Source: Cornus controversa
Taxonomy: Eukaryota; Streptophyta; Magnoliopsida; Cornales; Cornaceae
DNA length: 64,000 bases
NCBI GenBank assembly: GCA_026545225.1
Contig: CM048853.1
Location: 44,842,755-44,906,754, forward strand
Reading direction: 5' to 3'
A program made the translations under genes and the position numbers. Shown here piece after piece: positions 1 to 64,000 of this stretch (positions are counted from its first letter, which is position 1; every line of letters begins with the position of its first letter). The notes under the pieces were generated by a model. The model had not been told where the DNA came from. It made no database searches and was given only the letters and a program-made list of their open reading frames with translations.

Positions 1-822
1 ATTCCAACTGGGTATTCCGCAACATTTAAACAAGTAGGATTTAGTTTATCTGCGACTTCTCCAACAACAGTCTGAATAAAAGTCGACTCACACCTGCCAA
101 TAATTTTTTTTCAATCTTCCGGTTTAGGAGAAAAAGAATTTAAAAAAAACAAACGAATGTTCAAAAAAGGAAAAGTAAAGAAAGTGAAACTAAGCAATTT
201 TTACATTTAGAGAAATTTAGGTCAAAGTTATAACTAAATTTCTTTCAAGTAAGAACTAAATTTTCTTTCAACTCCAAATTCAAGGCACAGATATGATAAT
301 TCCAAATACAACGTAAGTGAAACTGGATGCTTTGAATTAAAGATATAGTATTAACTACCCGTTGGCAACATTTTGCATGACGTAACCTGACAATTTGCCA
401 GCCTGAGCTAGAGCCAACCTCCATTTCTTCACCAATTCCAAGTCAAACCGCCTTCTGTGACTGGCAAATGCTTTTGCATAACAACTGCTTTGTGACCGGA
501 CATCGGAGGGTTGGACATCATAAAAGATGGGAATAACAATCTGATTGAATGTCTTCTTGCAATACATGATCTTCACAAGCTCGTTAAGGCACCATTTTGA
601 GGACGCATAATTTTCAGAGAATACGATAACCGACAGCCTTGATTCCTCGATTGCTTTCAGCAATTCGGGACCAATCTCGTTTCCTCTTTTGAGTTTAGTG
701 TCATCTCTGAATGTGTAAAAACCATGTCTATCCAAAGCAGCCAACAAGTGGCCGGTAAATTTCTTGCGAGTATCAACACCGCTGAAAGACATAAACACAT
801 CATAAACACAGGAAGCTGCCAT
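1..822 (-). CDS. TIR-NBS-LRR disease-resistance protein, 5' part (runs off the left edge)
   Basis: Intracellular immune receptor of the TNL class; TIR domains act as NADases that start defence signalling. Exon 1 runs 822 to 359 and codes a whole TIR domain: YDVF at residues 7-10, AIEESR at 57-62, SKWCLNEL at 75-82, then IPIFYDVQPSDVR. The donor is AACGG|GT at 359/358. Exon 2 starts at 93 after a TTGGCAG acceptor, and the split glycine codon joins in phase to GCESTFIQTVVGEVADKLN and then a VAEYPVGI segment, the usual lead-in to NB-ARC. The ATG at 820-822 follows an A-rich leader and gives the expected TNL N-terminus. Oddity: the normally conserved SFRGEDTR motif reads SFSGVDTR, so two usual residues are changed. 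NB-ARC and LRR lie outside the window, so I cannot say whether the gene is whole. Confidence 0.9.
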
Positions 823-1220
823 TTTGAAAGTTCAAACAGTTTGATCAAATGAAAGGAAAGGTTTGTGCGTGAGAGGAGCAGGTGAGGGCATAACCTTGAC
901 TTATGTATATCAGAAAATGACTTATTTTTCTTTTAACATTTTTGAATTGATGGAGTAACTAATCCTATAAAAAAAAAATTAAGTATGACAAACTGAGAAA
1001 GAATCTTAATATATTCCTGCCCCTTGCGTGGTGTCTCGCACTCACCTTCTCGTGATTTTCCTTTTGAAATTATAGGCAATGAGAAAAGTTCAGGCTCGAG
1101 ACTCCTTTAATAACAAAAGCTACTACAATATCAATATGAGCTGATGGCACCACAGACATGTGACTGGGCCAAAGCTGAATACATTTAAAATTGTGGGCTT
1201 AGTTTATATATATATACACA
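823..1220. other. Upstream region of the resistance gene
   Basis: AT-rich, no coding signal. It should hold the promoter and 5' leader of the minus-strand resistance gene. I see no TATA box I would defend. It ends in a short TA/CA run at about 1205-1223. Confidence 0.4.
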
Positions 1221-1221
1221 C

Positions 1222-1436
1222 ACAGGGGTATAGTCAAAATGTTGTACAAATGAGTACGAATGCAAAAGTTTGGGTTATAATTTATTTTTTATAAAACTAA
1301 GTGGATACATCACTCTAAATTTAATAGGTCCTTCCAATTTTAAATCTCAAAAAATTGTATTTACTATATGTAAAAAAAAAGTTATAAAATTAAGTGGGTA
1401 CATTAGTACCCACTCGTGCCTTCTTACATCCACCCT

Positions 1437-1475
<39 letters not shown>

Positions 1476-1490
1476 TGGGGGGCAAAGTTA
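1222..1490. mobile_element. MITE-like repeat, copy 1 (AGGGG-TAGTCAAAA family)
   Basis: Begins CAGGGGTATAGTCAAAA at 1222 and shares its start and its later GGTAC/CACT stretch with the better-bounded copy at 48734-48980. It has no coding capacity. The right end is obscured by a TA/TG microsatellite, so the boundary is approximate. Confidence 0.4.
1435..1476. repeat. (TA)n(TG)n microsatellite
   Basis: Compound dinucleotide run, about seven TA units followed by about twelve TG units. Confidence 0.95.
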
Positions 1491-1685
1491 TATATAGTGG
1501 AATTTTTTTGTAATTTCAGTGGAGGCAAAATGTAATTTTAATGAGATATTTTCATAATTTTCACAAAATCATAAGCATAAATACAAAAAATAAAAATTTC
1601 AATACCCCACTGACTTGACTGTAGGCCAGTCCCTGTGTGATTATGTGAGTTAAGTTGGTCCGTATTTCTTTTTAACTCAATGAGT

Positions 1686-2362
1686 ATTTTTTTTTTTTTG
1701 TCAAACATGAAGAGGGGTGTAGTAACCCTTGTGGACGGGTGTGAGTGGGCGGGTGCGAAGATAGACACTGGGCTGAGCTACCACACTGACAGGGTTCAGG
1801 GTGCTCAATCCCACATCGCCTGGGTGTGGAAAAGGGGATATGCTTATATGTAGTATGTTCTCTTCAAATGGTATGAGGCCTTTTAGGGTAAAACCCAAGA
1901 GCGAAACCGTGCGGGCTCAGGCCCAAAGCGGACAATATCATACCATGTGTTGGAGCGGGGTATTGTAGTTGGTATCAGAGCCTGAACCCAGCCGGAAGTA
2001 GTGTGCCGACGAGGACGTCGGGCCTCGTAGGGGGGTGGATTGTAGTAACCCTTGTGGACGGGTGTGAGTGGGCGGGTGCGAAGATAGACACTTGGCTGAG
2101 CTACCACACTGACAGGGTACAGGGTGCTCAATCCCACATCGCCTGGGTGTGGAAAAGGGGATGTGCTTATATGTAGTATGTTCTCTTCAAATGGTATGAG
2201 GCCTTTTAGGGTAAAACCCAAGAGCAAAACCGTGCGGGCTCAGACCCAAAGCAGACAATATCATACCATGTGTTGGAGCGGGGTATTACAAGGGGACTCG
2301 AACATGAGCACACCCACTCGAAAAGTTGAGCACTCTACCAACATGGCCGCTTGGCATTGCCC
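1686..2362 (-). mobile_element. tRNA-derived SINE, split by a TRIM
   Basis: On the minus strand from about 2362 the sequence GGGCAATGCC... leads into an A-box-like TGGTAGAGTGCTCAAC and then a B-box TGTTCGAGTCC, the layout of an RNA polymerase III promoter in a tRNA-derived SINE. The body is cut at the AGGGG of the inserted TRIM (1718-2290). It continues at 1717 and ends in a T13 run at 1687-1699, which is an A-tail on the minus strand. An imperfect 11-bp flanking duplication (CTCATTGAGTT / TTCATCGAGTT) suggests target-site copies. Without the TRIM the element is only about 100 bp. Confidence 0.6.
1718..2290 (+). mobile_element. TRIM (terminal-repeat retrotransposon in miniature), complete ends
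   Basis: Two direct 250-bp LTRs (1718-1967 and 2041-2290) start TGTAGTAACCC and flank a 73-bp internal part. The internal part begins at a tRNA-Met type primer-binding site TGGTATCAGAGC (1970-1981) and ends in a purine-rich tract (AGGGGGGTGGA) just before the right LTR. A perfect 5-bp duplication AGGGG lies at 1713-1717 and 2291-2295. There is no coding capacity, as is normal for a TRIM. By eye the LTRs differ by only about 3 percent, so insertion is fairly recent, on the order of a million years if an ordinary plant rate applies (inference). Confidence 0.9.
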
Positions 2363-2615
2363 AACTCGATGAATAGGTGAGTAGTAAGAGTTTGTTTGTA
2401 ATGTCAAACATGTAAATACGAGTCCAATGATCAAAGACAAGCATTCTTGTTTCATAGCACTCTAAATTACACATAAGTGAAGGGAAAAAATTACATGTTA
2501 GAGTATATATTTTCTATTATATCTTCGTTGTTAGATTATATATCTTTTCCTAAACAAGATAGGTTTCTTACACCTTCTCCTAAACCATTTAGGACTACGA
2601 TTTTTGTCTCTTAAG

Positions 2616-4144
2616 TGTCTGGCTCTTAAGTGGTTTAAGGTCGTTGATCAATAAATGGTTGACCTGAAACCCGAACATGCCAGAGTCCTAATGGACTCAA
2701 AGATTTCTTACCAAACTATTCCTCTCAAGTCGAGTAATCGACCTAAGCTTGTCCAGGCGAAAATTAGAGAGTAAGAATGACCCTTTCCTTGAGGTTGTTA
2801 TTGCCTTTTAAGAAAGGACTTTAGAAATTCTTTTATAATGATTTGCAAGTAATGTAAATGAAGAGTAGGTATATCTGATGAGTCTGTAGCACTTTCTTCA
2901 TTAATCTTTTGAAGTGATTACAATGATGAACAAATTACAAACTTTGATTGAAATGAAATGATTGAAAGCTAGTGATAAAACTAAATGTACAATAGTACTG
3001 AGAACTGAAGTTGAGAACCTAAGTTACTGATCTGGAAAAAAAAAAACTAAAGAGTTTGATGCTAAGAAACAAAGTAACTGCTAGGCTAAGAGTGAAAACT
3101 AAAAGAGTTTAATAGAGTAAATGTTAAGTGATATGAGTGATATATGACTTAGGAATCTGATGGTCCTGGACCTCTTTTTTATGAGACTTGCATCAGTATT
3201 TATAGAGGCCATTGGTCTGATGATTTCCTTTTCAATCTGTCCTTCTAGACAATAATGGATGCAGGTTGAAAGTGACCTCTCAACTACATTACAGAGTTTA
3301 TTTTGGTATATTAGCACACTTCTCTATGGACAGACAGAGATGTATATCTGGCATAACATTTTTGGCTTTGGCTTGTGGAATCTTTCATGTTGTTGACTGA
3401 GATTGCTCACTATTTCTAGCTTTCCTCAACCACTAAGTCTAACTCTGACTTTTGCCTAGGCTGAAGTCCTCTAACTAATCTGATTCCTCCATTAGAGGTG
3501 GGTAAGATTCTCCCATTTAAAGCTTTGAGTCTTTGAACTTTAGAAATGATCAAGTTGTCCTTTTCATTTTTAGCTTTCGTAGTCTTCAGACCTGTCTTCT
3601 AGGTTCTCGGGCCCTTGAAATTCGTAACTGGTTATACTTTGACCCGGATCAAATATTGGTTGGTTTTCCAGAACTAAAAAGATCTCAATTGTAACTTGCC
3701 CAAACTCAACCCTTTTAGGCGTGGTCAAGACTTCTAGGCCATAAGTGACCGAAAAAAACTCTTAAGTGACTTTTAATCGAGACACTCTTAGGCGACGAGT
3801 GATTGAGACTCCTAGGTGAGTTTCTTAGGTGACTATCCTTAGGCCTCCTTAGGCTATGATTGGCTGAAACTCTTAGCTGATTAGTCTTCGAGAGTCTTAG
3901 GTAACTCTCTCCTTAGGTCACTCTTTTAGACGACAAGTAGTCGAGATATTCTTAATTAAGTCATGATTGGCCAAAATCCTTAAACAACTCTCTCCTTAGG
4001 TGACTTGATCGAGAGTCTCTTAGGCGACAAGTGATCGAAACTCTTAGGCGAGTTGCTTAGGTGACCATGATCTAGCATAAAGCCTAGGTCTCAAAATCTT
4101 GGCCACGTGTCCTAATAACTTTGGTCACAATTTAGGTGTTAACA
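2616..4144 (-). mobile_element. Probable solo LTR (about 1.5 kb) inside the left LTR of the Copia-type element
   Basis: Comparing the two LTRs of the host element shows extra DNA starting TGTCTGG and ending GTTAACA, so it has TG..CA ends. It is flanked by TTAAG / TTAAA, a 5-bp duplication with one mismatch. On the minus strand it starts TGTTAACACCTAAATTGTG and has a clear TATA motif CTCTATAAATA near 3197-3207, which sets the orientation. The stretch 3700-4075 is a degenerate run of units built on CTTAGGCGACAAGTGATCGA. There is no coding capacity; the family is not identified. Confidence 0.5.
3700..4075. repeat. Degenerate minisatellite (CTTAGGCGAC...GATCGAGA)
   Basis: Units of roughly 25-35 bp recur with changes: CTTAGGCGACAAGTGATCGA, CTTAGGTGACT and similar. 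The array lies inside the solo LTR 2616-4144. Confidence 0.7.
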
Positions 4145-4365
4145 TTAAATTTACTTAACCTCCAAGATTATGTGTTTATAAATAGGCCTTTATGTATTGT
4201 TCATAAAATATCATATTCAATAAATATAATTCTCTTTATTTATTTCTAATATGGTATCAAAGCCTATCAATTCCTGTTATTCTTCATTGTCGATCGCCCT
4301 TATCGTCGGGGATGACACCATCCGCTTCATTTCTGACGGTCAATCGTAGAAAATAGCTTCCATCA

Positions 4366-4372
4366 TATATAC

Positions 4373-4410
<38 letters not shown>

Positions 4411-4411
4411 T
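4366..4411. repeat. (TA)n microsatellite with CA interruptions
   Basis: TA-rich run in the internal region of the small Copia-type element. Confidence 0.9.
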
Positions 4412-5579
4412 ATAAACGAAGAAAAATATGATAGCCCAACTGAAGTTCAATTCATCAGCTCCCACTAGCATCTGTGTGTAAAAGTATATGATTTCAACGA
4501 ACCTCTTTTCTGATTTTCAAATCATTTTTCACTCTAATGAGCAGTTTCAATGTAATACCCCGAAAAATTTAGATGTCTATTATTTTAAAGAAATTGAATT
4601 TCTTTATATTATTACTTTATTTTATTAATTCATGTGAAATGTCTTATTTCTATAAATTATCATTGTAATAAATTATCATTGTAGGTGAGTTGCTTTTCTT
4701 TTCTATGCATCTTATCATTTTATGTGGATTACTTAGGTTTTATAGATTCAAATCATTTCATGTAAATTGCTCTGTTTAATTATTTATTTTTATCATTTTA
4801 TGTGAATTGTTATTGATTATGTGTTATTTTATTTAAATGCTTTGGTTTGGGCTAGGGAGGAATTTGGGCTGGAATGATTGGGCTAAGGTTATGTTTAAAT
4901 TGTTGGGCCAGGGTTATAATTATATTATTATTATTTTTTTTTATTTAGTTTTAGAAAAATCAATAATAGAAGAATAATTAAGACAAAAAGGAAAAAGAAG
5001 AAATTAGGGTTTTTGCCGTTGCTTTACGCACAGAACTGAGGGAGTAAACGAAAGAGAGAAGGGAGTGACGATCGGGTGAACAAGTTGATTCGTCAAAGAG
5101 GCAAGTTTGATTCTTCTCTTCCCCTTTAAATCCGTATGCATAGTCTAAGTTTAATAATTTGGTTTATATTGAAAAATCTATTTATAATTGTATTTTATTT
5201 TGTTACTTCTTATGGATAAATTTCGTGAAAATTTATTATGCTAAATTGTATATAGGAGTATAGATATATATATGAAAGAATATATGCATATATATTTCAT
5301 GTATGTGTAAATTGTATAGGAATCTGTTTATGCATCAATTTAGGATAAGAAAAGATGTTAATTCGTAAGCATTCTCTGTTGTGATTGTCTACAAAACAAC
5401 CCTTGATCTTTAATAAAATAGATCGTGAGAAATTTGAGTTGAAATTTTTAAATTTTGTGAAGAACCCTAGAACTTGTGAATTAGGGATTTTTGATTCGGA
5501 CAATTTTTTATGGGGCTTTTTGTACCAATGGGTAGAGGGGATCAAGAGGAGAAGAACGGTACAAAAATTAGGCTGAACG

Positions 5580-5765
5580 GAGGTCGGACGAAGCCGGAAT
5601 CAACGCTGAGAAATCCCCCAGCGCGCTGCCTGCGAGCTGGGGAAGACAGCCCAGCCGGCGCGTAACCCCCACGCGCGCCGCCGGCGAGTGGGGGTGCGTC
5701 CAGCCGTGCCGGAGCTGAAAAATTATTTTCGGGCCCCACTCGGGGGGTCCCACCTCTGGGTCCAA
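5580..5765. other. GC-rich island within the solo LTR
   Basis: A stretch of about 190 bp with GCGCGCTGCC, GGCGCGTAACCCCCACGCGCGCCGCCGGCGAG and similar, in sharp contrast with AT-rich surroundings. Open frames here run on several frames and look like a by-product of composition, not genes. Confidence 0.7.
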
Positions 5766-6878
5766 TATGGGCCCATTCCGAATTGTTTTGATATTTATTT
5801 TGTATTTTTGAAATTTTTGGGAAAACTTGAAAATATGGAAAAATTATTTTTTAAAAATACTTTTATCATTCTAAAAATTCCCAAAATTTTATTTCAACTT
5901 CCTGGGAGCTTAAGGGGCTTGGGGTTTAAATTTCATATCAAAATTATTTACCATTGTTTTTAAATTAATTTTTAAAGTGTCTAAAAGTTGGATTTTTTAG
6001 CCTCTTTAATTTTAGAAAATAGTTAGAAATTTCCAAAAATTCTGAAATTTTTCCTGTAGCTCTCTGGAAGCTAAATACACTTGAGTTTAAATTTTCAATT
6101 TAAAATAATTTTTTCTTATTATTCAATTGATTTTTAAAGGGTTCAAAAGTTGGGTTTTTCACTTTCTGTAATTTTAGAAAATACTTTTATAACTCCAAAA
6201 GTTCCCAAATTTTTACTGTAACTTTTTGGAGGTTAAATAAATTTGGTTATAAATTTTCATCTTGAAATGAGTTTCTTTTGGTGTTAAGTTAATTTTTAAA
6301 GTGTCTAAAAGTAGGATTTTCACCTTCTTTTATTTTTAGAAAATATTTTAAAATTTCAGAAAATTCTAGAAAAATTTAGTTAACTTTATAGGATTAAAAT
6401 GCACCTGGGTTTTAAATTTCATGTGAAGATGAGTCTCCCTTGTGATTGTGTTGGTTGTAAACGTATGTTTCGAATTATGTTTTATTTTCTTTTTGCAAGA
6501 AAAATATTTTTTAAAATTTTCAAAAATTCTAGAAAATTTCAGAATGATTTAATAGGGTTCTCAGAAGTAGGATAGACCCAAAAACCTAGATAAAAGTTAG
6601 GTTTAGACTCCCTCGTAGAATTGAGTGCATTGAAGGTTGAGTTGGAAAATTTCTTCTATAATGGATGCTTGGGTTATTTGGTTTACTTGAATGTATTTTC
6701 CTTTAAGGATATAAATGCCCATCCAATACGTGATTATAGTTTACTTGTGAACGATTTGTCTTATGATGATAATTTCATGTTGGATAATTTGAAATACTGG
6801 TTTGTGCAAATTTAAATCATAATGCACCTTATTTATTTTATGTTTCATATTGGAATGCATCTATATGTATTTTATTTT

Positions 6879-7089
6879 GGCATGTTAGGATTGTCCGGCG
6901 TGTCAGGATCGCCCATACCTAATAAGGTATCTATGCATTTTATTTTGGCATGTAAGGATTGCCCGGCGTGTCAGGATCGCTCATACCTAATAAGGTATCT
7001 ATGTATTTTATTTTGGCATGTAAGGATTGCCCGGCGTGTCAGGATCGCCCATACCTAATAAGGTATCTATACATTTTATTTGGCATGTC
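6879..7089 (+). repeat. 68-bp tandem repeat, units 1-3 and part of 4
   Basis: Units begin at 6879, 6947, 7015 and 7082 (GGCATG..AGGATTG.CCGGCGTGTCAGGATCGC...). Each holds the small palindrome ATACCTAATAAGGTAT. The fourth unit is split by the insertion at 7090 and resumes at 12360. Confidence 0.9.
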
Positions 7090-8294
7090 TGACGAGTGTA
7101 GATTAATTGAATGTTTGTCGTTGCTTTTCTACACTTCGTACAAAAAATAATAAAACCTGCAAAAACTTTACTAAAAACTGTATAGTAATAAGCAGGGTCG
7201 AACCACTCTCAAGTGAGATTCTGAATGAGCTCAAATTCACACACTAATTTATGGAATGAATATTATTTTTAAAAAAAAACATTTTTTATTTTGGAATTAT
7301 AGTGAATAAATGAAACTATAATAATAAAATAAATCTCAAGGGAAGGAAATCCACCACCATGAATCCACATAAATAAATTTTCTAATATTCTTATCTAGTT
7401 TTTCCTCCAATAATCAATACACTTCACCAATCCAATTAGAACTTGGAAAGATGAAGGAAAATATGGAATAAAAAAAGAATGACTCGATTATATATGAGAG
7501 AGACATTTCTTTACTTAATCTGATACACATTGGCTAGGTAAGCAGAGGTAGGCATTCTTCGAATTACCATTATTTGGCAAACACGAAAAATCCTTCCTCT
7601 AATTTTAGAAAATAAAATCCAGAATAGAAGAGTAGAAGAATGCTCTTGGGAGGAAAAAGTAGAAAATAAAATAAAAAAACTTACTTATATTTCATCATAG
7701 TGGCTTAATCACTCATTTGAGAGGTGTGTTTACAAGAAAAAAGAAAATGAATACAAAAAAATTTATTTACAACTACACTTTATTTTTTTCTACAATTTCT
7801 AACTCTTTTCTAACTCCCTTCACCATCCCCTAAGACCCCCTATTTATAGAGTTAGAGGGGCATGGTTTAGGTGGGAAAAATTTTAAATACAAAATTCAAA
7901 ATACAAATTTGAAATACCAAATTCAAAATTCAAAATTCAAAAACAAAAATACAAAATACAAAATTTTGAATTTAAATATCTAAAATTTGATTTCCATATC
8001 TTTAATTTCAATTCTGGACTGCAGACGTGACCGTGTACAAAATATTTGGCAAAGTTTTGAACTTGAGACCTCTTGTGAAGTAGATTGCACAGAATACCAT
8101 CTCTCCTACAATTCTTCTTATGTTCATCTTTGGCTATATATATCCTTTTTAGCCTTCTTTTGCTGCTTTTCTTCTTATTTGGAAATCAACCCCTATAAAA
8201 TATAAAATGCAAAGATAAGAACCTTTAAATAAAATAAAAGATGAATTAAAAACTTATTTTAGGATATAAAATAGCAAGTTTTGTGCACTTATCA
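7090..8294 (-). repeat. 3' LTR of the Athila/Tat-type element
   Basis: 1205 bp. From about 7425 to the end it reads identical to 11485-12354. The open frame at 7987-8205 recurs unchanged at 12047-12265 and is simply LTR sequence. The stretch from about 7225 to 7420 is very different from its partner. Confidence 0.85.
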
Positions 8295-11128
8295 AATTAC
8301 CCCCAAACGAGCTTTTGCTAGTCCTCTAGCAAATACAAGCAAAAGAAATTAGTGTACAAAACTGCTACTTTTATTTAACTCCTAACTAAAAATGTGCCAC
8401 TTTCGCAGGCTATTCTCGATTGCATTTACCATATGCAATAAGGCCTTAAACCCCTAGGTTACCCCTAGTGGACGAGCTATAGCCTCGTGAGGGTTTCAAT
8501 AATGATACCCACAAACATCAAAAAATGGTAATTAACACTCAAAGATTTGTTTTTTCTATTAATGTGTATAAATCAAGAACAACTCAATTATTCCACTTTA
8601 GTGCAAAATAAAAAATTAAAAGAAAAGATTAAATATTATTCGAAAGTTAAAAAATTTCATTACTATTCTTGACTCAGAGTGTGTGTGTGAATAGCCACCA
8701 ATAATATCCTTCTCAATTTTAAAGCAACTGCATTTTAGATTTTCTTAGAAAATTAGCTTTGATTTCAAATCTCACTTATGATATTTCACTCAAAATTGAA
8801 CACTAAGAGATTGGCTAATTTTGCACTCAAGTATATGTGAGTAGAATAATGTAGAACAAATGCAAATTACCTCACATATTTTCAACAAAGAACGAATTTT
8901 TCAAGAAAATGCATTGGTCTCATGAAAGGAATATCAAATATTAAGAATTTATACCACACAACAATATAACTTAAGAATTTATACCACACAACAATATAAC
9001 TCAGTCATGTCCATATCCGAACTATACTATCCTTAAGATCAAAAAGGACTTTTATTAGGATGTAACTTTAGGTAAAAGGAAGATAAAAAAGTGATAATGA
9101 TAATGGTAAGATGTATTCGAGAATGTTTGGGAAGAACTAACTCACTTAGAATATATTACTTTCAACTTTTTCTTCCAAAATTTTGTCAATTGAATACTTT
9201 CTATTTCACTTTTTTTTATATACACTTCTCAAAATCTCATCAACAATTATACTTCCTCCTTTTTTCTTTTTTTCTTTTTCTTCTTCTTCTTTTTTTTTTT
9301 TCACCCGCTTGTACATTGATCACATCCATTCTCGGAAAACCTAAAAATGGTTATAAAAGAAAGACTAGACCAAAAAGCTTCACTGATTATCACATCCATT
9401 CTCGAAAAACCGTAAAATATGGTTATAAAAGAAAGAATGGGCAAAAAGCTCAACTGGTTAACAAGTGGTAATTCATAACTAAGAAAAAAAAATTTTGAAA
9501 GGCTCAAACAATGAAAGATGGCCTAAAATCATTTCTGAAGGATAGGTATAGTTCTTCAACATACATGAGCTCAAAAAAATAAATTATGTGGCATAATATG
9601 GTGAATTCTTAATATTTAACCAAAAGAATGAAATAATGAGACTAATCAGCAAAATTATGTGGATTTCAAGAAAAAACAGAATAATTAGCATATAACCCTC
9701 AAAAATAAAAAGAATGGTACAATACCTCACTGGGTTAAATCTCCACTTTTATTCGTCAGAAATTTAACATGCAATCACTTATCTATTTCAAATCGTATTA
9801 TGGGGCTTTAGTGAATTTTGTTTTTTTTTTCTGAGTTTTAGAAATTCATGAAATTGTTCTAACTGAAAAATAGGATAAAATCTTAACTTTTAAGAACTTA
9901 TTAATGCACTAAAGTTTAAAGATTTTATTTTAAAATTTTATACACATTTAAAAAAAAATCAAATCATAGTGTGAAAATTACCATTTTCACAAAACATTTT
10001 TCAAAAAATTGCAAATTCAACGTTTTTCTGAAAATTTAGAAATTTAATGTCGTACCCCCAAACCTAAACTCAACATTGTCCTCAATGTTAGACAAAATAA
10101 CAATTAAGCATAAATAGAAGGTTGGAGGAATATTACCTTAATCAGAATGAATTGATTTACTTTAACTTTTCATTAAACAAAAATGAAGCATTAGTAATCA
10201 CATGAAAAGTTCAATATTATGCATGAAAAAATGCAATTTTTGTTTCTTATTTTTTTCAACAAATAAAAAATAAAAATAAAATAAAATTACAACTCCTACA
10301 ATTTTTTCTTATTTTATTAAAGTAACTCGAGGATTACTAGTTAAGGTCTGCCAACAACACAACCAGGAAAGTTCCCAGGAAAGTGTGGAGAGGCACTTGG
10401 CCTGCTTATTGACGGTACGTCCACACTCCTTAGACAGACCTTTCCTAGACATTGTGAAGCTGGAAGGTGCTCACTGGAGTTACCAAGAGCTAACTTTACT
10501 TTTATAAATATTTTTAAACAATAAAAAGAGCATTACTACAAAAATCCTAAATTAAAATTCACAAAAAAAATGTTAATTTAAAGATGTAAAAACAAAATAA
10601 GTAATAAAAATAAAAATAAAAAAATGAGTGAGTGTGTGGTCTTTCTTCTTTATTTTTTTAACAAAAAGAACAAAAAATGAAAGAAAAAAAATGAAGAAAG
10701 TGTGACCTTAGGGATATTTCTAAGTTATTATATTCTAGAGTTTGCATGTGAAAGTTATCAACCTAAAAAAAACTATGTTTTCCTAATCTAAAAAGAAAAG
10801 AAAAATGATGTATAAGAATTAGGTACTTACCTGGATGACAAAGCTATTGTTCCTCTTGTAAGAGTGTTTGATGGTGACATCAAAAGAAGTAGTGCATCAT
10901 AACAACCTGTCATGGAAAAAACAAAATATAAAAATATTATATTTTTTTCTTTCTTTATTTTTTATATTTTTTTTTTCACGAGAAAAAAATAATAATAAAA
11001 GAAACAAAAAATTATAATAAATAAAAATAGAAGGGAGGGAAATAAAGTTAGGGTGGGCCCCCAAAAAAATTGTAGTCTTGAATATTTGGGCTTCGAATTC
11101 TCAAACTTGATTTGGCAACGGCGCCATT
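8295..11128 (-). other. Non-coding interior of the Athila/Tat-type element
   Basis: AT-rich, no protein domain seen. It contains short direct repeats (for example TTAAGAATTTATACCACACAAC twice near 8940-9000, and CACATCCATTCTCG twice near 9320-9405) and poly-A/T tracts. It ends at the primer site. Confidence 0.7.
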
Positions 11129-12354
11129 TGACGACCGTAGAATAATGGATGTTTGTCATTACTTTTCTACACTTCGTACAAAAAATAATAAAACCTGCAA
11201 AAACTTTACTAAAAACTGTATAGTAGTAAGCAGGGTCGAACCACTCTCAAGTGAGAATCAATAACAAGTCTAAACTTCAAAACCTAATTCTCTTGAGATG
11301 AAAAATGAATATTTAAAAAAATAAAATTCTGATTTTTTATTTAATAATAAAAACTAATATTAAATGTCTTAGATCAAATGATGGAAAAAATCTCAAGGAA
11401 AGAGAATTCACCACCATGGATCCATATAAATAAAGTTTTTTTTTATATTCTTATCTAGTTTTTCCTCCAATAACCAATACACTTCACCAATCCAATTAGA
11501 ACTTGGAAAGATGAAGGAAAATATGGAATAAAAAAAGAATGACTCGATTATATATGAGAGAGACATTTCTTTACTTAATCTGATACACATTGGCTAGGTA
11601 AGCAGAGGTAGGCATTCTTCGAATTACCATTATTTGGCAAACACGAAAAATCCTTCCTCTAATTTTAGAAAATAAAATCCAGAATAGAAGAGTAGAAGAA
11701 TGCTCTTGGGAGGAAAAAGTAGAAAATAAAATAAAAAAACTTACTTATATTTCATCATAGTGGCTTAATCACTCATTTGAGAGGTGTGTTTACAAGAAAA
11801 AAGAAAATGAATACAAAAAAATTTATTTACAACTACACTTTATTTTTTTCTACAATTTCTAACTCTTTTCTAACTCCCTTCACCATCCCCTAAGACCCCC
11901 TATTTATAGAGTTAGAGGGGCATGGTTTAGGTGGGAAAAATTTTAAATACAAAATTCAAAATACAAATTTGAAATACCAAATTCAAAATTCAAAATTCAA
12001 AAACAAAAATACAAAATACAAAATTTTGAATTTAAATATCTAAAATTTGATTTCCATATCTTTAATTTCAATTCTGGACTGCAGACGTGACCGTGTACAA
12101 AATATTTGGCAAAGTTTTGAACTTGAGACCTCTTGTGAAGTAGATTGCACAGAATACCATCTCTCCTACAATTCTTCTTATGTTCATCTTTGGCTATATA
12201 TATCCTTTTTAGCCTTCTTTTGCTGCTTTTCTTCTTATTTGGAAATCAACCCCTATAAAATATAAAATGCAAAGATAAGAACCTTTAAATAAAATAAAAG
12301 ATGAATTAAAAACTTATTTTAGGATATAAAATAGCAAGTTTTGTGCACTTATCA
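11129..12354 (-). repeat. 5' LTR of the Athila/Tat-type element
   Basis: 1226 bp. It abuts the primer-binding site at 11114-11126 with a two-base gap. See the partner LTR at 7090. Confidence 0.85.
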
Positions 12355-13661
12355 ATGTCAGGATTGTCTGGCGTGTCAGGATCGCCCATACCTAATAAGG
12401 TATCTATACATTATATTTGTTTTGTCATGATTGTCGAGATTTAATAAAATGCATGCATATGTTTCTTTACTTTGAACTTAAAGAAGGTGTTCATTGTTGA
12501 ATGATAAGGGTTCGTTGGGATAACGTATAAGATGATTTTGATTTCTGAAAACATGAACTAGGTAGGAAATGACCAGTATGTATATACCTATACCTATTAA
12601 GGTATCAAATGATAAAATGGTGACATGTTGGGATTGCTTAAACTTGATAGTATTTCATGTTATGCTTATTTCTGCTGAACTTAAGGAATGTGTTCTCTTT
12701 TTCATAATAAGGGTTTGGGTGGAATATTATAAATATTGACTGTTATTTTGAAAACATGAAACTGGATAAAAGAATAACTTGTATGTCAAATCTATGGATT
12801 TATTTTGTGTCCCATATATTGAGGGTATGTATATTGGTTCTCTGATTGGGATGTAGTAGATAGGACTTGCTCGTGGGTTTAACCCACTTTGTTGATATTT
12901 CAGGTTTCAGACAGGTTCCACCGCGAGGATAGAGTTTTAGGGTTTGGTTGTAGCAGACGTCTCATCTCATCAGTTACAGGGTAGGAACTTGTCTTCTTCA
13001 AGAGTCATACTATGACCTTTTGAGACTTTGATTGTTGGTATTAATTTTAGAATTAAAAACTTTGGTTCATTCTGGTTAAGGGGTCCTTGGGTTACAGGAC
13101 TTCCAAATTGTATTACCGGACATATACTTGTTTAGTTAACAGTTATTTTAATTTAGAGGAATTTTCTTTTCTGCTTTTAGAAAATTGTTCATTATATCTT
13201 TTGTATTCTATTCTTGTTGCCACCAGTTATATGTATCTTCTAGGTTTTGTGTATGAGACTGGCCACCTCATGCGCGAAATTTTCTGGAGGTATTTCATTC
13301 AATCTTACCGTCGCTCCAACGAATTTGCTCTTTTGCAGCTTCTTTGTATGTGTTCGCAACCACTGTCGATAATATTACCAGATTGCTTTCACGAGCCGTA
13401 ACATTTGTGTGTCAAAGTCACTAATTTCAACGAGCTCCTTTTCTGATTTTCAAATCAATTTTTGCTCCAGTGAGTTACTTTCAGTCTTTCCATCGCTCTA
13501 ATGAACTGCATTTATCTACCAAGCCACTCTTTTATAGCTTCTCTCTATGTGTTCACAATCACAGTTGGTAACATCACCAGATTGCTTTTGCGAGCCGCAT
13601 TCAAGATTTTGTCTCCAAACTCGAGTTAACTTCATATAACTCACCTTGAGTTTGCGAGATA

Positions 13662-13852
13662 TGTTAGATTATATATTTCATATTATATCTGTTGTTAGAT
13701 TATATATTTGTTCCTAAATCAGATGGGTTTTGAGATTTTTTGTCTCTTAAGTTTACTTAACCTCTAAAATTATGTATCTATAAATAAACTTTTATGCATT
13801 GTTCATAAAATATCAATTTAATAAATACTATTCTTTTTATTTCTTTATAACA
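13662..13852 (+). repeat. Right LTR of the small Copia-type element
   Basis: 191 bp, TGTTAGATTATATATTTC...CTTTATAACA. It matches 2496-2615 plus 4145-4251 with moderate divergence, so this outermost element is older than its guests. Confidence 0.8.
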
Positions 13853-13867
13853 TTACACAAGCATTTG

Positions 13868-13942
13868 CATGTTTGTCAAACCAGGAGTAGTTTTTTTTTT
13901 TTTTTTTTTGAGCTTACCGCGAAGCATAACATCGACTCCCAC

Positions 13943-13974
<32 letters not shown>

Positions 13975-13990
13975 TTGACACTGCATTAGT
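13868..13990. mobile_element. Hairpin/MITE-like element with T and A homopolymer arms
   Basis: TTGCATGTTTGTCAAACCAG...T(about 21)...loop...A(about 27)...CTAGTTTGACACTGCA. The outer TCAAAC/GTTTGA segments and the homopolymers are complementary and leave a loop of about 33 nt. It could be a small MITE whose A/T tracts expanded. Confidence 0.4.
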
Positions 13991-14569
13991 AATTTAATAC
14001 CTTATCTGACTTATATAAAATCATTGACCTAGCTACCCACACTCATTTGAATGAGTCTTCTACAGTGGGGCCAACCCAAATGATAGTCCTTCTTAGTAGA
14101 TTTTTATTTTACAATCTCATCAAGAAATGAATGATCCATCGCCAGCCTCATGGAGTCCCAAGTGATAGTGACCCTTTCCAATCAACAGAATAATATTCTC
14201 CGCAACAGGGAGGTAAAGTGCATTAGAAGAGTGGTTATATAGCACTCATATATGTGTTATTACATCAAAAAAAGAACTTAGTATTGTATCAAAATTTACA
14301 TTATGCCCGGACTGTGTTGGATTGAGAGTTGAAGACAACAGTAAACTTGAATTGCAGGTGATGAAAATTCCGACTCAAATCACAAGTACAACTTTTTTTT
14401 GGAAATCCTAGGCCAGGTTGTCCTTGGCACAACCAGATTACTCTGATCTTTTCCAAGCGTGTTTAATTTCTTCTATGTTCCCGTCAAAACAAATCGTTGT
14501 TTGCAGTTTGATAGCACCCACAACAAAATTGCTTCAAGAATTGCTTACTGATACATAAAACACTCATTA

Positions 14570-14845
14570 AACAGCAGCATATGATCTTCTTCAGTAAAGA
14601 AAGCAGCTATTTACAAAACACACACAGCGAGATGATCCAAAATTAAACATGAAACTTTCTTGATATATCAGATTCTTTCATGCACAAAAGCATATGTTAA
14701 GGATTCACAACCATTTGTACTATTACTATATATAACATTTGGACCATACAATATAATAAAAGACACCTCCACAGAAGAAACTAAAAGGCACCATACTAAA
14801 AAACCCACCAATTTCCATTACTTGGATTGAGCTCTATATAACCAC
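14570..14845. repeat. Second copy of the 3' flank of the SDR pseudogene
   Basis: Reads co-linearly with 25110-25380: TTCTTCAGTAAAGAAAGCAGC, GCATATGTTAAGGAT, TTGGACCATACAA.AT, AAAGGCACCA. Similarity ends just short of the stop codon of that gene. So only 3' UTR/downstream DNA is duplicated here. Confidence 0.75.
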
Positions 14846-15843
14846 ACCTACCTTTTCCATTTCACTGAATGGTGAGAGCCATGGCTACTTCAAAAGTTCA
14901 AGAGAAATTAGGGAGGGTGACCCACTGTCACCCCTGTCACCCTACTTATTTGTAATTACAATGGAGGTTCTTTCCATGATCCTTACCAAACTAACCACAA
15001 ACAACTCATCTTCGTAGATGACTTTATTCTATTTGCACATAGTAGTATCAATGTTGTTAGCATCCTCAAAGAAGGACTTGATATATTTCTCTCTCTATGG
15101 ATTATTTGCAAATGCTATAAAAAGTCAATTTTTTTCCCTGGGGTTAATGAGACCGCACAACTGGCCATTATGGACCTTCTGCATTTCAATATTGGAACAC
15201 TTTCATTTAACTATCTTGGTGTACCCCTTATATCTTCAGCATTGACCATCACCGATTGCAATACATTGGTTGACAAAATATCCAATAGAATTACACATTG
15301 GACATCTAGCGAAAGTTTCTCTTATGCAGGGAAGATTCAACTTTGCAAATATGTTATTTACAACATGCAACCCTATTCCCTGATTAGCAATTTCCTTTGG
15401 TCATACTCTGAAACTTCAAAGAAGCACTGCAAAGTTGCATGGTCAAATATCTGTCTGCCTAAATCATGTGGTGCCCATGGATTACCTAATTCGGCAGTAC
15501 TAAACAATGCTGTTATGATTAAACATATATGGTATTTATTTAAATACCTAACCAGTCTATGGTCCAAGTGGTTACACTCAGTCATTCTGAAGCAAATGAA
15601 TTTTTAGGAAATCAACATTCCTGCAAATTGTTCATGGTCACTAAGGAAGATTCTCTATTTTAGAGCATTGGCTAGACCACTCATCACTGTGAAGATTGGG
15701 AATGAAGAGGATACCTATTTGTGGTTTTATTCATTATTGAAAGCCCTTTGGCCAACAGAGTTGCATAATCTTTCACTCTGAGCACTGTAATTGGTATATA
15801 TACCAAAGTTAGTTCACTTATTTGCAACAACCAGTGGTCTATA

Positions 15844-15866
15844 CCCCCCCCCCCCCCCCCCCCCCC
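15844..15866 (+). repeat. Poly-C tract (23 C)
   Basis: Uninterrupted run of 23 C inside the LINE remnant. G/C homopolymers of this length are rare in plant nuclear DNA. It could be real, or a consensus artefact. Confidence 0.9.
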
Positions 15867-15950
15867 ATTCTATATAGGCTTCTACCTGAGCTCAGAAACC
15901 CAAATTCTCTTCCCACCCCATGCACCTCACAACCTGACTCTATCTTGTTG

Positions 15951-16690
15951 ATCAGTTTGCCAATCTTCTTACTCAAGTTAACCATTAATGTAATCTCACC
16001 CCCTACCTCAAAGAATTGGACTCATATTATTTGGTGTAAGCCACAAGTACCCAAACACACTTTTATTCTTTGGCTAGTTGCACTTGGAAGATTGTCCACA
16101 CTTGACCAACCATGCCACTCCAAAAAAACCACCCCTAATGCTTGCTCACTATGCCCTGTTGCAGTTAAAACCCATAATCATCAGTTTTTTCAATGCACAT
16201 TCAACTTTGTAGTTTGGAATCATTTCCAAAATATTAATTGGCAACTTTCATTATCCATTCACATCTTGGCCTGACATCATCAACTGGGTTGTTAATTCTT
16301 GGGATAATTCACTTAAATTTTTGTGGATCAGCTTGCCAATCTTCTCACTCAAGCTAACCATTGATGTAATCTCACCCCGTACCTCAAAGAATTGGACTCA
16401 TCTTATTTGGTGTAAGCCACAAGTACCCAAACACACTTTTATTCTTTGGCTAGTTGCACTTGGAAGATTGTCCATAATTGACAAACCATGCCACTCCAAA
16501 AAAACCACCCCTAATGCTTGCTCTCTATGCCTTGTTGCAGTTAAAACCCATCATTATCAGTTTTTTCAATGGACATTCAACTTCGTAGTTTGGAATCATT
16601 TCCAAAATATTAATTGGCAACTTTCATTATCCATTCACATCTTGGCCTGACATCATCAACTGGGTTGTTAATTCTTGGAATAATTCACTT
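15951..16690 (+). repeat. 376-bp tandem duplication within the LINE
   Basis: Units start ATCAGTTTGCC (15951) and ATCAGCTTGCC (16327) and stay closely similar for about 360 bp, each holding the same zf-RVT segment. The few differences suggest a duplication after insertion. Confidence 0.9.
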
Positions 16691-17399
16691 AAGTTCCTAT
16701 CAAACAGGCTCATTTTAGCAGGCTGCATCTACTGTATTTGGAAAGAAAGGAACTCCAGGTTTTTCAAAGGCAGAGCTTCATCTACCACTGCCATCATCAA
16801 CTCAATTATAGAAATCGTCCATTTAAAACTCCTTAGCTATAATTTTAAAGACTACGGATCAGCTAGAGTATTAGCAACAACATGGCATCTACCCAGCTCA
16901 AAAATCACACCAGCTAGAAAGCCGCCTGATCATGCTATTGGGAACCAAGTTCCCACGTCTCACCACCCTCACAATCCTACCTAAGCTACTCATGTTATGC
17001 TGCTACTTCACATACCATGCTCTTCTACTATCCAATGTCAAATTTCAATGTCAAAACTAGGTTGATCAAGTTGTAATTATTCATTCAATTCTGTGTAATC
17101 GATTATGGAACTAAAGAACAAGTGCATAGACATTGTGGAACAAGTAAGAGCATCATATAGTTAAGGTAAATGAGTCGGGACACCTTACACTTTGTATTTT
17201 GAAGTTCAGTTTTGAAAACTAGGGTTTTAAAAATAAATTCCCAAATTTATTGTATTTGTAATTATTTGAGTTTCAAAATTTTAAGTGATAATCATAAATT
17301 ATAAATAAATAACTAAAGGGAACTGCTAACCACCGATAATTACAATGTGGAACCAACATCATCACTCTATGGTTAGGACTCTGGACTAAGAATGCATGT

Positions 17400-17770
17400 A
17401 CTCTTAGGCATTGTTTGGATTAAAGGGTTTAGAAGGATAAAAAAAAAAAGAGAGAGAGGATATGGCCTTAAATAGTATTTTCATAATTTCAAAATTGTTC
17501 ACAACAATTAAAAACAGTAAATTATTATTTCACTCATGTCCCATTAAACATAAAAAGGTATGATAGTAATTTAGTTGTTATATTTTTTTCTTTTCTCTTT
17601 TCTATCTTATCCAAACAAGAATATTATTATTTCTTTTCTTTTCTTTTCTTTTCTCTGATGTTTATCCAAACATAAATTAAGGTTATTCATATCATATATT
17701 TTCTTTTCTTTTCTCTCATAATAAAGTTACTATCTCCTTTCTTTTCTCTCTTGTCTATCCAAACGGAAGG
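17400..17770. mobile_element. Possible degenerate MITE (GTTTGGAT ends)
   Basis: Left TTAGGCATTGTTTGGAT and right ATCCAAACGGAAGGACT are partly inverted. The interior has TTTTCTTTTC runs and two further ATCCAAACA motifs. Weakly bounded. Confidence 0.35.
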
Positions 17771-17779
17771 ACTCAAACA

Positions 17780-18296
17780 AACGGACACGAAAAATTAAAA
17801 AAAAAAATAGGATACGAACACGGCAACGATACATCAAATAAATAAAAATACAATATTATACATAAAACATTAAGTTTTATTCTTCAACCATACAATAAAT
17901 ATACTTAAAGCAATTATACAAAATATAAGAAGTTAAAATCTACAAATCCCCTATGTTTTCTAATATTCTTTGCAATGACTCACTTACTTGAGGGTTTTAA
18001 AAATATTTTTATTTTATTATAAAATGACCCTTATTTTTTAATCTATAAAGTTTTTAATATTACAATCTCAACCCCATTTTATAGAAAAAAAAATTATAAA
18101 TTTGTCCCGAAAAGTATCCTAAACGTATCATAAATGTAGTCTGGCGTATCCCAGCCGTATCCGATATTTAAAAAAAAATTAATGGGATACTTTTTTGGAA
18201 TATCAGACACGTATTCGGTCGTATCCTCGCTATATTCGTATCAGATACGTGTCCAATACAGCCACAGAAAAATTTTCAGAATATCCGTACTTCCTA
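17780..18296. mobile_element. TIR-bounded repeat family, copy 1 (left end lost)
   Basis: Direct-orientation copy of 18801-19357, including AATATTATACATAAAA.ATTAAGTTTTATTC, AAAGTATCCTAAACGTATC and CAGATACGTGTC. It lacks the left GAAGCAC end but keeps the right GTACTTCCTA end. No coding capacity. Confidence 0.75.
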
Positions 18297-18462
18297 GGAC
18301 TTGGAATATAAGTCTAAACCCAACACATCTATGAATCAATTTGTGCCTAATTGGCAACCAGTTAATTACTACTTAATTAAGGGACCTAATTAGCCAATTT
18401 GTTCCACGAGAGAGAAACAATTGATGCAAATATTTTGAAGGGAGGCTAACGTGGTGCAGTTA

Positions 18463-18674
18463 GGCCTTGTTTGGCAGAGCTTTTGCTTCGACTTTTACGC
18501 AAAAAAAAAAAGAGAAGCAGAAGCTAAATCAGAAAGCTGGTACTCCCAACTTCCTTTAAACGCTCTTTTTGGACTCCGAATCTCTTCCGCCTTATCAATC
18601 CAAACACTCTCCAAAATGATTTTTGAGCTTGAGAAGCCGAAAACCGCTTTTCAAAAGTCAATCCAAACGGGGCC
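18463..18674. mobile_element. Tourist-like MITE (PIF/Harbinger type), 212 bp
   Basis: Terminal inverted repeats GGCCTTGTTTGG (left) and GGCCCCGTTTGG (right, read inverted) flanked by TTA / TTA (18460-18462, 18675-18677). The TTA duplication and GGCC..GTTTGG ends fit PIF/Harbinger-derived MITEs. The open frame across it is spurious. Confidence 0.75.
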
Positions 18675-18800
18675 TTAATTAGTTAAGTACTCCATAGAAA
18701 TACTTTTAAAAGAGTAACCACTAAATTGAGATAATGTTAAAATCAAATGAATCATGAGGCTCTCTTGACCTATCATTAATTTCTATCATTTGATTTCAAA

Positions 18801-19357
18801 GAAGCACAGATATAGACACGGACACGAAATATAGGTACGACAACAAAAAAAAAAATTTAAAAAAAGATACGAACACAACAAGGATATGTCAAATAAATAA
18901 AAATATAATATTATACATAAAATATTAAGTTTTATTCTTTAACCATACAATAAATATTCTACAAAATATAAGAAGTTAAAATCTAAAATTCCCTGTAGAT
19001 TCTGATATTCTTTATAATGACACACTTGCTTGAGAGGTTTTAAAAATATTTTTGTTTTATTATAAAACGACCCTTATTTTCTAACCTATAAAATTTTTAA
19101 TATTACAATCTCAATCCCACTTTATAGAACAAAAAAATTACAAATTTGTTCCAAAAAGTATCCTAAACGTATCTCAGACGCATCCAAAACATATCCTCGC
19201 GTATCCCAAGCGTATCCAACATTCAAAAAATAATTTAAAAAATGAGATACGTTTTCGAGTAATGGACACATATCCGGCTGTATCCTAACTGTATCTGTAT
19301 CAGATACGTGTCTGATACAGTCATGGGAGGTTTTCTTTTGGAGTATCCGTGCTTCCT
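18801..19357. mobile_element. TIR-bounded repeat family, copy 2
   Basis: Begins GAAGCACAGATATAG and ends GTATCCGTGCTTCC, inverted ends of about 14 bp. It is full of ACGTATC / GATACG motifs. Non-autonomous DNA element of unidentified superfamily; pairs with 17780-18296. Confidence 0.7.
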
Positions 19358-20165
19358 AATTTAATTTAGAGGCTTTCTTGTACCTATCATTTGTATCAAA
19401 TATATAAAGTATTCAATATTTTTTTTCACTTGAGAGATTTCAACAAGAATTTGTTTAGTAAAATCTAACCGCTAAGCATTAGTGTGTTTTCGAAGATAGA
19501 AATGCTTTTAAAAGAATCCTCTCTCATGACAAAAGTTGTGAAAAGGAATTTTAACCGCTGAATTATTCTTTTAGAGTCCGGCCAAGACCAAATGGTAGTC
19601 CTCCTTTTGTAGATTTTGTTGGAGATATTTTTAAAAAAAATTATAATTATTTTTTTATTTTGAGAATTATGGTAATTATTATTACCAAAATTAAGTTACG
19701 TTGGTTCTCCATAACCTTTAAAACTAACTAGCTAGTGAGAAATTAGCCAACCTATGTATTCTTTTCTCTCATTCCTTCTCTCTAGTTTTATTTCTTTATA
19801 TACTTATCTGGCTATATTTATATACATGTGTATACTATTCTCTTATTTCATGTGTTTATGGACAACAAGAAGTAGACATGGTTATATAGCCTATCTTCAA
19901 ATGTGCCTAAATGGTACAAGCATTGTGTTGTGTCTTGGAGTCTTTACTACACCCAGTGAAGAGAAAATATTGACTTTAGGATAGTGCCTAGCACTCCTTT
20001 TAACCTCAAATGCCAATTTCATTTTTTCTGATTTGATAGAATTTTTTGATTCATCAATTCATATTCATGTTCATGAATCATTCATTCTAATTGCTATTCT
20101 ATATAGAAATATATATTAATATTATTTATATTAAATTCAAATAATAAATAGATATAATACAAAGA
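19358..20165. other. Intergenic, nothing recognised
   Basis: AT-rich. An open frame at 19754-19984 has no recognisable domain and a low-complexity composition. Confidence 0.4.
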
Positions 20166-20166
20166 T

Positions 20167-20345
20167 AGGATTCGTTCAGCCCTTCATCTTTAGCGCAAGA
20201 GCGCTCGATCAATAAGCTATTACGCACTCTTTCAAGGGTGGCTGCTTTTAGGCAAACCTCCTGGTTGTCTCTGCACCCCTACCTCATTTATCACTGAACG
20301 ATCATTTAGGGGCCTTAGCTTGTGATCCGGGATAATTCCCTCTCT
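20167..20345 (-). pseudogene. Plastid 23S rRNA fragment (nuclear plastid DNA)
   Basis: Read on the minus strand it gives CACAAGCTAAGGCCCC, GGTAGGGGTGCAGAGACA, CCAGGAGGTTTGCCT, AGCAGCCACCCTTGAAAGAG, TGCGTAATAGCT and TCGAGCGCTCTTGCGC, the conserved core of chloroplast-type 23S rRNA. Scattered changes and a length of about 180 nt show a fossil insert, not a working rRNA gene. Confidence 0.85.
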
Positions 20346-20584
20346 AGTATACTACGATGTGCAATTTGATCAAAATTTTGATTTTACAAATTCGTAATAA
20401 GAAACTATCATCCCATTCAATCTAATTGGGATGTCCTGGATCTGACATATCTCTTGTACAAGGCTCTAGGTTGAGTAGCATGAGCAACTTCTAATTTATT
20501 ATGAGGCCAAACAATGAATTCAATAAGTTTGTGTCAATAATCATGTCCATTGAATAGAAACATTAAACTAAAAGCCCTGAATCA
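20346..20584. other. Segment between two plastid-derived blocks
   Basis: It probably belongs to the same insert, but I do not recognise the source. On the minus strand it reads through pieces such as ATGCTACTCAACCTAGAGCC with no gene I can name. Confidence 0.35.
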
Positions 20585-20825
20585 GCTGTTTTAGTCTTTG
20601 TACCAATAATTAAGAATTGTTTTCCCCTACTTGTTGCATCAAAAACCAAATCACAAGTTTTTGATAAAAAAATGAGCCGTTCTAGTAAGATTTGTAATAT
20701 GAATACCTTTGCTTTGCCAAGATATAAGGTATCATTCTAGGATTCCATTTTCTAGTACCATGGCTAAAATGAACTCCTGACTCCATCATCTCTTCCAAAT
20801 TGATGTTCCAATATCTTCTTGTCAT
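20585..20825 (-). pseudogene. rps2: Plastid rps2 fragment, N-terminal part (nuclear plastid DNA)
   Basis: From ATG at 20823-20825 the minus strand reads [38 protein letters not shown], then after a small shift [11 protein letters not shown] and, after another, [19 protein letters not shown]. These are the start and first third of plastid ribosomal protein S2 (family usually about 236 residues). It is truncated and shifted, so not functional. It sits 240 bp from a 23S fragment, which is far from rps2 in plastomes, so the insert is a mosaic. Confidence 0.85.
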
Positions 20826-21418
20826 TTTTCCTCACACTTCCTCTTCTTTTTTTCTTACCTTTATCAAATATATAACTTATGTATTTTTCACTTTTACTTA
20901 TTGAAATTATGTTATTATCCTTTCCATTGTTGTATAAATTGTAAGCAAATGTATAAATTGTAAACCTCGTTCTTGATGCAGTTAAAGACACACTTCTGAC
21001 TTCAAACTGGAAGCACCCTCTCCCTTCCCCAATGCATGTTAGGGATGAATAGGAATTACCTCATACTTAATTGGAAAAATATCACCTACCTCCCCTAAGG
21101 TTGTAATGCATGTAACGGACTCCCCCCTTACGTAACGACGGCTAATGTAGGCAAAATGAATCTACTAGCGTCAACTATAGTAAACGAATAAAAGGTTAGT
21201 TTTGTCCTTCTTACGTGTGAAATGATTTTTTAACCTTGTTGACCAAGTAAATATTACTTATATATCATTGACTTATTAACTTAAATTTACCACAATGCCT
21301 TTTCCCCCTTTGCTTACACATAAATGTAATTTTCTCTCTCTTTTTTTATTTCTTTCTCCTTCGTTCTCTCTCTTCTTCCTCCATTATTTCTACTGTTGAT
21401 CTCAAAGTTTCAACCCAA
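20826..21418. other. Intergenic; may include more plastid-derived spacer
   Basis: AT-rich upstream of the rps2 fragment, then CT-rich (TTTCTCTCTC) from about 21330. No gene seen. Confidence 0.4.
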
Positions 21419-23605
21419 TGTTATTTGGTAATTTTGATGATAACAACCTATTGTAGTATAGACTTAAGAAGTTTACTTGAGTATGTAGTTTACAAAGTAT
21501 CAAATTATCTCAAGTATCTTAATTGAGTTTTAACTTCAAAAGGACTAACAAGAATATATATGAAGCTACGTGATCGTGGAACTCAAAGATCAATAATCAA
21601 GATCAATGACAAAGTTGAAGTGAATTTAAGTCACATGATGATAGAACCCAAGAGTTTAAAGAATTGAAGATCAAAAGACTTGGGTAGACTAGTCTTGGGT
21701 GAGTGCTAGTATATAATGTAAAGTTATCTTTGAAGTAACTTCATTTGAAAGCTCATTTTTTGACTTAGTAGACTATAGGAATATGCATATCATTCATATC
21801 ATCCATGAGTTCTTAGACCATAAGCAATAGGTCATGAATTTCTTTTATGACATCATGAGGTCATTATTATGGTTAAGTTAGTTTAAGCTATTATAAGTTT
21901 TGGAAGAACTCAACTATTAAGTTATAACTAAGACCATGTCTTTCAATCATATCATTTATGGTTTTTAGATATATTGACTTCGGTTTGAACTTAATTGACT
22001 CACTTTATAAAGTCACAGTTGCTGTTTCAAAGACTTAGCGCAGAAATTTGACTAAGTGTTGGATTATAGGGGCAAAAATTTAAATATGTGTTTTTTAATG
22101 AATCTTGGCATAAAAATTTTGATAATTGTACCCCATAATTTATCATGGTTATATGAATTTTCTCAGCCCAAAATGACTTGATTTGGTCTTTCATTTTGCA
22201 CGATGAAATTTCATCTCAAAAATATGAAAATCCATTTTGTACTAAAACTGTAGAATTTAATTTTGAAACTATTTTTATTAAATTCAAATAGAGGGTACTT
22301 TGCTTATTTACGTTGAATAACTTAAAGTAAATCTCTCATAGAAAGTTATATTTCAATTTACTTAAATCAATGAATTCATCAGCCGGCCGATACTATCGAA
22401 TTTTGAATCCAATGACTAGTTTCTATGTTAAATGCTTTCTAACCACTTCCAAATGGCCAGAATTTGTTTTGGGGTTATATATACACCTTGTATACGAATT
22501 ATAACCATGATCATGTATTATTGGTAGATATTACCTTAAAGCTTAAATCTCCATATCATTCATCTATTGGTAGTCACCACTACTGAACCAAACACTTGCA
22601 TATCATTTATAAAAGCAAAATTCAAGTGAAGAGCTTTCAATTGAGTATTACATTGCTAACTCTAGGTATGTGAGTTATAATTCATGTATCTATCCATTGA
22701 GGGATATTCTTCATTGTACTCAAATTTTTATCTACTTTTGAGAGGAAGACCAAGTGGGGCACTTGGCAAAGAAGACCAAACGGTTTGTTTGGCAAAGAAG
22801 TCTTGACGAGGTTTTCATTGAGAAAGAAAACCCAAGTCATAAGCTTGGCAAAGAAGTCTTGGTGAGGTATTCACTAGAGCAAATAAGCTCAAGTGGTTCA
22901 CTTGGCAATTATAACGGTTTGCTTTCTACCCTTAAGGGAGGCCCTATAGTAGAATCCTCAATAGGTGCTCTTGAGACATGGACGTAGGCAGAAGGTGCCG
23001 AACCATGTAAAAATCACAGTGTTGCTTAGTTTGGATTTCTCTAACTCTTAACTCATTTACTTAATAGCATTTGATATGTTTAATTTCATTATGATTTATA
23101 TATGAATGCTATAAGTTTATATGTTTTAATTCATATAAGGATGATGAGATAAATGTTTGAAATATATTGATTGATTGAGTATTTATTTGATTATTCATTT
23201 GTCAATCAAGTTGCATAATATGTATTTGATAGAATGTGCAATCAATATTTCCACACACCACAAACATGTGTATAAATATTATGAGACTTATTTCTTAATA
23301 AATATACATTCAAAGGAGGATGAGATAAGTGGATTAATTTGTTGAATTGAATACATTATTATTGCACAATAAACATGCTTTGAACGTATGAATCATTCTT
23401 AATCATAAATGCATGCTTGAGTGTTTAATATGCCTATATATGATCAAAATTGTGCAATAAGATACTCAATTGCTAAATCAATCTACACATCAAGTGTTTG
23501 ACAAAAATTCAAACAAACTTAATTTTGTTAAATCAAGTTTAACAGCAAAAGTTTTATTGTTTTCCTATAGTTCCTATTCAACACTCCCCCCCCCCCTAGG
23601 GACAA
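21419..23605 (+). mobile_element. SIRE/Maximus-type Copia LTR (solo or truncated)
   Basis: Starts TGTTATTTGGTAATTTTGATGATAACAAC, in the style of SIRE LTRs. Near the right end it has the lineage hallmarks TGGACGTAGGCAGAAGGTGCCGAACC (about 22979-23004) and CCTATTCAACACTCCCCCCCCCCTAGG (about 23573-23599). A run of GGCAAAGAAGTCTTG.CGAGG units lies at 22745-22880. No primer site, gag or pol follows, so only an LTR remains. I found no clean target duplication. Confidence 0.7.
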
Positions 23606-23639
23606 TTCTTAGGTAATATCTCCTTCTCTCTTCCAATTC

Positions 23640-24240
23640 TTTCTCCCTCCTCATATGGGTGTGTTTCGGCCGGTGGAGAGTACTATGGTTGTTGTCGGGC
23701 TTCGTAGTGGATAAAAAGAACAGTGGAGCTGAAATGATGGAAAGGAGTTTCACGGTGGAGTCATCTCAGCTATAGAGTTAGAGACCGAGACGACAACAAA
23801 AACATGGAACTTCGATATGCTTTGGATGGTGAAGTGCTCGGCAATAATAATGACAAACTAGACAGTGCATGGTGGAGCTTGACAGTGGTGCTCGGTTTGG
23901 AGCTTTGGGCTGTGGCGATAAAGTTTAGTGGTACATCTATCATAGGCAACGATAGTGAAGGATGCTCGGCTTTGGAGCTTCGGATGGCAACGATGAGGTT
24001 CAGTGGTGGGTCTATCATGGCTAACAATGGTGAAGCTTGGTGTTGATGGGTTTGATTCGACAATAACAGCGGGTTTGTATAATCTAGACACAGTGTCGGG
24101 TCTATTCATATTCAACGACCCTGGGTCTGTCTTGTGTATAAGAGCTTGGAGGGGTGGTGAGAGGAAGAGAAAAATGATTGAAGGATGGAGAGTATCAGTG
24201 ATAATGGATGGTGAAGGTCTTGGACTTATGTGATCTGGAC
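23640..24240. repeat. Short degenerate tandem units (TGGTGAAG..CTCGG..TTTGGAGCTT)
   Basis: Units of roughly 70-80 bp recur between about 23810 and 24060 (GGAGCTT.GG.TG.CGAT.A.GTT.AGTGG). Open frames on both strands arise from the repeat. It could be decayed coding sequence; I do not recognise it. Confidence 0.45.
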
Positions 24241-24497
24241 AAGTAGATTATGAAGGTCTTTGGATCGTCTGATGATTCAAATGGGTTTGAAAAAGTTGCA
24301 GAGATGAGATAAGAAGAAAATAAGGATTAAGGAATAAAAATCAAGAAATAAAAATATAAAGAAATGAAAGGTGTAAATCTAGTTGGATGGAGTACGAGAG
24401 AAATACCAAAGGAATGTTTGCAGGTTCCTCAATAAGTTCAAAGAATCGAGGAGTAGACATAACTTTCTCATTCTTACAAATTGAAAAAAAGGTATTA

Positions 24498-24760
24498 TAC
24501 TCCCTCTGTCCCAAAATTCATAGACATCTTTGGGAGTCCAACTTTTTATAATGGGACATACTTTTTATAGTAGTAATAAATGAATTTACACATTAGTCCT
24601 TGTTTAAAAATTAGTATATTATTATATAATGGAGCCAACTTTTAGAATAATGGAGTTTGAAAAAGGAAGTTTAGGAATCTTATAAAAGATAATACACTCA
24701 TCTTAAGAAATGGACATGTATTTTGAAACATTCTAAAATAGAATAATGGACTTAAATATA
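24498..24760. mobile_element. Stowaway-like MITE, one end only
   Basis: TA followed by CTCCCTCTGTCCCAAAATTCATAGAC, a classic Stowaway (Tc1/mariner) terminus. Near 24725-24750 is a TTCTAAAATAGAATAATGGAC stretch that looks like the inner part of the other arm, but its terminus is missing. Confidence 0.5.
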
Positions 24761-25924
24761 TTATAGGACGACAAGATACACATCTCGCAAAAAGGGTATT
24801 ATTGTCTTTTTGGACAAAATACACATCTTACAGTCTTTTCGACCACGATACACATCTCATAATATATAATACATGGAATAATGGTAAAATCACACACACC
24901 TTTTATGTGAGATTATGAAACTTGACCGGGAAAGTATGTGAGATTAAAAAATTATAAACCTTGTCAATTGTTAATTTTAAATTCCTTATTTACTATATAC
25001 AAAGCTCATATAACAGACCTCCACGAAAGCCTCTAGAACACCCCGAGTGTGGAAAATCAGGCCGTGGGAACTGGGAATTCTATCATAACTACATGGTTCC
25101 ATCCACTCAAAAGTCTTCTTATCTTCTTCAGTAAAGAAAGCAGCTATTGTTCATTTTTTTCCCCTTACAAATGTGATTTCAAAACACACTCGGAGAGGAT
25201 CAGAAATTAAACACAAAACCATTATTTCTACTATATTTCAGGATCTTTCACACACACAAGCATGTGTTAAGGATACACAAAAGCATATGTACTACTATGT
25301 ACTACGTACACCACTTGGACCATACAACATACTAAAAAGTACCACCACAAAAAGAACCTTAAAGGCACCACCAACAAACCCTTTAAGCATTAACTATTGT
25401 TCCTCCTGCAAAAACAAAAACCCAAAAAATAATTAAGTTAATAAAATCATTAAGCATCAATTATATTGTGGCTTATTTTAAAGAACATACCATTTGGGTG
25501 AAGAACTTGTCCAGTAATATAAGAGGAGTCCACATTGGAAGCAAGGAAGACATAGCATGGAGCAACCTCAATAGGTTGGCCAGCCCTCTTCATTGGCACC
25601 TGAGACCCAAAATTTTCACACTCCTCTTCACTGAAGGAGGCCGGGATCAACGGCGTCCAGATCGGGCCTGGGGCAAGGCCATTGACACGGATTCCTTTGC
25701 TCACGAGCTGCAGTGCAAGTCCTCTAGTGAATGCCACAATTGCACCTTTGGTGGCTGTAAAGCAACTTTACATTCCCCTTTGTCGTCATCATCAACCTAG
25801 CTCTGTAGCTCATTACTCATAGAAAACAGTAGCAAGAAAACAAAAAAAAAAAACTCTAGCTAAATTTGGAAACCCAAAAGTTTAATTACATTCGTGTGAT
25901 CAAGCATAAACTACTAGAAGGTCA

Positions 25925-26092
25925 AGGCTCTGTTTGATTCAGTACTGATAAAACAGAAAATAACTATAAAAGACGGTTCTCAACAACAATTTTCAAAATT
26001 CATGAACCAAACAGAAATTTTGTATAGTTTTTAAGGTTTCCAGTTCTGAGAAAATAAAAAAATGTTCACAAAAAACTGAACCAAACAAGCTC
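25925..26092. mobile_element. hAT-like MITE in an intron of the SDR pseudogene
   Basis: Inverted ends GGCTCTGTTTGATTCAGT (left) and AGAGCTTGTTTGGTTCAGT (right, inverted), about 168 bp, no coding. It lies where the lost SDR exon segment would be expected. Confidence 0.55.
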
Positions 26093-26979
26093 TAAGACTT
26101 TCTTTGGTTCAATTATTTGGAAATGTCTCTTTTTTAAGAAATTATCAAACAAATGAACTTTGTACTATTTTCTGTTTCATTTTTAAAAATATTTTCAATT
26201 AAGCTAGCTTTTCCTTACCTACAATATAAACAAATAGTTTTAGTATCTAAATTACCTGACAATAAAGAAGTAAGAAAATATATTAGTCCTAAACACCCTC
26301 TCAAGCCTAGCTTCATCAATTTCTTCAACCGTGGTCGCCTTGTACTGTTCGGCTGCATTGTTGACCAGAATGTCAATCCGGCCAAAGGTGTTCACCACCT
26401 CGTCCACGACTCTCTTGCAATTCTCATCGAAACCCAAATCGGCCGGTATTGATATAGGGTCTTTTGCATCGGAGCTCTTTGCTCGTTTTAGCATTTGGAG
26501 GGTGTCCTGTGCATCCTTGTCCTCGTGGCCTTTCGATCGCACCCTCCAATGCAAAGCAGTGACGTACAGCTCGACCTATGCCACAGTCGCCGCCAGTCAC
26601 AAGTGCCACCCTGCCCTGTATAGGTCATGAACCATGTCATACGGTTAAGAGTACTGGCTCATAATGTTAGAGCATGTCCAAATGCATGTGTACGTGTATA
26701 AGATGTGTCATATCAAGATCAAGGCACAATATAAATATACTAATGTATGCTCATATCTACGACACTATCATGCATTCTTAATCATAATAGTATCACCAGT
26801 AAATTGGTCAGACACAAGTTTAGCCAAGCAAACACTATGATAGCCCATCAATGAATTGGCTTAATTTGTGAGGTCCACAGAAGGTTGGCTAAGTGCTTCA
26901 CAGGAGTGGGGGAAGCACAAAGCCAACCAATTGCTTTTTTTATTATTATTTTTTGCCCTTATATTTATAAAAGTTTGTG

Positions 26980-26981
<2 letters not shown>

Positions 26982-27039
<58 letters not shown>
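26982..27039. repeat. (TA)n microsatellite, about 29 units
   Basis: Uninterrupted AT dinucleotide run in the long intron of the SDR pseudogene. Confidence 0.97.
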
Positions 27040-27041
<2 letters not shown>

Positions 27042-27559
27042 TTCACTTAAATCTCAATAACTTTCACTATAAATTGAATTTTTTGATAAAATTATTTTTG
27101 TTAGAAAGATAATTTTGAGAGCTTTAATTTAAGTACCACTTAGGCTATTTTTGACTTAAAACGAAAAAATTATGAAATTTTCAAGTTAAAAAAGTATAAA
27201 AAAATTTAATATGTATATACATAAAATTTTAGATTAATTTAATTGTGTGGGCAATGAAAATTAAAGAAACTATTATGAAGTCAAAATTTAGAAATCCTGA
27301 TATGATGATGTGATTGGCTAAAATTTAAATTTGGAGAACCATTTTTGGCCAACCCATTGTGGATGCCCTAACCATTAGATAGAATTATTTTGAAACATAT
27401 ATAGGCAAAGATATTTTGACTCACATGATTGATTTTTTTAATAACTTTTGACTGTTAGATTGACTTTTTTTTATTATACCAAACTTAAATATAATATAGA
27501 TATATTCACACAAACACATATGTAGATATTCAATGATGTTAAACGTGTATATGACTAAG

Positions 27560-28504
27560 GAGGGTGTATTCAACTAGAATTTTAAAGAATTTTAGAAGAC
27601 TTTAAAAGTTTACGAGTATTCAATTCAAACTTTTAAAACGTCTATATAAATCTAGTTGTATTCAATTAGGATTTAAAAAATTTTACAAAAGTCTAGATGT
27701 ATTCAAAAAGTCACAGATTTTGAAGGATTTCATTAAGTGGTAGATTTTGGTGAATTTGAGAGTGGAAGGTATAAATATCGAAACTCATAACAAATCCAAC
27801 ATTTCTTTCATAGATTTTGGTGGACTTTTTTCTTCATCTCAAGGTACACTCTTTTTTTCTCTCATGATTTTTCTCTCTCTCCTCTCACATTCTCTCTCTT
27901 TCTATTAAATTAAGAAAACTTGTAAAACTCGAGTTTTCAGCAAGTTGATCAATCTCTCGCACTATGGGAGGGATTAATCATGCTGCACTGCTTGCTAAGG
28001 ATCAATCTCTCAAGCCACAGGAATTGATTATGAAGTCCAATTAATAATCCAATATCATCTAGGTTCAAGGTTCTCCAATTATCTATATAATGATTTAACC
28101 TAGATCCTATATATAAAATCTATATTTTTTTTCTTTTTTCATAATGTGCAAGAATTGATATGCAATTTGTGTTCATCAAATGAGGTACTTTATTATCCCG
28201 CTATTTTTTGAAATATTTGCACTACACAATAATTTTTAGACAATACATCAGATGATAAATTATTCATTTTACATTATATTTACCCTTGAGCAATTGGTTT
28301 ACTTGTACGTAAAAATAGAATTAAAGATACAAATAAATAAAATATGTTGAAGAAATCAATATAAGTCTATAAAAATTCATCAAAGTCTCTAATAGCCAAT
28401 GAAAGTTTGCAATAGAAGTCTATACAAATCTGTGAATTCCCATAAATCTATCAAGTAAAAAATGTCTTTCAATATTCTTTAAAATCCTAATTGACTACAC
28501 CCTC
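27560..28504. mobile_element. Non-autonomous TIR element, about 945 bp
   Basis: Left end GAGGGTGTATTCAACTAGAA followed by TTTTAAAGAATTTTAG. Right end, inverted, GAGGGTGTAGTCAATTAGGA followed by TTTTAAAGAATATTG. So the inverted repeats span about 35 bp with a few mismatches. Related inverted segments (ATTCAA.TAGGATTTAAA, TCTATACAAATCT) continue inward. No transposase. It sits in the first intron of the SDR pseudogene. The target duplication is unclear. Confidence 0.7.
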
Positions 28505-28869
28505 TTTAAGATTTAAATTTTTTTAAAATAACATTTTATAAGCAAACAATTATTTCTTTTTTCTTAAATAAAAAAATTAAAAAAAAAAAGAAAGAAAGCT
28601 TTATGAAAGTAATAAGAGATACTTCATATATACTTGCTAAAACTCTATTGAAGTTATAAGAGATGCCTCATATTTACTTAATTATGCAATTCCAAACTTT
28701 AAAAAAAAAAATTTTAATTCATTCTCTTCTTATCCAAATCTATGTAAATAGCTTCTTGTCTCACCCAAATGCATCCCCATAAATTTTGAATGAGGATGTA
28801 TATAAATTTACGCGTGTATGCTCCATGCGAATAAGGGAATGCGTCCCCATAATTAATGCATCTGATATG

Positions 28870-28905
28870 TATACATACATACATACATATATGCATACGC
28901 ATATA
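28870..28905. repeat. (CATA)n short tandem repeat
   Basis: CATACATACATACATA followed by TA-rich steps, close to the donor of SDR pseudogene exon 1. Confidence 0.8.
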
Positions 28906-29107
28906 TGAAATAAATTCATTCATGCATTTATATATTATATATAAAATTATAAATAAGTTAGGAATTAATAGGGTACCTCGAGCTTATTGGCGGGCTTGTA
29001 TTCATGGGTTGCACTGTTGCATCCTGGAGAGTGGGGTCCATAACATGCTCTTTTCCAGGCTGGGTCTCCTGCCTCTGTGAAGGGAACTGCCGACCACCGG
29101 AAGCCAT

Positions 29108-29450
29108 TCTCTCAAACACTCTCTTTGCCTGAAAATTTCTACAAATCACCGGAAAGTGACTTTTCAGGTGGGTTGTGTAAGGTTGATGATTGAGTACTGG
29201 TTGCTAATACTCTTGAAGAAGCGACAAAGATATGTACATATATAAGAGAGCTTGGGGTTGACGGTGATAGATAGGTACAGAAGTTATATAGAGAGGTGTG
29301 AGGTGGCGCGTGGCAATATGCATGAGTCTACGTGTCTTTCCACTCCGCATGCAGCGGACACGTCTGTGGAAACGGACGTCATGGACCAGTTGGGACCCAC
29401 GTGAATGTGGGGATGTTAAAAGTCTACAATTTTTGGGACTCACGTGACCG
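29108..29450 (-). promoter_or_regulatory. Promoter of the SDR pseudogene with an ABRE/G-box cluster
   Basis: A TATA motif CTCTATATAAC on the minus strand lies near 29284-29294, about 180 bp upstream of the ATG. Upstream are several ACGT cores: CTACGTGTC (29329), GGACACGTC (29355), CCCACGTGAAT (29397) and CTCACGTGACC (29440). Such clusters are typical ABA-response elements, and this enzyme family is seed/ABA-induced in other plants. Function here is inferred. Confidence 0.6.
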
Positions 29451-30427
29451 TCTCAATCCGCAATATACAACCTCGTATTGGACTCAACGAAAGGTTACAC
29501 GGTTATACCATATGGAAACGATCCTTTCTCGCGTCACTGAGTCAACACATAATTTTATGAATAATAATTTAAAGTTCGAATCGTGTTTATTTTAAAAGTA
29601 ATTTTATGTAAATGTGGAATAGTTTATGAATCTCACATCATGACGTTAGACCCAATTACTCATTTTTATTAACATAAAATTTCTATCGAACTAGTCTCAT
29701 TCAACTTCTATACCATTACTTTAATTTTAGTCCATCACTAATTTATAAATAATGTATTATTTTGCATAAATGATATATTGAAAACAGACATACAATCTCA
29801 ACATAGAATTGGTGTCTTAAAATTAAAAAAAAAAATTAATTAAATTTTTTTCAATTTTAGTTTCATGCTAATTAAATTTAACCATATTTAATCAACCTTT
29901 AATTTGATTGACACTTTTTTTAATTTGGTGAGTTCAATCACAGTCTTACGTGCACAACACGCATAATACACCGTCTGTATTACAGTCTTACGTACACAAC
30001 TCATGCAATAAGATTCATTATTGTGATTCTCCGACACATCGTACACAGAACCCACTCAATATTTATTCCTCTTTTATAATAAAACTGTTTAAATAAAATG
30101 ATAAAATTTACACTCATTTGAATTCGATATTATCTTTGTGTGGACCATAGATATAGAGGTGTCAGTCACATAAAGAAATGTATATGAAAAGCATGTGTGT
30201 TTGCATGTCTGAAACGTGTAGGCCCGGGCTAGTGCTACCTGTAAGTTGGCTGCCAAAATTTTCCTCCATTGTTTTCTAACCACCACAGTAAGAAGCACAA
30301 GGAATCACTTTCACAAACTCACAACCAAGCCAGATATATACAGTATATAGATCACTTTGTCAATAGGAGAAGAAATTTAAGAGAAAATCCAACATTAATT
30401 CTTAGTTCAATCTTTGGTTGAGAAACA
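29451..30427. other. Intergenic between the SDR pseudogene and the GPI-anchored gene
   Basis: AT-rich. A short direct repeat CAGTCTTACGT.CACAACNC.. occurs twice at about 29940-30005. The last 100 bp should hold the promoter of the next gene; AGATATATACAGTATATAG at 30332-30350 is a possible TATA region. Confidence 0.45.
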
Positions 30428-32844
30428 ATGACCTCTCTCCAGTATCCTCTATTTCTATTTGTGCTAGTTAATGTCACCCTCTTGTTATCTAATCCAGTTA
30501 TCTGTGATGGTACTCTCCCTCTCTCTCTATATACGTATATAATATGGGATTGTTTCTCTCTTTTTTTTTTATGAGAATTTGAATTAGAATAATATATTGT
30601 GATATGCACAAGTGGTACTATATATTACTCGGTTTTACTCCTCTTGACTAGTTTGACCTGATTTTGTTTCCTATTGAACTAACATGTAACATGCATGGCT
30701 ATATATTGGTGGGTTTGTAAGGTAATATATATAGATATATATATCTATATATTTATGATACTACTAGAGAAGGAAGGAAATTAAGAATATTAATCAGTGA
30801 AGAGGACTTTAAGGGCATATTTGGTTGGCTTGTGAATCATTCTCTTAGTTAGTTACTAGGATTTTCCTAGACTAATGCGTGAGTATCTAGGTTGATAAGA
30901 TTAGGCAATACTTGATCCACAATTAGAGAATTTGAATCCCATTCGGGCCACCTTCAACCAATTTTTTGGGTAATGGTCCGACAAAAAATAACAATAATAA
31001 TAAAATAAATAAAATCTAAACTGTTTGCAAATACTTAGTCGGATTTTATGAGATTTGGAAAATATTGCAGTTACTCAACTACCTATTCTAGTATTTTTCT
31101 TCAAAACATAGGGATAGTATTTTGTTTTAAATCATTTCATTTTGTTGACAGTCCAACCCTAGCCCACCCGAATTTGTCACGGGTTTCGGCAACTATTTGT
31201 AGCTTTAACCACAGGAATGGTTGTCCTCAGAAAGAATGAGACCCCTAAGGTTAGGTTAATCCCTCTGTTTTAGATTGATAATCCTACAAACAGAATAATT
31301 TCATGTAGGCCACTCTTTCTCCTTTCCTTTGCCAATGTGCGGTTCAAAACTAATTTTTCTCCGATTTCACCGATTCTAATTTCAATTCGAAGACACCAAT
31401 TTCTTGCAACCGAACAGAGCCTAAGTGTCTTTCTATTATTGATTGGTAATATTATATTTCTAATATTCAAAAACAGTAACAAGATGGTCTTCCAATTTTC
31501 CTTCTATTTTCAGAACAGTAGAGAAATATTTCTGTGGGAAAATATTGTTGGGAGACCATACAATTATTATGAGAATATTGAGGAAGGTCTAGAATTAGTG
31601 TAGGTGAGATATACAAACAAATCATCAATGTTGTATCTAACCTCAATCTCTTAAATTAGGACAGTGAAAGAGAGTTAATTTTCTTTTGACAGGCAACACA
31701 CACACCCTCGCCCTTCTCTTTAGGAGGTAGGAGGAGGTGGAGACACCACCCCTGCCAAAGCCCTGTGCTGAGGTGTGAAAACCTGAGTTCACTCGAGGGA
31801 GAGCCTTGTATGGCTCCCCATTTTGGTACTCTCTCTTCGGAGTGAGTATCACTATTCTAGGTAAAAATGTAGATTTTCATTTTATTATCTTAACTAATGT
31901 GAAGAGTGTTTTATTGTCAATCAAGTACCATCTGAATCAAGCTCTCATTCTTTGTTTTCATTATTTTCTCTCAATTAAGGGTATGTCTCGACACATAGAA
32001 AGATTGTCTATCGGTGTAGCAGCTATTTAATTACTCTAATAGCTTGTTAGGACATGGTTTTTTGAAGGGCTAATCTTGATTACTTAGTGCAATTACGGCA
32101 CCATATTAGATCTCCTAGGCAAATTAGATCTACAGATTAGTGTAGAGATTTTACTGGTAGTACTCTTGCTAAAATGCCCTGAACGGTGTCTACCCGGTGA
32201 TTCAATTGACAGAGGAGTCATCTTTCATTTTAACAATAGATAGTCATGGTTGCAGGTGAAATTTTTGGTGCAGCACTGTTCAAATTTAGTGATGTATTTT
32301 TTTTCTTCTTTAGTTAGTACCTTAGTTATGAATCTATATGATAATCAATTGAATTGCAGATGAAGAAAATAATCTGCTTCAAGGCATTAACAGTTACAGA
32401 TCATCCCTTGGTCTGCCAGCCCTTGCAAAGAATGATAACGCGGAATGTCTAGCAGATAAAATTGCTGACCAAATGGAGGACCAACCTTGCACTCGCACGA
32501 CTGGCACCCTACCTCAGTTCTCCGATTATCCTGTTCTTTTGAAGAAGTGTCACTTAGACATCAATAACACAAAAGATGGGGTCATAATGCCTGTCTGCGT
32601 TCCAAATCCTGTTCCAACTCTCGTGCTCACCAATTACACACACTCCCAGTATTCGAATTATCTTAATAAATCAAAGTACACCGGAGTTGGTGTCGGTTCA
32701 GAAGATGACTGGATGGTTGTTGTCTTGAGCACAAACACACCTGCAGGAAGCTTTGTAAGTGCAGCTGGTTTGGTTGGCATGGTTGGGGTAAGTCACTTCT
32801 TGCTTTCTTCGTTGTTGGGTTGGTTTGTTGTTGTGATGAACTAG
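30428..32844 (+). CDS. GPI-anchored cell-surface protein, At5g19250/At3g06035-like
   Basis: Small plant GPI-anchored glycoprotein of unknown biochemical role, expected at the plasma membrane/wall. Exon 1 is 30428-30509 (signal peptide MTSLQYPLFLFVLVN..., cleavage near NPVICD). Intron 1 is 1850 bp with GT..AG ends. Exon 2 is 32360-32844. The join gives CDDEENNLLQGINSYRSSLGL, matching the family start DDEE..LLQGINSYR. Further hallmarks: KNDNAECLADKIADQ, QPCTRTTG, LLKKCHLDINNTKDGVIMPVCVPN, LVLTNYTHSQYS, KYTGVGVGSEDDWMVVVLSTNTP. N-glycosylation sites include NNT, NYT and NKS. The C-terminus (AAGLVGMVGVSHFLL...) is a hydrophobic GPI signal after small residues. At 188 aa it is the usual family length and looks intact. 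Confidence 0.9.
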
Positions 32845-33906
32845 TTTTAAGGAACTTAGAGTTGTTTCTTAAGTAATATGGAATGAGGGCTTTTCTGTAT
32901 TATGGAACCTAGGAAGGGAAGACTCAATGGAGTGGCTGTTTTAACTTCTCACTGTTATGTAATGGTTAATTTCCTCTTAAGGTGAATATTTATGCTAGTG
33001 TTGTACATATTTTTTAGTACAAAGTATGGTCAATTTGGTTCATGGAATATGTGGATAAGCTATAATAGCTTTATTGTTGTAAAATTATGATAGATATTGC
33101 ACTACCATGAACTCCGTGTTTCAATATCTTGTAATTTACCTCTTGATGGGAAGTGTTGATGGAAAGTGTGAAGTCTGATAATACTTTTTGGGGGGATATT
33201 TTGGTATTTTTTCATACTTGTAATATAATTCTCGGAGGTGCCTATATATATATTGATATTGAACTCTCTGTTACTGTATGTCGTTTTTTTCATCATAGTG
33301 AAGACCTACAACACCAAGGATGCGGTCCAGTTTTTGGAAGAACCTTGTAAATATGTGTGTCTTTGCTTGTGTATTTGATCTTTTTCTCTGTTAATTTTCG
33401 CAACACTCCTCAACTGTTCATGATATAATGGTGGTGTATCGTATGGTGCTAAGGGATGGTTCTGTTTTATTTAGACTGAACTGCTTATTTTGCTTAATGT
33501 CCTGTAGTATAAACGTATCCCAGATTGAAAATGCCCCAGTTTGGGGCTCAAGTTGGATCGAATTCAGCCCACCCAAGTTATGTAAAATATTTATGTATAT
33601 TCAATTATGTTCTCCACTTATTTTTTATTTACACACTATAGAATGTGAATGTATAGCCATTGATCATATAAGTCAATCATGTAGAAAATCAATTTCCACT
33701 ATAAATTTTCTTGAAATAATTAAATATGAGCATGATCTAAAATGTTGACTAGAAAAAGTTTTAACTACAGAAGTGAATTTAGGATGCAGTAATTATGGCT
33801 AATGAGGGACCTCTAGATGATCTTAATTTCAACTCAAGAAGCTAATCTAGTTGAATATTAAAAGTAGCCTTTTGAAATAGTGAGTCCACACCATGGAAAA
33901 TGCACA

Positions 33907-33947
<41 letters not shown>

Positions 33948-34798
33948 GTCAAAAGAAGGATGCTCTTTTGGAGCACTATTGGTTTTGGTCGTGGAATTAC
34001 ATCCTTGATATAAAGAGTATTTGCACATTAATTTAGTTTGGTCTTCTGTTTTATATATTTGTATGTATGATTGTGTACTTCTTGTTCTCTCCTCTGTTTT
34101 GGTCCAAAAACACTAAAAAAGAACCTTCACAGTCCTCTGATCAAAACAAGATTGTAAAAAATAAGGTAGGTAATAAACATTTGAAAAACTTAAAAATCTA
34201 AATATAAAACCCTCTTCCCCAACCTTCATAAAGCCAAAAAAAACTATTCTTTAAAAGGAAAAGAACTAATAACTTGGGAAAAGTTTATGAATTTCATGAA
34301 ATGCACTTTTGATTTGATGATATATTTTCTTGCAACCCATAACATCTAGGTTTTGTTTTATGGACTTTTTGGATTCACTTGTATAAGCTCTTCTTAGGCT
34401 TTGTAACTGTTTCCTAATTAATTTTTTCACTTTTCTTTTTTCATATTCCTCTTTACAATTTACTTTCCCACTTTTGTTTCTAAAAAAAAACTCAATGGTA
34501 GTTGTGATTGAAGAAAATAAAAATATAAAAAAAACAAAAAGAAATATGGAAATAACAGGGCATTGTTGAAAAGAAATAATAATGAGCATTACAAAGATAC
34601 ACACTATATACAAAAACCACTTTATAAAGAACAGAAAAAATAACTAAAATCTCCTCTTTAGGATCAATACATATAAACCAAAACTTATAATTTGAATTCT
34701 TCATGATCAATATATGTATACACACACATGCATATAGTTCTTTCATTTCGGAGTCGCGACGACTCGAACACTTGTTCTCACACTTGCTCTAGTCTTAA
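32845..34798. other. Intergenic
   Basis: 3' flank of the GPI-anchored gene, then AT-rich DNA. Open frames at 33428-33748 and 34266-34613 have no recognisable domain and biased composition. It contains the TA run at 33909. Confidence 0.4.
33909..33945. repeat. (TA)n microsatellite
   Basis: About 18 TA units. Confidence 0.95.
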
Positions 34799-35020
34799 TT
34801 ACCTGTTGTGTAAAGGATCAGGGCTTGAGGGTACTTGTCTATTAATGGTTGCAACAAAGCCTTCATCACTGGTAGTGTTGGTACTCTTCTCCCAAAACTG
34901 AGGCTTCTTTGTATCTTCTACCTTCTCTTCTATATATCTGGCTCCCAAAACTGAGTTTAAGGCTGAAATACTCAGCAAAATGAATAATAGACCACTCATT
35001 TGACTCCTTGAGATTATCAT
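34799..35020 (-). CDS. CLE peptide precursor, CLE27-like
   Basis: Single-exon secreted peptide hormone precursor of 73 residues, within the CLE size range. Residues 1-26 form a signal peptide (hydrophobic GLLFILLSISALNSVLG). A variable charged middle follows, then the CLE dodecapeptide RQVPSSPDPLHN at 61-72, followed by one Arg and the stop. CLE peptides act through LRR receptor kinases in meristem and vascular signalling. Most CLEs have Gly at position 6; this one has Ser. Arabidopsis CLE27 (as I recall, RIVPSCPDPLHN) also departs there, hence the comparison. A second in-frame Met at residue 8 could serve as start, still with a good signal peptide. The 5' flank is tandemly duplicated. Confidence 0.88.
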   Translation of the reverse strand: MIISRSQMSGLLFILLSISALNSVLGARYIEEKVEDTKKPQFWEKSTNTTSDEGFVATINRQVPSSPDPLHNR

Positions 35021-35088
35021 ATCACTTGCTAACTAATGTCAATGTGTTTTTGTTTCTGTGGAGAACACAATTGTGCTTGTGTGTGATA

Positions 35089-35134
<46 letters not shown>

Positions 35135-35480
35135 GGACAGATAGAGAAAGAGAGATCCTCTAAGCCAAAAGTGGAGAATAGGATTGGGTTTAGAGAGAGA
35201 GAGAGAGAATTGGGTTTTGGAGAGAGAGAGAAAGAGAGATTCTTGTGGAGTAAGATTATCGTATCACTTGCTAACTAATGTCAATGAGTTTTTGTTTCTG
35301 TGGAGAACACAATTGTGCTTGTGTGTGTTATGTGTGATATGTGTGTGTGAAAGAGAGACAGAGAGAGAGAGAGAGAGGGGGACAGAGAGAGAAAGAGAGA
35401 TCCTCTAATCCAAAAGTGGAGAATAGGACTGGGTTTAGAGAGAGAGAGAGAGAGAGAGAGATTCTTGTGGAGTAAGATTG
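35010..35480 (-). repeat. Tandem duplication of the CLE gene 5' flank, with GA/TG tracts
   Basis: Two units of about 240 bp (starting about 35010 and 35250) share AGATTATC.TATCACTTGCTAACTAATG, TTTTTGTTTCTGTGGAGAACACAATTGTG, a TG run, a GA run, CC.AAAGTGGAGAATAGGA.TGGGTTT and a second GA run. The duplicated block begins at the CLE start codon. In the outer unit the position of the ATG reads ACG. Confidence 0.9.
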
Positions 35481-36611
35481 GTTGATTAATATAAAGGAGC
35501 GACAGCTGAGTGTTTGTGTTATTGTGAAGATTCAAGGAAATGGTCAAATTTCCTAGAGAAGACAACGTAGGAGGTAGAGTTACTAGTGGCTGGACTTGGG
35601 CTTTTGAGCTCTTGTTAATTGTGTACTAAATTGGGTCCCACTCTTTTCCATGTGGTGAATTAAGTTGCTAAAAAAATTGTTCAACTTTATAATTTCCATA
35701 TTACCCTCACTTATAATAAGATAGCCTCCTTCCAATTTATGATATAGAATATAGAAAATCCATATGATAACTTGGTGATTAACCAACAGGCTTTAAGGCT
35801 CTAGCGATGGATATGAAAAAGTTATGTTTTAGAAATGTTTATTATGAATTTGTGGTCCGAGACCATGTGGTTCCAACCAGATTTCATCTTCTTATTGGTC
35901 GGAACCATGTTGTTTCTCCTTATTGGTCTGCATGGCTTCTTCTCATTGGTCTGAATCACATGGCCCCGACCACATAAAATATTCTCATAACAATTCACTC
36001 TCTCACACACACACATACATATACTATACATATAGTGAGATATATATTTACACTTAAAATGAGTAAGTAAACAATAATTTAGGGTATTTCAGAACTTCCA
36101 AATCATGCAAGGATGATGATTGATGACAATGTGTTATGTCATCTAACCCAACTAGTCCACTTAAGCTTTCATACTCTTTGAATTTTCAATTGATATAACT
36201 TAATGTTTGTCTCCCCAAAAACCTCAATTTCGGGATCTATTGTTTGACTCTACCTTAGCTTGTGGGCTGCTGTTTCTGCTTTTTTTTTTTCATTTCTCTT
36301 CTTCTAAAGTCTAAAACCCTAAAAGTCCATGCTAATGCAATTTTCTAGGTTCAGTAGTACTTTCTACTCTTTCTATATTGTATTTTTACATTTAACTATG
36401 TTTTTGTTTCACAAACTAGGGTTTTTGCCTTTTGAAGTAACAACACACCTTTTGTAAAGGCATCTTTAGTTTTAGTTTTGGTGGGTTTAGATTTATTGTT
36501 AATGTAATTTACTGTGCTCTGTTTCTTCTCTTGTATTAGCTTATGACAGCTTCTATAGGTGGAGTGTTTCAATTTATTATGTTAATGTTGGGATTTGTCT
36601 TTGTTTGCAAT

Positions 36612-36657
<46 letters not shown>

Positions 36658-37970
36658 CATTATGCTTCAAATTAATTACTACATATTTGGTAATTCGTTT
36701 TAGCATTAGATTAATTAGGGTTTTTCCACACAGTTGCATACGTGTGCAATGTTGCTACAATGAACCATCTTTTTCTTCACGGATTAACTAGTTCATAGAA
36801 AATTGGTTTCATTTTTCCCATTTCTAACCATTAGAAAATTAATTGGAAGTCCCTACTTGATCACTTGCAGCAACTTCTCCATGAAAAGTATTTATTAATT
36901 TAATTATTCTAAGATTTTGGTTTAGGGTTGGACCAGGCAAGGGATTTTGGTTTACATTTGCTACCATTCTAAAACATAGAAACAACATTTTCATTTTATA
37001 ATACTATAGTTCACCCGTATGAAATGGGTGGTTTTCATTTCAAAAAAAAAATTGAAGGCTTACACGAATCGGGATACCATATCCGTTGGGATATTGTATA
37101 CTTTCTTGCTATTTAGATACTACTGCATTCACATTCATTCATCACAAAGTTGAAAACAAATATTTGCTAAAACTATGTATTTGTTCATGCACACACTCGC
37201 AAAATTTCACGCTTTTATTTCGAAATTTTATCCTTAAATTGGTGTAATTTAAACTATTTAAAGTATAAACAGGGTTGTTTTGATAAGTTGGTAATGTGAC
37301 ATTTTGTTTTCATAAGTTGGTAATTAGGAGTTCGCAGGAAACCTTAGAATCATAAACAATTCCTTTTCATTTTATTTCGAGTAATGACATGATAGTGAGC
37401 TCCGATATTCTTTTTTTCTTCTTTTTTTTCAAATGTAAGATACAAAAGTAATCAGCTTAGTTCCGCAGCTACATAGTTAGTCAATCCACTCCCTACGATT
37501 GAACATGATGATTAAGTTGAAAGAAGTTTTAAGCATGATTATGCAAACAAGTCCACACTGCCTTCAACATGCTAATCATCACACAAGTAGAAGTTAGGCC
37601 CCATTGAAAACAAGAAGCCCCATCTTTTGACTCAGGTGCCACTCTGGACGTTCAACTTGTTTCAAAGCAAATTTAAAGAATGCTATTTAGAACTCCATAC
37701 TATCAAAAAAAAGTTACTTCCCAATATACCTAAGATAGAGAGAACTACAACCAAAGATCTCATATTCATCAAATATAAAAAGTTATCAGATCAACCATCA
37801 TGTTAATCATTTCCACGGAAATGTGGTGATTTCTTTTTGTTTTCATTTCCTTGAAAAAGAAGCTATTAATACGAATTAACTAGAAACAGAAATTTATAAA
37901 ATCCGAAAAAAAAACAAAAACAAAACCTGTAATCGACTCTTTCAAGTAAAATTGATTCATTTGCCTAGTA
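35481..37970. other. Intergenic
   Basis: No gene recognised. At 35850-35965 short imperfect repeats of TTCTCATTGGTC.G / ACCA.GT..T occur. The CT run at 36613-36646 is a microsatellite. Confidence 0.4.
36613..36646. repeat. (CT)n microsatellite
   Basis: About 17 CT units before AGGGTTTGG. Confidence 0.95.
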
Positions 37971-37972
37971 AA

Positions 37973-38168
37973 ATATTTCCTCAACAATTCTAAGGTTCGA
38001 CTCCCCTAGAGTACCAACAATTCCTTAGAGACCACGCCCACACTGCAAACCGAGCTTTAACCGACCCGTGTGGAGTGTCGGTTAAAGCTCGGTTTGCAGT
38101 GTGGGCGTGGTCTCTAAGGAATTGTTTGCACTTTAGGGGAGTCGAACCTTATAATTGTTGAGGAAATA
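37973..38168. mobile_element. Fold-back element: long near-perfect hairpin containing pol III B-box motifs
   Basis: A perfect 47-bp inverted repeat (38018-38064 with 38078-38124) surrounds a 13-nt loop. The pairing extends outward, imperfectly, to about 37973 and 38168, giving arms near 90 nt. Each arm holds GGTTCGACTCC (37994-38004, and inverted at 38138-38148), identical to a tRNA B-box consensus. The end motif ATATTTCCTCAAC occurs a third time at 38178-38189. Could be an inverted SINE pair, a fold-back MITE or a young hairpin small-RNA locus. Confidence 0.75.
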
Positions 38169-38620
38169 TTATATATATATTTCCTCAACACTATAGAAGA
38201 CATAACAGTTTTCATATGATGCCCAAACAAGACCTAATGAATGACTCCTAAATTCATAATAGTACTGAAGACAGGATCCCAATTTATGGGTGCCAAATGA
38301 CAGAAATGATGACAAAATATATTTTCCTTTCTATTCTTTTATTGAATTTTTTTTTGGACACAATAACATGTCATGCATCAGATTATTCTTGAAATAAAAC
38401 TTCATTTGAGGATCAAGCAACAAAAGAAACTATTCTTACTGTCTTGTGCAAGCCTATGCATGATTATTCTTGAACAAAAAGCGCAATGTTATCCTCCGCG
38501 ATCAGTGCTTCCAGTTGGAAGGATGAAACCAGCTCCTCAGATGTCTTTTCATTTTGTTCATCCCAACTGAAGTCATTAATTACAACTAACCCATGTATGT
38601 GATCTTTGCTATCACTACTG

Positions 38621-41600
38621 TTAAGCACTTTTTATTCTACCCGGTGTGAACAGTAGATACCTTCTTATTGCAAGTATTAGGACCCAAGTTGTCGCGCTGA
38701 TTTTCTCCTTTATCATCAGAAGTAACGCGGAGCTTAGAACAGTCTTCAAGATCTGAGCTTTCAGACCCTTAAAAAATCCTAGCACCCCTTCTTTACTCCA
38801 AATAGCATAAAAAACGCCAGACAGCGTTTTGCGGGACTTTCTCCTAGCTTTCTTGGCCCCATCATAATCCGAGTCTGCAGCTTGAATCATAACCTTACAC
38901 CTGCCATCGGATGGCATGGTTAGATATACAGAGCCGCTAGATGAAAAAAAGAAGGGGTGAGAATGCAATGAACCTGATAGCCGGATATGTCAAAATGGTA
39001 GCAATGCTCTTCGAAACTGCACCTATAACGAAAGCTGAAAAGGCAGAAAGGGATTCTTGGGGTGAGTCCTTCGTTATTTTATTCTGCTTTCTCTTCAAGA
39101 GTCTTTGTTTCAGCTGATCAAAAACTGTATACTGAATGGCAGGGTTAGAAGTCAAAAGAAGAGAGATGCCAAGGCCATCAAATGCTTCACTCCAACTGCC
39201 TTCTGTAAGGGTTTGCCATAGCCCTTTCGATTTCCCGAACGTGCTTGTCTGCATCCTTGAGGAAGCTGTATCCAGGGGCTACACAATAATATCAGATAGT
39301 CAAACATTAAATTGAAGAAATGAAATAAATAAGCTCCATTTGGTTCATACATGATACAGAATGAATAAAGAACACTTGAATGTTGCTGCAACTTTTCCAA
39401 CCCATAATAGTTGATCAAGAGGTCAATGAAAAAAATATTTTAAGACCTTAAATCAACAGTTGCAAATCCTGGTTGTTACAAATGGTCACATCTCTTTTCT
39501 CCGCCTTTAGAGCAATCCAATGGAGTATCAGTTGAAACTTGAATTGTAACTCATGACCAAATAGCAGCATAAATTTAAGTTTTGCCACACTAAATGGCCG
39601 CTTTATATTCCAATTCAAAATACCCAGATTCTATAATTCAATTACAAGGATCCTATTTTGTTTTGATATCCCTGCTAAATTCAACAACAAACTAATTCTC
39701 ACTTACTCTGCATCATTTTTTTCTCCATTTTCATGAAATCAACAAATAGCATCAAGAGACAAGCTGCACAACCACACATAGAAGCAGGACTTGCATCTTG
39801 CACGATAAACGGAAAACCAGGGTTCTACATTTCAACATGAAGGATCTCGTTTCCATAAAACTAGCAATTCAAATTTCAAGCTCAAACAACTTGGTATTTT
39901 AGATTTGAAACCAATGAATAACATTTGTGTTATAGTCTTATAGATTGTGAATCAAGGCATAATTCTGAAGCACAATCACTGTGATTTTTCAAAGGTAGCT
40001 TACCTGAGTCACAATTGCATTGCAAGCCCCAGCAGCAGCAGCAAGAAGCAAGTTTGCTTTAGTTCCAATGGATTTGGAACCACTCCTTTCCAGATATATT
40101 CTTTTGAAATAACTATAGCCATAGAAGTAGACAAACTGTGAAATGAAGGACTGCAAGTTCTTCGTCCCCAGGCCCTGGTACAGTGAAAGAACCTGACGAG
40201 TAGATATTGCTTCCAAAAAAACATCTGATAGGTTCCTGCATAAGCAAGACAAAGTGAAATCAGAAACACTATAAATCAAGTCTAAGAGTCTTATGTTGAC
40301 TTAATAAATATATTCCCCACACAAGACGCTTGGTATGAGTTTATAGGTATAACCTATGTTAACTGGGCTCTCCTATTACCCCCAATGTACACGTGTTGAC
40401 ACGACATGACATGAGCATGTGCATGGAATATTTGTCCGACACATATACCCAAAATGGACACCTAGATCCTCTAATTGTGATGATGGAATAAGAAGAAAAG
40501 CTCGAATTTGATAGCCAATAAGACTTTCCTACTTTTGAGACAGGTGAAAAATCTCTTTTTTCTCACAATATTGCATTAAAAAAATAATAATTCATTAGAT
40601 TACACTTTTACGTAGCATATTATTTTTTTAAGTGTGCAAGACATTTCCATGCACCTTTTTTTAAGTATGCAAGACATTTCCATGCACTTATATAAGTTTT
40701 GGACACATTTCATCCAGTCCCCGTATCGAAAAAGTTGTGACCCAAGGAGGTTTGACACTTGACACATAACCGCAACCAATACAAGTGCCCAAGTCCAGGT
40801 TAGGTTGCAACCCTTAAAGAGATCATTGACCATTGAATGACTTAGATCGCAATGATGAGGAACCAAATTGAGGGGCTCCGAATAATATCTTCTTCAAAAC
40901 TCTCTAAATCCCATTTGCAACCCTTTCTTCAATGAAGAAAAATGTATAGATACACAAGTCGCAAAAACATCCTGACCTTGGGGTTGCCAACAAAGTAAAA
41001 CCTAAAGCTGTTTCACGAACATCAAAGCCCAAAAAATTAAAAATCTTCCTTACAATTATTTCTTAGCTTTGTTTTACAAGAATATATTAAACCAATTCTT
41101 AATATCAATTGGTACTCGCCCTCAATTACACTAGTTTCCAATTGTGCATTCATAATGCAAAAAAGAACCAAAAAAAGAAATAGATAAACTCAAACGTAAT
41201 TGGCTAATGTAATTGACATCATTAAGCAACAAGTATCTAATGCAGTACCCATGAACAGTAGCTTTTATGGTAATCTGCTGATCATGCTCATGCATCCCAG
41301 TCAGTTCTTTATGACATCATGGAAATCAGAAACAAATGTTGATGATTATAGAAACTCAATCCATGGAAGTCAGAGTCATTCTGAAGAATCCCATGCACCT
41401 TGAGGTGCTCTCACAGACAAGCTTACACTAGCAAAGTAACAACTGAGCAGACCACCACCCACCCATCTACAGGGGAATATTCTAATTTATGGCCACGCAA
41501 TAAGTGCAGTGTCATAGTGGAGATAATGAGGTAAGTGCACGGACTCATTATCATGTAACGTAACATAGAGGCAATGTTGTAGTTTCCATTACCTACTGCG

Positions 41601-43899
41601 TTCCCCAAACAAATGAGGTTGTTGGAAGAGATGGATCGAGTACAAACCTAACATTTGGTGTTATTTGCACAGAATGGGTGCCCTCATACTTGAACTCACT
41701 TTGTTACGCTTGGAGCTGAACTTTACCATTGCACCTAGCGATGGCCCCTCAATATAGTAAGTTATCCTAAGAACTATTATTCCACAGCATGAGTGCAGGA
41801 CTACGGAGGCATTGGCATCCATAAACACAATAGCACCATCTGGGTACTTGTGGCCATGCAGTATTTCAGCATGTACTAGCTTTTACAAAGCTCAACTTCT
41901 GTGAATAATCACTTTGTCATAAATTACCAATCCCTGCTCATAATGTTCTGGAAATGAAAAAATGAAAACAGAAAAACGCCGGCATTTGGAAAAGGCTTGC
42001 TTTTGAGAATGTGTGTATTTTCTTTCTATTCTAATTATTTTGAGTAATTGCATAAAAGCCAGTTATGCTATGGATAAGCATGATGTGTTTCTTTATGAAT
42101 ACAAGATATAATGTCTCAAATGCATGTAGTATAAACAACAACGAAAAACCCCAATAGTTGAAATATTATATCACCAGTTAAAATCAATGTTTTCTCTGTT
42201 AAGAATCTGGATAACAGTGCATAGAAGAAGAATGATTAATAAAAGAAGAAGAAGAAAAAGGAGATGAAGACATTATCACCAATATGAATCAACATTTTTC
42301 TGCTAGGATTTAGAATAAGAGTACATAAAGAAAAAGATTTTGGTGAACAGTAAGAATCAATGTTTCTCCATTAAGATTCAGGATGATAGCTTCCCTTAAG
42401 ATTCAGGATCCCAGTGCCCAGCTGTGAAATATGAAGGGAACATGTCTAGCTGCAAAATTTTGCATTTAATAGCTCATGGCTTCGAAAAGCCTCAGAACCA
42501 ACTTGAGGATGCAAGAAAAGATAACTAGTAGCAAGAGGAAAGGATCATACTAAGATCTTACCGGAATGGTGATTGTACTATAGCTGTAAAATTGTGTACA
42601 TATGTGGCTCATATGGTTTAAGAACAATTAAAGGCATAAGAAAAGACAACTTGTAGCATGATCAAAAAGCCACCAAATTGTATGTTACATCCAAGATCTA
42701 GATGGATGGGGTGGCTGCCCATCCATATTTTTTTTTTATCAATCAGAAAGAGAAAAATGAGGAGAAAATATTGGAAGGATACGGAATCTGGAAATTATAT
42801 GTTGATTGGCTTATTGAAGTTTGCATGGATATATAACCAAAGGATATATAGCAAGGATTCTAACAACAACTTGGACTTGTCTATAGCTAAACATATGAGT
42901 GGATATAGGTCTTGACAACAATTACATGTAATGCGGATTGCTTTTACATTGTATGCTTAAATTAATCGTTCCACATATCAAGTATAATGATATGAGACAT
43001 GGGTTAACATACACTGAAATTTTCAAGGTGTCTTCGAATAGAAGAGTTATCATTTTTTTCTTTCTTTCTTCCTTTTTTCTTTTTTTATCCTTTTTTTGGT
43101 AACTAGGTGTGAGTAAAGTAGAAAGAGGTTGGAAAGTGTAAACTACTTCTTTATGTCCTCATCCTTAGACGAGACTGTCCTGAAAAGAGAGGATCAACAA
43201 TCCATTTTCAATGCAGCCCTAAGCTGTCCTATAAATGGTTTCAACTTCTACTCAATTTTATGAAATACTTTCAACTGATTGAATGAAACGATCTTTACAT
43301 CTATTTATAAGACCAATAGGTATCTTCTTTTTCTTCTTTTTTGGTAATTTGACCAAGTTTGAAGCCCTGGCATTCACTCTAGATGAGGGAGATAGTGATC
43401 TTTGAACTGAACTATACGACAGGATCACGTTATATTCAAATTTGGGGACACGACTAAACAATTGAGACCACCTTGAAATAATGAGTATGCTAATAGTGCA
43501 GTTTAAATGTGTGGCTAAAGCTCATCAATCAAGATGATTTTTGTCATGCTTATTGTAGCAAAAGGTTCATGATCTGTACAGATTATAGTATAAGTGATCA
43601 TCAATTTTCAATCCAATTTATTTTAAAGAAAATTAACAAGATCAAAGATAATCAAACATTAGATGGTGTTCACAAGAACAAATTACAGATCAGATCATCC
43701 AAAAAAAAACAATACAGAATAAAAGAATGAAATTGAAAAGGAGAAAGATGAATCACCTGTATTTTGCCTGACCTTGGCCTCCAACCTCTGCTTGGTACTT
43801 AGCTTTACAGGTGTCGAGCGGGTACAAGATTGTCGTGCTCAACAGAGCTCCAATGGCTCCTGATGTCGCCTCCGATATAGATTCAAGATCAACAGTCAT
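38621..43899 (-). CDS. PNC1: Peroxisomal adenine nucleotide carrier (PNC1/PNC2), mitochondrial carrier family
   Basis: Imports ATP into peroxisomes in exchange for AMP/ADP, feeding fatty-acid activation for beta-oxidation, notably in seedlings. Four exons: 43899-43757, 40235-40004, 39278-38974, 38900-38621; all introns GT..AG and all phases fit. The 319-residue product has the three-repeat carrier layout: PLDTCK at 27-32, PLDTASSR at about 126-133 and YPAIRCK at 223-229. Family stretches are [69 protein letters not shown]. Length matches the Arabidopsis proteins. Intron 1 is long (3.5 kb); intron 3 is only 73 bp. Start: [15 protein letters not shown], one residue longer than the Arabidopsis MVDLES start as I recall it. 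It looks intact; PNC1 versus PNC2 is not resolvable by eye. Confidence 0.93.
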
Positions 43900-44215
43900 C
43901 TTTTTCTTCTATAGCAAAGGCGATCAAAATAACAAATATAAATATAACTTATATAGATGCTATATGTATAGAGAGAGAAAAATTAGATCCAGTAGACATA
44001 ATCGGATTAAGTGGAGGCACCGAGTGTTGAAACCTCGGCATATAGATCAATTGTACTCCGTAATTGTTAAGAGAGAGAGAGAGAGAGTAGGCGAAGAAGG
44101 TCGCTGCAAATGGAAATGCATGTGTTAGGAGAAAGCGATGGAGACAGAGAGAGAGAGTGAGAGAATCAGATGGCGTTTTATTGAAAAACGTGAAAGTGTC
44201 TCCCATCATTTTTAG
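43900..44215 (-). promoter_or_regulatory. 5' leader and promoter region of the carrier gene
   Basis: Upstream of the ATG lie TATAGCATCTATATAAG on the minus strand (around 43946-43966) and CT runs (GA on the plus strand at 44070-44087 and 44140-44162), which plant 5' leaders often carry. No firm transcription start can be given. Confidence 0.4.
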
Positions 44216-45320
44216 GCTTGGATTGTCTTTTAACTCTCGTCGGCTGTAGTGCTGGCAAAAATCCCTAACTAGCGGGACCCGCTTTCCATTTAAAGAATTT
44301 GAGAAACGGTTTATCTAATTCAATCGATTTTGAAGTGGGATGGGGGAAGGTTGTGAATTTAAAATTCACTTCAATTATATTACACTTAATTAATTGTTAG
44401 TATATTATATTATTTATGTGTATATATATTTTAAAAAATATTAATTTTTAAAATATTTAATTTTATTAAAAGTTGTGTAATCATTTATTTTAAACAATGA
44501 TAACAAAAATAGATAAAAAAATTTTAAAAATGGCAGAATGTTAATGTTTGAAAAATATTGAAAATTCATGAATCAAATAAATTTTAATTGGTTATGGGGC
44601 GGGATAGGTTAAGTCGGTTATGGAGCAGCAATGGGGTGAAAGAGAAAAATTTATAATCAGTTATGAGGTGGTTATGAAATTTCCAAAATCAAACAGTAAT
44701 GGGAATGGAGATTGAGATCCCCACGCCCATAACCGACCCGTTGTTATCCCTAGTCGGCTATATGGAATTGAAACTTAAAATTGGTGTAATTGGAAAAAAA
44801 ATCTTCATAATAATCCATGAATAAATTTTTTTCAGTTTTATAAATTTTCAATTTCATCATGTCGAGCATAACTTTAAGATCTTTTTTGTAGTTTTAAATC
44901 AAGAATAAAATAACTCCAAATCAAATACCCCAAAATTCTTAATGCAACAATTTTTTATTTTTTATTTTATTGGCAGAAGGTATCTACATCCTTTGAGTGA
45001 GACTAATCTCACTAGACACACGTAATACCTTACAAATCACATGCGTCGGATAAGTCCAAGAATAATATTTGTGCGAGTTTCTCCCATTATGAGGAAACTC
45101 AAACAATCTCTCTTTTAAGTTGAAAGGAGATGATATACCGCTAGGTTATTAGGCCTTTGTTTCTTAATGCAATAATTTGATAATACAATTTTTAATTTAA
45201 TAGTATTACAATATTGCAATATGTTATAATTTACATAAATGTTGCATTTTGGACGTAAAAAAGTTTTACTAGTGTTACATCATTCTTACATATGTTATGA
45301 AGCGTGTGTAAGTAGGGTGT
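44216..45320. other. Intergenic, nothing recognised
   Basis: Contains GGTTATG.GG.GG repeats around 44590-44670 and otherwise AT-rich DNA. Confidence 0.35.
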
Positions 45321-45326
45321 GCTAAA

Positions 45327-45470
45327 CAAGTCGTCGCTTTATACTAAAATATCTCTATAGATGCACTAAACAAGTCAAGTCGTCACTTTATTGGTACAAA
45401 AATTATATCAAAATATCTCTACAGTCATTCACTTTATTGGTACAAAAATTATCTAAAAATATCTCTATAG
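45327..45470. repeat. Short degenerate tandem repeat (about 60-bp units)
   Basis: CTTTATTGGTACAAAAATTAT.T.AAAATATCTCTA.AG recurs two to three times. Confidence 0.7.
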
Positions 45471-47640
45471 AAAATGATAGAAGTTAATTATAAATGACAA
45501 TTCAAGTCGGTTAAATTTAATAAAAAGAGGACATAATTCAAATTTAATAAAAAATTATTAAAATTTGACTAAAAGGAGTGATGGACTATAAAAATCAAAC
45601 CATTTCTTAAGTGAATTTTTAACTTATTCATGATAAAACTATTAACCACAACATCTTTCAATTATTTTATATTTTCAAACTCTTTTGAACATAAAACTGT
45701 TTTTTTATAAAACAAAAATTAGGCAAATTTTTGTGCTCTCAAACTTTTAAAAGTTTAATTTCATGTATTTTTAGTAAGCCTCCCTCCTGTAGAACTTCTA
45801 AAAACAACAATTGTATTTTCACTATACTTCGTATTAGATTATAATTAAGGTTTCGTTTGTTTCAATGTAAAATATTTTTTAAAAAAAAAATAGGCGTTTG
45901 ATTGCATATTTTAAAAGAAAAAATGTTAGCTTGATTGATACTACCGAATACTAAAAAAATTGTAAAATATTTTATGTCGAAACAAATGGAGCCTAAGTTT
46001 TATTTTTTATTTTTACTCATTGTTATTTTCTAAAAAATATATATTTTCCTTCGAGTTGCCTGTCACGTCCCTCTCTTCGGTTCTTCTAACTCATTTGAGT
46101 CTTAAGCATATCCAGGTTAGTCATCAAACTGTTTGTGCATATTGTAGTTCTAATTCCATCTATATATATTCATCTGTGGCATCATTGCTTATTTAGGTAT
46201 GTATGCTTATTCAGGAAGTAAGGATACTTAAGGATACTTCATAATAATGATGTATATTCTACTGTTTCAAAAGAAATTTATATGAATAATCTGAGCTAAA
46301 TATATGTTGATGATTAAAATTTGAAACATCATACATGAATATGTCTAATTCTTTAATCTATTTAAATATATTTGTCTATTTTTATTTATAAATTTGTTTG
46401 GTTATTAATTGTTTGATGATGGATTGAAATATTTATGTAATGTAGTCTTTTATTTGTTGAATAATGAGTATATATTAATATATTATTTTATAGTTGTATT
46501 CTCGTCGGTATCTGTGTCCTGTTTATTTAAAAAATTTGTATAGTCATGTTATACTCGTATCCGATCTTCCTAACTTGTAACTTATTTGAGTACCGAACAC
46601 ATTGAGGTAGGTCAACAAACTTTTTGCGCATACTATATTTCAACAAATTTATTTGGAAATTGCTTCATGTTTTTTTTTAAAAAAAATAATGGTGCAACTA
46701 AATTGTAATTGTAATTTTTTTCCCATGGCATTAGGTATTGCTTCAAGTAGTTTAAATGGAAAAAATTATATTTGCAGTAGTGATAAAATTTAAATGATTT
46801 TCCTCCCCGGTAAGTACTATTCTTACTTATTTTTGGATGAATATTTACGATTGTTATTAGTAACTTCATTCGCTATGTCATTCTACGAAGTTATCAAAAC
46901 ATACACCAACATGTGATGGCATCCTAAGAAACGTATACGACTCTAATTATCATTGGCCTCGTCAAAAGAGTATACGACTCTAATTAAGTAATTATCATTG
47001 ACCTTGTCAAAAGAGTATTCGGCACATGGTCCGAAACTTCAAAAAATCATATTTAATGATAGACATGCATCTTTACTTAATGCAATGCATTTGGTATGTT
47101 AAAAAAAAAAAAATCTATTTTGGCTAGTGGTCACTGAGCCACAATGCGATTTCAACATACAAATTAAAATTATATTGTTTTGTTGTATTTTATGCCATTT
47201 TAGGTGATAAATATTTCATTTCATGAATTGTGAGCTTCAATGTTCACAAGAAATGTCATTGAACGATCTAATCGAAAATGATAGACAAGATTAATGCAAA
47301 GAGATCTCATAGCGACAAAAGCATGAGGACATATAATGTGGTTAATCAATAATTTTAAAAGAATTTTGATGTATTTGAAATAGATCTTTCATCTCTTCTA
47401 CTGTGTTAAACTTCTGAAATTATATACTTCTTACCTTGTTTGCTGCTTTTTTTATTTTTATTAATTTTATTGTAATTCTTATTTTAGTACACTTGTCTGC
47501 TACTTATTTTTTTTCTTAATTTTATTGTAGTTATTGGTCCTCTTCTGGCCTAGGAGTTGGCCTATGCTGCCAACCTTCAGGTCAATAGTTCGGGGATTGG
47601 TAAAGAGTTCCAATGATAACCTATGCTTTTAAATATGAAA
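45471..47640. other. Intergenic; one divergent repeat pair
   Basis: The stretch TCTTC.TAACT..TTTGAGT...CA.A...AGGT.AGTCA.CAAACT at about 46075-46140 recurs, diverged, at about 46565-46635. A further local repeat ATACGACTCTAATTA occurs at about 46936 and 46974. No coding signal. Confidence 0.4.
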
Positions 47641-47649
47641 ATTTATGAT

Positions 47650-48230
47650 GTAGGAGCATTCGAGTTGATGCTGAGCTGTCAGACGATACGTTGATGGCAC
47701 TGAAATACCTTGAATTGGCAGATCAGCGCAAAGATGACAGAAAGTCGTGACCTTGTCCTTAATTGGGGCAGTTTTGGGTACGTTTCGGTATTTCTGCCAT
47801 AACTTTGGCTACGAGTATCAGAATCGCCTTTATGATCACAATTCGGAAAGCTTATTTTGGCGCGCAAGTCATGGGCACCAAGTTATGCTGGGTGCATATT
47901 TTTTCGAAACCAAAATTTACTGTTTTCCCCTCCGAATCCCCAATTTTAGTTATTTCTTTCCTTTTTTAGTAATATTTATTTTGTTGATTAAGAAATGATT
48001 CTGTACTTGATTTGGGCCAGATTTTTGGTAGCTTCTTTCTTTTATTTCGTATTTTATTTTAGCACGATTATTGGAATCCTGCTATTTTTGGTAATGTTGA
48101 CGAATTTCAGCTATATAACCCAGCTTGTAGGCTAATGCTGGAATAATTTTGATTTTGAATATTGAATAGAAATTCCAGAGTTTTTTCTCTGAGTTTTTAG
48201 GCGATTCTCTTACATTCATTCTGTGAATTA
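47650..48230 (+). mobile_element. Probable LTR-retrotransposon remnant
   Basis: The composition (GTCATGGGCACCAAGTTATGC..., then GAATAGAAATTCCAGAGTTTTTTCTCTGAG) resembles the R-U5 end of plant LTRs. A short frame VDAELSDDTLMALKYLELADQRKDDRKS precedes it. Ends and family are not determined. Confidence 0.35.
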
Positions 48231-48733
48231 CCTGTTGTCATTAGCCTAAAGAATAATCACTCTTCTGTCCAGCATCAATTTATTTGAGAAATATTCATTT
48301 ACAGCTTAAGCAATGCACATAGTAGCTTGTGTGGAGACACTAAATGAATGAATTCTTTTTATATTTTAGTTGACAAAAAAACACAAAATAAAAGCTAGCA
48401 GAAATTTCAACCTTTCGATTAGTACATGACGTAGTGGTTGAAGCAAAAAACTTGTGTTTTGTTATAAAGGTAAATAAAGACAAGGTTAAAAATCGACTAA
48501 AAATGTTAAAAAGAAAAAATGGATATTGCTCCGAAAGTGTTGAAGCATGGTAGTGCGTTTGGTTGGAATGATAATACTAAAATAATAGATGCATGCGACG
48601 GTATGAAAGTGTTGAACAAAATATTTATATTATAAATTTTAAATTCTTTATGCGTGGACAGAGTTATCCGGATGCATGCAAAATTTGAAATGTGTCGCTT
48701 CTTTCATTTATGTGTGAAATTTTTGAAAAAAAT

Positions 48734-48980
48734 AGAGGGGCGTAGTCAAAATTTTAAACAAGTGAATACGATGTAAGAGCTTAAGAAATTTAAACAAGTG
48801 GATTACGTACTATCTTACTAGTAAAATACAGAGCTCTTTTATTACCATATAAATCTTGTAAGTTATATAAATTGCACTAAGACCCAAAAAATAATTTTAT
48901 TTATCATATGTATAGGAAATTCTTTTAAAAATTTAGTAGGTACGTCTGTACTCACTTAAGACTCAATAACTTTGCCCCTG
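48734..48980. mobile_element. MITE-like repeat, copy 2 (GGGGC.AAGT ends)
   Basis: Left AGAGGGGCGTAGTCAAAA and right, inverted, ACAGGGGCAAAGTTATTG. About 247 bp, no coding, same family as 1222-1490. Confidence 0.5.
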
Positions 48981-50140
48981 TCCATGAGCAACAACAACTA
49001 AGAGTGCAAAAAAAATTCGTCACTGTACAATGGGAAGAAGAGAATTAAAAATTGAGCACAATCAACATTTATAGAGGTGCCTCTTTGTCAAAGGCTAGTA
49101 AAAGAAATACATCAAAATATGATAAATTGAATAAGAATATTAATGTCATTGTTCACTCACTAACTTTGATTGCAAGTGCATTGAATGGAGTTTAAATTGT
49201 TACTAAGAAGGGTATTGTAGATGCTCAAAAACGTAACGATATAAACGACTGAGACAATAATACTCAAGATCAAAAAGAGGTTGTAGATAAGTACTATATA
49301 CAATTTAATATGATGAATACAAGTACAGAGTTCTTATGCCCATTTTTCTTCAGCACCTTCTTTTCTCTTTTTTCCTTTATTTATAGGACTTTTCTTTTTG
49401 TCCCTTTCTTCCATTTGGACATGTCTCTTTCGTTATTATGTTTGTTGGGTCTTTCTGGGCTTCGAATGTGGACGGATGATATTTGTCTTCTAAAGCAGAA
49501 TGTGGCTGGGTTTGATGATGGTTTAGCCAAGTGGGGTGTGTAGGTATGTCGCGTCTTTTGTTGGCGGCCCACGTCATTTTGATTTGTGTTCGGTTTGGGC
49601 TTGAGGGAGTGGTGTTTGGGTGTATGTCGTGTAGGTTCAATCTGGATGAGTGGTTGAGTTTGTGGACTTAGTATTTTGGTCCGATGTTATGGGCCTCTTG
49701 GGGGATCCACAGTAGACTTTGATTCTATTCAAGTGAAGAAATATTTTAGGAGTTAAAGATGGACAAAATTGATAATGCCTTTATTTTTTTCGCTTATAAC
49801 TTCCTTATTTTGTATTATAGTGAAAGAATTTTTAGTGGTCAGATGAGATGTGCAAGGGTTAGCTCATGACTTCTCAGAATAGATGAATTGGTTCTTAATC
49901 GTTTTGCCATCCCGACCAATGAATTATTAAGAAACTTGTTTGTCATGAAATTGAAGCCATGTTTTCATTAGTAGAGTCAAACACTTTATATTTTAGTTTA
50001 ATTTTTATCATGTTGGGAATGGTACTTGAATAAGTTAGTTTTTTCTTTTAAATAATAAATAACAAAACATTATGTAAATGTTTATGCTCATTTATTTTAT
50101 TTTTTTGTGTCTACCCGACAAACTTTTCTGTAGTATTTGG
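48981..50140. other. Intergenic, nothing recognised
   Basis: The minus strand at 49060-49075 has CTCTATAAATG, a lone TATA-like motif with no gene after it. Open frames at 49310-49640 have no known domain. Confidence 0.35.
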
Positions 50141-50142
50141 TT

Positions 50143-50375
50143 TTCTACAAAAGAGTTTTATATGCTTATGCTTATGGTTTTTTTTTTTTTGTTAGCAATA
50201 AATCATTCTTGATTTTAGTTTTTAATGAATGCAAATTATATAATTTGTTGTTGCGGTTTTCTATCAAAGAGTTTTATATACTTATGATTTTCTTTTGTTT
50301 TTTGTTAGCAATAAATCATTCTTCATTTTAGCTTTTAATGAATGCAAATTATAATATAATTCGTTGTTGCTATTT
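50143..50375. repeat. Tandem repeat, two units of about 116 bp
   Basis: TTTTCTA.AAAAGAGTTTTATAT.CTTATG...GTTAGCAATAAATCATTCTT.ATTTTAG.TTTTAATGAATGCAAATTATA occurs twice. Confidence 0.85.
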
Positions 50376-50599
50376 GTTAAGTTATTTTTTTTATTGACAC
50401 ATTTTACAATTTCATTTTTATATAATCATATTTTAAAACAAAATTTTTATTTATTATTTTAAAAAAAGCAAAGATAGTTTAATAGTATTATTTTCATTTC
50501 AAATTCCACTTTATATTCAAACTAAGAAATAATTAAATCCAATTTGTTCCAAATATAATTCCATTTCAATTTTTGGTGGAGCGAAAAATCTCAATCATC

Positions 50600-52255
50600 A
50601 AAGACAAGGTGGGTACGCTGGGACAGGATGTGCTCTCATAAGATGGAGGGTGGGCTGGGTTTCAGGAATTTAGAAACTTTTAACATGGTTCTCTTAGCCA
50701 AGTTAGCATGGCGGTTGGAAGTTGAGGAACCTTCTTTGTTGGTTAAGTCTCTTAAACAAAAATATTTTGGGTAGTGCTCTTTTTTTAGTTCGGATTGTAA
50801 AAAAGGGGCATCATAGATTTGTAAGAGCCTTCATGCAGCTAAGTATGTGATTGCAGCAGTAGTGAAATAGTGAATTGAAGATGGAAAGTTAGTTAACATT
50901 TGGTCTGATTCATGGTTGTTGGGCTCGTATAATTGTAAAATCACATCAATGCCTGGAAATTACTATTTGCGAAAGGTTGTAGATCTCATTGATCATGAGA
51001 GAGGCTGCTGAAAAACTGATGTTGTTGATCGGTGTTTCGATCGAAAAGATAGGGAGAAGATTTTACAAATTTCTGTGAGAGTTACGACAGGAAAAGATGA
51101 GAAAGTATGACTGCCTCGGGAAGTTCTACTGTTAAAAGTGCATATTTTTTGGCTCTCGATATTATTACTGGTTCTCACGCAAAGGATGTTTTGGCAGCTT
51201 TGGCCAGCAATTATGAAAAATCTGGGTTGATGTGTGGAAAATTCACTTTATTTGAAAGATCCAATTGTTACTGTGGCAGTCCCTTCATGAAAAAAATGCA
51301 GTAAATCTAAATCTTAAAAGGAGAGGTATGGTTATTCATTCCTTTTGCCGAAGGTGTGACTTAGAGAAAGAAACGGTTAACCATTTATTGTGTTTATGCT
51401 AGAGTCCAAAACAGTGTGGAAGTTGAGTCCCCTTTGAATCGATTTCGGAAGCTCCCCATCCATGCCATGGCAGAAGAGATGGGTATCTTTGGCGGAAGGT
51501 TGGCATGATGGCAATTGCTTCCCAGAATGTGGAGGTCTGACCTCATATCTGTGTTGGCACATTTGGAAAAACCGTAATGATCAGACCTTGAACTCCATCG
51601 GAATGGAGCCTTGTGTGATTGTTGAGAGAACTGTTCACGATTTTTTTGAAGTCAAAGTGATTAGAAATCAACTTAAGCAGCTTAACCCCTTGCCTTTTAT
51701 TTCCCCTTCTTCGTATTAGAAGTGATCACCTCCTCCTATGGGTTTTGTCAAATTGAATATTGATGCCTCTTTTGACTAGGCTCGAAAAGAAAGTAGAGGC
51801 GCTACTGTCCTTTGGGACCATGAGGGTGTTTTGCAAAAAAATGTCTCCATTGCTTTTGATTATGTTCACTCTGCTTTAGTGGCTGAGGGTTTGATTTTTC
51901 GTGGTGTAATTATGTTTTGCTTGGAGTGAAATTTGTCAAATGTTTTCATTGAAGGAGATTGTCAATATGTTTTTAGCCTCGTGTTTGCTGAAGAAGCTCT
52001 GTGTTCAATCTTGGCAGATTGTAAGGCTCTTCTTAGGCTTTGCAAAAGTGTCCAGCTCCAATGGGTTCCAAGAATGGGGAATAGAGCAGCGTATGAAGCT
52101 TGTCATGCTGCTCCTCGCTCTTTTGGGTTGGTTTCTTATTGGAATTTTGTGCCTCCTGATATCTCTCAGGCTCTGTTTGAAGATGTCTGTTTTGCGGTGT
52201 AGTTGTAATTTCTATAATGTTTGCTTCGATTTAAAAAAATAAATAAAAAAATTTC
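50600..52255 (+). mobile_element. L1-type LINE, 5'-truncated: RT end, zf-RVT, RNase H and A-rich tail
   Basis: Frames in order: KMEGGLGFRNLETFNMVLLAKLAWRLE (RT C-terminus), a zf-RVT-like part around 51120-51400, YLCWHIWKNRNDQTLN (51550), then a plant-L1 RNase H-like domain PPMGFVKLNIDASF (51737) ... NVFIEGDCQYVFS ... LQWVPRMGNRAAYEACHAA to the stop near 52202. It ends in an A-rich tail at 52233-52252. Several stops break it. It ends about 500 bp before the MIRO2 start. Confidence 0.88.
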
Positions 52256-52570
52256 TATTTTGTTCGATTTATTAAACGGTGCACCAACTGCGCAAGCATA
52301 GCCAATTATATCTCTGTCGGTCACGGTGCTACACCGGAGTACGTTCTCTCTAGGTCCCAACCGTCAATCGCAAACAATCCTTATCAGCCACAACCACTCA
52401 CAGAGGGCTCCATCGAAGCTCTGTGATATCAGTCCAAACCACTCAAGACCCCTCCTCTTCAAATCATCATACCTTCTTCCCCAAGCTTCGCCACCACCCC
52501 GTCCTAGGGTTTCGGTGGCCCTCCAACCCCTAACTACAAAGCCACACATATCTACACACACTTACTTGTA

Positions 52571-52592
52571 TGTGTGTATATATATATATATA
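52571..52592. repeat. (TA)n / (TG)n microsatellite in the MIRO2 leader
   Basis: TGTGTGTATATATATATATATACG. Confidence 0.9.
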
Positions 52593-52683
52593 CGTATACA
52601 TTTATTTGGTCCATTTTATTCAATCTTAGGGAACAAGTCTAGGGTTTTTGTTACCAAGTCCGCCACTAACGTTTCTCTCTCTG

Positions 52684-52685
52684 TG

Positions 52686-52718
<33 letters not shown>

Positions 52719-52722
52719 GTTC
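52684..52722. repeat. (TATATG)n repeat in the MIRO2 leader
   Basis: About five copies of TATATG just upstream of the MIRO2 start codon. Confidence 0.9.
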
Positions 52723-52761
52723 TGTATGTTGATTTAGGGTTTTGAATATCTTGCAGTTATA

Positions 52762-61741
<8,980 letters not shown>

Positions 61742-61799
61742 GTAAGTCTTATTTTATGCACCATGCGGCTTGTTAACCTTCCTAACCTGTGCACTTAGT

Positions 61800-63000
61800 G
61801 ATCTTCTTTGTACATCTAAACCATTTTAAACAATTTTTTCTCAATTTATCTTCAATTGGTATTACTTCAACTATTTCACAAATGTGCTAATTTCTAATTC
61901 TATCATTTCTTGTCTGTCATTTATCCATTTCAACATTCGCATCTCTGCTACACTCACTTTATGAATATGTCTCTTAGATACCCAACATTCTATTCTATAA
62001 AGTATAATTGATTGAATAGTTGTTTATAGAACTTCGACTAACTTCATCTCCAATTCTCCTTCAATGTGAATAATTGAGCCTAAATAACGAAAATGTTCAC
62101 TTTTTTTGTATTTCTTGATTGTCAATCTTCACTGCCTCCCTATTTGTATTTCTAGATTTTCTAAAATCACACTTCATATATTTAGTTTTATTCCTATTTA
62201 TCTTAAACCTTTTTAATTCTAGAGCTTCCCTCTAGACCTCCAATTTGACACTATCCTTACTCTAGTTTCATCAATTAAAACGACGTCATCAGCAATAATA
62301 TACACCATTCAATCTCATCCTGAAAGTGTAGTTCATCCATAACTAAGTCAAAAAGATATGGGCTTAATGTTACCCTCGATGTAAACCTACAGTTTTTTGG
62401 AAATTCACTTGTTTCCCCTACAGTTGATCTAACTATTGTCACACATCCATCATACATGTCTTTTATTGTATCAATATATCCTTTTGTGACTTTCTTTTCT
62501 AGAACCCTCCATATTAAACCTTTAGGTACTAGGCTTTCTCTAAAACAATAAAAACCATATGAATATCTTTCTTCTCACTATATCTTCCCATTAGTGTCAT
62601 CAATAAATAAATTGTCTCCATCGTTGATCTCTCCGGCCTGAATCCAAATTGATTTTCCAACACTTCAGTTTCTTGTCTTAGTCGTTTAATCACTCGCTCC
62701 TAAAGTTTCATAAGATAACTCATTAACTTAATACCATTTTAATTAGTACAACCTTGTATATCTCCTTTATTTTTTCACATTGGTATTAGAATACTTTTGC
62801 ATTGCTCATCAGACATTCTCTTAATTGCTTATTATTTTTTTTTTTCTCGGTAAGGATATTCTCTTAATTGTTATCATCTTACTGATCAATTCTTTTAGCT
62901 AGGACACAGTATCATTCCCTAAACACTTCAAAAGCTCAATAGGAATGTCATCCGGTCTTAAAGCCCTTCCCGATTTCATTTTTCTTGGTACATTTAAGTG
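61800..63000 (-). mobile_element. RTE-type LINE remnant in MIRO2 intron 10
   Basis: On the minus strand LSPYLFDLVMDEL.....QDEI.WC followed by ADDVVLIDETR..... and KLE..R..L..KG matches the RT core of plant RTE elements (LFADDIVLIDET). 5' and 3' extents are approximate and it is full of breaks. Confidence 0.75.
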
Positions 63001-64000
63001 ATGAAATAGTAAAAGTAATAGCTTAAAAGTAGTAGTAGTAGTATAAAAATGTTTTAAGACATATTAAGAACATTGTAGTGTAGTTGAAACAAGAAAAGAA
63101 CGTTAATAGTCCACCATGGGTCAATTAAGAAAATTCATAGATCAGTATAGAAAGTATATAAGCTACTAATTGGCTTGAGTACAATCCCGAAAACTACTAA
63201 ACCAAGTCTGATTCAAACTTTTAACATGTGGAATCTCTATCCAAATTAGGAACTTGTAAAAGTATACTTTTTTTGGCAAATAAATCCTCAAACCCAATAA
63301 TGACTTAGATCCTTCTTGTAAGAGATACAATACAAAGCCAAACAAAACATCCCTGGCTTGTATATTATTAATATGCCCCTGCACAAACTAATGGCGTATG
63401 TAATTGCTTGGACTTGCTTTCCTCATCTTGTTGCTCCTCCATCAAGAAGATTAGGAAATAGAAGATGAAAACAATACAGTGTAGGGAAGAGGAAGAAGAG
63501 AGATATGGTGAAGAACAAAGTTATTTGTTACCTTTATTGGTGGTCGGAACAGTTTTTACTAGGCATCCACAATCAAGAAGAGAGGAAGAAGAAAATTGTA
63601 GGGATCAAAACTCTAAAACCCACACAATTTCAGAAGCCTGGTATTTTGTACTATAAAACTATTATTTCATTGACATGTTTGCAGTAATATTCCTGTCATG
63701 CCCTAAGATTGATTTCATCTCTCTCTCATCCACTGCCTAAATCTGAGGTGTGAACAAAAACAATCTCCAAAAACACGCATATGGACTATCAAGTTGGAAT
63801 ACATTAACTAATAATAGGGAAATAGAAAACCAGATATAATGATAATCTGTACCTCAATAATGTTGTCTGTGTCATGAGGCTTTCAAGGATTCAACCTACC
63901 TGGATGCCTTAAACAATGGGTATGACACAGTGGAGAGATAGGAACCTTGGCATTTATATAATACTAACTTTTTTTCCCCTAGTTTACATAATACTAACTT
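63001..64000. other. Continuing MIRO2 intron 10
   Basis: I found no sequence matching the next expected MIRO2 exon (the segment after VIDQP, leading to TLILREIP), so the intron exceeds 2.2 kb. Includes a GA-rich patch around 63485-63600. No other feature seen. Confidence 0.5.

Follow-up and report, generated by a model that had tools for sequence, protein, structure and literature searches.

A near-perfect hairpin in Cornus controversa probably formed by inverted duplication of a resident SINE copy

Mu killer of maize is a rearranged inverted TE of DNA-transposon origin with experimentally demonstrated activity. The hairpin described here, from Cornus controversa, likewise appears to be a rearranged inverted TE copy with the potential to give rise to hairpin RNA against its own family; in contrast to Mu killer, its source is a SINE and it is known from sequence alone. 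A second set of counterparts is formed by young MIRNA and hairpin-siRNA loci of Arabidopsis (PMC1790633) and of Arabidopsis and rice (PMC3237417), which, in the portions of these papers drawn on here, also combine an adjacent inverted duplicate and a near-perfect stem with single-arm homologues elsewhere, whereas their source is a protein gene rather than a SINE and the present locus is so far a reading of genomic DNA. The small RNAs made by inverted duplications in Arabidopsis vary between uniform miRNAs and mixed siRNAs, and perfect duplexes are said to be poor substrates for DCL1 (both from the excerpted text of PMC1790633). Some TE-derived inverted-duplication hairpins become miRNA or siRNA loci, according to the sections consulted of PMC3086885 and PMC3237417. 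Hairpins of the osa-MIR1879 type, which derive from short non-autonomous retrotransposons, resemble the present locus in that their arms are an inverted short retroelement, but two juxtaposed TEs are involved there, as compared to one copy duplicated together with its flank here (PMC3086885, in part). With tRNA-derived plant SINEs, as characterized in the available part of PMC9033089, the family behind the arms has an A box, a B box, a poly(A) tail, and candidate TSDs in common; the copy at this locus differs in being without the A-box end and the 3′ end and in being doubled back. The preliminary description knew of no named element with this layout, which nevertheless fits the published inverted-duplication route to young miRNA and siRNA hairpins, as far as the excerpts of PMC1790633, PMC3086885, and PMC3237417 describe it. 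Judged by its arms, the locus is a TE-derived inverted-duplication hairpin, perhaps a proto-MIRNA or a hairpin-siRNA locus, and does not represent a new class of element. In the literature on inverted or dimeric SINEs, the SINE papers among the matches listed look mammalian.

The window (the whole 64,000-nt stretch of DNA that was analysed) contains the hairpin at the place given in the preliminary description, with arms of 97 nt each that are 95% complementary and an 11-nt loop between them (Table 1). Base-by-base comparison detected 50 uninterrupted pairs beside the loop (38016-38065), close to the 47 bp and 13-nt loop initially reported, and a mismatch or wobble at five outer positions (38015, 38013, 38009, 37990, and 37971). 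The folding calculation that had been proposed as a check yielded −167.5 kcal/mol for the hairpin, as compared to −54.0 ± 4.3 for 200 shuffles (z = −26), none of which (0/200) folded to as low an energy; the other strand folded to −170.9. The hairpin is the longest among 36 inverted pairs in the 64 kb (minimum length 40, ungapped) and lies far beyond chance expectation. Elsewhere in the window, the tile 5544-5784 folds to −108.9, and no inverted repeat of at least 25 nt was found in 5300-6000.

Table 1. Features of the hairpin locus and its neighbourhood, in window coordinates
Feature	Position	Strand	Basis or remark
Left arm of hairpin	37969..38065	+	Inverted-repeat search, base-by-base pairing
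Left 14-nt direct repeat, ATATTTCCTCAACA	37973..37986	+	Exact repeat of 38177-38190; read as left TSD
Truncated SINE copy, sense	37989..38075	+	88.5% to family consensus; begins shortly upstream of the B box and takes in most of the loop
B-box motif GGTTCGACTCC, left arm	37994..38004	+	Motif search
11-nt loop	38066..38076	.	The SINE sequence of the left copy extends through 38066-38075
Right arm of hairpin	38077..38173	-	Inverted-repeat search, base-by-base pairing
Probable inverted duplicate of the truncated SINE copy	38077..38151	-	88.0% to consensus
B-box motif GGTTCGACTCC, right arm	38138..38148	-	Motif search
Likely inverted copy of left flank/TSD, within right arm	38156..38169	-	Repeat search
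Right 14-nt direct repeat, ATATTTCCTCAACA	38177..38190	+	Repeat search; read as right TSD
AATAAA, between carrier stop codon and hairpin	38338..38343	-	Motif
Open stretch with mitochondrial-carrier match, read as last exon of the gene	38621..38989	-	PF00153

When the arms were searched against the genome from which the window comes (771.7 Mb in 61 contigs; 40 of 43 candidates scored), 73 matches were obtained, two of them the locus itself and 71 in 39 other places with 75-97% identity to the arms. At 32 of these places there were two coincident matches, one from each arm and on opposite strands, and at the other seven a single match. All 39 were fetched with flanks of about 600 to 1500 nt, and the same SINE was present in every one (39/39). 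A full copy is about 215 bp long and consists of an A box, a B box, a body, and then a poly(A) tail; the consensus A box, TGGCTCTAGTGG, has one mismatch to TRGYNNARNNGG, and the consensus B box, GGTTCGACTCC, lies 55 nt from it, start to start. Clear TSD candidates of 11-20 nt, scored with no shuffle control, accompany the SINE at six of ten loci examined (L004, L009, L010, L014, L015, and L017), while those at L003, L005, L006, and L007 are short or weak. Searching with a full copy returned 565 first-look candidates, and all of the scored ones (40/40) match; the genome contains 18 exact occurrences of the 19-mer AGTGCAAACAATTCCTTAG, one of them in the right arm. Single copies differ from the majority consensus by 10-40%, a range in which a few edge columns are included. 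As judged from these copies, the SINE family is real and old and of modest copy number. Its promoter boxes, poly(A) tail, TSDs, and dispersed copies support assignment of the source of the arms to a tRNA-type SINE, in agreement with the SINE or tRNA-like origin proposed at the outset; related copies, whose absence had been named as counterevidence when a search for single-arm copies was suggested, are present in 39 other places. A literature search with six stretches of the family sequence matched no named family, and the family may well already be named in print.

Two loci show further arrangements of the SINE. At L006 (G000:C8), same-strand copies at 32008484-32008718 and 32009293-32009520, about 810 nt apart and with a common TSD candidate (TGACTTTG), sit in a larger direct duplication of ∼400-nt pieces (91% and 84%), the 84% piece including the SINE. 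At L041 (G000:C9:52494950-52496250), one SINE is accompanied by two nearby 3′-half copies in the same orientation, a cluster which is possibly a 3′-end array.

Both arms of the hairpin are without the A-box head and without the 3′ end and tail of the SINE, the left copy amounting to about two fifths of the element, and SINE homology is lost at nearly the same 5′ position in both. Eight differences from the family majority are common to the two arms (positions 114, 116, 125, 127, 128, 129, 134, and 145 in consensus numbering), as are two more at the extreme 5′ edge, which may be flank. Not all eight are private to this copy, since some of these states are found in other copies (129T in 11/39 and 127A in 7/39). 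Between the SINE parts of the arms, four of 77 positions differ (consensus 75, 94, 98, and 100), each arm holding two of these as private changes with respect to the family majority; the nearest of 41 other copies is 11-12 differences from the arms over 64-77 positions. The arms also agree at every one of 17 nt of flank beyond the SINE (37972-37988). The eight shared differences and the shared flank point to one donor for both arms, as expected of an inverted duplication. Given these shared changes, the shared flank, and the closer similarity of the arms to each other than to any other copy, it is probable that one resident SINE copy was inverted-duplicated in place rather than that two insertions occurred.

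The preliminary description had instead suggested two inverted SINE copies. Separate copies inserted adjacently in opposite orientation would be consistent with the resemblance of each arm alone to a SINE copy with a B box, and the literature describes plant miRNA hairpins that arose from inverted TE copies lying side by side (e.g., osa-MIR1879, as presented in the part of PMC3086885 consulted). Such an origin is nevertheless very improbable, being contradicted by the eight shared differences and the 17 nt of common flank as well as by the nearly coincident 5′ loss of homology and the distance between the arms, 4/77 as compared to 11/64 or more to any of the 41 copies. We consider it more improbable still that the hairpin is an inverted-duplication artefact of sequencing or assembly (a snap-back read), an option raised initially as a possible refutation. 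A short loop and long near-identical arms are, as a matter of general knowledge, typical of such artefacts, yet the arms carry five separate differences, with two of the four in the SINE part private to each arm, and the locus lies inside a 57-Mb contig.

The dimer pattern AACAATTCCTTA-N(72-102)-TAAGGAATTGTT, composed of exact 12-mers with that one spacing range, fits one place in 772 Mb, the locus in the window, and its reversed control had no genome match. At none of the 39 other places (0/39) do the fetched flanks contain the SINE in a second orientation. Across 79 loci and the window, both orientations occur together only in L001, L002, and the window, and all three are the same place. Inverted repeats between 14-nt direct repeats are also what a mobile hairpin element in its own right, of the MITE or Foldback type, would present; however, the arms here are SINE sequence lacking the A-box and tail ends, and the single genome place fitting the dimer pattern, together with the lack of bi-oriented copies at the other 39 in the fetched flanks, makes an element of this kind highly improbable. 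As a MITE or Foldback family it would be represented by several complete copies, and one place was found within the spacing range and flanks searched. The hairpin thus looks like a unique rearrangement, not a member of a mobile hairpin family.

The direct repeats, which were absent from the preliminary description, provide an indication of how the rearrangement may have arisen. The 14-nt sequence ATATTTCCTCAACA is present three times at the hairpin, twice in direct orientation and once inverted between these (Table 1), and 2 nt separate the end of the left copy from the start of SINE homology at 37989. The outer pair is likely the TSD formed when the SINE was inserted, and the inverted sequence between them a copy made by the duplication. 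In the sequence of events that we infer, the starting point would be a diverged, 5′-truncated tRNA-type SINE copy between 14-nt TSDs. A broken or stalled strand would then have folded back inside the SINE at about 38075 and copied the SINE and the left TSD in reverse, and the new end would have been joined to the right TSD at an AT-rich TATATAT (38170-38176), with loss of the SINE 3′ end and tail. Thereafter, the arms would have drifted in their outer halves, while the inner 50 bp were possibly kept identical by repeated hairpin-templated correction. Fold-back at 38075 and joining at TATATAT would account for all parts of the locus and for loss of the SINE 3′ end. A counterpoint is that no change separates the three copies of the 14-nt repeat, despite some ten changes in each SINE arm; for an old SINE insertion this is somewhat unexpected. 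The right ATATTTCCTCAACA could instead be the product of a second fold-back, an event that would need a chance stop close to the SINE boundary. In the genome, the 553-bp left flank matches no place but its own, with no paralogous empty site on that side.

Plant substitution rates are 0.65-1.3 × 10−8 per site per year. Applied to the five differences in 97 positions between the arms, these rates would place the duplication at roughly 2-4 million years ago, or earlier in a slow-evolving species. The eight changes shared by the arms are all inner (consensus 114-145), while the four private ones are all outer (75-100). With the 12 changes placed according to the per-site variability of the family, this split was reached in 0.2% of trials (0.4% in either direction), a comparison made post hoc. 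The split may reflect repeated hairpin-templated correction of the inner stem; in yeast, template switching between inverted repeats homogenises arms (PMC8604942, in the part consulted). Because the arms may have been homogenised, the perfect 47-bp stem of the preliminary description may not simply measure age. The designation "very young" made there holds in a relative sense only, given arms that differ at 5/97 and an inner perfection that perhaps results from homogenisation (a post hoc reading). Should the inner-shared and outer-private split hold in other loci, it would provide a measure of template-switch homogenisation in plant palindromes.

Turning to transcription, the motif GGTTCGANNCC occurs twice in the 64-kb window, once per arm, as compared to 0.08 occurrences expected, and the SINE copy of the window keeps its B box and is without an A box. 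A scan for an A box 25-75 nt upstream of either B box detected nothing better than two mismatches; two such candidates lie upstream of the left B box and one upstream of the right, near the background of 0.7 per 50 nt. Reading on from the B box, TTTT is first encountered at 38209 on the plus strand; on the minus strand it is first encountered at 37973-37970, where the left arm has its outer edge. Pol III transcription, considered possible in the preliminary description, is doubtful because the A box of the SINE is missing, and independent transcription of the hairpin by pol III appears unlikely. On the near-background A-box scan, the locus was rejected as a pol III unit. ARAGORN (bacterial settings) found no tRNA gene in the window.

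In the neighbouring gene, three open stretches within 38624-40300 match PF00153 above its cut-off, and we take the sequence of the gene to resemble a peroxisomal adenine nucleotide carrier. Its stop codon (38623-38621, minus strand) is reached about 430 nt before the hairpin. Since an AATAAA lies between the two, at 38343-38338, the hairpin is probably just outside the normal transcript of the carrier gene.

A transcript through the hairpin would plausibly form a long double-stranded RNA stem suited as a substrate for Dicer-like enzymes, and small RNAs from it could in principle silence the SINE family in trans. Expression as a hairpin small-RNA locus (proto-MIRNA or hairpin-siRNA) acting on that family would be an added function, compatible with an origin by inverted duplication. 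Consistent with such a function are the long near-perfect stem, the position of the first TTTT beyond the hairpin or at its very edge, and published loci of like layout that yield siRNAs or young miRNAs (PMC1790633, from the excerpt consulted). Furthermore, when up to three mismatches are allowed, 40/41 sampled SINE copies match at least one 21-nt word of the left arm and 41/41 at least one of the right arm, counts that come with no chance control. Against it stand the missing A box, the AATAAA on the side of the neighbouring gene, beyond which read-through would be needed, the age and modest copy number of the SINE family, and the failure of every Rfam family to reach its gathering score there; on balance, expression as a small-RNA locus is unlikely. 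The best miRNA match in Rfam was mir-3198, at 49.9 bits as compared to a gathering score of 91, and with all matches in the hairpin below threshold, those to miRNAs are read as resemblance of the stem only, and a known ncRNA was rejected as an identification. A more elaborate proposal is that of a single-locus SINE-derived silencing gene, in which read-through or pol III transcription would give 21-24-nt siRNAs that direct methylation or cleavage of the other SINE copies in trans, while template correction would keep the inner stem perfect and delay its decay; we regard this as quite improbable. The locus offers a clear snapshot of a retroelement copy turning into a long hairpin, in which the donor family, the likely TSDs, the junction, and subsequent drift can be read. 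If small RNAs are made, it would be an early-stage MIRNA or hairpin-siRNA locus that arose from a SINE and whose target family is known beforehand; if they are not, it would indicate that such hairpins arise and decay silently.

Several other features of the window were observed. On the minus strand, 20117-20392 has an Rfam match to bacterial-type LSU rRNA (92.6 bits) and is probably an insert of organelle rDNA in the nuclear genome, and 34269-34643 has a weak match, below curated cut-offs, to membrane proteins of the NEMP and tetraspanin types. Close direct duplications of about 250-300 nt are found at 1718-2287 and 15945-16620 (98% and 95% identical, respectively), and a duplicated block of ∼240 nt at 35011-35485 has AG/TG microsatellites in each copy. 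Finally, direct repeat pieces at about 7108-8008 and 11146-12068, which are 96-100% identical, scattered across ∼900 nt, and about 4.04-4.06 kb apart, look like the LTR pair of a recent retrotransposon.
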